This document shows positions 1-64,000 of a DNA stretch of 64,000 nucleotides, piece after piece. The position numbers and the translations under genes are program-made. Every line of letters begins with the position of its first letter. Position 1 is the stretch's first letter. Source of the stretch: Thermomicrobiales bacterium (lineage in GTDB: Bacteria > Chloroflexota > Chloroflexia > Thermomicrobiales > CADCWN01); contig JAUJMV010000023.1 of the NCBI GenBank assembly GCA_030446685.1, positions 54,755 to 118,754 on the forward strand, read 5' to 3'. The notes under the pieces were generated by a model. The model was not told the origin of the DNA, ran no database searches, and worked only from the letters and a program-made list of their open reading frames with translations.

Positions 1-53
1 CGCCGGGGATCCCTCGCCGCCGCGCCTCGGCGAAGACGCCACGGACTGCTCCG

Positions 54-1262
54 ATGGACTCGCCTCGGCCGGTGGCTGACACCCACTGTCGCGCCGCGAT
101 CCTTGACGAAGGCCGGGAGGGGCTGATGCACGACCGCGATCGCGACTGGGTCGCCCCGTTCCTGGATGGCGTCTTCGCGGCGTGGCGGGAGCACGCGGAC
201 ACGCCGAGCGGGCTGTTCCACCCGTACCTGGATCGGGAGTGGCGCCACCACGTCGACGGCCCGCGCACGCTGGTCAGCCAGTGCCGCCTCGTCTACAACT
301 TCGCCCGCGCCTTCGAGCGTGGCGGCGACCAGGGGTACGCCGATCTCGCGCGCCGCGGGCTCGATGCCCTGGCCCGCTACTTCCGCGATCCGGACGGCGC
401 GGGCTGGGTCTGGGCCTGCGACGGCGATGGGCGGGTGCGCGACGATACCCACGATGCCTACGGCCACGCGTTCGTCATCCTGGCGCTGGCGACGGCGGCG
501 ACCGTCTTGCGGGACGGGCGGTACCGCGATCTGGCCCTGCAGACCTGGCAGTTCATGCAGCGGCGCTTCCGGGACCACCACGGCGGGTTGATCTGGCATC
601 GCGGCCGCGACGGCCGGGTCCTGGACGAGGTGCGCTCGCAGAACCCACTGATGCACACCTTCGAGGCGCTGCTGGCCCTGGCCCCCCTCGACGAGAGCGG
701 CGCGGTGCGCGGGGACGCGGCGGCGATCTGGCGCTTCCTCCGCGCGCGGATGCCCGGTCCCGGTTGCCTGCCGGAGTGGTACGACGCCGAGTGGCGGCCG
801 GTCGCCGGGGGCGAGCGCGCGATCGTGGAGGTCGGGCACGCCTTCGAGTGGGCCTTCCTCCTCGCCGAGGCGCAGGGGGTGTTCCCGGACGACGACCTCC
901 TGGCGCCCGGGCGGCAGTTGCTCGAGTTCGGCATGGCGCATGGCTACGACGCCGCCGCGGGCGGCATCTTCTCGCGCGTGGCCTATGACGGCAGCCCGCG
1001 GGAGCGGCGCAAGGGGTGGTGGGAGCAGTGCGAGGCGATCCGGGCGATGCACCGCTACGTCAGCCGCCACGGCGCCGCCGAACTCGCCGGGCCGCTCCGC
1101 CAGAGTCTCGCGTTCGTCCGCCGGCATTACGTCGATGAGGTGTACGGGGGCTGGTACGAGCGCCCGCCCGGCCTGGGCGGCGAGCCATCGCTGGCGAAGG
1201 GGAACGCCCACAAGCTGGACTACCATGTGGTGAACATGTGCCGGGAACTGCTGGCGGCCTGA
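54..1262 (+). CDS. AGE family epimerase/isomerase (N-acylglucosamine 2-epimerase-like)
   Basis: 402 aa ORF; alpha/alpha-barrel AGE motifs (SQCRLVYNFARAFE, HDAYGHAFVILALA, RSQNPLMHTFEALLAL, VEVGHAFEWAFLL, KGWWEQCEAIRA). Confidence 0.85.
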   Translation: MDSPRPVADTHCRAAILDEGREGLMHDRDRDWVAPFLDGVFAAWREHADTPSGLFHPYLDREWRHHVDGPRTLVSQCRLVYNFARAFERGGDQGYADLARRGLDALARYFRDPDGAGWVWACDGDGRVRDDTHDAYGHAFVILALATAATVLRDGRYRDLALQTWQFMQRRFRDHHGGLIWHRGRDGRVLDEVRSQNPLMHTFEALLALAPLDESGAVRGDAAAIWRFLRARMPGPGCLPEWYDAEWRPVAGGERAIVEVGHAFEWAFLLAEAQGVFPDDDLLAPGRQLLEFGMAHGYDAAAGGIFSRVAYDGSPRERRKGWWEQCEAIRAMHRYVSRHGAAELAGPLRQSLAFVRRHYVDEVYGGWYERPPGLGGEPSLAKGNAHKLDYHVVNMCRELLAA

Positions 1263-1376
1263 GGCGCGCGTCGCCGGGTGGGGCGGCGCCGCAGCAGGCT
1301 GGCCCCAGCCGCTACGCCGGTCCACCGGGGATGCGCGCCGAAGAACACCACGGGTGCGGGCACCGGGTGTCGCGCA

Positions 1377-3119
<1,743 letters not shown>

Positions 3120-3605
3120 GTGCGATGACCGCTCCTTGGCGTGAGGCGAGGGGTGGCGGGCATCCGCCCCCGGCGAGCGCGCCGAGAGCGCCGATTTCCC
3201 CCGCCGATCGGCGAGCGCGGTGTCCCTCCCGACGGGGGATCGGAGTCCGTCGCACCGTCCCAGGCGCGCGGGGCGGCCAGCCATCCGGCGCCCAATGCAG
3301 TATAACGGCAGGGGCCATGCCGCGGGAATAGCTGGGCCACGGGTGATGTTGTCGCTCTCCGGCCCCTTGCGCGGCCGGGGCCGGCCTGCCCCCGTACCCC
3401 GGCCCCTCGTCCATCCAAACCGTGGTCTTCGCGCCCGCAGGTTTGGAAGCCCGAGGCACAGCGCTGGTCGGGCGGGTGGCCGGCGCCGTTCGCTGGCCCG
3501 CCCGCACGAGGATTACGCCCGGCGACCGGTATCGGCCGCCTCACAGGGCGGGTCGCTCCCTTCCCCGCCCAGCACGACCACATCAGGTCGGCCAGGCGCC
3601 GGCCG

Positions 3606-4409
3606 TCAGACCGGCGGCCAGGTCAGCATCCAGCCGCCGTCGACGAAGAACGTGCCGCCGGTGCAGTAGGCGCCCGCTTCCGAGCACAGGAAGGCGACCA
3701 TGCTCCCGATGTCCGCCGGCTGGCCGGCGCGCTTCAGCGGGATCTGGCCCTCCGCCCACCGCAGGTAGGCCGGGTCCTCCTGCGCCCGCCGGTTCATCGG
3801 CGTGAGGATCATCCCCGGCGCGACGTCGTTCACCGTCACCCCGTACTCCCCCAGTTCCAGCGCGAGGGTGCGCGTCAGGTTCCGCAGCCCCGCCTTCGAC
3901 GCGCAGTACGCCCCCCCGCCGGCGGAGCAGGCCTCCTCGTGCACCGAGCTGATGTTGACGATCCGCCCGCCCTGCCCCTGGGCGATCAGCCGCCGCGCGG
4001 CTTGCTGGGCGCAGAGGAACGCGCCGTGCAGGTTGGTGCGGATCACCCGCTCCCAGTCCTCGAAGCTGGTCTCGTGGATCAGCCCCCCGCCGCCGACCCC
4101 GGCGTTGTTGACGAGGATGTCGAGCCGGCCGAACGCGCGGTCGAGGGTCGCGAACAGGCGCTCCACCTCCTCGGGCGCTCCCACGTCGGACTGGACGGCC
4201 AGCGCGCGGCGCCCCGCCGCCCGGATCAGCGCGGCCGTCTCCTCGGCCCCCGCCGCGTCGCCGCGGTAGTTGACGGCGACATCGGCGCCCTGGCGGGCAA
4301 GCGCCTCCGCGATGCCCCGCCCGATCCCGCTGCTGGCGCCGGTGACCAGCGCCACCTTCCCGCCCAGATCCACCCCCGACCTCCTCGCTCCATGCCCACC
4401 ACCACCCAC
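3606..4409 (-). CDS. SDR family oxidoreductase (glucose 1-dehydrogenase-like)
   Basis: TGASSGIG, NNAGVGG, YCASKAGL, VNDVAPGMI motifs, 267 aa. Confidence 0.88.
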   Translation of the reverse strand: MGGGGHGARRSGVDLGGKVALVTGASSGIGRGIAEALARQGADVAVNYRGDAAGAEETAALIRAAGRRALAVQSDVGAPEEVERLFATLDRAFGRLDILVNNAGVGGGGLIHETSFEDWERVIRTNLHGAFLCAQQAARRLIAQGQGGRIVNISSVHEEACSAGGGAYCASKAGLRNLTRTLALELGEYGVTVNDVAPGMILTPMNRRAQEDPAYLRWAEGQIPLKRAGQPADIGSMVAFLCSEAGAYCTGGTFFVDGGWMLTWPPV

Positions 4410-4726
4410 CCGACACGCCGGCCGCCGCGCGCATTATCGTCGGGGCCGGAGCGACCGTCCACCGGGAGGCATTATCGGTCGAGCGACCAGCGGCGCGCGG
4501 CGCACGGGCATCCGATGCCCGGCCCACGGGGGATCCGGCCGAGCGGCGCGCCGTCGACCACGATCCAGTTTATGCCGACACCGCGCGTGCGCTGCGCGCC
4601 GAGTTGGGCCGCCTTTAGGAGCAGCTCGGCGCAGCGCCCGACGCGCGGGGGTGGCGGGCGCGCGGCGGCGATCCGGCGCGGGCGCCACGAAGCGCCCCGC
4701 GCCCCGCCGGGGGACCCGGCGCCGTC

Positions 4727-5678
4727 AGGCGTCGGCGGCGAGGCGGAAGCCGGTGTTGCCGGTGCTGCTGTCGGGGGTGGTGGCGCTGCGGGCGGCCACG
4801 CGGTAGCGGTTGCAGTAGGAGCGGTGGCAGAGGTAGGACCCCCGCGCACCACGCGCGCCTGGCCGCCCGGCGGCCCGGCCGGGTCCGCGCGCGGCCCCGC
4901 CCGGTGGTAGTCCGGGCTGAACCAGTCGGCGCACCACTCCCAGACGTTGCCGACCACGTTGTAGAGCCCGTAGCCGTTCGGCTTGAAGGCGCCGACCGGC
5001 GCGGTCCCGGCGTGCCCGTCGGCGGCGGTGTTCCTGCCGGGGAACTCCCCTGCCAGATGTTCATGCGGTGCCTGCCCCCGGCGTCAGCTCGTCCCCCCAG
5101 GGTAGCGGGCCTGCTCCAGCCCGCCGCGCGCCGCGCGCTCCCACTCCGCCTCGGTCGGCAGGCGCCCGCCCGCCCAGGCGCAGTAGGCCGCCGCGTCGTG
5201 CCAGGAGACGTGGACGACCGGGTGGTCGCGCCGGCCCGTCGTCGTCGAGCCCGGCCCCTCCGGCGCGCGCCAGCACGCCCTTGACGGCCAGCCACCAGGG
5301 CGCCGGCCCGGCCGTGCCGACGACCGCGATCTTCCTGCTCCGCGGCACGAAGAGGTGGAAGACGAAGGACCAGCCGAAGCGCTCCGCCTCGGTCGCGTAG
5401 CCGGTGGCCTGGACGAAGGCGGCGAACGCGGCGTTGGTGACGGCGTGGCGCGCGAGGCGGAAGGGCCGCACCGTGACCTCGCGCACCGGCCCCTCCCCGT
5501 CGGCCGGGAAGCCCTCCGGATCGTCCGTCCCCATCAGGAAGGCGCCCCCGGGGATGTCCACCAGCCCGTCCCGCACTGGCGCGCCGCCCCTGGGCGTCGC
5601 CGGCACGCGCGCCGGCTGCGTGGCGGTCGCGCCGGGCCGGCCGGCGACGCAACAGGCTGCGATCCGATTCTCTGCCAT
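4727..5678 (-). pseudogene. Formylglycine-generating enzyme (sulfatase-modifying factor), frameshifted
   Basis: Pieces in three frames: MAENRIAACC...[136 protein letters not shown] (FGE Cys-x4-Cys active site). Confidence 0.85.
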
Positions 5679-5927
5679 CGTCGGCGCTCCTCATCTCGCC
5701 CGGCGTTCATGATCCGGGATGGTACCACACCCACGCCACGCCCCCAACCCCCAGCGGTCGGGCGCGCGCAGCGCACGGGTCGGAGCGCGCGGCGCGGGGC
5801 GCCCACACCGGGTAGAGCGCGCCGTCGCCCGTCGTCGGTCTCGCGGCCCCAGCCCCCCGGCGGACCGGCCCGTCGCCGAGCCCAGGCCGGCAGCGCGGCG
5901 CCGCAGCGGAGGCGTGCGCGGCGTGCC

Positions 5928-6930
5928 TCACTCGGCCGGCGGTGAGACGGTCGCGCGCGGTGCGGGGGGAGGGGTGGTCCACGGCGTCGCGTAGGACGGC
6001 GTGTGCCGGTAGCGGCGCATCGTCAGCCGGAGCCGTAGCCCGGCGCCCGGGGCCAGGCGCGCGCGCAGCCAGCGGCCCTCGACGGCCACCGGTCGCGCGT
6101 CGCCGCCTTCGTGGTCGAGGCGGGCGGCCTCGTGGAACTGGTGCTCGCCGAAGGCCCCAGCCTGGATGACGACCTCCCGCTCCGCCGCCGGGTCGAGGTT
6201 GACCAGGTCGAGCGTCACCGCGTCGGCGGCGAGGCCGTCGACCAGCGCGGCAACGTTGGGCGGCAGGCCAGCCCGCCCGGTCTGCCCGCCGAAATAGCGG
6301 ACCCGCGCGTGGAGCAGCCCCCCGGATAGAGGTGGATCGGGGCGCCGAGCGTGAGCTGGACCAGCCTCTCGCAGATCATCGGGGTGCGCCGCTGCCAATG
6401 ATGCACGTCCCAGGTCGCGGGGTCACCCTGCTCGGCGTCCAACTGTGCCACCCGCCAGGCGATCAGGGCGAGGTTGGCGCGCAGGGTCTGCTCCGGATAG
6501 GCGGGGTTGCGGCCCCGGATGAACTCGAACCAGGGTGCGGTGTTGCCGAGCAGGCCCTTGCGCCGCGCCACGTTCAGTTCCCGCCAGTCGCCCGGCCAGC
6601 GCAGCCGCTCGACGCGGGCCAGGTCTCCCTCCTCCTGCGACAGGTACCAGCAGGCGATCGGGTGGACCGGGTCCGGCGGGCGGTCGGCGGTCCAGCCGCC
6701 GTCCCGGTGCTTGTGCGGCACGACCCAGCATCCCTCCTCCTCCCGGCCGAGTGCCCAGAGGCGGTCGAATTGCGAGCGGGTGAGAGCGAGCCAGGCCGGG
6801 TCGCCGGTGAGGAGCGCGGCGTTGGCGCAGGCGATGGTCGCCGGCTCGATGATTGTCGGCCAGCCGTGCGGCCAGCGCCAGCCGTAGTGGCCGCCCCTGT
6901 GATGGCTACTCATCCATCCGACGTTGCCGG
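5928..6930 (-). pseudogene. C-terminal part of a large hypothetical protein (predicted carbohydrate-active, alpha-toroid-like), 5' truncated and frameshifted near 6330
   Basis: Coding-like segment GGHYGWRWPHGWPTIIEPATIACANAALLTGDPAWLALTRSQFDRLW...TLGAPIHLYPGG continuing in another frame as GGLLHARVRYFGGQTGRAGLPPNVAALVDGLAADAVTLDLVNLDP; no N-terminus, runs into IS. Confidence 0.6.
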
Positions 6931-6981
6931 CAGGCCCCGCCTCCGTGGGTGCTTTGCCCTGGGAAGGGGCGAGACTGAAGC

Positions 6982-8034
6982 GTGAGAGGCGTGGTGCCTC
7001 TCCAGGTTTGGTCGGCGCACGCAGTGAGGAGCGAGCCAGTGGCAGTGCGGGAGCGGTGCCGTCGTCGGCTGATCGACTTCGTCGGCGGTGTGTGGCAAGG
7101 CATCGCCACGCACCTCTGGCCGAGACCGCCCTCGGCGACGCACACGGCGGGCACGGGGGCGGATCTGCTGCGGAGCCGGTCACGGCTGCTCGCCGAGAAT
7201 GCCCTCCTGCGTCAGCAGCTGCTCGTGCTGCGCCGGAGGGTCAAGCGCCCGGCCCTGACCACGACGGATCGGGCGCTCCTGGTGGTGCTCACCGGCCGGG
7301 TCCGCGCCTGGCGACAGGCGCTGCGCATCGTCCGGCCCGCCACCCTGCTGCGCTGGCGCCGCGCCGGGCTCCGCGCGTTCTGGCGGTGTAAGTCGCGACC
7401 GGGACCGGGGCGCCCGCCGCTCCCGGCGGCGACCGTGGCCCTGATTCGGACGATGGCGGACGAGAACCCGCTCTGGGGTGCCGAGCGGATCCGCGGCGAG
7501 CTCGGCAAGCTCGGCCTCCGCGTGGCCAAGCGCACCATCCAGACCTCCCTGCGCGGGACCCACGCCCCGCGCCCGCGTGGGCAGACCTGGGCGACCTTCC
7601 TGCGGAACCACGCCCACGAGATCTGGACGTGCGACTTCCTCCCGGTGACGGAGCTCCTCTTCCGGCCGCTGTCCGCGTTCTTCGTCATCGAGCTGGCCAC
7701 GCGGCGGGTCGTCCATTTCGGGGTGACCCGACACCCGACGGACGCCGGGGTCGCCCAGCCGCCGCGCGAGGCCACCCCGTTCGACCAGCGCCCGCGGTAC
7801 CTCATCTGCGATAACGACGGCAAGTTCGGGGTCGCCTTCGCGCAACTCGCTGCAGCCAGCGGCATCACGATTCTGCGCGCGCCCTATCGCGCGCCGCGGG
7901 CGAATGCCGTCTGCGAACGCTTCCTCGGCAGCGTGCGGCGCGAATGCCTGGACCACCTGCTCATCCTCGGCGAGCGGCAGCTGTCTCGCATGCTCCGCGA
8001 GTATGTCGCGTACTTCAATCGGGACCGGCCACAC
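6982..8034 (+). mobile_element. Integrase-core (rve) transposase, N-terminal and catalytic part; C-terminus separated by IS630 insertion
   Basis: LLAENALLRQQLLVLRRRVKRP, WTCDFLPV, DNDGKFG, NAVCERFLGSVRRECLDHLLIL, YFNRDRPH. Confidence 0.85.
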
Positions 8035-9325
8035 TAGTCCGTCGCCACTGTGGATTGCGCGGGGTAGAGCCGCGCCAGAGCGCGTGCGGGCGTCGCTGGC
8101 GCGCTGAAGCGCCAGGCCACGGTCGCCTTGGCGGCGTTGCGGTCCTGCTCCCAGGCGTCGGGCGACCTCGCGCGCGAGCGTCTCCACGTCGCCGAGCCAA
8201 CTGCCGCGAGCGGTCGAGGCACTGGCCGCCGAGGACGCTCCTCGACCTCCGCCTGGTTGAGCCACGAGGCGTGCTTCGGGGTGTAGATCGGTGGAACTCC
8301 AGCCGCCGCAGGATGCGGCGAGGGGCCTCCGCCGGGGCGAACGACCCGTTGGGTACAGCGCCGCCGGGGTGTGGGTGTTGAGGTTGTCCAGCACCACCCG
8401 CACCCGCCGCGCGTGGGGATAGCCCCGCCTCGTCCTCGTCCACCAGGCGGCGTATCTGCTCCTCGATCAACTCTTTTTCGGCCGCGGTGCGCCGGGCGGC
8501 CTTACGGCGACCCGGCGGCGGCCCGCCTTGGGCTCGAAGGCGATGAACAGGTTGGCCGTCCCCTCGCGCTTGTACTCGTAGTCGTACCGCGCCCCGCGCG
8601 CGCGGCGCGGCGGCTGCGCGGCGCGCTCCGACACCAGTTGGTGCCCCGGCGCGATCGGCGCGCTCGTCGAAGCGCACCACCGGCTCGGCCGGGTCAGCCC
8701 CGGCTCCGCGTACAGGTCGAGCACATCCTCCAGCCGCGCCGCCACGTGGCTCCGCGCCCACCGTCGGCAGCGCGCCACTGCTTGCGCTGCCAGGGCTTCA
8801 CCGCCCCCTTGAGCGCCCGCCGCACCGTCTCGTCGCTGACGGGCGCCGCCACGCCGCACGCCACCAGCTTGTCCGCGAGGAGTTGCATCGTCCAGCGCTT
8901 CCGGCCGGGCGGCGGGGCGGTGCAGGCCAGCGCCACCAGGTGCGCCTCCTGCAAACTGCCGTCCAGCGCCCGCGCCGCGCCGCTGGGCCTTTCGCGGGCC
9001 GCTCGCCCAGCGCCGCCTCCAGCCCCCTCGACGCAGCGGCGGCGCATCCCGCCAATTGCCTCCACCGGGTCCACGCTCAGCCGCGCGCTTAACCAGTTCG
9101 GCTGGGCGACCACGTCGCTGTCCCCGCGTCCACCGCCAGCAGCGCCAGCGCGCGCTTCAGCCGCCGCACCTTCGCCGACCCCCGACGCGTCAGCGCCTCC
9201 AGGCTGTCCTGAACGCCCGCCGCCATCAGCGCCACCACGTACTTCTTCGCCATCGCCCACCTCGCCCTCGGCAACGCCCCTACCGCCGGGGCGGACACCT
9301 GGGCAAACCACCGTGGTGACGGATA
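8035..9325 (-). mobile_element. IS630-family element, transposase frameshifted
   Basis: Orphan transposase frames (MAKKYVVALMAAGVQDSLEALTRRGSAKVRRLKRALALLAVDAG from 9253; SDETVRRALKGAVKPWQRKQW; YDYEYKREGTANLFIAFEPKAGRR). Ends TA-GTCCGTCGCCACTGTGGATTGC and (reverse complement) TA-TCCGTCACCACGGTGGTTTGC form TIRs with TA at both borders. Confidence 0.8.
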
Positions 9326-9455
9326 AGCCTTCGGGGGCGCAGACGCCCGATCCGCCACCGTCAAGAGTCCAGCGCCATCAGGGAGGACCCGATACGCGCG
9401 GTCAAGGGCGCCCATCCTGGGCAGCCTCGATCGCGCTTACCAGCGTGCCGCGTAG
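9326..9455 (+). mobile_element. Displaced C-terminus of the integrase-core transposase of 6982-8034
   Basis: SLRG/GAQTPDPP and terminal PILGSLDRAYQRAA*, matching the usual C-terminal style of this IS (LGGLHH.YRRAA*). Confidence 0.6.
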
Positions 9456-10180
9456 GGAAGGCGGACGCATTTGTAGCCAGTACAGGTTCTCGATGACGCA
9501 GGGCGAAAACCGCCCGCTGGGCGGCGGATGCATCCTCACCGCCTATCGAGAAGACGGGCATCCGGAGCTTGCGGTAGACGATCTGCAGGCCGCCAGCCCC
9601 CGGCCGAAGGGCCGGCGCGTGGAGCAGCGGATCAGCGCGCGGCGGCGGCCCTGGCCGCCTGGGATGTGACCACCCAGCGGCGGGGCGATCCGGTCGGGCT
9701 GCCTGGCGGACGGGCTGCGCCGCGAACCCTTCGGCGGCTGGTGCGGGGTGACGCGGCAGCCGCCGAATCCGGCACGCGCGTCTTCTGGATCGTCGAGGCA
9801 GAGGGGCGCTCGTCCTCCGGCGACGGGGGATGCCTCTCCTGCGCTGCCAGCTTCCCAACCCCCTCCCGCTTCCCGCCACGCCTCCTGGCTCACCTGCGCC
9901 GACCCTGTCGATCGTCCAGCGCCGTTGCTCGCCGCCCCCAACGACTTCGCCGAGCGGGGCTTTATCGTGGTCGAACTATCGTGGTTCGAGCCCCACTACG
10001 TCGACACCGCCAGGAGCCGATACGCCTTCAGCAGCCATACTCGACCCATTCGAGGAAGCGCCAATCCCCGTCGCGCGGCCCCGCCGCGACCGAAGCGTCG
10101 CCCGTGCCGCCGGTGCGCGCGCCAGATCCGCCCGTCGAAGACGTCCAGGCGCGGCCGGCATTTGCGCGAAATGGACCACC

Positions 10181-10297
10181 AGCAGCGGTGCATCCGCCAA
10201 GTTCGTCACGACGCCCGAGTCGGGTCGTCCTGCGGTTGCCGCCGGGGCGAAAACTGCCCCGCTGAATCTACCGAGAACTTGGCGGATGCACCACTTA
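10181..10297. repeat. Small element with terminal inverted repeats (copy 1, MITE-like)
   Basis: GGTGCATCCGCCAAGTT at 10187-10203 and AACTTGGCGGATGCACCACTTA at 10276-10297; same TIRs as 61159-61294. Confidence 0.7.
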
Positions 10298-10378
10298 GGT
10301 CCGTCAGCGAACAACCCGTCCATTCGAAGCCCCGAGGCTCCCGCTGCAATGCGCAATTGATGAGGTAGAGTGGATAGG

Positions 10379-10667
10379 TTATTCCCTGACAAACCCTAAG
10401 GTGGGGCGGTAGACGGCCAGTAGCACCAGCACGGTCCGATCGGCCCGGCTGCAGCGCCGGCGCTTCACGCTCCGCTGCAGGATGATGAGTTGCCGCCGGA
10501 GGAGCGCACTCTCGGCGATGAGCGCCGGCTTATCCCGCGCCAGGTCGGCCAGCGTGCGGGCGACAAGGGGTGCGGCGGGTGGTCCTGGTGACGGCCAGCA
10601 GGCGGCGATGGAGGGCCGGCGCGGCGGTGCGGCCGGCGGCAATGAGACGCAGCAGGCGAGTACGCAT
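10379..10667 (-). mobile_element. Integrase-core transposase N-terminal remnant
   Basis: LADLARDKPALIAESALLRRQLIILQRSVKRRRCSRADRTVLVLLA; homologous to N-terminus at 6982. Confidence 0.7.
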
Positions 10668-10680
10668 AGATGGCGCTTCC

Positions 10681-12810
10681 TCAGCGCGCCGCCGCCCGAT
10701 CGTCCGACCGCCCCTCCTGGGCCGCCTCCAGCCGCAGGATTGCGGCGTCACGGGCGGGAACCGTGAGACTGACACCACGCCGGTCGACTCGCGCCTCCGC
10801 GGCACCCCAGAGCGCGGTCGCCCCACCGAACGGTCCCCAGGATGGGGCGAGTTCGAGACGGACGGGGAGCGCCGCGCGGGTCGGATTGGTCAGCCAGAGG
10901 AAGGGGCCGCCCGGCCCGTCGTGCAGGCGGGCGGTCACGCGCGGCTCCGTCGTGCGCAGGTGCGGCTCCCGCCCCGCCCAGCGCAGGGTCCAGGCGAAGA
11001 ACTCCCGGCAGCCGTCCGCGGGGTGCGCGCCGTGGCCGAGGCCGGGGCAGGTGCCGATCAGCAGCGTCCGCCCCCGCCCGTACGCGTGCTCCACCGCCGC
11101 GACCCGCCCGTCCGCGTAGGCGCCGAGCGGCGCGCCGGTCGTCGGCGCGTAGGCCTGGAGGTAGGCCCCGCCGCGGGTGCGCTGCCCGCCGACCGTGAGG
11201 GTCAGGTCGCCGAGCAGGTCGGGCGTGAATTCGACGTAGGCCTCCCGCGCCCCGAAGAGGGCATCCAGCCCGAAGTTCGGCTGGGCCTCCCCGACGCGGC
11301 CCCCGTCGCCGAAGTAGGCGGGGCAGCCCTCGGCGATCAGCGTGCCCCCCCGTTCCACCCAGGCCGCCAGCTCGCGCACCGTCCGCTCCTCCAACATCAC
11401 CGGGTAGGGGAGGTAGACCAGCTCGTACTCGTCGAGATCGTCGAGCCGGACCCAGTCGGCCTGGATGTTGTTGTCGAAGAAGCCCCGGTAGGCGCCCTCG
11501 AGCGCGCGGGCGTACGGCGCGGTCGCGCCCTGCTGGGCGTAGGTGAAGAGCTGCGTCTCGGGCGCGACGAGGATGGCGAGATCGCCCCGCACCGGCCGGG
11601 AGTGCAGCAGGGCGTCCCGCGCCCCGTCTCGCAGCCAGTGGCCGATCCGCGCGACCATCGCGGAGCGGTCGGTGCGCGCGCCGTCGAGACCGTAGGCCCC
11701 GAACGCCCCGAAGAGGGGGCCGTCGAGGAGCGGCCGCCAGCGCAGGCGGAAGAGGCCGCGCGCGCCGGCGGCGAAGGAGACCATGTCCCACAGGCGGATG
11801 TCCTCCGGCGTCGCGATCCGCCCCTCGTCGCGCGGCTTGTCGAGCACATTCGGCGCCAGCCAGAGCGGGCCGGCGTAGGACTCGGCGTGCCAGAAGGGCT
11901 TGCCGCGCGCCGCGGCCCGGACCAGGTCCACGGCGTGGTACTGCCGCCAGGGCTCGTCGCCGTGCCGGGCGGAGCCCCAGGTGTAACCGTAGGCCTCGAC
12001 CGCGGCGGCGGCGCGCCAATCGTCGGCCGCGCCGGGGGCCAGGGCGGTGAGGGTGGCCGCGATGCCATGCGCGACGATGGCATGGTCGGGATCGCGGCCC
12101 CGGATCAGGTCGACCCGCCAGCGGAGCAGGCGGTAGGCGTTGTCGAGGTGGAACCGGAGCCAGTCGAGCGTGTCGGGGTAGGGGCCGGGGGTGCGGGGGA
12201 TGGTCACATCCGCCCAGTCGGTGAAGGAATAGCGCCGCCAGGCCTCCCCGAGCGTCCGCGGATCGCCGTACTGCTCCCGCAGCCAGTCGCGGAACCGTTC
12301 CTCGGTCGCCGGGCAGTAGCAGGGGGCGACGTTGCACTCGTTCCAGACGTCGTAGCCGCCGAGGCCGGGGTGGTCCCGGTAGCGCGTCGCCAGTTCGGTC
12401 AGGAAGCGCCCGGCCGCGGCCAGCGCCTCGGGATGGTCGAGGCAGAGGCCCGGCCAGCCGCCGGTCGCCGAGGAGGCGTTCATCCGGCTGTGGAGCGGCC
12501 GCCCGTCGGCGGTCTGGCGGCGGGCGTGCGCGTAGCGGCGGAAGGCCCATTCGGGGGCGGAGGTGACCATCTCGGCGATGACGGTCTTCATGCCGTTGGC
12601 CGCCGCCAGATCGAGCTGCCGGTCGTAGCCTTCCCAGTCGAACTCGCCGGGCGCCCGTTCGACCGCGCCCCACATGCACCAGTGGCGGAAGGCGTTCAGG
12701 CCGTCCTCGGCCGCGGTCCGGTAGTCGCGCGCCCAGTCCCGCTCGGGCGGGTTCGAGCGGCGGTAGTAGACGGCCCCGTAGGGGAACGGCGGCAGGGTGT
12801 CCAGCGGCAT
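10681..12810 (-). CDS. Beta-galactosidase (GH42-like)
   Basis: MPLDTLPPFPYGAVYYRRSNPPERDWARDYRTAAEDGLNAFRHWCMWGAVERAPGEFDWEGYDRQLDLAAANGMKTVI; GGYDVWNECN, PFWHAESYAGP; start trimmed from the spurious 1543-aa ORF. Confidence 0.88.
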   Translation of the reverse strand: MPLDTLPPFPYGAVYYRRSNPPERDWARDYRTAAEDGLNAFRHWCMWGAVERAPGEFDWEGYDRQLDLAAANGMKTVIAEMVTSAPEWAFRRYAHARRQTADGRPLHSRMNASSATGGWPGLCLDHPEALAAAGRFLTELATRYRDHPGLGGYDVWNECNVAPCYCPATEERFRDWLREQYGDPRTLGEAWRRYSFTDWADVTIPRTPGPYPDTLDWLRFHLDNAYRLLRWRVDLIRGRDPDHAIVAHGIAATLTALAPGAADDWRAAAAVEAYGYTWGSARHGDEPWRQYHAVDLVRAAARGKPFWHAESYAGPLWLAPNVLDKPRDEGRIATPEDIRLWDMVSFAAGARGLFRLRWRPLLDGPLFGAFGAYGLDGARTDRSAMVARIGHWLRDGARDALLHSRPVRGDLAILVAPETQLFTYAQQGATAPYARALEGAYRGFFDNNIQADWVRLDDLDEYELVYLPYPVMLEERTVRELAAWVERGGTLIAEGCPAYFGDGGRVGEAQPNFGLDALFGAREAYVEFTPDLLGDLTLTVGGQRTRGGAYLQAYAPTTGAPLGAYADGRVAAVEHAYGRGRTLLIGTCPGLGHGAHPADGCREFFAWTLRWAGREPHLRTTEPRVTARLHDGPGGPFLWLTNPTRAALPVRLELAPSWGPFGGATALWGAAEARVDRRGVSLTVPARDAAILRLEAAQEGRSDDRAAAR

Positions 12811-12866
12811 CGCCCGCCCCTCCTTCCAAGTCCAGTCGGCCGGGCCACGCCCGCCCGGCCCGCGCC

Positions 12867-14354
12867 TCAGAGCGCGGCGCGCGCGGCCTGCCGCGGGTAG
12901 CGCGCCCAGACCGTCGCCAGGTGCAGCAGCAACTCGCGCGTCAGGCGCTCGCGCGTCGCCAGATATTGACGATCGTCGTACAGATTCGTCCACTCGTGGG
13001 GATCGGCGCGCAGGTCGTACAGCTCGCCGCGCGCCTCGCCGAGGCGTGTCCCCGCGTCGGCGACCACGCCCGGCAGGGAGAGGATCAGCTTCCACTCGCG
13101 GGTGCGCCACATGTAGGCCGGCGCGACTTGCACCGGCTCGTAGCCGCCGCCGTGCAGCTCGGCGAATTGGCCGGCGCGGCAGGGGGCGTCGAGCAGGCTG
13201 CGCCCCGGTAGCTCGGGCAACCCCGGCCCCCCCGCCGCCGCCAGCAGCGTCGGCAGGATGTCGACCAGCTCGGCCGGGCGGTCGTCGGTCGTGCCGGCAC
13301 GTCCCGGCGGGATCCCCACGCCGGCGACGATCAGCGGCACGCGCACGCTGCCGTCGTAGAGGCAGTACTTGCTGAAGCGGTGGCCCCGATCGCCGAGCAT
13401 CTCCCCGTGGTCGGAGGTGAAGAGGATCAGGGTGTCGTCCCGCTCCCCCAGCTCGTCGAGCCGGCGCAGGACGCGCCCGAAGAGGTCGTCGACGTAGGAG
13501 CACAGCGCGTAGTAGCGTAGCGTCGTGCGCCGCCGTTCGCGCGGCGTCTTCGCCCGCCAGTCCGCCGCCCAGCGCGAGGGCGGGACATGCCCGGCGGGTT
13601 CGTCCGCCCACGGCGGCGCCGGCCGGTCGGGGATCGCCTCCAAGTCGTAGCGGTCTTCGTAGCCCGCCGGGACGTTGAAGCCGGCGTGCGGGAAGTCGAA
13701 CGAGAGGTAGAGGAAGAAGGGGCGGTCGGGATCGCGGCCGCCGTCGAGGAACGCCAGCGCCTGCTCGGTCAGCCACCCCTCGCGATCCGCCCCCGCGGGG
13801 ATGGCGCTGGTGCGGCCGGTGTAGCCGAGGGCGCTCTCCCCGCCGCGGCCGAAGGGGGCCATCTCCGCGCGGACCCTGGCGTAGGCGGCCGGCGCGGCGG
13901 TCGCCATGTTGGTCGCGCCCGGCTCCATCGCCAGCGGGTCGACCGGCCGCGCCTCGGCGCGGATCGCGAAGCCGCGCGTCGAGGGGATCGTCGGGATGTC
14001 GGGGGTGATGTCGCCGCCGATATACCAGTGGGTCTTGCCGAAGCCGGCGGTCTGATAGCCGATGTCGCGCAGGCGCTGCGCCAGGACCGGCACGGGCAGA
14101 TCGGCGTCGGTCGGGCACATCTGCGTGTTGTGGCGCACGCCGTTCTGCGAGGGGTACAGGCCGGTCATCAGCGAGTAGCGGCTGGGGACGCACAGCGGCG
14201 CGTTGCAGACGGCCTGGGTGCAGCGGACACCGCGCGCGGCGAGCGCGTCCAGGGCGGGGGTCTGCACCGTCGGGGTGACGCAGCCGAGGGCGTCCCAGCG
14301 GTGCTGGTCGGCCATCAGCAGCAGGAGGTTCGGCCGTTCGCGGTCCCGTTGCAT
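12867..14354 (-). CDS. Sulfatase, Cys type
   Basis: RPNLLLLMADQHRWDALG; LCVPSRYSLMTG; TSDHGEMLGDRG; 495 aa. Confidence 0.92.
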   Translation of the reverse strand: MQRDRERPNLLLLMADQHRWDALGCVTPTVQTPALDALAARGVRCTQAVCNAPLCVPSRYSLMTGLYPSQNGVRHNTQMCPTDADLPVPVLAQRLRDIGYQTAGFGKTHWYIGGDITPDIPTIPSTRGFAIRAEARPVDPLAMEPGATNMATAAPAAYARVRAEMAPFGRGGESALGYTGRTSAIPAGADREGWLTEQALAFLDGGRDPDRPFFLYLSFDFPHAGFNVPAGYEDRYDLEAIPDRPAPPWADEPAGHVPPSRWAADWRAKTPRERRRTTLRYYALCSYVDDLFGRVLRRLDELGERDDTLILFTSDHGEMLGDRGHRFSKYCLYDGSVRVPLIVAGVGIPPGRAGTTDDRPAELVDILPTLLAAAGGPGLPELPGRSLLDAPCRAGQFAELHGGGYEPVQVAPAYMWRTREWKLILSLPGVVADAGTRLGEARGELYDLRADPHEWTNLYDDRQYLATRERLTRELLLHLATVWARYPRQAARAAL

Positions 14355-14438
14355 GGCTGCTCCGATACTGCGTGCCCGGTGTCGGGCGCCGCGTCGGGGG
14401 GCCGTATCCCGACCCTCGGTGAGCGGCCCCCCGACGAG

Positions 14439-16567
14439 CTATGCGAAGAAATACTGGCTGGTGTTGGTGACGGCGGGGAACTGGAACAGCCACCCGGACG
14501 GCGTCTTGTCCGGCACGTTCTTCAGGTTGCTCCGGGCGATCCCGTAGCCATTGGGCGGCAGGCTGACCCCGATGACGTAGAACTGGTCCGCCGCCATCTC
14601 CAGGAGCTGCGCGAACAGCGCGGCCTGCTTGGCCTCGTCGGTGGTCGCCTTGATCTGGTCGTAGAGTGCCATCTGCCGCTTGATCGCGTCGGGCGGCTCC
14701 TCGGGGCCGTCCGCGCCCCGGCGCCGGAGGGGTTGTTGTACCAGGTCTGCCAGGCCTCGGCGTAGTTCGACTCGCCACTGAAGGGGAAGTACCAGCGCGG
14801 ATCGAGGAGCGCGTCCCGCAGCCCGGTCGCCCCCCCCAGATCGCCGCGTCGTGCTCGTTGGCCCCCTTGCGGGTGTAGAAGAGCGCGCGATCCTCGTTCT
14901 TGACCTGGATCTCGACGCCGACCTTCTGCCACATCGGCTGGATCAGGTTGATCGTGTACAGCCAGGTCTGTTCGACGGTCCCGGCGACCTCGACGGTGAA
15001 GGAGATGCGCTTGCCGTCGGGGCCGAGGCGGAAGCCCTGCCCGTCCTTCTGCGGGAAGGCCCGGTCCAGCGCGGCGTTCGCCTTGGCCAGGTCGAACTCG
15101 GTGTACTGCTTGGCCAGGCGCTCGTTGAAGAACTGCGACTCCTTGCGCGGCCCCGCCTGCCAGGGCTCGCCCTGGCCGACGAAGACCACGTCGATGATCT
15201 CCTGGCGGTCGATCGCGTGCGACAGCCCGATCCGGAAGTCCTTGTTCTGGAAGATCTGCCGCTTGACCGGGTCCTTGTGGTTCAGGTTCAGCGCGATCAG
15301 CACGGTGTTCATCTGGTTGGTGACCAGCTCCAGGAACCGGTAGCCCCCCTCTGCTGGTTGTCGAAGAAGACGGCACGGTTCTGCAGCGTGTTGACCTTAT
15401 TGGTGACCAGGTCGAGCTCGCCGTTGAGCGTCTTGAGGAGCATCACCTCCTGGTCCTGCAGGAGGTCGTAGGTGACGCGGTCGATGTAGGGGAGCTGCTG
15501 GCCCGCCGGATCGACCTTGAAGTAGAAGGGGTTGCGCTCGGCGATTACCCGCCCCGTCCCGCTGTAGGGGGTCGTGAGCAGCCAGCCGTGCAGCGTCGGC
15601 AGCTCCTGGTTGTACCACACCGCGTTGTAGGGCGTGCCGGGGATGTTGCCGCCCTTGAGCTGGAAGAGCTTGACCCAGTTCTCCGCGTTGTGCTCCTTGA
15701 TGAGGCGGTCGAGCCCGTCGGGGTTGTACTTCTTGTGGAACTGCCGCAGGTAGTGCTTGGGGTAGCGGGTCGGGCCGGCCCCCTCGGCGGTGGACAGGAG
15801 CTGCAGGAGCAGGCCGTGGGGGTTGGGGAAGGTGAACGTGACGGTGTGCTGGTCCACCTTCTCGACGGCGCCGCGCTTGCCCCCGCCTCCATCAGGTTCC
15901 CCGGCCCGCCGGGGCTGAGCTCCTTGTCGTTGGCCACGTCCTCCCACCAGAAGAGGATGTCGTCGGCGGTGAAGGGCTGGCCGTCCGACCACTTGTGCCC
16001 CTCGCGCAGGCGGAAGGTGTAGGCGGTGCCGTCGGCGTTCACCTCGACCGCCGCGGCGACGTTGGGGAGCACCTGGTTCCAGGCCAGGTCCCAGCGGACC
16101 AGGTGCTCGTAGCCGATCGTCAGGCCCAGGTGGGCGAGGTCCGCCCCCCCACGAGCACGTCGCGCCAGGTGCCGCCGTACTTGCCGACCCGCTCGAGCGG
16201 CTGGACGACCAGCGGGTTCTTGGGCAGGCGCTCCGCGACCGGCGGCAGCTTGCCCTGCTTCACTTGGTCGGCCAGTTGCGGCGCCTCCGTGAACTGCTTG
16301 GGCGCGGCCGTCACGGTCGGCTGGCCCGCCGGTTGCTGCGCCGCGGCCGTCGGCTGGATCGCCGCGGTCGGCTGCGCCCCGCCGACCGTTGCCTGCGCCG
16401 CCGGCGACGGCGAGGTCGGCGTCTGCCCGGGCAGGGGGCTCGCCGCCGCCGCAGGCGGTCGCGACCACGCCGGTGGCCGCCAGGCCCGACAGGTAGAGGA
16501 AGCCGCGCCGGGTGAGCGGTCGCCGGCCCTCGGGTGGTCGCGCCATGTCGCTCCTCCTGTCTGCCAC
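14439..16567 (-). pseudogene. ABC transporter substrate-binding protein, family 5 (peptide/oligosaccharide), multiple frameshifts
   Basis: Tat/lipobox-like LTRRGFLYLSGLAATGVVATACGGG, then LREGHKWSDGQPFTADDILFWWEDV, TVTFTFPNPHGLLLQLLSTAEGAGPTRYPKHYL, QIFQNKDFRIGLSHAIDRQEIIDVVFVGQGEPWQ, in successive frames. Confidence 0.85.
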
Positions 16568-16786
16568 GCCGTCGGATCGCGCGTCGCGGCGACTTGCCGC
16601 GGCGTCCCCGCGATCCGTCGAGATCCCGCCCCAGGCGAAGGGGGCGTCTTGAGAAAGTCGGTCTGCGCCCTATTGCTCTTCACCGTGACGATATGACGAC
16701 GCCAGGTAGCCGGGTGGAAAGTTCCCGGTGGTGGGACTTCCCCGCGTCGGCGGCGCCCGCCCAGGACAACGTCAGGCCGCCGGCAT

Positions 16787-18953
16787 TCAGGGCGCGTCCA
16801 CCTCGAGCACGACCGCTTCGTACGCGCCCAGTTCGCCCACGCTGAAGCGCGCGACCGCGCCGTCCTGCGTCACCGGGACGGTGTCGCCGGCGATCAGGCG
16901 CCGCGCCCCCGGCAGCGCTCGCGGGGGGCGAGCGCGACTTGGGTGACGCCGGCATTGACCGGGATGACTTCCTGCAGCGGCGTCGGCCCGGTGGCGTTCA
17001 CGAAATGCACGATGCGCTGGCGCCCGTGGCGGGCCAGCGTCACCTCGACGGTGGCGGGCGCCGCCGTCTCGACCGGCCAGGCGGCGACCCCGTCGTCCGT
17101 GCCGGCGCACCACCGGAGCAGCTCGCCGAGCAGCCGGCGGTGATCGACCAGGCCCCACCGCCCGTACTGCGCGTCCAGCGGCGGCGCCACCGTCGCCACC
17201 CGGCCGGCCCCGGCGGTCGTCAGGGCGACGCCGGCACAGCCCGTCGGTTCGGGCTCGTCGGTCGCTCCAGCGGCAGCATCCAGCGGTGCCGGGCCAGCGG
17301 CAGGTCGCGGTGTCCGTCGCGCCGCGGCCGCCAGCGCCGGCGCCGGCCCATCGGCGAGGATCAGCCCGACGCCGGCGAGGCCGGCCGCGTCGAGCACGGC
17401 GCCCGTCACCGCGTCGCCGGGCGCCGGCGCGAGGTAGAGCCCCGGCCCCGTCGCGGGCGGCAGATCGAGCGCGCGCACGCCGCCGAGCGCCGCCAGGCCG
17501 GGCGCGCGCGCGGTCGGCCCAGGTCGTCCGCCCAGCCGGTCCAGCCGGTGAGCAGGACGCCGCCGCCCCCGCGCGAACGGGCGACGGTCGCCACCGCCGT
17601 GTCGTCGAGGCACGCGGCCCCGGCCAGGACGAGCGCGCGGTAGCCCCCTCGGCCAGCCGCGCCGCCGTCAACTCGCTGTCCGCCACGACGTCGAACGGGA
17701 CATGCTCGTCGACGAGGGCCGGTGTACATCCCGTCGAAGGCCGCCGCCAGCGCGCCGCCATCCCCCGCCGACCGCGCGCCGGCCCCCTCCGGCCCGCGCC
17801 AGTGGTCGTTTGCCCCGGCCAGACGAGCGCGACCGGGGCGATTTGGCGGGCCTCGCGGTAGACCGCCGGGTGCCGCGCGATCAGGCCGAAGGCGTCGCGG
17901 ATCGCCGCGATGTTGCGCCGGTCGTCCTGGTCCAGCGTGCCGGTCAGCGGGGTCTTCAGCCCGGCGCCGTTGGCCAGCGCCTGCCAGAGCCACAGGCGGT
18001 ACTCGGCGCTCGGCACCATCGCCCGCGGCCAGCCGGCCTGGTTGCGGACGTAGACCTTGAGGTTGAGCAACGGCTGCGCCTCGCGCTTGACGGTGCGCGC
18101 GTAGCGGGCGGCCAGCCCGGCCTCGCCGCGCACCTCGTGCTTCCGTCCGGCGACATCGCCGGTATGGAACTGCAGCACCGTGCAGGCCCGCGCCATCACC
18201 GGCAGGCTGTACCCCCCCCCGCAGCCCCAACTCGCCCGTCCACATCGCGTCGGGCTTGATCTCCCGCGCGGCCTGGTGCATCCGCGCGAACGAATCCGCG
18301 ACGCATTGATGCCGCCAGGCGATGTAGCGCGCCCAGCGCGCCGGATCGGCGTCCGGCGTGTGGGGGAGCGCCGCGCCGTCGCCCGGCGGAAGCTCGTCTG
18401 GCAGTGGTCGCAGTGGCAGTGGCCCGGCCAGCCGCCGGAGTTGACATGGACGCCATCCACGCCGTAGCGCGCGAGGATTTCGCGCACGACCGGCAGCGCG
18501 AAGGCCGCCGCGCGGTAGGGGCTTCGGGCAGGTGGCGTACAGGTCCTCCTGGCCGCGCCCGGGGATCGTCGCGCCCGCGGCGTCGCGCGCCGCCCACTCG
18601 GGGTGCGCGCGCAGTTCCGGCTCGCGCACCACCGAGAAGTCGACGCGGGCGATCACGCGCACCCCCGCGGCGTGCGCCCGGCGCGTCACCTCGCCGACGA
18701 AGTCGCGCCCCCCGAGCAGCGCGCTGACGTGGTGCCCCGCGATCGCGGTGGGGTAGTAGGCCACATACCCGCCCGCGCTGATCACGACGGCGTTGGCGCC
18801 GAGCGCGACGGCCTCCGCCACGAAGCGAGCGAAGTCCATCCCGGGCAGATCCAGATCGCGCATGTTCGGGTGGTGCAGGCGCAACCCGCCCGCCCACCAG
18901 GGCCGTGCCGACACGTCTGCCGCGGTCTGTGCCTCCTCGGCCACGTTGCCCAT
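16787..18953 (-). pseudogene. Glycosyl-hydrolase-like protein (alpha-amylase/GHL-type barrel with trimerisation-like C-terminal region), multiple frameshifts
   Basis: MGNVAEEAQTAADVSARPWWAGGLRLHHPNMRDLDLPGMDFARFVAEAVALGANAVVISAGGYVAYYPT; REILARYGVDGVHVNSGGWPGHCHCDHCQ; REAQPLLNLKVYVRNQAGWPRAMVPSAEYRLWLWQALANGAGLKTPLTGTLDQDDRRN; VHFVNATGPTPLQEVIPV. Confidence 0.65.
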
Positions 18954-19092
18954 CGTCGCCCCCCTCCACTCAGCAGTGCGATCGTTCCGGGGTGTGGTTC
19001 CCTCCGCTCTATCGCGGTGCGTCGCGGCCGCCGTGCGGACTCCTGCCCCATACCAGCCCGCAGGGTGAGTGGCGGCGGCATCCCCCCGTGGA

Positions 19093-19866
19093 TCACTCCG
19101 GCAGGCCGGCGCCGAAGAGCGCGAACGCGTCGTCCCGCGGCGCGTAGCCCAGCAGTTCCCGAGTCGAGGTGAGGTCGAGCCGCTTGTAGCGGTTGTCGGA
19201 GACGCCATGCACGACGGCGCACGCGATGTCCGGCGCTTCGATGGCGCAGACCAGCAACTGATTCAGATCGCGCTGGCTGATGTAGGTGGTGAGGTTGTGC
19301 GCGTTCATCCGCTCCGCCGTCAGCCCCGCATCCCAGAGGCCGATCCGGACGCAGATGCTGGACAGCCCCTCGGCGTGCGCGAAATACTGTGCGACGGCCT
19401 CGCCGAAGCACTTGCTCACGCCGTACATCGTCCGCGGCCGCACCGGGTCGTCCGGCCCGACCTGCACATCCGCCGGATAACCCAGCACCGCATGGACGCT
19501 GCTGGCGAAGACGACCCGCCGGCACCCCTGGTCCTTCGCCGCGCGGAAGATGTTGTAGGTGCCCTTGATGTTGTTGTCGAGCAGCGAGCCGTAGAAGTCC
19601 GCGTGGCCGAAGCGATCGGCGGCGAGATGCACGACCGTGTCGACCCCGGCGCAGGCGCGCTGGCACGCCTCGGGGTCGGCGATGTCGAACGCGACCGCCT
19701 CGTGATCGCCGACACCTTCCAACTCGCCCGCGCAGCGGTCGCCCAGGCGGAACCGGTACCGCGCGCCGGCGAACCGCCGGAACGCGGTGCCGATGCGACC
19801 CGCGGCCCCGGTCAGCAGCACCCGCCTTCGCTCATCGAGGTTGTCGTCCGCATCGGTCACGCGCAT
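19093..19866 (-). CDS. NAD-dependent epimerase/dehydratase (uronate dehydrogenase-like)
   Basis: VLLTGAAGRIGTAFRRF; VHLAADRFGHADFYGSLLDNNIKGTYNIFRAAKDQGCRRVVFASS; YGVSKCFGEAVAQYF. Confidence 0.85.
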   Translation of the reverse strand: MRVTDADDNLDERRRVLLTGAAGRIGTAFRRFAGARYRFRLGDRCAGELEGVGDHEAVAFDIADPEACQRACAGVDTVVHLAADRFGHADFYGSLLDNNIKGTYNIFRAAKDQGCRRVVFASSVHAVLGYPADVQVGPDDPVRPRTMYGVSKCFGEAVAQYFAHAEGLSSICVRIGLWDAGLTAERMNAHNLTTYISQRDLNQLLVCAIEAPDIACAVVHGVSDNRYKRLDLTSTRELLGYAPRDDAFALFGAGLPE

Positions 19867-19938
19867 TGTCCCCCCCCCGTTGCCGGCCCTCATCGCCCGT
19901 TTCATCCCCCGTCCGACCGTCCGCGCCGCCGTCGCCCC

Positions 19939-21078
19939 TCACGGCGCCGTCCGGCGGTCCTGCCGCGCGGCCAGGAGCGCCTCGTCGAGCGCGATCCCCA
20001 GGCCGGGGCCGGGGGGCAGGACGAGCTCGCCCACCTCGATGCGCTCCGCCGGCACGAGCGCCCCCGCCCGCCACGGCGCCTCGCCCCAGGCGTATTCGAG
20101 CGCGCGCAGCCCCGGCAGCGCCGCGGCGACCTGCGCGCTCGCGATGTTGGCCACCGGCCCGCTGGGGTTGTGGGGTGCGACCGCGACCCCGCGCGCCTCC
20201 GCCGCCGCGGCGATCGCCAGCATCGCGCCGATCCCGCCGCAATGCTTGACGTCGGGCATGATCAGGTCCCAGACGCCCGCCGCCAGGTAGGGCCAGTAGC
20301 CGCCGACCCCGTACAGCCGCTCGCCGCCGATCAACTCCATCCCCAGGTCGTGGACGAGCGGGCGCAGCCGCGCGAGCGCGTTGAGGTCCGCGGTCGGCAC
20401 CGGCTCCTCGAACCAGGTGACCTCGAGTGCCTGCAGCTCCCGCGCGACCGCGACCGCGGTCGGCAGATCGAGCCGGCTGTGGCAGTCCACCAACACGTCG
20501 ACGGCCTTGCCCACCGCCGCGCGCACCGCCGCGACGCAGGCGAGGCCGTGGCGCACGCGCTCGCGGCCCTCGCGGTCGCGCACCTGCGCGCGGTCTATGC
20601 CGTCGAAGGGGGCGAGCTTGACCGCCCGGAAGCCCTCGGCGGCGGCCGCCGCCGCGTTGCGCGCGAACCCCTCCGGCGTGCGGTCGTCGGTCGCCCGGTT
20701 GATGTTCGCGTAGAGCGGGATCCGCTCGCGCACCGGCCCCCCCAGGAGGCGGTAGACCGGCAGGCCCGCCGCCTGACCGGCGAGATCCCACAGCGCCTGC
20801 TCGCAGGCGGAGACCGCGGTCGCCCCGGCGAGGCCGTCGGCGAGCGGTTGCAGGGCGGCGACGGCGGCCCGGACGGCGCGCGGGTCGCGCCCGCGCAGCG
20901 CGGGGAGGCAGTGCCGCTTGAGGATCGCCGCGACGATCGCATCGCGCGCGGGGCCGGGACCGCCGTGCGACGCCTCGCCGAGGCCGGTCAGCCCCGCATC
21001 GGTCGCGAGCCGCACGAAGAGCCAGTCGCCGCGCCGGTTGACCTCGAGCCGCAGGACCTCGAGATCGGTGATCCGCAT
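19939..21078 (-). CDS. Mandelate racemase/muconate lactonizing enzyme family (enolase superfamily)
   Basis: MRITDLEVLRLEVNRRGDWLFVRLATDAGLTGLGEAS; VDVLVDCHSRLD; WFEEPVP; GGERLYG; PDVKHCGGI. Confidence 0.9.
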   Translation of the reverse strand: MRITDLEVLRLEVNRRGDWLFVRLATDAGLTGLGEASHGGPGPARDAIVAAILKRHCLPALRGRDPRAVRAAVAALQPLADGLAGATAVSACEQALWDLAGQAAGLPVYRLLGGPVRERIPLYANINRATDDRTPEGFARNAAAAAAEGFRAVKLAPFDGIDRAQVRDREGRERVRHGLACVAAVRAAVGKAVDVLVDCHSRLDLPTAVAVARELQALEVTWFEEPVPTADLNALARLRPLVHDLGMELIGGERLYGVGGYWPYLAAGVWDLIMPDVKHCGGIGAMLAIAAAAEARGVAVAPHNPSGPVANIASAQVAAALPGLRALEYAWGEAPWRAGALVPAERIEVGELVLPPGPGLGIALDEALLAARQDRRTAP

Positions 21079-21161
21079 CGCCCCTCCCCCCACCTGTTCC
21101 ACCAAGGTCTCGACCAGGGGACCGGCCCGCGCCAGCCGGCGACCCGCCGGGTATCGGCGCA

Positions 21162-22070
21162 TCAGACCGTGAACAACTCCGACAGATCGCCGAGGACCGC
21201 GTCCAGTTCCCGGTGGTCGAAGGCGTCCAGCGGCGAGGCGGACCGGCCGCGCACCGTCGCGTGGGCGATCACCCCGCGCCGCCGCAGGACCTCCTTGCAC
21301 AGCGCCGTGCTGAACAGCCCTTCCAGGTTGAGGAGCGGCAGCAGGCGGTTGAAGACGCGCCGCGCCTCCGCCTCGTCCCCGGCGTCGAGCGCGTTCCAGA
21401 CCCGGGCGTGGACGTCGGGCGCCTGCGCGGCCGGCATCGTCCCGCAGGCGCCGCGCCGGAATTCGTCGAGCAGATACCGCCCGCCCATGCCCCCCATCAC
21501 GCCCTGGCAAGTGTCGCCGGCCGCGGCCAGCACCGCGGTCATCGTGTGCGCCGCGCCCGCCGCCTCCTCCTTCAGATAGGAGACGTTGGGGATCTCCGCC
21601 AGGAGCCGGAGGAGCTGCGGGGTGTTCAGCGGCCAGCCGGTCGGGCCGGCCCAGTTCTGGATGAAGACCGGCAGGCCATCCGCCGCGTCGGCCAGCGCCC
21701 GGTAGAAGGCGAAGATCGCCTCGGGATCGGTGGCGCGGACGCCGTACGGCGGCGTGGCGATGACCGCGTCCGCGCCCGCCTCGCGCGCCCAGCGCGCGTA
21801 GAGGATCGACGCGGGCGCGCTGGCGCCGGAGGCGCCGATGACGACGGGCACCCGCCCCGCCGCCGTCTCGGTCACGATCCGGGTCACGCGCCGGCGCTCG
21901 TCCTCGGTGAGCGTCGGGCCTTCGCTCGCCATCACCGGCGCGACGATGCCGTGCGCCCCGGCCCGGACGCACCAGTCGACCTCGCGCCTGAGCGAGGTCT
22001 CGTCGATCTCGCCGCGCGGTTCGAACGGCGTCACCGGGATGGCGAAGACGCCGCGAAAGGATTGTGCCAT
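21162..22070 (-). CDS. Dihydrodipicolinate synthase/KDG aldolase family protein
   Basis: MAQSFRGVFAIPVTPFEPRGEIDETSLRREVDWCVRAGAHGIVAPVMASEGPTLTEDERRRV; FIQNWAGPTGW; VSYLKEE. Confidence 0.9.
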   Translation of the reverse strand: MAQSFRGVFAIPVTPFEPRGEIDETSLRREVDWCVRAGAHGIVAPVMASEGPTLTEDERRRVTRIVTETAAGRVPVVIGASGASAPASILYARWAREAGADAVIATPPYGVRATDPEAIFAFYRALADAADGLPVFIQNWAGPTGWPLNTPQLLRLLAEIPNVSYLKEEAAGAAHTMTAVLAAAGDTCQGVMGGMGGRYLLDEFRRGACGTMPAAQAPDVHARVWNALDAGDEAEARRVFNRLLPLLNLEGLFSTALCKEVLRRRGVIAHATVRGRSASPLDAFDHRELDAVLGDLSELFTV

Positions 22071-22214
22071 CAGTGCCGCTCCCTCCATCTCATGATGGGT
22101 CCATTCTCGACGATCCGTGGCTGGCCCGGCGGCCATCGCGACCATAAGGCTTGCCCGAGCGGCGCGCACCGCCGGGTGGTGACCCGGCTCTGGCCGCGGC
22201 CGGGGAGGCCGGGC

Positions 22215-22589
22215 CTACGACCGGAGGGCCTGCTCGTACTCCCGGCGAATCTGGTCGCCGCCGCGGTCGCGCCAGTCGCGGGTGAAGGCATCCAGCGCCC
22301 CCAGCGGCTCGCGGCCGGTGACGATCGCGTTGAGCCGGTCGACTTGCAGTCGGCGGAGCTCGCCCACCCTGGCGGCCTCGGCCGGCGAGTAGGCGGTGAG
22401 CGTCGGACCATCGCTACCGCTCTCGGCCATCCGCCGCGCCAGCCCCTGAACATCGGTCACTTCCGCGGGCTTGCGCGGGTAGTACAGGGTCGGCGGATTG
22501 CTGGTCAGGTTGGGGATGTTCCCGATGTCGCCCTCCCCCAACTCGGTACGCACGCGCGAACGGTCGGGCTTGAGCTTGTGCTGCTCCAT
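22215..22589 (-). pseudogene. C-terminal remnant of a LipO-type extracellular solute-binding protein
   Basis: REPLGALDAFTRDWRDRGGDQIRREYEQALRS* matches the C-termini of 36839-38770 and 28820-30700; no N-terminal two-thirds present. Confidence 0.8.
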
Positions 22590-22601
22590 CGCGGCCCTCC
22601 C

Positions 22602-23380
22602 CTACCCCCGCAGCAGGGACTGCGCGCCATCGATCACGATCTCGGCGCCGGTGATGTGCCGACTGGCGTCCGCGGCCAGGAAAAGGACGAGGTCCGCCAC
22701 GTCCGCCGGGTCCGCCGGCTGCCCGCGCAGCGGCGGCCAGCGATCGGGCATCTGCAGTCTGTAGTCGACGCGATCCCGGTTGCGCCGGGCAGTCCGCTCC
22801 CGAATGTTCGTGCGCACGGAGCCGGGCAGGATGGCGTTCACCCGGATGTCCCAGCGCGCCAGCTCGATCGCCGCCATCTTGGCGAAGGCGACCTGCCCCG
22901 CCTTCGATGTGGAGTAGGCGGCGTAGCCCGGCGCCGAGAAGAGGCGGGTGCCGTTCATCGACGAGGTGATGACGATCGACCCGCCGCCCGCCGCCCGCAG
23001 GGGCGGGATGGCATGCTTCACCGTCAGGAACGTGCCGGTCAGATTGGTCGCGATGGTGGCCTGCCACTCGTCGAGGCGCATCTCGTCGATCGGCGTCTGC
23101 ATGCCGTTAATCCCGGCGTTCGCGAAGACGATGTGCAGCCCGCCGAGCGTCGCGGGGCTCGGCCCGGCGGCCGCGGCCCCCGCGTACACGGGGGGCACGT
23201 CGGGCGCGAGCGCGGGCGCCCGGCCCCCCGGCGCCACGCCACGGCGTGCCCGGCCTGTGGGCGCACATCCACGACCGCGACGGCCGCGCCCGCCCGCGCC
23301 AGTGCCGCGCAGGCGGCGGCCCCGATGCCCGAGCCGCCCCCCGTGACGAGGGCGACCTTGCCGGCCAGGCTAGCGCCCAT
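22602..23380 (-). pseudogene. SDR family oxidoreductase, frameshifted or internally decayed
   Basis: MGASLAGKVALVTGGGSGIGAAACAALARAGAAVAVVDV in one frame, then GGLHIVFANAGINGMQTPIDEMRLDEWQATIATNLTGTFLTVKHAIPP...YSTSKAG in another. Confidence 0.8.
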
Positions 23381-24188
23381 GGCGCGCATCCGACGCCCGG
23401 CCGTTGGCCCGCGCCACCGCGAGCGGATCGGGGGGCTCGCCGTTGCGGGCGGCGATCTCGTCGCGCAGCCGCCCTGCCCCGGCGGCGAGCCAGTGGGTCC
23501 AACTGCCGTAGATGAACCGGACCCCCAGGTCGAGATAGCGCTGGCGGGTCTCCTCCCGGGTGACCGTGCCGGCGACGCGCCCGGCGGCGACGATCCGCGC
23601 CAGTGCCCGGTCGATCGCCGCCTGCACCGCGGGGTGGCCGGCGTTGCCGGTGTAGCCCATCGACTGCGCCAGATCGGCGGGCGCGACCTGGAAGACGTCG
23701 ATGTGGTCGACGGTGAGAATCTCGGCCAGATTCTCGATCGCCGCCACCTCCTCGATGAGGACCACGACCAGCGTCTCCTCGTTCGCCCGCCGGTAGTAGT
23801 CCTCGACGCCGTACGCGCGCCGGCCGCCGTACATGCCACGCGCGCCGACCGGCCCGAACTTCGCGGCCCGCACCGCCCGCTCCGCCTCCGCCCTGGTGTT
23901 GACGTGCGGCACGACGATCCCGCTCGCGCCCCGGTCGAGGGTGCGCGCGATCAGCCAGGGCTCGTTGGCGTTGACGCGCACCAGCGACGCCATCCCCCAG
24001 AGGTCGGCCGCGCGCGAGAAGTCGCCGATCTGCTCCCAGCTCGTCGGCCCGTGCTCGCATTCGATCCAGACACCGTCGAGCCCGAAGCGGCCGATGGCGT
24101 CGATCAGGTCGGCCGTCCAGGGGCCGCTCACCACGCTCACCGCCTGGCCGGCGTGGAGCTTCTTCCGGATCGGCACCTCTGGTCGCAT
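23370..24188 (-). CDS. HpcH/HpaI aldolase/citrate lyase family protein (2-keto-3-deoxy-acid aldolase-like)
   Basis: MRPEVPIRKKLHAGQAVSVVSGPWTADLIDAIGRFGLDGVWIECEHGP; RVNANEPWLIARTLDRGASGIVVPHVNTRAEAE. Confidence 0.9.
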   Translation of the reverse strand: MRPEVPIRKKLHAGQAVSVVSGPWTADLIDAIGRFGLDGVWIECEHGPTSWEQIGDFSRAADLWGMASLVRVNANEPWLIARTLDRGASGIVVPHVNTRAEAERAVRAAKFGPVGARGMYGGRRAYGVEDYYRRANEETLVVVLIEEVAAIENLAEILTVDHIDVFQVAPADLAQSMGYTGNAGHPAVQAAIDRALARIVAAGRVAGTVTREETRQRYLDLGVRFIYGSWTHWLAAGAGRLRDEIAARNGEPPDPLAVARANGRASDARHGR

Positions 24189-24301
24189 CTCGTCGCCTCC
24201 TACGTATCGATCGGCCGGCCGGGGGCTGGGGGGCCGAGCCTCGCCGCATGCCGCGCAACCACCGCTCGGCGGACCGGCCACCTGGCTGCCCCGCTCGTCG
24301 C

Positions 24302-25258
24302 TCAGAAGCCGGCCCGCTTGTCGCAGACGTTCAGCAGCGGCGCACCGCCGACGAACCGGCGCAGATTCTCGCGCGTGAGTGCCCAGACCCGCTCGCGCGT
24401 CTGGGCCGAAGCCCCCGAGCAGTGGGGCGTCAGGATCAGGTTCGGCGCGTCCCAGATCGGATCGTCGGGCGGCGGCGGCTCGACGGCCAGGACATCGAGG
24501 CCCGCGCCCGCGAGCTGTCCCCCCCGGAGCGCCGCCACCAGCGCCGCCTCGTCGACGATGCCGCCGCGCGAGACCGCCAGCAGGTACGCGCCGGGCGGCA
24601 GCAGCCCGATGCGGCGCGCGTCGATCAGGTCGGCGGTCAAGGGCGTGTAGGGCGTCGCCACGCTCAGGACGTCCGCCCGGCCCAGCGCCTCGTCGAGCCG
24701 GTCGAGCGGCCAGACCGCCTCGACGCCGTCCGGCGCCGGGCCGGGGCACAGGTCCACCCCGATGACGCGCATCTCGAACGCCGCGGCGCGGCTGGCGATC
24801 GCCCGCCCGATGTTGCCCAGGCCCACGACGACCATTGTCGCGCCGGTCAGCTCGCGCAGGCCGTCGGTGGCGCCCGGCCGTTTCCAGGCGTGCCGCCGCT
24901 GATCCTCCGCCAGCGCGACGATCCGGCGGGTGAGGGCCAGCAGCATGGCGAAGGTGTGCTCGGCGATGCAGGGCGCGTGTCCCCCGCGCGTGTTGGTCAC
25001 GACGACGTCGCTCGCCACCAGCTCCGGGATGGTCGCCAGCGTCTCGATGCCGGCGCCGGTCGAGTGGACCCAGCGCAGGGACGGCCCCGCCGCCAGGAAG
25101 GTGTCGCGGCCGATGCGGCCCAGGTAGGCGTCGGCGTCGCCGATCGCCGCCAGTTGTTCCGCCGGCCGCGGCGCCGGCGCGAAGTCGACCTCGGGGAACT
25201 CGGCCCGCCACGACGCCAGCGTCGCCTCGCCTGGGCTGGTCCCGACCACGATTTTCAT
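24302..25258 (-). CDS. D-2-hydroxyacid dehydrogenase
   Basis: TMVVVGLGNIGRAIASRAAAFEMRVIGVD; SRGGIVDEAALVAAL; LILTPHCSG. Confidence 0.92.
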   Translation of the reverse strand: MKIVVGTSPGEATLASWRAEFPEVDFAPAPRPAEQLAAIGDADAYLGRIGRDTFLAAGPSLRWVHSTGAGIETLATIPELVASDVVVTNTRGGHAPCIAEHTFAMLLALTRRIVALAEDQRRHAWKRPGATDGLRELTGATMVVVGLGNIGRAIASRAAAFEMRVIGVDLCPGPAPDGVEAVWPLDRLDEALGRADVLSVATPYTPLTADLIDARRIGLLPPGAYLLAVSRGGIVDEAALVAALRGGQLAGAGLDVLAVEPPPPDDPIWDAPNLILTPHCSGASAQTRERVWALTRENLRRFVGGAPLLNVCDKRAGF

Positions 25259-25316
25259 GTCCGCGTCTGACCTCCCGCTTCCCTCTCGTTCTCGCCCCGC
25301 GTTCCCCACGGGCGGG

Positions 25317-26459
25317 TCAGAAATCGACCGTCGACCCGTCAACGTGCAGCCGGTTTTCGATCTCGCGCGGGCGATAGGGGTGGCGCAACGCGGCGTCCTC
25401 GGCCAATTCGATCCCGATGCCGGGCGCGTCCGGCACGATCAGGAACCCCGCGCCGTCGTACCGGACCGGCTGCGTGACGATCTCGCTCTTCGGCGGCCGA
25501 TCTTCGCTGCCGGAGTATTCCTGGATCGCGAAGTTCGGGATACAGGCGGCGAGCTGGACGCTGGCCGCGGTGATGACCGGGCTGGAGTTGACGTGCGGGG
25601 CGACACCGACGTGGTGCGCCTCGGCGAGCGCGGCGATCTTCTTCGCGCCGCTGATCCCGCCGCAGAGGCCCAGCGACGTTCGCACGAACCCGACCGCGTC
25701 GCGGCGCAGCAGCATCTCGAACTCGTGGATCGTGTGCAAGCGCTCGCCGGTCGCGATCGGGATGCCGATCCGGCCGGCGACGAGCGCCATCGCGTCGAGG
25801 TTGTCCGGGCGAATCGGGTCCTCGTAGAACATCGGGTGGTACGGCTCGAGCGCCCGGCCGAGCTCGATCGCCTCGGCCGGGGTCAGGCGACGGTGCAATT
25901 CGATGCAGAGGTCCAGCTCGGGTCCGAGCTCCTCGCGATAGCGTCGCACGGCATCAACTGCGTCGTGCATCTTGGCGCCGTGCGTCTTGAAGTAGACGTC
26001 GCCACGCCCGCCGTCGACCAGCGGCGAGAGGTGGCCGACGGCGGTGAAGCCGCGCTCCTTGGCCCCGCGGCAGTTGGCGATGACGTCGTCCACCGTCCGG
26101 CCGCCGATGTCCAGGTAGACGCGCGCCCGGTCGCGCGTCTTGCCGCCGAGCAACTCGTAGACCGGCACGCCGAGGTGCTTGCCCTTGAGGTCCCACAGGG
26201 CGATGTCGATCGCGCTGAGCGCGCCCATGATCGCCGCCCCGCGGAAGAAGAAGGCGCGGTAGAGGTAGTTCCAGTGGTGCTCGATCCGCAGCGGGTCCTG
26301 GCCGACCAGGTAGCGCGCGAACTTCTGGACCGCCGCCTCCGACGCCTCCAGGAGGCCCCAGGCGCCGGACTCCCCCAGCCCGACGAGACCCGCGTCGGTG
26401 TGGACCCGCACGAACAGGAAGCGGTCGACCGGCACGGTCTCCACCCTAGTAATCTGCAC
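25317..26459 (-). CDS. Mandelate racemase/galactonate dehydratase-like enolase superfamily protein
   Basis: MQITRVETVPVDRFLFVRVHTDAGLVGLGESGAWG; ALWDLKGKHLGVPVYELLGGK; CIELHRRLTPAEA; FYEDPIRPDN; IATGERLHT. Confidence 0.92.
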   Translation of the reverse strand: MQITRVETVPVDRFLFVRVHTDAGLVGLGESGAWGLLEASEAAVQKFARYLVGQDPLRIEHHWNYLYRAFFFRGAAIMGALSAIDIALWDLKGKHLGVPVYELLGGKTRDRARVYLDIGGRTVDDVIANCRGAKERGFTAVGHLSPLVDGGRGDVYFKTHGAKMHDAVDAVRRYREELGPELDLCIELHRRLTPAEAIELGRALEPYHPMFYEDPIRPDNLDAMALVAGRIGIPIATGERLHTIHEFEMLLRRDAVGFVRTSLGLCGGISGAKKIAALAEAHHVGVAPHVNSSPVITAASVQLAACIPNFAIQEYSGSEDRPPKSEIVTQPVRYDGAGFLIVPDAPGIGIELAEDAALRHPYRPREIENRLHVDGSTVDF

Positions 26460-26499
26460 GTTCCCCCTCCCCTCCTTCAGGCTGTCGCGGGCGCGGACC

Positions 26500-28779
26500 T
26501 CAGCCCCGGCGCTCCACCTCGAGGACGTACCAGGTCGTCCCCGGCTCTCCCGTCAGCTCGATCGTGAACCCCTCGCCGGCGCCAGCCGCGAGGCGGGGCG
26601 CGCCGAGCGGCCGGCCGCGGCCGTCGAGCGGCTGGAGGCGGACGGCGATCGCCCCTTCCAGGTCGCGCAGGGTCACGGTCGCGCGCACCGGCTCGATCCG
26701 CGTCGGCGGCCCGCCCCACCGGCCTTTGACCGAGCGGCGCTCATTGTCCCAACGCATCCCGGTGTTGGCCGCCCGGGCGACCGCCACCAGCAGGAGCCGG
26801 TCGGCCCGCGCGATCGGCCGCGCGTCCAGGCTCGCCAATTGCACCGCCGCGAACGGCGTCGCCAGCGCGACGCCCAGGTTGCTCGTGGCGCGCTCGCCGG
26901 CGCGCATGATGAGCGCCTGGTGGCGCGGCGCGTCGACCAGGATCCGGCCGTCAGCCCGGGCCTCCTCCCAGACCAGCTCGCCGGTGTCGCTGACGATCCG
27001 ACCCTTCGGCAGCCGGATCTCGCCGTCGGTCGGCGTCACCCTGTCGGCGTGGAAATCGGCCAGCACCGTGCGATGAACCAGCCCCAGCCGACCCGGCAAG
27101 TAGGGGAGCCAGTAGGGATGCCCCTCGTCGGGCATCGCCACGCGGGTGCTCTCCAGCGCCCAGTCGTGGGGCACGCGACGCTCGACCGTGCGCTCGGCGG
27201 CGCGCACGTCGCCGCGCAGGAACAGCAGCGCCCCGGCGGCCAGTTGGGTCATCCGCACCGGGTCGTTGACGAGCCGCAGTTGGTGGTCGATCGCCCCCTG
27301 CTGCCAGATCCGGTCGGGCGGGTAGGGGCCGCCGGTGTAGCTGTGCCAGAAGATGCCGTCCCAGTCCTGCAGGGACGCGTACGCCGCGACGAGCGGGATG
27401 CACTCGCAGTAGTGGTCGTTCGGATACCACTCGTTGATCTCGGAGACGATATAGGGGCGATCCTTCACGATGGTGCGCGACAGCAGGGCGGGCAGCGAGC
27501 GATCGGGGTGATCGACCTGGGCGAGGTGCGTGGTCCTGCCCGGCTCGCGCGGCTCCCGCCAGTACTTGTGGCCGTCCATCACGTCCAGCTTCGCCAGCCC
27601 CTCCAGCGCCGCCAGGGCGCTGTAGCCATAGCCCCAGTCCGAACCGCCGACGATCAACTGTTGCGCCCCGACCGTGCCCCGCAGAAACGCCTCCATGTTT
27701 CGGAAGAACGCCTGCTCCGTCTCGGCGTAGAAGCGCGCCTCATCCCGGAATCGCCCCGCCGACGCCCCCGCGAACTCCTCCGGACACAACCGCCGCACCG
27801 TCCCCTGACCGGCATCCTCGTGCTCCCGCAGGTCGTGCTCCCAGGCGGTCGCCAGCGCCGCGCGCCCATCGTACCGGCGTGCCAGCCAGCGGTTCCAGAG
27901 CCGGTCGAGGTCCGCGGCGTAGGACGGCGGGATATCCGGTCGATCGTGTCGCGACGGCGCGGTCTGCTGACCGCGCAGCTTGCCGCCTCGCCACATCTGG
28001 AGCAAGCTCTGCTCGTTGACGATCTCGATCAGCGCGATCGCCGGCTCGTCGGCGTAGCGGTTGCCGGTGAAGGGGTTGACGTGATCGAGCAACTGCCGCG
28101 CGTACTCCTGCTGGAGGAAGATCAGGCGCTCGTCGAAGTAGGTGAGCCCTTTGCCGAAGCCGATGTACTCGACGTCCTTCACGCCGTCGCCGACGCTGAA
28201 CTGGCGCGAGACGTTGAGGTTGAGGTCGATGTAGATCCCGTTCGCCTTGCAGCAGGCGATGAACCAGTCGAGCCGGGCCAGCGCCTCGGGATCGAGCGCG
28301 CGCGTCGCTGCCCGGCCCGGATGGGGCTTGCGTTCCCCGGTCACGGTGCCCGGGCCGGCCTTGCCGGTGTCGGTTCGCCAGAGCAGCACGCCATTGGGCC
28401 AACGATGGTCCAGGGGGTGGAGGCGGAGGCAGTTGATCCCGAATTTGGCCATCCGCCGGGCGATGACGCCGGCCAGGTCCATCGGCGGGAAGAATGCCGC
28501 GTAGACCTGGCCGACCCCCCAGAAGCGCCAGCGCGCGCCGTCGCCGGTCGCCAGATGCCCGTCGACGACCTGGATGAAACCGTCGGCGCCGGCCGGTTTC
28601 TTCAGCAGTCCCGCCATGTCCGTCGGCCCGGTCGTCACGTCGTCCCACGGGACGACGAACGCGGGCCAGTCCTCATGCTCCGGACGATCCCCAGGCGGCA
28701 CGACCTCCCCCGATCCTTGCGGCACGCCCCGCGATCCTTTCGCCCCTTGCCACCCCATTGACAACGACAGGCCTTCCAT
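26500..28779 (-). CDS. Cellulase-family (GH5-like) glycoside hydrolase
   Basis: WRFWGVGQVYAAFFPPMDLAGVIARRMAKFGINCLRLHPLDHRWPNGVLL; IYIDLNLNVSRQFSVGDGV; IALIEIVNEQSLLQMW; YIVSEINEWYPND. Confidence 0.8.
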   Translation of the reverse strand: MEGLSLSMGWQGAKGSRGVPQGSGEVVPPGDRPEHEDWPAFVVPWDDVTTGPTDMAGLLKKPAGADGFIQVVDGHLATGDGARWRFWGVGQVYAAFFPPMDLAGVIARRMAKFGINCLRLHPLDHRWPNGVLLWRTDTGKAGPGTVTGERKPHPGRAATRALDPEALARLDWFIACCKANGIYIDLNLNVSRQFSVGDGVKDVEYIGFGKGLTYFDERLIFLQQEYARQLLDHVNPFTGNRYADEPAIALIEIVNEQSLLQMWRGGKLRGQQTAPSRHDRPDIPPSYAADLDRLWNRWLARRYDGRAALATAWEHDLREHEDAGQGTVRRLCPEEFAGASAGRFRDEARFYAETEQAFFRNMEAFLRGTVGAQQLIVGGSDWGYGYSALAALEGLAKLDVMDGHKYWREPREPGRTTHLAQVDHPDRSLPALLSRTIVKDRPYIVSEINEWYPNDHYCECIPLVAAYASLQDWDGIFWHSYTGGPYPPDRIWQQGAIDHQLRLVNDPVRMTQLAAGALLFLRGDVRAAERTVERRVPHDWALESTRVAMPDEGHPYWLPYLPGRLGLVHRTVLADFHADRVTPTDGEIRLPKGRIVSDTGELVWEEARADGRILVDAPRHQALIMRAGERATSNLGVALATPFAAVQLASLDARPIARADRLLLVAVARAANTGMRWDNERRSVKGRWGGPPTRIEPVRATVTLRDLEGAIAVRLQPLDGRGRPLGAPRLAAGAGEGFTIELTGEPGTTWYVLEVERRG

Positions 28780-28819
28780 GCCGATCCCGCCACCTCTCCG
28801 ATTCGCCGGCGGCGGGGCG

Positions 28820-30700
28820 CTACTGTGCCCTGAGGTCTGCTTCGTATTCCTTGCGAATCTGATCGCCGCCGCGGCTGCGCCAGTCCTGCACAAACTGGTC
28901 GAACGCGCTCAGCGGCGCGCGCCCGGTGACGATCGCGCTCATCCGGTCCCGATAGAGCTGGTCGAGTTCGCTGGCCCTCGCCGCGTAGGTCGGCGAGAAC
29001 GCGTTGAGCGTCGGATCATCGATGCCGATCGACAGCAGACCCTCCAGCAACTCCTGCTGCTGCTTGGCGGCGGGGTCGTCGCCACCGATGTAGATGACGG
29101 GGGGGGCCTCGGTCAGGTTCGCCAGATCGCCCCGCTCCATCCTCCCCCGGTCGTTGCGCTGGCGCGTACCATCCGGCTGGACCTCGTGATGGATGCCCTC
29201 GATGCCATAGTTCAGGAAGATCTCCTCTTCGCTGCCGAAGGGGGCGCAGAAGTAGTTGAGGATGCGCAGCAGCTCCCGGACGCGCTCCCGGTCCCGGCCC
29301 ACCTTCGCGGGGATGGCCACGAACCCGATGATGCCCGAGCCCTTGTGGGTCACCGCTTTGCCGCCGTCGTGCCCCATCGGCACCAGGCCGACCGGATCCG
29401 CGGTGGGGGTGACTTTCCGGGCGTTCAGGCGGAGCCCGGGGATGGCGCCGTAGCCGTCGGTGTAGCCGCCGAACTTGCCCCCGGCGAAGAGCTGCTTGGC
29501 CTGCTGGGTGTTCATCGTCCCCGCATCCGGATGGTAGACCCCGGCCTCGAAGAGCCGCCGCGCGTAGGCGACCGTCTGCCGATACTCCTCGGTTTCGTAG
29601 GCGGCCGCCAGCGTGCCGTCGGCATTGAGCCGCCACCCATTGGGCACGCGGAACATCCCCTCGAAGAAGCTCAGATCGTAGGGGTTGCTGCTGCTCGCCC
29701 CGAGACCGTAGGTGTCGGCCTGGCCGTTGCCGTCGGGGTCGTTCTTGGTCATGGCGATCATCAACCGGGAGAATTCTTCCGCGTTCTTGGGCTGGAGGAC
29801 GCCGAGCTTGTCCGCCCAATCCTGGCGAAACATCAGCGGGCTGCCCGCGATCGCGGTCGGGCGGGGGACGCCGTAGATCTTGCCCTTGATGGCGACGTTC
29901 TTCCAGTAGAAGTCCGGGAAGGCGGCGAGGTTGGGGTACTCCTGGAGGGCCGCGCCGGTCAGATAGGGCGTCAGGTCGGTCCAGGCGCCCTGCTGGATGA
30001 CCTTGTGCTGGTCGGGGGCCCGGCTGAGGACGAGCAGGCTGATGTCGGGGAGATCGCCGGCCGCGGTGAACGCGGCGAGTTTCTCCTGATAGCTGCCCAC
30101 CGGCGCGATCGTCGGTTCGAGCGTGACCCCGAGCCGCTTCTCCAACTCTTGCCAGTAGCGATTCTCGTTTCGCGAAGGGACCGGGGGATTGCCGAACGAG
30201 ATGTGGAGCGAAGTCACCCTGCCACCCCGGCCGGGGACGGCCGGGACGGAGTTGAAGACTGACGGGCGTTTGGTGTACAGCGGCGGCACCCCCGGCACGG
30301 GCGAGATGACGATCCCGGCCGTGCCGGCGACCGGGCTACTCGCCGCCGTCGCCCGCGCCGTGCCCGCGGCGGTCGTCGTTCCCGCCGTCGCGGTCGTCGT
30401 TCCCGCCGTCGCGGTCGTCGTGGTGACCCGCGCCGCGCCCACCCCGCCCGCGGCCGCCGCGGCGGCCGCCGTCGCCGCCGGGCTGCCCCCGGTAGTGGCG
30501 GTGGTGGCGCCCCCGCCCCCGCCGCCCGTCGTCGGGGCGGGCGGAGCCTCGCTGCCGCAGGCGGCGAGCAAGGCGACGCCCGCGGCCCCCAGCGCCGCGC
30601 GCAGGACCGCCCGGCGGCTGTGGACCCCGCGGGGCAACCGGCGTTGGCCGTCCTCTCCGCGTCGCATTTGCTCGGCGCTCCCGGTCGGTCGCTCGCGCAT
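28820..30700 (-). CDS. Extracellular solute-binding protein (LipO-type lipoprotein)
   Basis: RRAVLRAALGAAGVALLAACGSEAPP lipobox; NRYWQELEKRLGVTLEPTIAPVGSYQEKLAAFTAAGDLPDISLL; DWRSRGGDQIRKEYEADLRAQ*. Confidence 0.88.
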   Translation of the reverse strand: MRERPTGSAEQMRRGEDGQRRLPRGVHSRRAVLRAALGAAGVALLAACGSEAPPAPTTGGGGGGATTATTGGSPAATAAAAAAAGGVGAARVTTTTATAGTTTATAGTTTAAGTARATAASSPVAGTAGIVISPVPGVPPLYTKRPSVFNSVPAVPGRGGRVTSLHISFGNPPVPSRNENRYWQELEKRLGVTLEPTIAPVGSYQEKLAAFTAAGDLPDISLLVLSRAPDQHKVIQQGAWTDLTPYLTGAALQEYPNLAAFPDFYWKNVAIKGKIYGVPRPTAIAGSPLMFRQDWADKLGVLQPKNAEEFSRLMIAMTKNDPDGNGQADTYGLGASSSNPYDLSFFEGMFRVPNGWRLNADGTLAAAYETEEYRQTVAYARRLFEAGVYHPDAGTMNTQQAKQLFAGGKFGGYTDGYGAIPGLRLNARKVTPTADPVGLVPMGHDGGKAVTHKGSGIIGFVAIPAKVGRDRERVRELLRILNYFCAPFGSEEEIFLNYGIEGIHHEVQPDGTRQRNDRGRMERGDLANLTEAPPVIYIGGDDPAAKQQQELLEGLLSIGIDDPTLNAFSPTYAARASELDQLYRDRMSAIVTGRAPLSAFDQFVQDWRSRGGDQIRKEYEADLRAQ

Positions 30701-30894
30701 CGTCGTCCTCCCTCCGCGCGCGATAGCGCACGCCTGTTGTCCAGCCACCACTCGTCCCGCACCGGCGCCGGCGTCCCCGCGACCCCCTGCGCCGCCGGCA
30801 CGCGTCCGCCTCGGTCGTGCCCTGCGCGGCGTCGATCCCTGAACCGATGCCGGCGCCCCATCCAGGGTTACTCTCGCCGCCCGAGAAACAGCCT

Positions 30895-30965
30895 CTCCAC
30901 ATCGGCGGATTAGATTATTCGATATTAGATGTTGGAATTATCATAGCATGCCTGTCAAGAGGGGG
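30895..30965. promoter_or_regulatory. AT-rich divergent regulatory region between solute-binding protein and LacI regulator
   Basis: GATTATTCGATATTAGATGTTGGAATTATCATAGCATGCCTGTCAAG; strong local AT contrast, TTGACA on the minus strand, imperfect inverted half-sites GATTATTC...GAATTATC. Confidence 0.4.
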
Positions 30966-31038
30966 CTGGCCCGCGCCGGGATCGAGTATGATGTCGTCGC
31001 GCCAGGGAGTGCCGACGGCGAGATGGAAGGACGGGGGC

Positions 31039-32124
31039 ATGGTCAGGCCGCGGGCGGTCACGAGCTACGACGTCGCCAAGCACGCGGGGGTGTCCCAGGC
31101 GACGGTCTCGGCCGTGCTGAACAACAAGCACGGCACGATCCGCGTCTCGGAGGAGACGCGCCGGCGCGTGCTCGCGGCGGTGGAGACGCTGCAGTACTCC
31201 CCGAATCCTCTCGCGCAGGGCTTACGCCGCCGCCGGAGCGGGATCATCGGCTTCGTCCCGCTGGGGTTCTACCGCAAGCGCCACGAGCGGCCACTGCCGA
31301 CCATGCAACTGCTCAACCTCCAGATCGCGCGCGCGGCGATCCAGCACGGCTACCACGTCCTGGAGGCCACCGCCGAATCGGCCGCCTCGCGCGGCAGCGA
31401 GGAACTCGTCCGCTTCCTGCTGGACCAGCGGGTCGACGGGGTGATCGTCGACCGGCCCGAGACCGCCGCCGAGGTCCGGCGGCTCGTCGAGCGCGGCCTG
31501 CCGGTCGTGCAACTGCTGGCCCCGCACTTCGACTGTCCGACGCCGGCCATCACGGTGGACATGACGCCGGGCACCGACGCCGCGATCGACCACCTGGTCG
31601 GGCAGGGACACCGGCGGATTGCCTTCCTCGGCCACCACGGCGCCCGCCCCCACGATCGCGCCCGGTTGGACTGCTTCCGCGCCGCGCTCGCCCGCCACCG
31701 GCTCGCGCTGCCGGAGGAGTACGTGCGGCTGGGGGAGACGACCGTGGTGACGGAGAGCTGCGCCCTCGCCACGGCCCTGCTCGCGCTGCCGGAGCGGCCG
31801 ACCGCGATCCTGGCCGCGACCGAGGGGCTGGCCCTCGGCGCGTTGCGGGCGCTCTACGCGGCGCGGGTCCATGTGCCGGAGGCGATGAGCCTGGTCAGCA
31901 GCAACGACGCCCTGGCCGTCCACCTCTACCCGCCGCTGACCAGCATCACCCTGCCGTTCGAGGAGATCGCGCACCATGCCGTCGCGCTGCTCACCGCGCA
32001 GCTCGACGGCGATGTCCCGGCATCCGGCGAGCCGACCCGGATCGTCCTCCCCACGCAGTTCACCATCCGCGAGTCGACGCGGCCGCCGCTCGGCGCCCGA
32101 GACGAGGTTCAGGCCGGGCGGTAG
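31039..32124 (+). CDS. LacI family transcriptional regulator
   Basis: VTSYDVAKHAGVSQATVSAVLNNKHGTIRVSEETRRRVLAAVETLQYSPNPLAQGLR HTH; periplasmic-binding-like sensor domain. Confidence 0.94.
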   Translation: MVRPRAVTSYDVAKHAGVSQATVSAVLNNKHGTIRVSEETRRRVLAAVETLQYSPNPLAQGLRRRRSGIIGFVPLGFYRKRHERPLPTMQLLNLQIARAAIQHGYHVLEATAESAASRGSEELVRFLLDQRVDGVIVDRPETAAEVRRLVERGLPVVQLLAPHFDCPTPAITVDMTPGTDAAIDHLVGQGHRRIAFLGHHGARPHDRARLDCFRAALARHRLALPEEYVRLGETTVVTESCALATALLALPERPTAILAATEGLALGALRALYAARVHVPEAMSLVSSNDALAVHLYPPLTSITLPFEEIAHHAVALLTAQLDGDVPASGEPTRIVLPTQFTIRESTRPPLGARDEVQAGR

Positions 32125-32295
32125 GAGTGGAACGGAAACGAGCGCCGGCACGTCACCAATCCTCAACGATCGTGTTCGGGCGATCGCCTCGACGGCTCGC
32201 TGCAAGCCCTGCTTCGTCCCACCGGCGGCACGTAACATCGTACGGAATGTGCAAGCACCTCCGCCCGCGACGCCGCACCTCGCGCCCCGGCCATC

Positions 32296-33810
32296 TCAGC
32301 CGTCCAGGGGTGGGGAGAAGGGGGTCTCCGTATTCCGCCCGGTCGCCGGGTCGAAATAGAGCGGCGCGGGGTGGCCGCCAGCGGTGCGGATCGCCCAGTC
32401 GAGGAGCCGGTCGCGCAGCCGCCCGCGCACGGCGGCGTACGCCGGGTCGCGCGCCCGGTTCGTCAGCTCCCACGGGTCGGCCCCGAGGTCGTACAGCTCG
32501 TCGGTCTCGTCGGCCGGGTCGTAGACGTACTTGTACTGCCCCATCCGCACCATCCGCGGGTGGCCCTCGGCCTCGCGCCAGCGCAGCAGGGGGAGCGGCC
32601 CCGGCCACGGCCCCGCGAGCAACCGGGGCAGATCCGCCAGCCGCAGCCGGGGGCCACCCGCGCCGTACTCCGCGAACACCGCGTCGCGCGGCGGGTCGTC
32701 CCCGATGCCGGGGAGCGGGCGCCCGTCGTGGCCCGCCGGCACCGGCACGCCCGCGAGACCGAGGCAGGTCGGCAGGACGTCGAGCAGGCTGACGAGGTGG
32801 GGCTCCACCGCGCCTTCCGGCACGCGACCGGGCCACGACAGGAGCAGCGGCACGCGGGTCAGGCAGTCGTAGAACGCGCCCGACTTCACCGCGGCGCGGT
32901 GCTCGCCCGCGTAGTCGCCGTGATCGGAGCAGAAGACGACGATCGTGTCCTCGGTCAGCCCGCGCCGGTCGAGCGCGGCGAGGATCCGCCCCACCGCGTC
33001 GTCCACGAAGCGGATCATCCCGTAGTAGACGCTCAGCGTGAGGCGGATCTGGGCCTCGCTGAGGCGGTCGGAGCCGAACAGCCGACGGAAGACGCGCGTG
33101 CGCTCCATCGCCGCGTCGGCCTCGCCGTCGCGCCACGGGGGCAGCGTCAGACGCTCCGGCGGGTGCAGCGCGGCGTACGGCAGCGGGCACTGGTACGGCT
33201 CGTGCGGGTCGGGGAACGAGACCCACGCGCAGAAGGGCCGGTCGCCGGTCTGCGCCTCCAGGAAGCGCACCGCGCGCCGCGCCAGGATGGCCGTGGGACA
33301 GGCTTCCGCCGGGTAGGGGTTGATGCGCGGCCGCCCGTACACGGCCGGGTCGATGCCGGGCGCGTCCCCTTCCAGCCCCGGTGCGCCGGAACGGATCCAG
33401 CGCACCGCCGCCGCCTCCTCCTCGCTCGCGGTGTCGTCCGGCCCCTGGTGCGAGAAGACGTAGCGGTGCGCGAACAGCGCCTGGTCGGCGGGCCGGAAGC
33501 AGTGGTCCTTGCCGAACAGGGCGAGCGTGTACCCCGCCTCGTGCAGCCCGCGCGCGAAGTGGTGTTCCTCCGGCGGCATGAGGATTTCGTTGGTGCGCGC
33601 CCCGTGGCGGTGCGGGTAGCGCCCGGTCCAGAAGGAGACGCGCGCCGGCACGCACAGCGGGTGCGGGGTGTAGCACTGGTCGTAGCGCACGCCGCGCGCG
33701 GCCAGGCGTTCCAGCGCGGGCGTCGGCACGTCGGGGTTGCCGTACAGCCGGATCGCGGTCGCCTTCTGCTGGTCGGTCATCAGGACGAGGATGTTCGGCC
33801 GCTTCGCCAT
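32296..33810 (-). CDS. Sulfatase, Cys type
   Basis: MAKRPNILVLMTDQQKATAIRLYGNPDVPTPALERLAARG; LCVPARVSFWTGRYPHRHG; FCSDHGDYAGEH. Confidence 0.93.
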   Translation of the reverse strand: MAKRPNILVLMTDQQKATAIRLYGNPDVPTPALERLAARGVRYDQCYTPHPLCVPARVSFWTGRYPHRHGARTNEILMPPEEHHFARGLHEAGYTLALFGKDHCFRPADQALFAHRYVFSHQGPDDTASEEEAAAVRWIRSGAPGLEGDAPGIDPAVYGRPRINPYPAEACPTAILARRAVRFLEAQTGDRPFCAWVSFPDPHEPYQCPLPYAALHPPERLTLPPWRDGEADAAMERTRVFRRLFGSDRLSEAQIRLTLSVYYGMIRFVDDAVGRILAALDRRGLTEDTIVVFCSDHGDYAGEHRAAVKSGAFYDCLTRVPLLLSWPGRVPEGAVEPHLVSLLDVLPTCLGLAGVPVPAGHDGRPLPGIGDDPPRDAVFAEYGAGGPRLRLADLPRLLAGPWPGPLPLLRWREAEGHPRMVRMGQYKYVYDPADETDELYDLGADPWELTNRARDPAYAAVRGRLRDRLLDWAIRTAGGHPAPLYFDPATGRNTETPFSPPLDG

Positions 33811-33814
33811 CGGA

Positions 33815-35158
33815 TCAGCGCTCCTCTCCTACGGCCGCCGGCCGGATCGCCGGCGCGCCCCCCGCCGGTCGCTCCCGTGTCACCTCGGCGAGCCAGGCCC
33901 GCGCGGCGGCCGCCAGCTCCGCGACGATGTCGGGGTGCCGGTCCCGCAGGTTGATCCGCTCGCCCGGATCCTGGCCGAGATCGGCCAGGTGGACGGGGTC
34001 GGCGGCCGGGCGGCCGAAGTCGAGCTTGCCGTCGAGGACCAGCTTCCAACGACCCTCGCGCGCCGCCAGTTGCCCGGCGTACTCCCAGAAGACGCGCCGG
34101 TGCGGGCTCGGCGCGCCCTCCCTTACCGTCGGCAGCAGGTCGCGGCCGTCCAGCCCCTCCGCCGGTTCGGCGCCGGCCAGCGCCAGGAAGGTGGGCACGA
34201 TGTCCATCATCACGCCCACCTCGTCGCGGACCTGCCCGGCCGGGATGCGCGCCGGGTAACTGAGGATGGCCGGCTCGCGGATGCCGCCCTCGAACAGGCT
34301 CGCCTTGTGGCCGCGGAAGTGGCCGGCGCTGCCGCCGTAGTAGCGATCCTCCCTGCCGTCGAGCCAGTTGCGCGACTCGCTGGACGGGCCGTTGTCGCTG
34401 GAGAAGAAGATGACGGTGTCGTCGAGCTTGCCGGCGCGCCGCAGCGCGTCCACGATCGCCCCGACGCCGTCGTCCAGCGCGGCGATCATCGCCGCCATGA
34501 TCCGGCGATCGGGCGGCAGGCCGGGGAAGCGGTCGAGGTATTCCCGCGGCGCGTGCATCGGGTAGTGGGGCGCGCTGTACGGCACGTAGAGGAAGAAGGG
34601 CGCGCCCGCGTGCCGCTCGATGAACGCCACCGCCCGCTCGGTGATCAGCTCGGTCAGGTAGCGCCCGTTCGCCCAGACCTCCTCGCCGTCCCGCCAGAGG
34701 TCGTGGACCGGGTTGACGCCCCCGGCCTGGCCCCAGTAGAAGATGTGCGAGTAGTAGTCCACGCAGCCGGCCAGGAAGCCGAAGAACTCGTCGAAGCCGT
34801 GGGCGTTCGGGCCGTGCGCCGGGGCCGTGCCCAGGTGCCACTTGCCGCAGAGGCCCGTCGCGTAGCCCCGCTCCTTGAGGCGGCGCGCCAGCGTCCGCTC
34901 GTCCGCCGGCAGGCCGGCGCCGCCGCGCCTGCCGCCGAGGATCGCGCCGACGCCGGCGCGCTGCGGGTAGCGCCCGGTCAGCAGCGCGGCGCGCGACGGC
35001 GAGCAGACCGGTGAGTTCGAGTACCAGTCGGTGAAGCGGACGCCCCGCGCCGCGAGCGCGTCCAGGTGCGGGGTCTTGACGGCGTCCGAGCCGTAGCAGC
35101 CGAGGTCGCCGTAGCCGAGGTCGTCGGCGTAGATGACGATGAAGTTCGGCGCGCCCAT
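33815..35158 (-). CDS. Sulfatase (arylsulfatase-like), Cys type
   Basis: MGAPNFIVIYADDLGYGDLGCYG; VCSPSRAALLTGRYPQRAG; KWHLG; FFSSDNGP. Confidence 0.95.
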   Translation of the reverse strand: MGAPNFIVIYADDLGYGDLGCYGSDAVKTPHLDALAARGVRFTDWYSNSPVCSPSRAALLTGRYPQRAGVGAILGGRRGGAGLPADERTLARRLKERGYATGLCGKWHLGTAPAHGPNAHGFDEFFGFLAGCVDYYSHIFYWGQAGGVNPVHDLWRDGEEVWANGRYLTELITERAVAFIERHAGAPFFLYVPYSAPHYPMHAPREYLDRFPGLPPDRRIMAAMIAALDDGVGAIVDALRRAGKLDDTVIFFSSDNGPSSESRNWLDGREDRYYGGSAGHFRGHKASLFEGGIREPAILSYPARIPAGQVRDEVGVMMDIVPTFLALAGAEPAEGLDGRDLLPTVREGAPSPHRRVFWEYAGQLAAREGRWKLVLDGKLDFGRPAADPVHLADLGQDPGERINLRDRHPDIVAELAAAARAWLAEVTRERPAGGAPAIRPAAVGEER

Positions 35159-35292
35159 CCGGTCCACCTCCCGCTCGCCCGCGCCCCCGCGACCCACCTC
35201 GTGGGATCCTCGCCGCCCGGCGCTCCGCTCCCGAAGGCGGCGGGAGGGGGCCAGGGGTGGGGGCGCCCACTACCACTTACCCGAGTGCGGCC

Positions 35293-36765
35293 TCAGTACC
35301 GCGCGACGCGCGCCGGCCCCGGGTCGGCGGCCAGCATCGTGGCATCGAACGCGCGCTTCAGCAAGGCGCACTTCCGGTCGGCGCTGCCGGGATCCTCCCA
35401 GAGGTTGCGGAACTCGTGCGGGTCGTCGGCCAGGTCGTAGAGCTCGCCGGCCGGGTGGCCGTGGTAGACCGCGAGCTTGTGGCGACCGTCGAAGAGCATC
35501 GTCGCCCGGCTGGCGCCGGGGAGGTTCACCGCGTCGTGATACTCGCAGCGGACGACGTCGCGGTGCCGCGCGGGATCGGCCCGCCCGGTCAGGATCGGCA
35601 GCAGCGACCGGCCCTGCATCCGTCCCGGCGCCGGCAGTCCGGCCAGGTCGAGCAGCGTCGGCGCGAGGTCCACCAGCTCGACCAGGGCGTCGGCGCGCAG
35701 CCCCGCGCGGACGTGGCCGGGCCAGGACCAGATCAGCGGCACATGGACCAGCCCCTCGTAGAAGCGGCAGCCCTTCAGCCGCAGCCCGTGATCCCCCAGC
35801 ATCTCGCCGTGGTCGCTCATGAAGATGACGACGGTGTCCTCGCGCTGGCCGGTCGCCTCCAGGGCGGCGAGGATGCGCCCCACCTGCGCGTCGATCAGTT
35901 CGATCTGCGCGTAGTAGGCCGCGACCATCCGGCGCGCGTCGTAGGCGTCGGGCGGCTCCGGCGCCGTCTGGAAGTCGACCGCCGCCAGGGCGCGCTGCTG
36001 CTCCAGGTCGGACGGGGCGAAGCGCGGCGGCGGCATGGCGTCGGGGTCCATCCGCGCCAGGTAGTCGGGCGGCGGGTCGAAGGGCGGGTGGGGATCGAAG
36101 GGGTTGACACTGATCAACCAGGGGCCGTCGCGCCGCTCCGACAGGAAGGCGATCGCCTCGTCGGCGCACCAGGTGGTCTGGTGGTGGCGCGCGGCGATGC
36201 CGGCGCGGTACAGCCCCGGCCGGTGGTAGCGCGCCACCAGTTGCCCGGCGCCGAGGTCGGCCGGCGTCCAGCCGGCGGGCGTCTCGGCCCCATAGGCGGC
36301 TTCCCACGCGACGCCCCGGTCGCGCAGCCAGCGCTGATAGGCGTGCGCCGCGGTCGGCCAGCCCGGCTCGGGGTCGGGGTGGTGGCTCCAGTGGAAGACG
36401 CGGTAGCCGTCGTCGGGGCGGGCCTCGACCCGGCCGTGGGCGGCGGAGAGGTGGAGCTTGCCGACCAGCCCGCAGTCGTAGCCGGCGTCCGCCAGGAGTC
36501 GGGTGACCAGCGGCACGCCGGGCGGGAACCCGGCGTTGCCGTTGCGGTGGAGGTGGATCGCGCCGGGGTAGCAGCCGGTCAGGAAGCTGGCGCGGCTGGG
36601 GGTGCAGATCGGGCTCTGGCAGTAGGCATTGGTGAACGCCACCCCCTCGGCGACCAGCCGGTCGAGGTGCGGCGTGCGGATGTGCGGGTTGCCCAGCGCG
36701 CCGATCGTGTCGGAACGCTGCTGGTCGGTGCAGATCCAGAGGACGTTCGGCCGCGCGGCGGGCAT
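35293..36765 (-). CDS. Sulfatase, Cys type
   Basis: MPAARPNVLWICTDQQRSDTIGALGNPHIRTPHLDRL; ICTPSRASFLTGCYPG; FMSDHGEMLGDHG. Confidence 0.95.
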   Translation of the reverse strand: MPAARPNVLWICTDQQRSDTIGALGNPHIRTPHLDRLVAEGVAFTNAYCQSPICTPSRASFLTGCYPGAIHLHRNGNAGFPPGVPLVTRLLADAGYDCGLVGKLHLSAAHGRVEARPDDGYRVFHWSHHPDPEPGWPTAAHAYQRWLRDRGVAWEAAYGAETPAGWTPADLGAGQLVARYHRPGLYRAGIAARHHQTTWCADEAIAFLSERRDGPWLISVNPFDPHPPFDPPPDYLARMDPDAMPPPRFAPSDLEQQRALAAVDFQTAPEPPDAYDARRMVAAYYAQIELIDAQVGRILAALEATGQREDTVVIFMSDHGEMLGDHGLRLKGCRFYEGLVHVPLIWSWPGHVRAGLRADALVELVDLAPTLLDLAGLPAPGRMQGRSLLPILTGRADPARHRDVVRCEYHDAVNLPGASRATMLFDGRHKLAVYHGHPAGELYDLADDPHEFRNLWEDPGSADRKCALLKRAFDATMLAADPGPARVARY

Positions 36766-36838
36766 GGCTCCTCCTCGGTCGCGCCACCCGGTGCGGGGAC
36801 GGCCCGCGCGCCCACGGCGGCGCGGCGGTCGCGCGGCG

Positions 36839-38770
36839 CTACTGCCCCTTGAGGGCCTCCTCGTACTCCCGGCGGATCTGGTCGCCGCCGCGGCTGCGCC
36901 AGTCGCGGATGTAGGCGTCGAGGCCGCTCAGCGGCTCGCGCCCGGTGACGAAGGCGGCGAGCCGGTCGTTGCCCAACTGCGTCAGCTCGCTGCCCTTGGC
37001 CACTTCGGTCGGCGAGAAGAGCCCCTCGACCGGGTTGCCGACGCCGATCGCGAGCAGCTCCCGGTAGAGGCCCTGCATGGCCGGCGCGAGGTTCGGCTCC
37101 TCCGCATAGTAGAAGACCGGCGGGTTGTTGCTGAGGTTGGGCAGGTCGCCGATCTCCCGCGTGCCCAGCTCGGTCCGCCCGCGCGTGCCGTCGGGGCGCA
37201 GGGTGTGGTGGACCCCCTCCAGCCCGTACTGCTTGAAGATCCACTCCTCGCTGCCGAAGGGCGCGGCGTACCAGTCGAGGACGCGCAGCAACTCCTTGAC
37301 CCGCTCGCGGTCCCGCCCCACCCGGCTGGGGATCGCCGCGAAACCGCTGAAGCCCGACCCGGTGTGGGCGACCCCCTTGCCGCCGTCGTGGCCGGGCGGG
37401 GGCAGGCCGATCACGTCCGCGGCCGGGTTGACCAGCCGCGCCCCCGCGCGCCTGCCGGTCACCGCGGTGAAGGCCCCGTGGAAGCCGGCGAACTGGCCGG
37501 CGTCGAAGCCGGTGCGCGACTGCGCGACGGTCATCGTCGGGGTCTCCGGGTGATAGGCGCCCGCCTCCCACACGCCGCGGGCGAAGGCGACCGCCGCCTT
37601 GTGTTCCGCCGTCTCGATCGTGTTGGTCAGGCTGCCGTCGGGGTTGCGCCGCCAGCCGTTGGGCGCGCGGAACATCTGCTGCATGAAGCCGAAGCTGAAC
37701 TGGTTCGCCGCCTGGCCGAGGCCGTAGGTGTCCGCGCGGCCGTTGCCGTCCGGGTCGCCCTTGGTCACCGCGACCAGCAGCTGGAGCATCTCGGCCGCGT
37801 TCCGCGGCTGGGTCATCCCGACTTTCTCCATCCAGTCCCGGCGGAAGACGAGGACGGTGCCGCTGAGGGTGGGCCGGGGGACGCCGTAGATCTTCTTGTC
37901 GATCGCCACGTTCTTCCACAGTTGGGGCGGGAAGGCGGCGAGGTTGGGGTACTCCTTGAGCGCGTCGCCGGTCAGGTAAGGGGTCAGGTCGGTGAAGGCC
38001 CCCTGCTGGAGCGTCCGGTTCTGCGCGGCCCCGCGCGGATCGGTCGGCAGCAGCCAGCAGAGATCGGGGAACTCGCCGCCGGCGGTGAGGGTCGCGAATT
38101 TCTCCCCCCAGGACGAGGTCGGCGCCCAGGTCGGCTCGATCGTCGCGCCGACCCGCCGCTCCAGCTCCTGCCAGTAACGGTTCTCGGCGCGCCCCGGCAC
38201 CGGCGCCGTCTCCTGGATCTGGAAGGTGGTCACCCGCCCGCCCCCGGCGGGCGCGGCGGCGACCGACTTGAAGGGGATTGGGGGCTTCAGGTAGGCGTCC
38301 GGCACGTTCGGGTCCCCGCCGGGGATCGTGCCGTCCACAGCGACCGGACTGCCGGCCGCCGTCGCGCGCGCCCCGCCCGCGCGCGTCGTCGTCGCCGTCG
38401 CGCGCGCGGCCCCGGTCGTCACCGACGCGGTCGTCGTCGTTGCCCGCGCCGCGGGCGTTGTGCCGGTCGCCGGCAGACTCACCGCCCCGCTCGTCGCGGC
38501 CGGGGTGCTCCCGCCGCCGGTCGCCGGCGTGCTGCTCGCGCCGCCGCAGGCGGCCAGCGCGGCGACGCCCGCCATGCCGAGCGCCGCGCGCAGCGCCGCG
38601 CGGCGGCTGTAGGTGCGGGGCGACGGCGTCTCGCGCCGGGCATCCTGCCGATCCGCCGATCCCGTCCCGCTCTCACCCGCGCCCATGGCTGTGCCCCTCC
38701 TGTACCGCCGCAAGGCCGGGCCTCCCATACGGCGACTGCGCACGGTCATCCCTCCGGCCCCGCCGGCCAC
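36839..38770 (-). CDS. Extracellular solute-binding protein (LipO-type lipoprotein); true start may lie downstream, near 38685
   Basis: SRRAALRAALGMAGVAALAACGG lipobox; NRYWQELERRVGATIEPTWAPTSSWGEKFATL; DWRSRGGDQIRREYEEALKGQ*. Confidence 0.88.
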   Translation of the reverse strand: MAGGAGGMTVRSRRMGGPALRRYRRGTAMGAGESGTGSADRQDARRETPSPRTYSRRAALRAALGMAGVAALAACGGASSTPATGGGSTPAATSGAVSLPATGTTPAARATTTTASVTTGAARATATTTRAGGARATAAGSPVAVDGTIPGGDPNVPDAYLKPPIPFKSVAAAPAGGGRVTTFQIQETAPVPGRAENRYWQELERRVGATIEPTWAPTSSWGEKFATLTAGGEFPDLCWLLPTDPRGAAQNRTLQQGAFTDLTPYLTGDALKEYPNLAAFPPQLWKNVAIDKKIYGVPRPTLSGTVLVFRRDWMEKVGMTQPRNAAEMLQLLVAVTKGDPDGNGRADTYGLGQAANQFSFGFMQQMFRAPNGWRRNPDGSLTNTIETAEHKAAVAFARGVWEAGAYHPETPTMTVAQSRTGFDAGQFAGFHGAFTAVTGRRAGARLVNPAADVIGLPPPGHDGGKGVAHTGSGFSGFAAIPSRVGRDRERVKELLRVLDWYAAPFGSEEWIFKQYGLEGVHHTLRPDGTRGRTELGTREIGDLPNLSNNPPVFYYAEEPNLAPAMQGLYRELLAIGVGNPVEGLFSPTEVAKGSELTQLGNDRLAAFVTGREPLSGLDAYIRDWRSRGGDQIRREYEEALKGQ

Positions 38771-38804
38771 TGCGGCAGGCCGTCATGGTCCGGCGGGGCC
38801 GTCG

Positions 38805-39537
38805 CTACGAGAGTCTTCCTCCCGCGGGGTGCGCCGCCTGGACCTCGCGCACGACCCCGGCGGTGTAGCGCACATGGTCCCGCATCGCCACCGCCGCGTC
38901 GTCCGCCGCCCCGGCCGCGATCGCCTCGGCGATGCGCCGATGCTGGTCCACCGCGACCGCCAGCGATCCGGGCTGCCGGGCGATCAACTCGACCACCGCG
39001 TGCTGCATCTCGCGCACCGCATCCAACGCCACGCTGAGGTACGGGTTGCCGGCCGCCTCGAGGATGGCGGCGTGGAAAACCTGGTCGGCGACCGCGAAGG
39101 CCGCGAAGTTGCCCCCGCCACGCGCCGCCGTCTCGGTGTCCGCCGCCGTCTGGCGGATACCCGCCAACTGGTCCGACGAACGGCGCTCTGTCGCCAACCG
39201 GACGGCCTGCGTTTCGAGCCCTTCCCGAAAGGTGAAGAGGTGCTCCCACCGACCGCTCGTCCGGGGTGACCGAGAGGGTCAGCGCGCGGGAGACGACCGG
39301 GACGGGGTTGTGGCGGACGTAGATGCCGCTCCCCTGCCGGGCCTCGATCAGCCCCATCGCCCCCAGGACGCGCATCGCGTCCCGCACGGTGGCGCGGCTG
39401 ACCCCGAACGCGCGCCCCAACTCGCGCTCGGTCGGCAGCTTCTGCCCGTGGCCGAACTCCCCCCGCAGGATGCCGTCCTGGATCTGCTGGACGATCTGCT
39501 CGTAGCTCCGGCTCACGGTGACCGCCGCGAATGGCAT
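38805..39537 (-). CDS. GntR family regulator, FadR/FCD subfamily; frameshift near 39250
   Basis: SYEQIVQQIQDGILRGEFGHGQKLPTERELGRAFGVSRATVRDAMRVLGAMGLIEARQGSGIYV winged helix; FAVADQVFHAAILEAAGNPYLSVALDAVREMQHAVVELIA...VDQHRRIAEAI...HVRYTAGVV FCD domain in the adjacent frame. Confidence 0.88.
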
Positions 39538-39562
39538 AGGTTCCTTTCGCCAGGTTATCAAC

Positions 39563-39613
39563 TTGTCAGGCCAATCTCGGGACCATGATAGCTGGCGGGA
39601 GCGCCCTTGTCAA
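39563..39613 (-). promoter_or_regulatory. Sigma70-like promoter with FadR-type operator upstream of the GntR gene
   Basis: Minus strand: TTGACA (39613-39608), 17 nt, TATCAT (39590-39585), then TTGGCCTGACAA (39574-39563). Confidence 0.6.
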
Positions 39614-39771
39614 GGCGCGCTTGTACCACTCGCCCAACCGGCCCCGCCCGGGTCTGGCCGTTCGCACACCCGCCGCCCAGCGCGCGACGCCACCATGGCC
39701 GGGTAGGCGCCTCGTCCGAATGGGTCGCCACAGGCCCGAGGGCGCGCGGGAGGCGGCGATCGGCGGCGCCC

Positions 39772-41172
39772 TCAGCGCGCGGCGGGGGCGTCGGCGGCGG
39801 CGCTGCTGTCGGCACGGCAGCGGCGTTCGGTCGCCTCCGGGTCCTCGCCGAGTTCCGCCAGCAGGGTCGCGTGCAGCCGCCCGAGCAGCGCCGCGTACTC
39901 CGGACGCGCGGCGAGATTGGTGAACTCGCCGGGGTCGGCGTGGAGATCGTAGAGTTCCCGCTCCGGCGGGTGCCGGTCGCTGGCGGCAGTGTGGTAGACG
40001 TACTTGTACCGCCCGGCGCGCAGCATGGCGTAGCCCGACGCGATGTTGTGGGCGTAGTACTCGCTCACCGCCAGATCCTTCCAGTCATGCGCCGGGTTGT
40101 CCAGCCAGGGCAGCAGGGAGCCGCCGTCCCAGTCGTCCGGGACGGCGGCCCCACCCAGGTCGGCGATCGTCCGGACGAGGTCGACCAACGAGCAGGCCCC
40201 GACGCGTCGCTGCCCCCCGGCCCAGCGCGCGGGCCAGGAGACGATCAGCGGCACGCGGGCCGCGTGTTCGTAGACGCTGTTCTTCCACCACAGGCCGTGC
40301 TCCCCCAGATTCTCGCCGTGATCGGCGGTGTAGATCACCACCGTGTCGTCGGCCAGCGCGCTGCCGGCGAGCGCGTCGAGGACCTGGCCGACCTCGTGGT
40401 CGAGCCACTCGGTCAGGCCGTAGTAGAGCTCCCGCCCGCGCTGCACGATCGCGGGCGGGACGTCGAGCGTGCGGAAGCCGGCGCGCAGGTGCCGGTAGTT
40501 GCGGGGCTGCGCCGCCAGGTGCCCCTCCGGGATGACGGGCGGCGGGACCCGGCCCTCGTAGCGCCGCCAGTAGTCCTCGGGGACGATCAGCGGGAAGTGG
40601 GGCGCGAGGTAGCCGGCGAAGAGGAAGAACGGGCGCTCGTCGGGATCGCGGTTGCGCAGGAAGCTGACGACGCCGGCGGTGACGCCGCGGTCCTTCCGCA
40701 GCACCGGGCTGTCGTCGCCGGGGTGGAAGTCGTCGAAACGCTCGGACAGGCCGCCCGGCGAGGCGAAGTCGTCGGGCTCGCGCCGGGCGGTCCGGCCGTG
40801 CTTGGTGTGGTTGTTGTAGTTGCCGCCGATCTCGGTGAACCCGTAGCGGCGGTCGTGGGCGTAGTGCTGCTTGCCGCAGAGGAACGAGGCGTAGCCCGCC
40901 GCGTTCATGGCGCGCGGCAGCGACGGGTAGTCCGGGCGGGGCAGCTCGGCGTGGTTGTGCCAGGCGCCGATCCGGGAGATGTACTTGCCGGCGGTGAAGG
41001 AGAGGCGCGACGGCACGCAGAGGGGCGAGTTGCAGTACGCCCCCTCGAAGGTCACGCCGGCCCCGGCCAACCGGTCGAGGTTGGGGGTGCGGACGAGCGC
41101 GTTCCCGTAGGGGCCGGCGACGGCCGGGTCGTGCTCGTCGGCCATGATCACCAGGATGTTCGGCTGCCGCAT
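39772..41172 (-). CDS. Sulfatase, Cys type
   Basis: MRQPNILVIMADEHDPAVAGPYGNALVRTPNLDRLAGAG; LCVPSRLSFTAGKYISRIG; TADHGENLGEHG. Confidence 0.93.
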   Translation of the reverse strand: MRQPNILVIMADEHDPAVAGPYGNALVRTPNLDRLAGAGVTFEGAYCNSPLCVPSRLSFTAGKYISRIGAWHNHAELPRPDYPSLPRAMNAAGYASFLCGKQHYAHDRRYGFTEIGGNYNNHTKHGRTARREPDDFASPGGLSERFDDFHPGDDSPVLRKDRGVTAGVVSFLRNRDPDERPFFLFAGYLAPHFPLIVPEDYWRRYEGRVPPPVIPEGHLAAQPRNYRHLRAGFRTLDVPPAIVQRGRELYYGLTEWLDHEVGQVLDALAGSALADDTVVIYTADHGENLGEHGLWWKNSVYEHAARVPLIVSWPARWAGGQRRVGACSLVDLVRTIADLGGAAVPDDWDGGSLLPWLDNPAHDWKDLAVSEYYAHNIASGYAMLRAGRYKYVYHTAASDRHPPERELYDLHADPGEFTNLAARPEYAALLGRLHATLLAELGEDPEATERRCRADSSAAADAPAAR

Positions 41173-41237
41173 GGTCTGCCTCCTCAACGGCCGGGAGGGC
41201 CGGTTCCACCCCGATCGCGGCGGGCGGATGGGCCTAC

Positions 41238-41285
41238 TTGTCATACCAATCCGCGGATTGTATAGTGCCCCTGGCATGCTGTCAA
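41238..41285 (-). promoter_or_regulatory. Sigma70-like promoter with FadR-type operator and palindrome upstream of the sulfatase
   Basis: Minus strand: TTGACA (41285-41280), 17 nt, TACAAT (41262-41257), palindrome CAATCCGCGGATTG, then TTGGTATGACAA (41249-41238), whose complement TTGTCATACCA fits TNGTNNNACNA. Confidence 0.65.
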
Positions 41286-41351
41286 CGTCTTGCCGGGGGA
41301 GTCCACCGGGGTCGGACTTCCTCGCTGGCGCCATCACCGGGCGGAAGGAGC

Positions 41352-41585
41352 ATGAGCGCGATGCCGACGGCGGACGGGAGCATTCAGGCCATCCCCACCA
41401 TCCACGCCACGACGCGCTGGTCGCCGCCGCCCTGGGCGATCCTTCAGCGCGAGGTCTTCGACGCGCTCGACCGGGCCGCGCCCGCCTTCGTCGCGCGCTA
41501 CGCCCGCCCCGATGGCACGCTGATCTGGCGCGAGCAATGGCCGGGGATGGACGGCTCGGACGGCCCCTACGAGGGGTTCCTCCCG
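41352..41585 (+). pseudogene. N-terminal fragment of a large hypothetical protein, truncated by an IS remnant
   Basis: MSAMPTADGSIQAIPTIHATTRWSPPPWAILQREVFDALDRAAPAFVARYARPDGTLIWREQWPGMDGSDGPYEGF, then abrupt change into antisense transposase sequence. Confidence 0.6.
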
Positions 41586-42024
41586 CGCGGACGCGGTAGC
41601 CGCGCGTTCGCCCTGTACCGCTGGATCGTGCGCTTGCTCAGGCGAATGTTGAGCTTCAGCAGTTCCCCGCGGATGCGGTCGGCGCCCCACAGGCCGTTCT
41701 CGGTCGCCATCTGCTCGATCGGTGCGATCGTCTGTGCCGGGAGGGGGATGTGGCAGCCCGTCGCCGCACCTGCCGCCGCCAGACGAGCCGGAACCCCGCG
41801 CGATGCCAGCGCAGCACGGTGGCGGGCTGCGCGAGCAGGAGGGCGTTGGCCCGGGTAGGCAGTCGACCGGCAAGCAGGACGAGCACGCGGCGATCGGTGG
41901 GCGTGAACTGCGGCCGCGGCGCGGTCCGGCCGAGGACGATGAGCTGCTGGCGCAACAGCGCGTTCTCCAGCAACAACTCGGTCCTGCTCCGCGCCACGTC
42001 GCGCAGCGCCCGGGCGATCGGCAC
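41585..42024 (-). mobile_element. Integrase-core transposase N-terminal remnant
   Basis: MPIARALRDVARSRTELLLENALLRQQLIVLGRTAPRPQFTPTDRRVLVLLAG; other frame reads IAPIEQMATENGLWGADRIRGELLKLNIRLSKRTIQRYRANARLPRPRG; compare 6982-8034. Confidence 0.8.
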
Positions 42025-42169
42025 GGGCGGGGATGGCCTGGCCCGGCGCGAAAGGCGCCGCTGGACTTGTGCCGGCTACGTTCGGCCATCCGGGGCTACC
42101 GAACCCGGCACCGTCGAGCTACCGGCGCCACCGGGAACTACTGGGTCGGTGGGCCGGATGGCCGAACCT

Positions 42170-42260
42170 CGCCCGGCTCGCCGCCGCGTTGCGGCCGGAG
42201 CCCGGTTTCCCACGAGGTCCGGCAGGCCTCGTGCATGAATACTACCGTGAGGCGGCATAG
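42170..42260 (+). mobile_element. Integrase-core transposase C-terminal remnant
   Basis: ...GPAGLVHEYYREAA* terminal motif. Confidence 0.45.
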
Positions 42261-42570
42261 CGGCTGACGTATTGATGGCTGTCGCTCCCGGGATTGCCGC
42301 ATACTCGTCAGGCTGATCCTCGCCAACTCCTCGTCCGTCAACTCGCGCAGGTGCAACGCCATACGGCCCCTCCTCGCAGCAAGGCCACGATTCTCCACCC
42401 GCCACTGCGCCGCCGGCGGATGCACCACCTGGTTGTGATCGCTGAACTTCGCGGCTAATATGGGCCGGATGGCCGGTACGGCAAAGCCGCGGCCGCGGCT
42501 GGTAGAGATAGACCAGGCGAACTCGGCCCGTGGACGGGGTCTCCAGCCGACACAAAGGCGGCCGGGCCGA

Positions 42571-42593
42571 GGGCTGATGGCTGATGGCTGATC
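42571..42593. repeat. Heptanucleotide tandem repeat (TGGCTGA)n
   Basis: GGGCTGA TGGCTGA TGGCTGA immediately upstream of the gene at 42612. Confidence 0.7.
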
Positions 42594-42611
42594 GTTGGAG
42601 GAGGCGCCGCC

Positions 42612-43890
42612 GTGCCACGCGAGACGATCTTCACGATGGACGCGTCGAGCATCAAGTACGGGCCAGGGGGCGACCCGCGAGATCGGGCACGACATGAAGC
42701 GACTGGGCGCCAGCCGGGTGATGGTGGTGACCGACCCGGGCCTGGCGACGGGCGAACCGGTGACGGTCGCGCTTGACGCCCTCCGCGCGGCGGGCATCGA
42801 CGCCGTGCTCTTCGACCAGGTGCAGGTCGAGCCGACGGACGTCTCCTTCAAGGACGCCATCCGGTTCGCGACCGAGGGCCGCTTCGACGGTTACGTCGCC
42901 GTCGGCGGCGGGTCGAGCATGGACACGGCCAAGGCGGCCAACCTCTACGCCACCTACCCGGCCCCCTTCCTGACCTACGTCAACCCGCCGATCGGCGAAG
43001 GGCACCCCGTCCCGGGGCCGCTCACGCCGCTGATCGCCGTGCCGACTACTGCCGGGACCGGCAGTGAGACGACCGGCGTGGCCATCTTCGACCTCCTCGA
43101 GATGCACGCCAAGACGGGCATCGCCCACCGCGCCCTGCGGCCGGCGTTGGGCATCGTCGATCCTGAGAACACGCGGACGCTGCCCCCACTGGTGGCGGCC
43201 TGCTCGGGGCTGGACGTGTTGAGCCACGCGATCGAGTCGTTCACCGCGTTGCCGTTCGACCAGCGCGAGGCGCCCGCCGAGCCCGGCCTGCGCCCGGCCT
43301 ACCAGGGTGCCAACCCGATCAGCGACATCTGGGCGGCCCAAGCGATCCGCATGGTGTCGCGGTACATTGCCCGCGCCAGCCGAGACCTCGGCGATGACGA
43401 GGCGCGCGGCCAGATGCTGCTGGCTGCCACCTTCGCCGGCATCGGCTTCGGCAACGCTGGCGTCCACCTGCCGCACGGGATGTCCTACCCGGTGGCCGGC
43501 ATGGTACGCGACTTCCGGCCGGCGGGCTACGACGTCGACCATCCCCTCATCCCGCACGGCATGTCGGTCATCCTCAACGCGCCGGCCGTCTTCCGCTGGA
43601 CCGCCGAGGCGGCCCCGCGGCGCCACCTGGAGGCCGCCAGACTCATGGGCGCCGACGTCTCCGGCGCTAGCCCCGAGGACGCGGGCGAGGTGCTCGCCGG
43701 GGCGATCATCGGGCTGATGCGCGAGCTCGACATGCCCGGCGGGCTGCGGGGGTGGGCTACGGCCCCGAGGACGTCGACCGGCTGGTCGAGGGGACGCTGC
43801 CGCAGCACCGCGTCACCAAGCTCTCGCCGCGCCCGGCCGGCCCCGAGGAGCTGCGGCAGCTCTTCCTGGACGCCATGGCCTACTGGTAGC
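42612..43890 (+). CDS. Iron-containing alcohol dehydrogenase, hydroxyacid-oxoacid transhydrogenase-like; frameshifts near 42665 and 43750
   Basis: MPRETIFTMDASSIKYGPG / GATREIGHDMKRLGASRVMVVTDPGLA...VGGGSSMDTAKAANLYATYP...PTTAGTGSETTGVAIFD...HLPHGMSYPVAGMV / VGYGPEDVDRLVEGTLPQHRVTKLSPRPAGPEELRQLFLDAMAYW*. Confidence 0.88.
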
Positions 43891-43913
43891 CCCCGCGCGG
43901 GCCGGCGCCGACC

Positions 43914-44860
43914 CGCGAGCAGGCGATGGCGCTGATGCGCACCTCGTTGACCACCGTCGTGCGCGAATGGGCGGATTTCTCGGCCGGCGTCTTCGACACG
44001 AGGGGCCAGCTGATCGCCCAGGCGGAGCGGGCGATGCGCGTCGCGATCGCAGCAGGTCCCGGACGGCCGTTACGGGCACACCGGCTACCGCGACCGCTTC
44101 GACGCCCCATTGAAGCTGCAGGTGACGATCACCAAGCGAGGCGACGCGATGCACGTCGACTGGGGCCGGCACCGATGGCCGAGACGCGCGCGCGGCGATC
44201 AACGTCGTCCTCGACGTACCGCCCCCCTACCAGGGTCGAGCTAGCGAATGCTCCCACGCCTACGTGATCCCTCTGCGGACGCCGAGCGCGCCGTCGACGG
44301 GGCTCGTTCCGCGAGTGCCGGTGACCGTCGCCGCGCCCCGGGCTGCTGCCAGCAGCGGTGCAACGCGATCCCGCCCGCGCCAGGTCGCCGGGTGGCATCG
44401 TCATCGGCCACTTTCCGCCGGGCCTCATCCTCGGCGCGCTCGCCCTGGCTATCGCCGCCCGCGTGATCGCCGGAACGAGCCGTGGGGCGCCGACTACGGC
44501 GCGGGCTTCGTGGCGGACGAACGGATCGCGGACCGCGCCGAGCGGCTGGCCCGCCTGCGGGGGTGCGCTGGCTGCGCGGAGATCAACAGCGGCGATCGCC
44601 CGGGTGAACGAGCGATGATCGAGGAGAGCAACACTTCCTCGGTCGCTGGTGTTCGGCGTCGACGCCTGGGCGACGACGCGGGCACGGTCGGCGAGATGAA
44701 GGGGCGCGCTACGCCCGCGGCGAAGCGGGGTCTTCGACCCGCGCCGATTCCCAGCGCACCGGCGTCAAGGAGGCCGCCATCGTCAACCTGCAAGTGCGCC
44801 ACTGGATCGACGCCAGGCGGCGGCAGCCCGCACACCCGCGTGGCCGACCTCCTAGGAGGG
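43914..44860 (+). pseudogene. Hydantoinase B/5-oxoprolinase family protein, decayed
   Basis: ALMRTSLTTVVREWADFSAGVFDTRGQLIAQA; DGRYGHTGYRDRFDAPLKLQVTITKRGDAMHVDWAG; AINVVLDVPPPYQG; VIGHFPPGLILGALALAIAARVIAGTS, scattered over frames with missing middle. Confidence 0.6.
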
Positions 44861-44864
44861 CGCG

Positions 44865-46613
44865 ATGGCGGGATTCCCCCCACCCCAGACCCACCGGCCG
44901 GCGGTCGTCGGCAGCCGCTACATGGCCGCGACCGGCCACCCCCTCGCGACGCAGGCGGCGGTGCGCATCCTCGAGGCGGGCGGCAACGCGATCGACGCCG
45001 GCGTGGCGGCCGGCCTCTGCGTCAATGTCCTCCAGCCCGACATGACCAACCTCGGGGGCGTCGCGCCGATCATCCTCTACAGCGCCCGCGACGACGCCGT
45101 CCAGGCCATCAGCGGCCTCGGCCACTGGCCGCGCGCCGCCTCCCGCGACTACTTCATCCGCGAGTGCGGCGGCGCGATCCCGCCGGGCGTGCGCCGCTGC
45201 GTCGTGCCCGCGGCGGTCGACGCCTGGCTGACCGCCCTGGCGCGCTTCGGCACCCTCGCGCTCGCCGAGGTCGCCGCGCCGGCGATCGCGCTGGCCGCGG
45301 GGGGCTTCGCGGTCTACCCCTTCCTGGCGGCCAACCTCGCCGACGAGGCGGCGGGGCTGGCGCGCTGGCCCTCCAGCGCGGCGGTCTTCCTCCCCGGCGG
45401 CCGCCCCCCGCGCCCCGGCGAGCGGTTCCGCCAGCCCGACCTCGCCCGCACGCTGCGGATGCTCGTCGAGGCGGAGGCGGGGAGCCGCGGGCTGGGGCGC
45501 GCGGCGGCGATCGGCGCGGCGCGCGACCGCTTCTACCGCGGCGACATCGCCGAGCGGATCGCCGCCTTCCACGCCGAGGAGGGGGGCTGGCTGGGGCTCG
45601 ACGACCTGCGCGACTTCCACGTCGAGGTCGAGCGGCCCGTCTCCGTGCGCTACCGCGGCCACGACGTCCACGGCTGCCGCCCCTGGTGCCAGGGGCCGGT
45701 CGCGCTCCAAGCGCTGGGGATCCTCGCGGGCTACGACCTCGCCGCGCTCGGCCACAACACGGCCGAGGCGCTGCACCTCATCCTGGAGGCGCTGAAGGCC
45801 GCCTTCGCCGACCGCGAGCGCTACTACGGCGACCCGCGCTTCGTCGACGTGCCGGTCGACGGCCTGCTGCACCCGGCCTACGCCGCCCGCTGGCGCGAGC
45901 GCATCCGCCCCGACCGCGCCTCCCCCGGCATGCCGGAGCCGGGCGATCCCTGGCCCTTCCAGCCGGGCGGCCGCGCGGCGCCCCCGCCGGCCTGGCGCGC
46001 GCCGGCGGTCCTCAGCGCCCCGGTCGAGCCGGACACCAGCTATCTCTGCGTCGTCGACGAGTGGGGCAACGCCTTCTCGGCCACGCCGAGCGACGGCGGC
46101 GGCGCCTCGCCCGTCATCCCCGGCCTCGGCTTCATCGTCTCCGGGCGGGGCGTGCAGTCCTGGCTCGATCCCGACCACCCCAGCGCGATCGCGCCCGGCA
46201 AGCGCCCGCGCCTGACGCCGAGCCCCGGCCTGATCACCCGCGACGGGCGCGTCTTCGCGCCCTATGGCACGCCGGGCCTCGACGTGCAGCCGCAGGCGAT
46301 GGTCCAGTTCGTCGTCAACCTGCTCGACTTCGGGCTGGAGCCGCAGGCCGCCATCGAGGCGCCGCGCGTCGCCAGCTACAGCTTCCCGGCCTCGACCCAC
46401 CCGCACCCCTACACCCCCGGCCGGGCCGCCGTCGAGGGGCGCCTCCCGGCCGCGGTGCTGGCCGAGCTGGAGCGGCGCGGCCACCGGGTCGAGCGCTGGC
46501 CCGACTGGGCCGCGCGGGCCGGCGCCCTCTGCGCGGTCGTCGCCGACCGCGAGCGCGGCTTCCTCGCCGGCGCCGCCGACCCGCGACGGATGGCCTACGC
46601 GATGGGCTGGTAG
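44865..46613 (+). CDS. Gamma-glutamyltransferase family protein (Ntn hydrolase)
   Basis: MAATGHPLATQAAVRILEAGGNAIDAGVAAGLCVNVLQPDMTNLGG; DTSYLCVVDEWGNAFSATPSDGGG; GTPGLDVQPQAMVQFVVNLLDFGLEPQAAIEAPR. Confidence 0.93.
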   Translation: MAGFPPPQTHRPAVVGSRYMAATGHPLATQAAVRILEAGGNAIDAGVAAGLCVNVLQPDMTNLGGVAPIILYSARDDAVQAISGLGHWPRAASRDYFIRECGGAIPPGVRRCVVPAAVDAWLTALARFGTLALAEVAAPAIALAAGGFAVYPFLAANLADEAAGLARWPSSAAVFLPGGRPPRPGERFRQPDLARTLRMLVEAEAGSRGLGRAAAIGAARDRFYRGDIAERIAAFHAEEGGWLGLDDLRDFHVEVERPVSVRYRGHDVHGCRPWCQGPVALQALGILAGYDLAALGHNTAEALHLILEALKAAFADRERYYGDPRFVDVPVDGLLHPAYAARWRERIRPDRASPGMPEPGDPWPFQPGGRAAPPPAWRAPAVLSAPVEPDTSYLCVVDEWGNAFSATPSDGGGASPVIPGLGFIVSGRGVQSWLDPDHPSAIAPGKRPRLTPSPGLITRDGRVFAPYGTPGLDVQPQAMVQFVVNLLDFGLEPQAAIEAPRVASYSFPASTHPHPYTPGRAAVEGRLPAAVLAELERRGHRVERWPDWAARAGALCAVVADRERGFLAGAADPRRMAYAMGW

Positions 46614-46743
46614 GCGCACCGCCGGTCGGCCGTCGTCGGTGGAGTGGGTCCGGCCACGGCGATCGAGGGCAGCGAAGCCAGGATGCTTGGGCGGAACCCG
46701 CCGGCGGCCGGCGGCCGGCGACTGACAACGGAGAGGGGAAACG

Positions 46744-48921
46744 ATGACCGTTATGCACCTCGCCATCCACTCCCGCGCGCCCCATGCCGACGGTGTCGCC
46801 TTCGGTGGCACCGGGCCGTACGAGCGGCTCGACGGCACGATCGGGTTCGCCGTCGAGCCGGGGCACGCGGCCAACCGCCCCATCATCGATCTTGACCGGG
46901 CGGCGCGCGACGACACCGGGCGCGTGCGCTTCCAGGCCGACTTCTGCCTGCTGCAGCCGCTCGAGCCGGCGCGCGGCAACCGCCGCCTCCTCTTCGAGGT
47001 ACTGAACCGGGGCCGCAAGCTCCTGCCGCGCATGCTCGACCACGCCCCGCCCGACGCCGAGCCGACCGCCCGGATCGACCCCGGCGACGGCTTCCTCCTG
47101 CGGCACGGCTGGACGATCGCCTGGTGCGGCTGGCAGTGGGACGTCGTCCGCGGACCGGCGCTGATGGGCCTGGAGGCGCCGCAGGCGCTGGAGGCGGTGG
47201 ACGGGCAGGCCCGCCCGATCGGGGGGCAGGTCATCTGCCAGTTCCAGCCGAACGAGGCGCTGCGGGACCACCTCCTCGCCGACCGCGTCCACCGGCCCTA
47301 CCCCGCCGCCGATCTCCCCGACCCCGACGCCATCATGACCGTGCGCGACGCCGCCGGCGGCCCCCGCGCGACTATCCCGCGCGACCGCTGGCGCTTCGCC
47401 CGCGCCGGGGCGGACGGCGCCCCCGTCCCGGACCACACCCGCGTCTGGCTGGCCGACGGCTTCGCGCCGGGGCGCGTCTACGAGGTCGTCTACCGCACCG
47501 CTAGCAGCCCGGTCGTCGGGGCCGGGCTGCTGGCGGTGCGCGACGCGGTCGCCTTCCTGCGGCACGGCGACGCCGTGGCCGGCAACCCCTGCGCCGGCCG
47601 CATCGACCACACCTTCGGCTTCGGCATGTCGCAGAGCGGGCGCTTCCTGCGCCACTTCCTCTACCTCGGCCTCAACCTCGACGAGGCGGGCCGCCCCGTC
47701 TTCGATGGCCTGCTGCCCCATGTCGCCGGGGCGCGCCGCGGCGAGTTCAACAGCCGCTTCGCCCAGCCCTCCGTGCAGCAGACGCCGGGCTTCGGCCACC
47801 TGCCGCCCTTCGCCGACGACGAGGGGCCGCACCCGCCGGCCGGTGCCGCCGGTGGCCTCCTCGGCCGCCAGCGCGCCCTCGGCGGCGTGCCGAAAATCGT
47901 CTCGATCAACACCTCGGCGGAGTACTGGCGCGGCGACGCCTCCCTCGCCCACACCGACCCCGCGGGCACACGCGACCTCGCCCTGCCGCCGGAGGTCCGC
48001 GCCTACCTCTTCGCCGGTACCCAGCACGGCCTCGGGACGGTGCCGCCCCCGCGGGTCAATGCCAACGACGGCGCGCGCGGGGCGCATCCTTTCAACGCGC
48101 TTGATTACGCCCCCCTCCTGCGCGCCGCGCTCGTCAACCTCGAGCGCTGGGTGACCGCCGGCGAGGCGCCGCCGCCGAGCGCCGTGCCCCGCCTGGCCGA
48201 CGGCACGGCCGTGCCCGCCCGCGCCGCCCTCGACGCCTACCGCGCCATCCCGGGCGCGACCCTGCCCGACCCCGCCCGCCTGCCGGCCCTGTGCCGCTAT
48301 GACCTCGGCCCCGACGCGGACCGGGGGGTCGGGCGTTACCCGGCGGTCGCCGGCGCCCCTTACCCGGCCTACGTCTCGGCGGTCGACGCCGACGGCAATG
48401 AGGTCGCGGGCGTCCGCATGCCCGACCTGGTCGTGCCGGTCGCGACCTACACCGGCTGGAACCCGCGCGCACCGGAATCGGGCGGCACCGGCCAGATCAT
48501 CCCGATGCAGGGCTCGACCTTCCCCTTCGCCTCCGACGCTGCCGCGCGCGAACGGGCCGGCGACCCGCGCCCGTCGGTCGCCGAGCGCTACCGCGGCCGT
48601 GACGACTACCTCGCCCGGGTCCGCCGCGCCGCCGAGAGGTTGGTCGCGGAGCGGTATCTGCTCGCCGAGGATGTCGACCTGGCGCTCCGGCTGGCGGCGG
48701 AACGCTACGACTACGTCACGGGCGGGGCGAGGGACGGGGGTGAGACCGGGGGCTGGTGCCGGCTTGCAATGGTTGCGATGGTGGCGCTGTCAACGTACGT
48801 CGGCAGGGGAGCGTTGATGTGGCATGAGGGCATGCTTGGGCGAGCGGTGGTGGTCGTTCAGGCGGCGGTGGATGGCCCCGTCATCTCGCGCCAAGTGGCG
48901 AAGCGCTGGTCACGGGTCTGA
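46744..48921 (+). CDS. Alpha/beta hydrolase domain-containing protein; natural C-terminus probably replaced after ~48760
   Basis: FGGTGPYERLDGTIGFAVEPGHAANRPIIDLDRAARDDTGRVRFQADFCLLQPL; FGFGMSQSGRFLRHFLYLGLN; terminal ~50 aa low quality, overlapping an antisense transposase remnant. Confidence 0.85.
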   Translation: MTVMHLAIHSRAPHADGVAFGGTGPYERLDGTIGFAVEPGHAANRPIIDLDRAARDDTGRVRFQADFCLLQPLEPARGNRRLLFEVLNRGRKLLPRMLDHAPPDAEPTARIDPGDGFLLRHGWTIAWCGWQWDVVRGPALMGLEAPQALEAVDGQARPIGGQVICQFQPNEALRDHLLADRVHRPYPAADLPDPDAIMTVRDAAGGPRATIPRDRWRFARAGADGAPVPDHTRVWLADGFAPGRVYEVVYRTASSPVVGAGLLAVRDAVAFLRHGDAVAGNPCAGRIDHTFGFGMSQSGRFLRHFLYLGLNLDEAGRPVFDGLLPHVAGARRGEFNSRFAQPSVQQTPGFGHLPPFADDEGPHPPAGAAGGLLGRQRALGGVPKIVSINTSAEYWRGDASLAHTDPAGTRDLALPPEVRAYLFAGTQHGLGTVPPPRVNANDGARGAHPFNALDYAPLLRAALVNLERWVTAGEAPPPSAVPRLADGTAVPARAALDAYRAIPGATLPDPARLPALCRYDLGPDADRGVGRYPAVAGAPYPAYVSAVDADGNEVAGVRMPDLVVPVATYTGWNPRAPESGGTGQIIPMQGSTFPFASDAAARERAGDPRPSVAERYRGRDDYLARVRRAAERLVAERYLLAEDVDLALRLAAERYDYVTGGARDGGETGGWCRLAMVAMVALSTYVGRGALMWHEGMLGRAVVVVQAAVDGPVISRQVAKRWSRV

Positions 48922-49136
48922 CGGTAGCCGTCGGCGCTGAGGCGATGGCGACGCGGGCGGAAGTGGTTGGCGATGGGCCCATAGGTGGCGAGGAAGCGCT
49001 GGGCGCTGCCGGGCGATGTGAACCGGCCCTTGCGCCGCTGGCGCTGCCGCGTGGGCCGGTGGGAGCTCTCCGCATGGCCGATGATCCCCAGTGGGAAGCG
49101 ATGGCGGCGATAAGTGGCGGCACGGTTCATGTCTCT
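48858..49136 (-). mobile_element. IS6-like transposase C-terminal remnant
   Basis: RRKGRFTSPGSAQRFLATYGPIANHFRPRRHRLSADGYRQTRDQRFATWREMTG. Confidence 0.7.
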
Positions 49137-49334
49137 CATGCCGCCAGTATCCCACACCAACATCACTCGATCTCAACTTGACAATGCCGCCGTGTGGCGC
49201 GCGGGCGCCGGGCAGGTGATGCGCGGCGCCCTCCCGGCCACCCGCCCGCGTGTATACTGGCCCGGCGCGCCGCACGAGGCCGGCGTCGCGCCCCCGGAGC
49301 GGGGCGGTGGCCCGGCAAGGCGAGGAGGAGGACG

Positions 49335-49988
49335 ATGCCGACCCTGGACCTGACGCCCGATCAACTGCTCACCACGACGCGCGCGGTCCGCCAGCGGCTC
49401 GCCCTCGCCCGCCCGGTCGAGCGCGCGGTCCTCGAGGAGTGCCTGGCGATCGCCCACCAGGCGCCGACCGGCGCCCACCGGCAGCACTGGCACTTCGTCG
49501 TGGTCACCGACCCGGCGAAGCGGGCCGCGCTCGCCGACTGCTACCGGCGCGGCTGGCGGGCCTATCGCGCTGCCGGCGGCGGGGCCGGCGCCACCCGGAC
49601 CGGCGACCCCGCGCGCGACGCCGCCCTGGCCCGCATCGGCGCCTCGTCCGCCTACCTGGCCGAGCACCTGCAGGACGTGCCGGTCCTCGTCGTCCCCTGC
49701 ATCGCCGGGCGGACCGACGGGCTGCCGGCGGCCGCGCAGGCGGGCACCTGGGGCTCGATCCTCCCCGCGGTCTGGAGCTTCATGCTGGCCGCCCGCGCCC
49801 GCGGGCTCGGCACCGTCTGGACCACGCTGCACCTGCCCCACGAGCGCGAGGCCGCCGCGGTGCTGGGCATCCCCTACGAGGAGGTGGTGCAGACCGCCCT
49901 GATCCCCGTCGCCTACACCATCGGCGTCGATTTCCGGCCCGGGCAGCGCGAGCCGCTGGCCCGGACGGTCCACTGGGACGCGTGGTAG
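49335..49988 (+). CDS. Nitroreductase family protein
   Basis: AVRQRLALARPVERAVLEECLAIAHQAPTGAHRQHWHFVVVTDPAKRAAL; GSILPAVWSFMLAARARGLGTVWTT. Confidence 0.92.
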   Translation: MPTLDLTPDQLLTTTRAVRQRLALARPVERAVLEECLAIAHQAPTGAHRQHWHFVVVTDPAKRAALADCYRRGWRAYRAAGGGAGATRTGDPARDAALARIGASSAYLAEHLQDVPVLVVPCIAGRTDGLPAAAQAGTWGSILPAVWSFMLAARARGLGTVWTTLHLPHEREAAAVLGIPYEEVVQTALIPVAYTIGVDFRPGQREPLARTVHWDAW

Positions 49989-50227
49989 GGCCGACGCGCC
50001 GCTGTCTTAGTGGGTGGGGCCGGCCATCGCGTACCTCTCAAAGGGGCGCACGACAGCCCTCGCCTACCGCCCGCACCCGCTCGCGCATAAGCCCTGTAGT
50101 TGACGATGCGTCGGGATGACCAAAGCGGTCAGGACAGGTATAATCCAGGCCTGCGTGTCCTTTGCCGCTGGGACTGAATTGAGTGACGCGCTGGGTGCGG
50201 ACCGGCGCGATGCCAGGCGGGGCGTCC

Positions 50228-51448
50228 ATGCCATTCGTCATCATCGCCACACCGTTCTTCTCGGCCAACGCCGTGCGCTTCATCGCGGCGACCGCCACCC
50301 TGGCCGGCACGGAGCTCGGCGTGATCAGCCAGGAGCCGCCAGAGCTGCTGCCCGGCGACGTGCGTGCGCGGCTTGCCGCGCACTGGCGGGTCGACAACGT
50401 CCTCGATAGCGACCAACTCGTCGGCGCGGCTGAGGAGCTGGCGCGGCGGCACGGGCCGATCCGGCGCCTGCTCAGCGCGCAGGAGCAGATGCAGGTCCCG
50501 CTGGCCGAGGCGCGGGAGCGGCTGGGCGTGCCGGGGATGCGCCCGGAGGCGGCGCAGAACTTCCGCGACAAGGCACGGATGAAGACGCTGCTGCGCGCGG
50601 CGGGGCTGCCCTGCGCGCGGCATCGCCTCGTCACCGATGAGGCGGGGGCCTGGGGCTTCGCCGAGGCGGTCGGCTATCCGCTGATTGTCAAGCCGCCCGA
50701 GGGCGCCGGGACGCAGAACACCTTCCGCGCCGATGGCCCGGACGCGCTGCGCGAGGCGCTGGCGGCCACCGCGCCCGCGCGGGGGCGCGCGACGCTGCTG
50801 GAGGAGTTCATCGTCGGCGAGGAGTTCTCGTTCGACACCTTCTCGCGCGATGGCCGGGCACTCTGGCACTCGCTCACCCGCTACCTGCCGGCGCCGCTGG
50901 AGGTGATGCGCACGCCCTGGATCCAGTGGCGGGTGGTGCTGCCGCGCGAGGTGGACGATTCCCAATACGACGACATCCGCGCGGCGGCGTTTCGCACGCT
51001 GGAAGTCCTCGGGATGGACACGGGGCTGAGCCACCTGGAGTGGTTCCGCCGCCGGGACGGCAGCCTGGCGATCTCCGAGGTGGCCGCCCGCCCGCCCGGC
51101 GCGCAGATCACCACACTGATGTCGCGCGCCCACGATTTCGACGCTGTCGCCGCCTGGGCGCGGCTGATGGTCTTCGGCGCGTTCGAGCCGCCGCCGCGCC
51201 GCTACGCCGCTGGGGCCGTCTATCTGCGCGGGCACGGCCAGGGGGTGATCCGGGCCGTCCACGGCCTCGATGCCGCGGATCGCGAGTTGGGCCACCTGGC
51301 GACCGATGTGAAGTTGCCGGAGATCGGGCGGCCGCCCTCGCCGAGCTACGAGGGCGACGGCTACATCATCGTGCGGCACCCCGAGACGGCGGTGGTGGAG
51401 CGGGCGCTGCTCCGCCTGGTCGAGCTGATTCGCGTGGAACTCGGCTGA
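50228..51448 (+). CDS. ATP-grasp domain protein (D-Ala-D-Ala ligase/CarB-like)
   Basis: FRDKARMKTLLRAAGLPCARHRLV...GYPLIVKPPEGAGTQNTFRADGPDAL; LLEEFIVGEEFSFDTFS; EVAARPPGAQI. Confidence 0.9.
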   Translation: MPFVIIATPFFSANAVRFIAATATLAGTELGVISQEPPELLPGDVRARLAAHWRVDNVLDSDQLVGAAEELARRHGPIRRLLSAQEQMQVPLAEARERLGVPGMRPEAAQNFRDKARMKTLLRAAGLPCARHRLVTDEAGAWGFAEAVGYPLIVKPPEGAGTQNTFRADGPDALREALAATAPARGRATLLEEFIVGEEFSFDTFSRDGRALWHSLTRYLPAPLEVMRTPWIQWRVVLPREVDDSQYDDIRAAAFRTLEVLGMDTGLSHLEWFRRRDGSLAISEVAARPPGAQITTLMSRAHDFDAVAAWARLMVFGAFEPPPRRYAAGAVYLRGHGQGVIRAVHGLDAADRELGHLATDVKLPEIGRPPSPSYEGDGYIIVRHPETAVVERALLRLVELIRVELG

Positions 51449-51545
51449 GGGCAGCGCCGGCAGGACCGCGGCGTCCTGTCGGTCGTGGGGGCGGATCCCC
51501 AGGACCGCCCCCGCAAAGGCCCAGGCGGGGCGACCCGCTGGTGTC

Positions 51546-52760
51546 TCAGTAGCGGTCCGCGGCGGGGCGCTCCTGCATCTGCGGCATGGCGGCGTGGAAG
51601 TCATCGTAGAAGCGCCGGCTGTACTGGTCCAGCAGGGTTTCGACGCGATCGCGGTGTGGGGAGGCGATGACGAAGCCGACGTGGTAGGTCTTGTCGAGCC
51701 GGACGGCGATCTCCGGGTCCTGGTAGGCCGAGGTGTCGGGGTGCTCCTGGCGCGCGAGCGAGATGATCACCCCGGCATAATCCTGGCGCGGGGAGGGCGG
51801 CGTGTACCGGCCGCCGTCCGCGGCGAGTTCGAGTTTGGCCCACTCCGCCCAGAGGTTGACGCCGGTGGCGGCCTCGATCCCCTCGGCGATATTCGCGCCG
51901 CCGACCCGCGCCGCCGTCTCCAGGAAGTAGAACCGGCCGTCCTCGTGCCCCTTGATGAACTCCATGTGCGTCACGCCGCGCGCCAGGCCGAGCGCCTGGA
52001 TCACCTCGCGGCTCGCCGCCTTCAGCATCGTGTCGTCGGCCGCGCCGCGTTCCACCGTGCGGGTGATGAAGATGCCGCCCTGCTGGACCACGTCCATCGG
52101 CGGCCGCCCGTAGCGGTGCGCCTCGGCGAAGAAGGGCTCGCCGTCGACGATCAGCGAATCGACGTGGAAGACCTCGCCGGGGACGTAGCGTTCCAGGACG
52201 TAGAACGATTGCCGGTCGCCGAGCTGGTCCAGGGCCGGCCACAACTCGTCGGCGTGGCCGAGTTTGCGGATGCCGATCGCGGCGGCCTCGCCGCGCGGCT
52301 TGAGGACCCACGGCGGCGGGACGCGCGCCATGAAGGCGCGGAGGCGGTCGTAGTTGAAGATGCCGGTGAAGTCGGGGACGAGGATGCCCGCCCCGGCGGC
52401 CTCCGAGCGCATCGCCAGCTTGTCGCGGAAGCGGCGGGCGACGGTGTCGCCCATGCCGGGCAGGCGCATGTGCTCGCGCAGGGCGGCGGCGGTCTGCACG
52501 TCGAAGTCGTCGAGGGCGACGATGCGATCGATCGGGCGGTCACGGGCGAGGTAGCTGACGCCCTTGATCACGTCATCGAGGTTATAAAGATCGGGCATGT
52601 GGAAGAACTCGTCGATGCTCTCGCGGGGCCAGTCGGCGTGCTCGAGCGCGGAGACCGTGACGAAGATCACGCGCGCGCCCTGGCGCTTGGCCTCGCGGAT
52701 GAACTCCTGCCCCTTCTCGAACCCGGCGATGCAGAGGAGCGTCGTCGGTCCCGCGGTCAT
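51546..52760 (-). CDS. ATP-grasp domain protein
   Basis: [27 protein letters not shown]...[56 protein letters not shown]. Confidence 0.92.
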
Positions 52761-52779
52761 CGTTCCCCCCTTGTGGTTA

Positions 52780-52880
52780 AAGGTTGCAAGTTGAACGTTG
52801 AAGGTTCCGCGGGGATAGGACTTAGGCCGCTTGCCGATGGCCAATGCATGCGCAAACGTCAACCTTCAACTTGCAACCTT
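52780..52880. repeat. Inverted heptad-type repeat in an intergenic spacer (unit ~GGTTGAA)
   Basis: AAGGTTGCAAGTTGAACGTTGAAGGTT (52780-52806) and AACGTCAACCTTCAACTTGCAACCTT (52855-52880). Confidence 0.8.
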
Positions 52881-54040
52881 CACCCTTCGACCGCCGCCGC
52901 GGGCGGCGCTTCGCCCGGCACTTCTTGCGGGATCACCCCCTCGGCGGTTTCCGCGATCAGGTGGTCGACGACCGCTCTCAGGTCGCCGGTGCGGCGGTAG
53001 GTCGCGAGCTGGCGGTCGGCGCTCGACCCCTGCTCCATGATGCGGTAGGCGTACTCGACCTCCTTGCGGCTGCCGAGTTCGTCGATCACGTCGCCGATGA
53101 ACCATTCGATCAACTCGCGGATCAGGGCGCGGGCCGGGAATTGCTCCTGCTTGCCGAAGTCGATCAACTGGCCGTCCAGCCCGTAGCGCACCGCGCGCCA
53201 CTTGTTCTCCTCGATCAGATCCAGCGGGTAGACGCGGAAGGTCATGTTGTCGCGGCGCAGCTTCCAGATCTTGTAGACGATCGCCTGCAGGATCGCCGCG
53301 ACGCAGACGACCTCATCGACGCGGGTGCAGACGTCGAAGAGGCGGAATTCGATCGTCGGGTAGGTGTGGTTCGGGCGCACGTCCCACCAGATCTTGCTGC
53401 CGTTCGGGATGCTCCCGGTGCGGATCAGCGTGTCCTGCAGGTAGGTGAAGTCGCTCCAGGACTGGAAGATTCGCGGGATGCCGGTGCGCGGGAAGTTGCG
53501 GAAGACGATGCTGCGGTAGGAGTGGAGGCCGGTGGTGCGCCCCATCCAGAAGGGCGAACTGGAAGTCAAGCAGAGCAGATGGGGCAGCATGTAGCGCGAG
53601 ACGTTCATCGCCTCGATCAGGAACTCGCGATCCTCGATGCCGATGTGGACATGGGTGCCGAAGATCAGCAGGCGCTGGGCGAGCTCCGCCATGTCCTCCT
53701 TGACGCCTGCGTAGCGGTCGAAGGGGGTGATCTCCTGCGTATGCCAGGAGGAGAAGGGGTGGGTACCGGCGGCGGCGATCCGCAGGCCGTTCTTGGCCGC
53801 CAGGCCGATCAGCGCGCGGCGCAGCCGGATCACCTCCGCGCGCGCCTCCGCGGGGGTCTGGTAGACGCCGGTGCCGATCTCGACGATCGACTGGTGCAAT
53901 TCGGCCTTGAGGTGCTCGCGCAGTTCGAGGTGGTCCTCTTTGAGCATCTCGGTGATGTAGGACCGCAACTCGCGCGTCTCGGGATCGATGATCTGATACT
54001 CCTCCTCGAGGCCGATCGTCAGCGACGGAGGTTTCATCAT
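52880..54040 (-). CDS. Carboxylate-amine ligase, GCS2/YbdK-like glutamate-cysteine ligase family
   Basis: SLTIGLEEEYQIIDPETRELRSYI; GTHPFSSWHTQEITPFDRYAGVKEDMAELAQRLLIFGTHVHIGIEDREFLIEAMNVSRYMLPHLLCLTSSSPFWMGRTTGLHSYRS. Confidence 0.94.
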   Translation of the reverse strand: MMKPPSLTIGLEEEYQIIDPETRELRSYITEMLKEDHLELREHLKAELHQSIVEIGTGVYQTPAEARAEVIRLRRALIGLAAKNGLRIAAAGTHPFSSWHTQEITPFDRYAGVKEDMAELAQRLLIFGTHVHIGIEDREFLIEAMNVSRYMLPHLLCLTSSSPFWMGRTTGLHSYRSIVFRNFPRTGIPRIFQSWSDFTYLQDTLIRTGSIPNGSKIWWDVRPNHTYPTIEFRLFDVCTRVDEVVCVAAILQAIVYKIWKLRRDNMTFRVYPLDLIEENKWRAVRYGLDGQLIDFGKQEQFPARALIRELIEWFIGDVIDELGSRKEVEYAYRIMEQGSSADRQLATYRRTGDLRAVVDHLIAETAEGVIPQEVPGEAPPAAAVEG

Positions 54041-54055
54041 CAGGCACCTCTGCGC

Positions 54056-54170
54056 GGGGGTTGAAGGTTGAAGATTGAAGGTTGAAAGTTGCCTTAGCCA
54101 CGGCGCGAACTCTCAACCCCTAGCCCTCGCGACCCCAACCCTCAACCTTCAACCTTCAACCTTCAACCCC
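54056..54170. repeat. Inverted heptad repeat in an intergenic spacer (unit GGTTGAA)
   Basis: GGGGGTTGAAGGTTGAAGATTGAAGGTTGAAAGTTG (54056-54091) and CCCCAACCCTCAACCTTCAACCTTCAACCTTCAACCCC (54134-54170). Confidence 0.85.
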
Positions 54171-55521
54171 GTCGTTCCACCATAAACGTCGGGACGGTGG
54201 AGCCGCCGCCCGCGGTGACGTTCAGCAGCGCCTGGGTGGACAGCCGGGTCAGGCAGCCGTCCATGTAATCGCCGTAGAAGACGAACGGGTTCGTGTCGAC
54301 CATCCGGTCGCCGACCTGCAGCGCGCCGTCGACCAGGCTGGGGTAGGGCTCGCTGGTCAGCGAGACGCGCTCCTGCACGACGACCGGCGCCTCCAGGGCG
54401 ACCTGGAGCGCGCTCGCCCACTCCTCGGCCGAGACCTCCCAGCCCAGGATGACGCCCCTGCCGCCGTACTCGTCGTTCGCCTTCAGGACGAGCTGCTCGC
54501 GCCGCTCGACGATGAAGGGCAGCAGATCGATCGTCTCGCCGTGGAAGTTCGTGTGGCGGTCTTCGACCCGGCGCGTCCAGGGGATGTGCGCGTCGATCGC
54601 CTCGCGCTCTGCCGGGGTGAAGACGCCGGCGTTGCGCTCGTCGCTCAGCACCGCCAGGCTGGCCTTCTTGTGGAGGATCTTGCAGCGGAAGGGATTGACC
54701 ATGCAGACGGCGCCGTCGCGCACCGCGCGGATGACCGGCTGGTCGAACCCGCCGCGCGCGACCAACTCGTTGATCAGCACGCGCTTGTAGATCAGCGTGA
54801 TCTGGTAGTCGCCGGCCCGCAGCCGTCCGTCGCGGTATTCGAGTTCGCGCGGGTCGACGATCGCGCATTCCAGCCCTTGGGACTGGAAGTAGTCCTTGAA
54901 GAGGACGAATTCGCTGTACGTCGGCACCTCGCGCCAGTCGAGGATGGCGAGGCGCGGCGCCTCGCCGCGCCCGCCCCACTGGCGGTAGCAGTCGAGCAGG
55001 GCGTGGAGCACGCCGTGGCGGCTCGGCAGCGGGCGCACCTCGTACTGGCGGAGGAATTCGCGCATCACGGGCAGGCCGAGGAACGTGTCGGAGAGCGCGT
55101 CGTTGTAGGCGCCGCCGGCCGGGACCTCGGCGTTGTACTCCATGAAGCGCAGGCCACCGCGGTCGGTCACGAAGAAGGCATCCAGCCGGGCGGTCGGGCT
55201 GGGCGCGCGGTAGCCGGGATCGTGCTGCAGCAGCTCCTCTTCCCAGTCGCTCAGGCCGAACTGCGCGCGGAAAGCACGGTCGGCGATGGCGGCGTCGTAG
55301 GCCTTGGCGAAGGCGTGCATCATCAGTTGCACGCGGGCCTGGAGGAAGCGGTACTGGTCGGGCGTGAAGAAACGCGGGCGCAAGACGGTGCAGAGCGCGC
55401 GCTGGCCGAAGAAGAGCCCGCGCCGCCGGAGTTGATCGTCGAGCTGCGCCTGCGACGCCCCGGCCAGGTCGTCGCCGGCCAGCAGTTCATGGTAGGTCTC
55501 GATCGCGTCCCAGAGCGCCAT
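54163..55521 (-). CDS. Circularly permuted ATP-grasp-like protein
   Basis: [86 protein letters not shown]. Confidence 0.82.
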
Positions 55522-55531
55522 GGCGCCTCCC

Positions 55532-55670
55532 TCGTGGTCGTGGGACGTGGGGTGTGGGGCCTGGGGCGTGATGAGCGGCGTTCGGGTGATGGTGGCGCCG
55601 ACCGGTGCTACGCTCCTCCGACCATCGCGACTTTCACCCCACGCCCCGCGCCCTACACCCTACGGCCCTT
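55532..55670. repeat. Inverted heptad repeat in an intergenic spacer (unit ~GTGGGGT)
   Basis: GTGGGAC GTGGGGT GTGGGGC CTGGGGC (left) versus CACCCCA CGCCCCG CGCCCTA CACCCTA (right). Confidence 0.75.
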
Positions 55671-56772
55671 GCTCCGTGCTGGCGGGCTGCTGCTTCCGCG
55701 GGGAGCGCGCTGTATCGGCCGTGGTTTCGGGGATGTCCTGCGCGGCCCCTACCTGTTGGGCAACGGCTGGCGGGGGCTCCTGCACCGTGGACGGGGCCGG
55801 GGCCGGGGCCAGCGCGGTGGCCTGGTGGAACGGTCGTCCTGGCGGCCGTGGCCGAAGAAGCCGTCCCAACGGAACTCGGTCAGCTGCGGGCGCGGGTGCT
55901 TCGCCAGCCGGATCGCCATGTCGGCCATGTGCGTGACGGCCCACTCGAAGTAATGGGGCGTCAGCGAGTTGATGTCCATGTCCGGCGCGGGGTTCATGAA
56001 ATCGATCGCGTAGGGGACGCCGTCGCGGATCGCCCACTCCATCGAGTTCATGTCGTAGCCGAGGGCGCGCATCAGCGTCAGCGAGTCGTCCACGACCCGC
56101 TTGCCCAGTTCCGGGCCGAGGTGGTCGTGCGCGACGTGGTACTTGCGCTCGCCGGGGTCGTACTTGATCGGCAGCACCTCCTCCTGGCCGAGGCAAATGC
56201 AGCGCACGAAGTGCTCCCAGCGGATGAATTCCTGCAGGATCATCGTCAGCAGGCCGGAATTGTCGTAGTTCTGCCAGACCTCTTCGGGGGAATGGCAGAC
56301 GTAGACGTCCTTCCACCCGCCGCCGTGCGCGTCCTTGAGGATGCAGGGGAAGCCGACGTAGTCGAAGATGGCGTCCCAATCCAGCGGGTACTTCAGGTTG
56401 CGCAGACTCTCGTCGTGGACGATGCCGGGGACGTACTCCTTGTTGGGCAGGACTACCGTCTTCGGACTGGCGATGCCCAGCTTCGTCGCCAGCGACGCCT
56501 CGAAGAACTTGTCGTCGGCGGTCCACATGAAGGGGTTGTTGACGACGGTCACGCCCTTGCAGGACGGCGTGCTTGAGGAAGCTGCGGTAGTACGGCACCT
56601 CGTGGGAGATGCGGTCGATGATCACCGCGTACTCGCGCGGATCGTCCATCCGGCTGCCGCCGAGTTTGACGAAGTCGGCGACCACCCCCTGGTCGCGGCG
56701 ATTGACTTCCTCGATGAAGGCGGGCGGGAAGGACCACTCCCGCCCGACGATCAGGCCGACTTTCAGCGTCAT
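55660..56772 (-). CDS. ATP-grasp protein (RimK-like) with Pro/Ala-rich C-terminal tail; frameshift near 56550 and possibly near 55845
   Basis: MTLKVGLIVGREWSFPPAFIEEVNRRDQGVVADFVKLGG...PYYRSFLKHAVLQG / VTVVNNPFMWTADDKFFEASLATKLGIASPKTVVLPNKEY...GFPCILKDAHGGGWKDVYVC...LQEFIRWEHFVRCICLGQEEVLPIKYDP. Confidence 0.88.
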   Translation of the reverse strand: MTLKVGLIVGREWSFPPAFIEEVNRRDQGVVADFVKLGGSRMDDPREYAVIIDRISHEVPYYRSFLKHAVLQGRDRRQQPLHVDRRRQVLRGVAGDEAGHRQSEDGSPAQQGVRPRHRPRRESAQPEVPAGLGRHLRLRRLPLHPQGRARRRVEGRLRLPFPRRGLAELRQFRPADDDPAGIHPLGALRALHLPRPGGGAADQVRPRRAQVPRRARPPRPGTGQAGRGRLADADARPRLRHELDGVGDPRRRPLRDRFHEPRAGHGHQLADAPLLRVGRHAHGRHGDPAGEAPAPAADRVPLGRLLRPRPPGRPFHQATALAPAPAPSTVQEPPPAVAQQVGAAQDIPETTADTARSPRKQQPASTEQGP

Positions 56773-56781
56773 GCTCCCCTT

Positions 56782-56884
56782 CCGAATGCGGAAGGCGGAA
56801 CGCGGAACGCGGAACAAGAGCGGAAAGACGCAGTAGCGACCGTACCCTCGATCATTCCGCGTTCCGCGTTCCCGCGTTCGCGCT
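56782..56884. repeat. Inverted heptad repeat in an intergenic spacer (unit GGAACGC)
   Basis: GAATGCG GAAGGCG GAACGCG GAACGCG GAACAAG versus CATTCCG CGTTCCG CGTTCCC GCGTTCG. Confidence 0.8.
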
Positions 56885-56909
56885 GGCCCTCTCACGATCC
56901 CCGCGCCCC

Positions 56910-57631
56910 TGTCAATCGTGGCCGCCGATGTACTGGCGGATCATCCGCTGCCACCAGGGCCAGTCGTGCGCCCAGCCATCCCAGATGCGGAGCGCGTGCC
57001 AGATCTCCTTGCCCCACAGGATGCCCGACAGCTCCTCGTTCTGGTGGCGGAACGCGTCGTCCTGGCCCGTGACCAGGATGATGTCGAGCGGCGCAGCGCG
57101 CGTCGAGCCGCCGCGGCTCGTGCTCGCCGCGGAGGTAATCGACCGGATTGTTGCGGTAGACGTTGGTGTCGCGGTAGCCGTCCGCGAAGCGCCGGATGTC
57201 GTAGAGGCCGCTGAGGCCGATCATCCGGCCGACCCATTCGGGGTGGCGGAAGGCGAAATTGGCGGCGTGGTAGGCGCCGAAACTGGTGCCGGTGGTGATC
57301 ACGAATGGATTGCGGTTGATTTCCCAGGTGAGCGGCAAGACCTCGGTGAGGAGATACCGGTCGTACTGCTCCTGCCGCCAGGCGCGCTCGGCGGGTGGCG
57401 CCAGCGCGCGTACCAGCTCTCGGCGTCGACGCTATCGACGCAGCAGAGTTGGATCCAGCCGCGCTCCAGGTGCTCGCCCAGCGCCGAGGTCATCCCCCGG
57501 TCTTCCCACTCGTAGAAGCGGCCCTGCGAGGTGGGGAAGACGAGGACCCGCGCGCCGGCGTGCCCGAAGATCAGGAGCTCCATGTCCCGCCCGAGCGAAG
57601 GGCTGTGCCAGCGATGGTACTCGCGTTTCAT
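56910..57631 (-). pseudogene. Esterase family protein (esterase D-like alpha/beta hydrolase), two frameshifts
   Basis: MKREYHRWHSPSLGRDMELLIFGHAGARVLVFPTSQGRFYEWEDRGMTSALGEHLERGWIQLCCVDSVDAESWYARW / PLTWEINRNPFVITTGTSFGAYHAANFAFRHPEWVGRMIGLSGLYDI. Confidence 0.85.
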
Positions 57632-57667
57632 CGACGTTGCGCTCCCCCAAATGACGCTACCAGGGCG

Positions 57668-58969
57668 CTAGGGTAGCACATCGCCACCCGCCCGGCGCGA
57701 CCCGGCGGCCATCGGCTCCTCGAACCAGCCAGGGGACGCGCGATCACCAGGGTCGCCAGCGGCTATGTGAGCTGGGCGCCGGGGAGTCGATCGGCGGAGA
57801 TCGTGGCGTGCCGTCTGGGCGGCCGCGGCGGCGCGAGAGGGCAGGTCGCGCTTCGTCAGGATGGTGGCGATGTGCCGGTGGATGGGGTGCGCCACGGTCA
57901 TGGCCCTGGATCCCGCCCGCGCCACCTGTCGCCGTGGCGGTTGCGGCCACGCTAGGGTGCGCCACGGACGAGGCCGGGGACTGATTCCGGCCTGACCGAC
58001 ACCAGTGGGCGGGGTGATCCCGCCGCCGCCGTCACGGCCGCGCGCAGCATGCGCGCTCGCTATCCCCCCCGCCGCGAGGTCCTCTCCAAGGGAGGCGGGT
58101 CGCGGGGGATGGGCCATGTCACGCACGAGGAACCGGAGCGCGCCGCAGAGCCGGTAGGCCCAGGCCGCCTCGTTGTGGCCCGCCCCTTCGTCCTCCACGT
58201 AGAGGAAGTCCTCGCCGGGGAGATAACCCTTGCGCGCGAGCAGCGCGCGCAGCCGGCGCACGTCGTGCAGTTCGCCTGCTCCCTCCGCGGTGCCCGTGTC
58301 GAGGTAGAGGCGGCCGACGACCGGCGCAGCCGCGACGACCGGGTAGATCGCGCGGTTGGCGAACCAGAGCGAGGGGCTCATGCTGCCCGCGAAGCCGAAG
58401 ACCTCCGGGTGCCGGAAGAGGGCGTACAGGCTGATCAGCCCGCCCATCGAGGAGCCGATGATTCCGGTGTTGGCGCGATCGGGCAGGGTGCGAAAATCGC
58501 GGTCGATCAGCGGTTTGAGCGTCTCACCGATGAAGCGCAGGTAGGCGTCCCCGCAACCACCCCGGCCTTGGGCGTCGACGAACGGGCTGTACTCGTTGCA
58601 GCGTTGGTCGCCGGCGTTGGGGATGCCGACAACGATGGCCTCCAGTCCCTCGCAATCGAGCGACGCGAGCGCCTCATCGACCCGCCAGGCGCCCGCGAAA
58701 CTGGTGGCCTCATCGAAGAGGTTCTGCCCGTCGTGCATGTAGACCACCGGGTAGCGGCGGTCACCCTGGTCGTAGGAGGCGGGAAGATGGACAAGGATGT
58801 CGCGCGTGTTCCCCAGTTGTGGGCTGGCGACAGCGGGCCGCCGCTTCAGCGTCCCGACCACAGGGCGGACGCCGTAGCGGCTCTCCTGAATATACGCTTG
58901 CCAATCTCCGCTCACCGGCACGCTCTCCACATCGCTATCACGGCGCGCCGTGGGGACGAGAGACCTCAC
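57668..58969 (-). CDS. Alpha/beta hydrolase, putative esterase family
   Basis: ILVHLPASYDQGDRRYPVVYMHDGQNLFDEATSFAGAWRVDEAL; TGIIGSSMGGLISLYALFRHPEVFGFAGSMSPSLWF; C-terminal ~130 aa probably read-through. Confidence 0.88.
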   Translation of the reverse strand: MRSLVPTARRDSDVESVPVSGDWQAYIQESRYGVRPVVGTLKRRPAVASPQLGNTRDILVHLPASYDQGDRRYPVVYMHDGQNLFDEATSFAGAWRVDEALASLDCEGLEAIVVGIPNAGDQRCNEYSPFVDAQGRGGCGDAYLRFIGETLKPLIDRDFRTLPDRANTGIIGSSMGGLISLYALFRHPEVFGFAGSMSPSLWFANRAIYPVVAAAPVVGRLYLDTGTAEGAGELHDVRRLRALLARKGYLPGEDFLYVEDEGAGHNEAAWAYRLCGALRFLVRDMAHPPRPASLGEDLAAGGIASAHAARGRDGGGGITPPTGVGQAGISPRPRPWRTLAWPQPPRRQVARAGSRAMTVAHPIHRHIATILTKRDLPSRAAAAAQTARHDLRRSTPRRPAHIAAGDPGDRASPGWFEEPMAAGSRRAGGDVLP

Positions 58970-59439
58970 GCCAGGCTCACTCCCTCGAACGGCCCCGGCG
59001 CCTGCTTCTACGGGGTCAGTTGTTCTTCATTGGCACAACTGTCTGCTGCCGGGAAGCCGTGAAGCAATAATCATACCACGAAATACGCCGGAGTCGGCCG
59101 ACGCCGTGATGCTCATTGCTACCCTACTTCTCCCTGAAATGGCTACCCAGCCCATCCGCTCACGAGCATGCGTAAGAATGGCCGGATAGTCGCCTTGTTT
59201 GTCGCCCAGCAGCATCCAGCGGTGGACACCGTCGCGCACAATGGTCTGCTGTCTATTCCCGTCTCGCCCTTCTGCCCCGGCGTCGTGCCTGCCCACGCGG
59301 CCTCGCTCCCGGCGGCGGCGCTGCGTCCGGTGCGGTGTTGACGCTGTAGGCGCGCGCATCGGCCACCGGACGAGGCCACACCCGCGCGTTTCCGGCTGGC
59401 CCGGCGACGGGTGTCGTCCGCCGGCGGCGCATGGCGAGC

Positions 59440-59755
59440 ACCCATGGTTCTTCGTTCGCCCCAATGACGGCGCGGATGGCCCGCGCTTCGCGCAGGTCGC
59501 CGCGGCGAGCGGCAGCACCATCCCGCACACGCCCGTCCGGACACCACCGGCCGACCCGAGCGCCCGGCGGACGCTCCGCAGGAAAGCGCCGGGCGTGCCA
59601 TATCTTCAGCGCGTTCGTCGCCTACGTCAACCACGCCGGGCCGCGGCAGGGCAGTCTGCCCCGGCTGGAACGACTCGCCGGGGCTGCCGCCATCGCCATC
59701 CCGGTCCCTGGTTGTCTGCACCCCACCTATCGGCGCGCCGCCCGACCGGGGTGAG
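59440..59755 (+). mobile_element. Integrase-core transposase C-terminal remnant
   Basis: NDGADGPRFAQVAAASGSTIPHTPVRTPP...FVAYVNHAGPRQGSLP...AIPVPGCLHPTYRRAARPG* aligns with DNDGKFGVAFAQLAAASGITILRAPYRAP...YVAYFNRDRPH of 6982-8034. Confidence 0.65.
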
Positions 59756-60001
59756 AGGCGTCGACCCGGCGGGTAGCGGCCACGAGGTCGGGCGCGCGGG
59801 GTCGGCCCGCCGATCGCGACCGGACCCGCCCTGCGCTGGCCGATCGGCGTGAGAGCGCGATTACGTCCTGCGGCGACCAGGCCGCGACCGGTGCAAACGC
59901 CCCCACCGCCATCCGGGGGCATTCCGACGGCATCTGAGCCGACACCGCTCTCCGCAGCACCACACGCCATGCATCGGGTAGACTTGCTGGCAGGGAGCCG
60001 A

Positions 60002-60988
60002 ATGCCCAGGCGCATAGCACGCCGCACGGATGGGAGTGACCTTGATGCCGGCACCCGCTTCGCGCTCGCACTGCCACCGACCCAGGTCGCCTGGGCCGAC
60101 TATCTGGCCGCCGCGCAGACCGCCGACGCGCTCGCCTTCGAGACGTTCTGGGGCTTCGACCACCTGATGCCGATCTTCGGGGACATGGAGGGGCCGAACT
60201 TCGAGTGTTACACCACGATGGCCGCCCTGGCGGCGGCGACCAAGCGCATCCGCATCGGGGCCCTGGTCACCGGAGTGGCCTATCGCAACCCGGCCATGCA
60301 GATCAAGGAGGCGACGCAGATCGATGTCATCTCCGGCGGGCGCTTCGATTTCGGTATCGGCGCGGGCTGGGCCGAGCGGGAGTTCAAGGCGTTCGACCTC
60401 CCCTTCCGCGAGCCGAAGGCGCGGATCGGGATGCTGCGCGAGACGCTCGATGTCGCGAAACTCCTCTGGAGCGGCGACCCGCGCAAGAAGGTTTCGTTCG
60501 AGGGCGCCTACGTGCGCGTGACCGACTGCTTCCTCAATCCGCAGCCGGTCCAGCGCCCGCACCCGCCGATCCTGATCGGCGGCGGCGGCGAGCAACTGAC
60601 GCTGCGCGTGGTGGCCCGCCACGCCGACATCTGGCACGGCTTCGGCGACCCCGCCACCCTGGCGCGCAAGATCGCGCTGATCGATGACTACGCGCGCGGC
60701 TACGGGCGCGACCCGCAGGCGATCGCCAAGTCCACCAACGTCAGCATCTGGGTGGGCGGCAATATCCCCGACGCGGCCGTCGCCGAGATTGCGCGGCGCA
60801 GCGGGCGCCCGGCGGACCAGATCCGGCAGGGGATGATCCAGGGCGAACCGGCGGCGATCGAGGCGCGGCTGCGCGACCTGATCGCGCTCGGCATCACCTA
60901 CTTCGTCGTCAGCGGCGGCAGTCCCGCGCTGACGGAGAACTGGCAGCGCGTCTCCGAGGAGATCCTCCCGCGCTTCGCGGCAGGCTGA
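60002..60988 (+). CDS. LLM class F420-dependent oxidoreductase (luciferase-like)
   Basis: FALALPPTQVAWADYLAAAQTADALAFETFWGFDHLMPIFGDMEGPNFECYTTMAALAAATKRIRIGALVTGVAYRNPAMQIKEATQIDVISGGRFDFGIGAGWAEREFKAF. Confidence 0.92.
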   Translation: MPRRIARRTDGSDLDAGTRFALALPPTQVAWADYLAAAQTADALAFETFWGFDHLMPIFGDMEGPNFECYTTMAALAAATKRIRIGALVTGVAYRNPAMQIKEATQIDVISGGRFDFGIGAGWAEREFKAFDLPFREPKARIGMLRETLDVAKLLWSGDPRKKVSFEGAYVRVTDCFLNPQPVQRPHPPILIGGGGEQLTLRVVARHADIWHGFGDPATLARKIALIDDYARGYGRDPQAIAKSTNVSIWVGGNIPDAAVAEIARRSGRPADQIRQGMIQGEPAAIEARLRDLIALGITYFVVSGGSPALTENWQRVSEEILPRFAAG

Positions 60989-61094
60989 TCGCGGCGGGCA
61001 GTGCCGCGAGCAGCGCGCAGCGGATGTATCCCGCGCTGCGACTCGGGACAACTGCGCGGCGCGCAATTCGCCCAGCACACCGGCGCGGGTGAGA

Positions 61095-61155
61095 TACGGC
61101 GAAACCCTCACCACGGCCGCGGAGACCTGGACCTGCGACTTCTTCCAGGTCAGGG
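61095..61155 (+). mobile_element. Integrase-core transposase internal fragment abutting the small TIR element
   Basis: ETWTCDFFQVRDL compare HEIWTCDFLPVTEL. Confidence 0.5.
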
Positions 61156-61158
61156 ACC

Positions 61159-61294
61159 TAAGTGGTGCATCCGCCAAGTTGCCCCTACTTCCAGCGAGTG
61201 GGGGGATCGTGAGGTTCCACCTCGCTTGTCAGCCCTGGCGCTCTTACGCGATGCCTGCGAAAAGTGGGGCGGACTTGGCGGATGCACCACTTAG
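61159..61294. repeat. Small element with terminal inverted repeats (copy 2, MITE-like, 136 bp)
   Basis: TAAGTGGTGCATCCGCCAAGT (61159-61179) and ACTTGGCGGATGCACCACTTA (61274-61294): perfect 21-bp TIRs beginning and ending in TA. Confidence 0.85.
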
Positions 61295-61389
61295 CGCGCT
61301 CAACCAGGCGGTCAAGCGGGCTCGTCGGGCACAACGTGGCGAGTCAGGCAGAGCCACCGCGACTCATGCGGCGGGAGCTGACGCTGCTT

Positions 61390-61992
61390 CTCGGCCGAGG
61401 AGGTGAAGCGCTTGTGGCGGGCGGCGGAGGGGACCCGCCGGGCACCGCTCCTACTCATCACCGCCGGCACCGGGATGCGCCAAAACGAGGGACTCGGGCT
61501 CAAGTGGAGTGACGTCGACTTCGAGCGCGCCACGCTACTGGTCCAGCGTCAGCTCAAGCGGACGAGAGGGGGAGTTCAAGGCACCAAGGCGAACAGCCGC
61601 CGCCCGCTCGATCTCACCCCAGAGAGGTCGCGGTGCTCCGAGAACACCGGGCGCAACAGGACGATCTCCGGCGTGCCCAGAGAGAGCACTGGGAGGCGCG
61701 CAGGCTCGTTTTCTGCACCGATCGCGGCCGACCGCTCAACTGGCGGAACGTCACGCGCGCATACAAGACGTTCCTGCGGCGCGCAGGCCTGCCGGACCTG
61801 CGCTTCCACGACCTGCGCCACTCCAACGCCACACCTCGCCGCGGCGGGGATCCCACCAAGGTGATCCAGGAGCGGCTGGGCCATAGCGACCCGCGCACGA
61901 CGCTGCAGTTCTACGGGCACGTCACGCCGGCGATGGGCAGGGAAGCGGCGCACAAGCTGAGGAGTTGCTGCACGGGGAGGACGACGGCTAGC
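61390..61992 (+). pseudogene. Tyrosine recombinase/phage integrase, catalytic domain only, frameshifted near 61630
   Basis: LLLITAGTGMRQNEGLGLKWSDVDFERATLLVQRQLKRT / LNWRNVTRAYKTFLRRAGLPDLRFHDLRHSNAT...VIQERLGHSDPRTTLQFYGHV (R..HxxR..H..Y box). Confidence 0.85.
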
Positions 61993-62090
61993 GCCCGCCC
62001 CGCGCCAAATGGTCGTCACCGCGCCCCGCCGAGATCACCTGGCGGGGCGCGGGCGTCCTTTTTCTGTTGTCGCACTCGGGAAACCGGGGA

Positions 62091-62137
62091 GCGCCCTCGG
62101 CAGGATTCGAACCCACAACCCCCTGGTCCGAAGCTGT
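62091..62137 (-). tRNA. tRNA 3'-end fragment (Arg-like, TCG-type anticodon loop); probable attachment-site remnant
   Basis: Minus strand: CTTCGGACCAGGGGGTTGTGGGTTCGAATCCTGCCGAGGGCGC: T-arm GGTTCGAATCC and acceptor 3' strand, no matching 5' acceptor or D-arm. Confidence 0.55.
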
Positions 62138-62707
62138 GCGCCCGCGCCCCGCATATCCCGCTCGCTCCCGCGATTAGCGTAGCGGGCGGGTTGGAACGCG
62201 AGCAAGGCGATTGTCCCGCCACGAGATACCGCCGTATCTCGCCCAAACTGTCCTGGAAACTGTCCTGCTGATCCAGCGCAGTCCACAGCAATGTAGCCAG
62301 TCCCGGTCCTGCTTCGAGCAAGGGCATGGCGCGATGAGCGGCGGCGGAAAGGCGTCGACCAGGCCGCGTCAGCGCACCTGGCCCCCAGGTTGGCGCGCTC
62401 GCTCCCGCGGCGTCCCAGGGCCACCCGCGAACCGCGCCGCGCTTATTCTGTTGCCCGCTGGGCACTCGCCCCCGGCTCTACCACCCCGTGCCGCCGCAAT
62501 GGTCATCAGAACGGTCGTCAGGGGTCACTCGATACGGGCGCGTAGCGGACTTCTTGCAGCACTAGCGGACGTGGCAGCGTCCATCGTCATGCTAATCCCC
62601 GACATGGTCACGGCACTCGGGCCTCGCCTAAGCGTTTCCAGATACCTACTACTCGTCTACCCGACGCATGCTTTCGTCTCGATCGTCACCGCGTTCGCTA
62701 ACAGCTC

Positions 62708-63870
62708 ACTAGTAGGCCCTGGTGCTAGTTTGCTGGGAAGGCGAGGGCCTTGATCTGGAGCCAGTCCGGCGCGCCCAGCAGTCGGTTGAGGTAGATACAG
62801 AGCGTGTGCGCGGCGAGCTTCGCGGTCAACAAGGAAGGGCGCAAGCGATCGGCGCACAGCCCGCGGGAGCGGGCGCGCATCCTGTGCGCGTGAGGGCGGC
62901 CGATCGCGAGCCGCTCTCGGTGCGCTGGTCGTTGACCGTCTCGACGAGCTGCCGCCAACGGTTGAGCAGCCGGCAGACCTCGGCGGGGTAGTCGCGCCAA
63001 GCCGCTGGTTGCGGCAAGGGGTATGAGTGGGGGCCGCACCCGTGGAGCAAGGCCACGCCATGCTGGCGCGCAGCCGCCGCCGCCAGCGGGGCGCTGCTGT
63101 AGCCCTTGTCGCCGAGCGCCGCCACGCCCTGCCTGGCGGCAGTCGCGCTGCGCGCGCAGCAGGTACCCACCCGACGCTCCTCGTCGACCGCCACGTCGCT
63201 GGCGCTCGCGAGCGGCGCCAGGACGAAGTCGCGGATGACGCCGCCCAGCGTGACCAGCAGGTGCAGCTTGAAGCCGACGAGCGGCTGCTGTGCGCGGCGA
63301 GCTTCGTCGGCAGGGGGCGCCGTGCCGAAGGCGCTGGTCGTTGACCGTCTCGACGCTCCGCCAGGTCGCGGCGCTGGGCGCGCCGGGGACGAGGTGGAGA
63401 ACTGGAGGACCGGCACCGACAGGCGGTCGATGGCGCACTGGCGGTCCCGCGCCAGGTCGAGGACGGCGCGCACCCCCGGCGGAGGGCGTTGATCGCGTGC
63501 AGCAGGTTGCGCCGCCAGCGGTTGAAGCGGGTCCGCTCGGGGACGATCGGGGACAGATGGCGGCGCGCGCGCCACTCCTGCACCAGGTCCGGCTCCTTCG
63601 TCCAGCCGCGGCATTCGCCCACGAGCGCCATGGTGCCCAACTCGCTGTCGCTGCAGTTGAGCGCGCTGGCCCGCGGCGCGGCTTGTAGGCCGCCGGCAGC
63701 TCCTCGCCACAACTCGTCCACGATGACGTACGTCCACAGGCAGAAGGCGTCGAACTCGGCTATCATCGTCGCGTTCTCCTTCGGCGGGCGGGTGTGCTTC
63801 GACACCACGACCCGCACCACCGGGGAGGGCTTATTGTCAAGCGCCCGAACTAGCACAAGGGCCCAGTAGT
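62708..63870 (-). mobile_element. IS982-family insertion sequence, transposase frameshifted
   Basis: MIAEFDAFCLWTYVIVDELWR (start 63766); SDSELGTMALVGECRGWTKEPDLVQEWRARRHLSPIVPERTRFNRWRRNLLHAINALRR; LGDKGYSSAPL; KLAAHTLCIYLNRLLGAPDWLQIKALAFPAN*. TIRs ACTAGTAGGCCCTGGTGCTAGTTTG (62708-62732) and CGAACTAGCACAAGGGCCCAGTAGT (63846-63870). Confidence 0.88.
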
Positions 63871-64000
63871 ACAACGAGAGAACTCATGTGCTACATCCGG
63901 CGAGCCAGCGCAGGCGCCGCCAGCGGTGGGAGCGGCAGGCGGCCAACTTGCGGCGCTGCTGATAGGCCAGCCAGGCCAGCGCTGCCGGGGCGTCGACCGT

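Follow-up and report, generated by a model that had tools for sequence, protein, structure and literature searches.

Candidate operators of an FCD-GntR regulator before its own gene and a sulfatase gene in a Thermomicrobiales genome

Described FCD-GntR systems and the locus studied here

Operators of the FadR subfamily of GntR regulators follow the consensus TNGTNNNACNA, in the form in which PMC2230225 quotes Rigali 2002. In E. coli, the PdhR operator AATTGGTaagACCAATT is located at +11 to +27 and prevents effective polymerase binding (PMC10572922). In Corynebacterium glutamicum, GntR1 and GntR2 are paralogs that share operators, and their redundancy was shown experimentally; their FadR-type 15-bp sites are one to two positions away from TNGTNNNACNA (PMC2230225). 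UxuR, ExuR, LldR, and NanR are further FCD-GntR regulators, which govern the use of sugar acids and lactate.

The locus described here lies in the window, the whole 64-kb stretch of Thermomicrobiales DNA that was analysed and to which all plain positions refer. With PdhR it shares the left half-site ATTGGT, an operator just past the transcription start, and predicted autoregulation together with a neighbouring operon (PMC10572922); on the other hand, its right half-site is GACAA and not ACCAAT, its genes encode sulfatases and part of a transporter and not pyruvate dehydrogenase, and the helix-turn-helix (HTH) part of its regulator reaches 56 bits, whereas the PdhR equivalog cutoff is 330. As with GntR1 and GntR2, there are two paralogous GntR regulators, although those proteins regulate gluconate and glucose genes, and redundancy of the paralogs is only suggested here. 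Domain architecture and operator class are also those of UxuR, ExuR, LldR, and NanR, but the split halves of the window regulator fall far short of the cutoffs of all family-specific models (45-56 bits for the PdhR, LldR, UxuR, and NanR equivalogs versus NCBIfam cutoffs of 260-442). The proposed circuit is of a common type, that of PdhR- and FadR-like repressors, but its operator code and regulon have not been described before; our literature search found no paper linking an FCD-GntR regulator with sulfatase control. To our knowledge, few transcription factors of Thermomicrobiales have been characterised.

Two sigma70-like promoters on the minus strand, which an earlier note on this DNA had proposed, are present: TTGACA-N17-TATCAT (39613-39585; 11/12) before the GntR gene and TTGACA-N17-TACAAT (41285-41257; 11/12) before the sulfatase gene. 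ATTGG-NNN-GACAAGT lies 6-9 nt behind each of them. Candidate operator 1 (39554-39576, minus strand) reads GATTGGCCTGACAAGT and then TTGATAAC, with ATTGG starting 9 nt past the -10 hexamer; candidate operator 2 (41236-41251, minus strand) reads GATTGGTATGACAAGT, with ATTGG starting 6 nt past the -10, and is predicted to extend over about -1 to +15 of the sulfatase transcript. The candidate operators were found where the earlier note had placed them, just behind each -10 (39561-39576 and 41236-41251; plus-strand reading ACTTGTCA[GG/TA]CCAATC), and its comparison with the subfamily consensus holds as well: TTGTCATACCA at 41238-41248 matches TNGTNNNACNA exactly and TTGTCAGGCCA at 39563-39573 has one mismatch. 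What we add is an opposing promoter on the plus strand, TTGTCA-N17-TATAGT (41238-41266; 10/12), which belongs to a truncated divergent gene. The sulfatase operator includes the -35 hexamer of this promoter and is thus bidirectional. The 16.5 kb scanned contained three promoter-like sites (0.5 expected), all of which sit at the two operators. Since no terminator-like site was found in the leaders of the two genes, regulation by a terminator or leader was rejected. We consider it very probable that both sites serve a single FCD-GntR repressor of the FadR subfamily as operators; it would regulate its own gene and control the sulfatase/solute-binding-protein locus.

The regulator gene and its intact paralog

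The regulator gene adjacent to operator 1 (38805-39537, minus strand) had been assigned to the FadR subfamily because of its FCD domain. Both expected domains were detected by Pfam, the N-terminal GntR winged helix (PF00392; 4.4e-22) and the C-terminal FCD domain (PF07729; 4.1e-20), but they lie in two different frames, whereas they are continuous in homologs. The HTH part spans 39537-39247, and the FCD part covers 39197-38805 with a short stretch upstream of it; in tblastn searches, the matches to homologs change between frame -2 and frame -3 near 39245 (39240-39250). This frameshift is either an assembly error or the mark of a broken gene. An intact paralog is encoded on the same contig, 48 kb away (G000:C52:46556-47275), with an HTH part 62% identical to that of the window regulator; the close similarity of the two also shows in 31 of 42 HTH residues that agree. 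Because the window regulator is frameshifted, the intact paralog may bind both window sites.

A stronger version of this idea is that the window operators are real but the window regulator gene is a pseudogene without function, which would leave control of all three operators in trans to the paralog (C52:46556-47275) alone. This is a variant of the main reading and compatible with it; we regard it as a serious possibility, though not the likelier state of affairs. The frameshift between HTH and FCD argues for it, as do the intactness of the paralog and the operator of the same type upstream of that gene, which is followed directly by a degenerate second copy (ATTGGTCTGACAAC ATTGGCCTGATAAG; L088 1501-1530 = G000:C52:46498-46527). 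On the other hand, an assembly error would fit the draft state of the genome, the good conservation of the FCD frame apart from the shift, and the intact promoter and ribosome-binding site.

Operator resemblance in the window and in relatives

Taken alone, the likeness of the two window sites is of modest significance. When the two 200-bp upstream regions were shuffled, 2 of 150 trials reached the observed level of identity, 14/16, and the window has 7 matches to the short consensus TNGTNNNACNA, or 106 with at most one mismatch; thus, the resemblance and the consensus fit are insufficient by themselves. A genome scan with the motif, which the earlier note had suggested, gave a divided result: the exact 16-mer ACTTGTCANNCCAATC has exactly two matches in the whole 7.04-Mb genome, both at the window sites, but the relaxed form (at most two mismatches) is at control level, with 8 matches versus 7, and therefore no wider regulon can be claimed. 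Among 199 other genomes, ACTTGTCANNCCAAT gave six scattered matches. The 14-bp palindrome CAATCCGCGGATTG that had been singled out at the sulfatase site is present at 41247-41260, but it is unremarkable; with eight perfect 14-bp palindromes in the window and no conservation of this one at the other five promoter-coupled sites described below, it was rejected as an additional signal.

The stronger evidence comes from relatives; the queries were the window HTH part and an alignment built from four homologs. The regulator clade is clearly bounded and contains five genes: the window regulator, its own paralog, two genes in a Thermomicrobiales genome of the same order (MAG ACE_NR_CHLO10; G014), and one in G059; all other matches are far weaker. 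ATTGGYCNGACAA is found directly upstream of four of the five, the intact paralog included, while the upstream region of the fifth (G059) was found without the site. More specifically, ATTGGNNNGACAA lies upstream of the paralog and of both G014 homologs, whose HTH parts have 62%, 64%, and 60% identity, respectively. Upstream regions of 121 other FCD/GntR regulators yielded the clade motif in none and a one-mismatch form in 10. The latter belong to more distant FCD regulators (L017, L223, L224, L240, L241, L246, and others), and related operators may therefore reach beyond the clade. At the window regulator and in G014 C35, TGAYAA is repeated 8 bp further on.

The coupling of the motif to promoters is equally selective. 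Across six genomes, ATTGGNNNGACAA is found 27 times, and six of these matches are preceded by a sigma70-like promoter (9-11/12) ending 3-9 nt before the motif; promoter scores at the remaining 21 are 4-8 of 12, and none of 14 further one-mismatch matches has such a promoter. Of the six promoter-coupled sites, four belong to regulator genes (that of the window, its paralog, and the two in G014) and one to the window sulfatase; the sixth, G014:C3:15970, stands before a gene for 476 aa that is homologous to the divergent neighbour of the window sulfatase and is intact. Five of them contain TNGTNNNACNA exactly, and the site at the window regulator has one mismatch. The consensus over the promoter-coupled sites, ATTGGTCtGACAAc, fits the FadR-subfamily consensus in its quoted form. 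Because related regulator genes carry the same switch, this DNA switch is probably real. The proposal of autoregulation and sulfatase control by an FCD-GntR protein thus gains support from phylogenetic footprinting, with like-placed operators before the closest regulator homologs and before the divergent-gene homolog. Sulfatase orthologs were rejected as a footprint; the upstream regions of sulfatase homologs in relatives lack the operator, and the sulfatase operator was seen in the window genome only.

These data also bear on the view that the window sites resemble each other by chance or through a recent small duplication, with no regulator bound. The shuffling result and the shortness of the FadR consensus are in its favor, but sequences flanking both sites are dissimilar beyond the hexamers, and two genomes have four more promoters with the motif at equal distance, each of them connected with the regulator or with the divergent-gene family; we consider this view very improbable. 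It is also very improbable that the sites serve an activator or another regulator such as the LacI-family protein at 30817-32124, which is encoded within the same cluster: the motif goes with the FCD-GntR clade and agrees with the FadR consensus, and its place behind the -10 is that of a repressor site.

Proposed repression and neighbouring genes

With both window sites taken as operators of the FCD-GntR repressor, we infer binding, repression rather than activation, ligand, and operon as follows. A repressor dimer would bind ATTGGTCtGACAAc, which spans about -1 to +17 relative to the predicted start at either promoter. At the regulator promoter, the bound dimer would block RNA polymerase and produce autoregulation, probably including the downstream solute-binding-protein and sulfatase genes; at the other site, it would block the sulfatase promoter and cover the -35 of the opposing promoter, shutting both directions together. 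Release would follow when a ligand binds the FCD domain; this ligand is probably a sugar or a sugar acid. Repression with ligand release is the best inference given the operator position, the parallel with PdhR, and the fit to the FadR consensus, and the nature of the ligand is suggested by neighbouring ABC-transporter genes and by a mandelate-racemase-type enzyme in G014. It is conceivable, though we put it forward only tentatively, that Thermomicrobiales have a small regulon in which two paralogous FCD-GntR repressors with one operator code cross-regulate sulfatases, ABC transporter parts, and an (alpha/alpha)-barrel-like family, while the local repressor decays and its operators pass to the distant paralog. 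ATTGGTCtGACAAc offers a testable operator code for one regulator clade, and it is useful for annotation that a single circuit ties the sulfatases to the carbohydrate-enzyme-like family of the divergent gene.

The gene behind operator 2 (39772-41172, minus strand) encodes an S1-type sulfatase of 466 aa (Pfam Sulfatase, PF00884, 1.6e-43; SGSH_C, 1.7e-21) with the formylglycine motif C-x-P-S-R (CVPSR), and is preceded by an RBS-like GAGGAGG at 41185-41179. Against the choline sulfatase model TIGR03417 it scores 270 bits, below the equivalog cutoff of 433. Directly downstream of the regulator are a solute-binding lipoprotein gene (36839-38770; Pfam SBP_bac_8) and three further sulfatase genes (32296-36765, comprising 35293-36765, 33815-35197, and 32296-33810), all on the minus strand. 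Since they share the strand of the regulator and no promoter-like site was found between it and these genes, the regulator promoter may drive all four, and we presume that they are on the regulator transcript. The four sulfatase genes of the window are clustered (32296-41172); the window genome has 36 sulfatase-like matched stretches.

The gene diverging from the sulfatase is a remnant of about 80 N-terminal codons (41352-41598, plus strand) with an RBS-like GGAAGGAG. It has 50% identity to the G014:C3 protein and 73% to a homolog in the window genome (G000:C52:47969-49126) that follows the paralog regulator at a distance of about 0.7 kb. This genome thus links a clade regulator with the divergent-gene family twice (in the window and at C52:46.5-49 kb), and over both genomes there are three loci at which clade members, operator, and divergent-gene family go together. 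The family has no match in Pfam or among PDB sequences. Its AlphaFold2 model, built from 10 sequences, is of medium confidence (pLDDT 78), and in Foldseek it comes closest to (alpha/alpha)-barrel sugar epimerases and to unsaturated glucuronyl hydrolases; with TM of about 0.4-0.5 and E above 0.001, these matches suggest only a fold class.

The divergent gene is truncated beside a decayed insertion-sequence fragment (41621-41827) that is 71% identical to part of a transposase-like gene (6982-8037, plus strand), and a C-terminal piece of the same family is found at 6970-6398 (minus strand), beside that transposase-like element. The N- and C-terminal pieces of this family of about 470 aa therefore lie 34 kb apart in opposite orientation, each by insertion-sequence material; an element-mediated inversion would account for this arrangement, and so would a misassembly. 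The interval that separates the paralog regulator from the divergent-family homolog holds lipoprotein and ABC permease remnants (L077 4364-4900), which suggest a decayed transporter operon.
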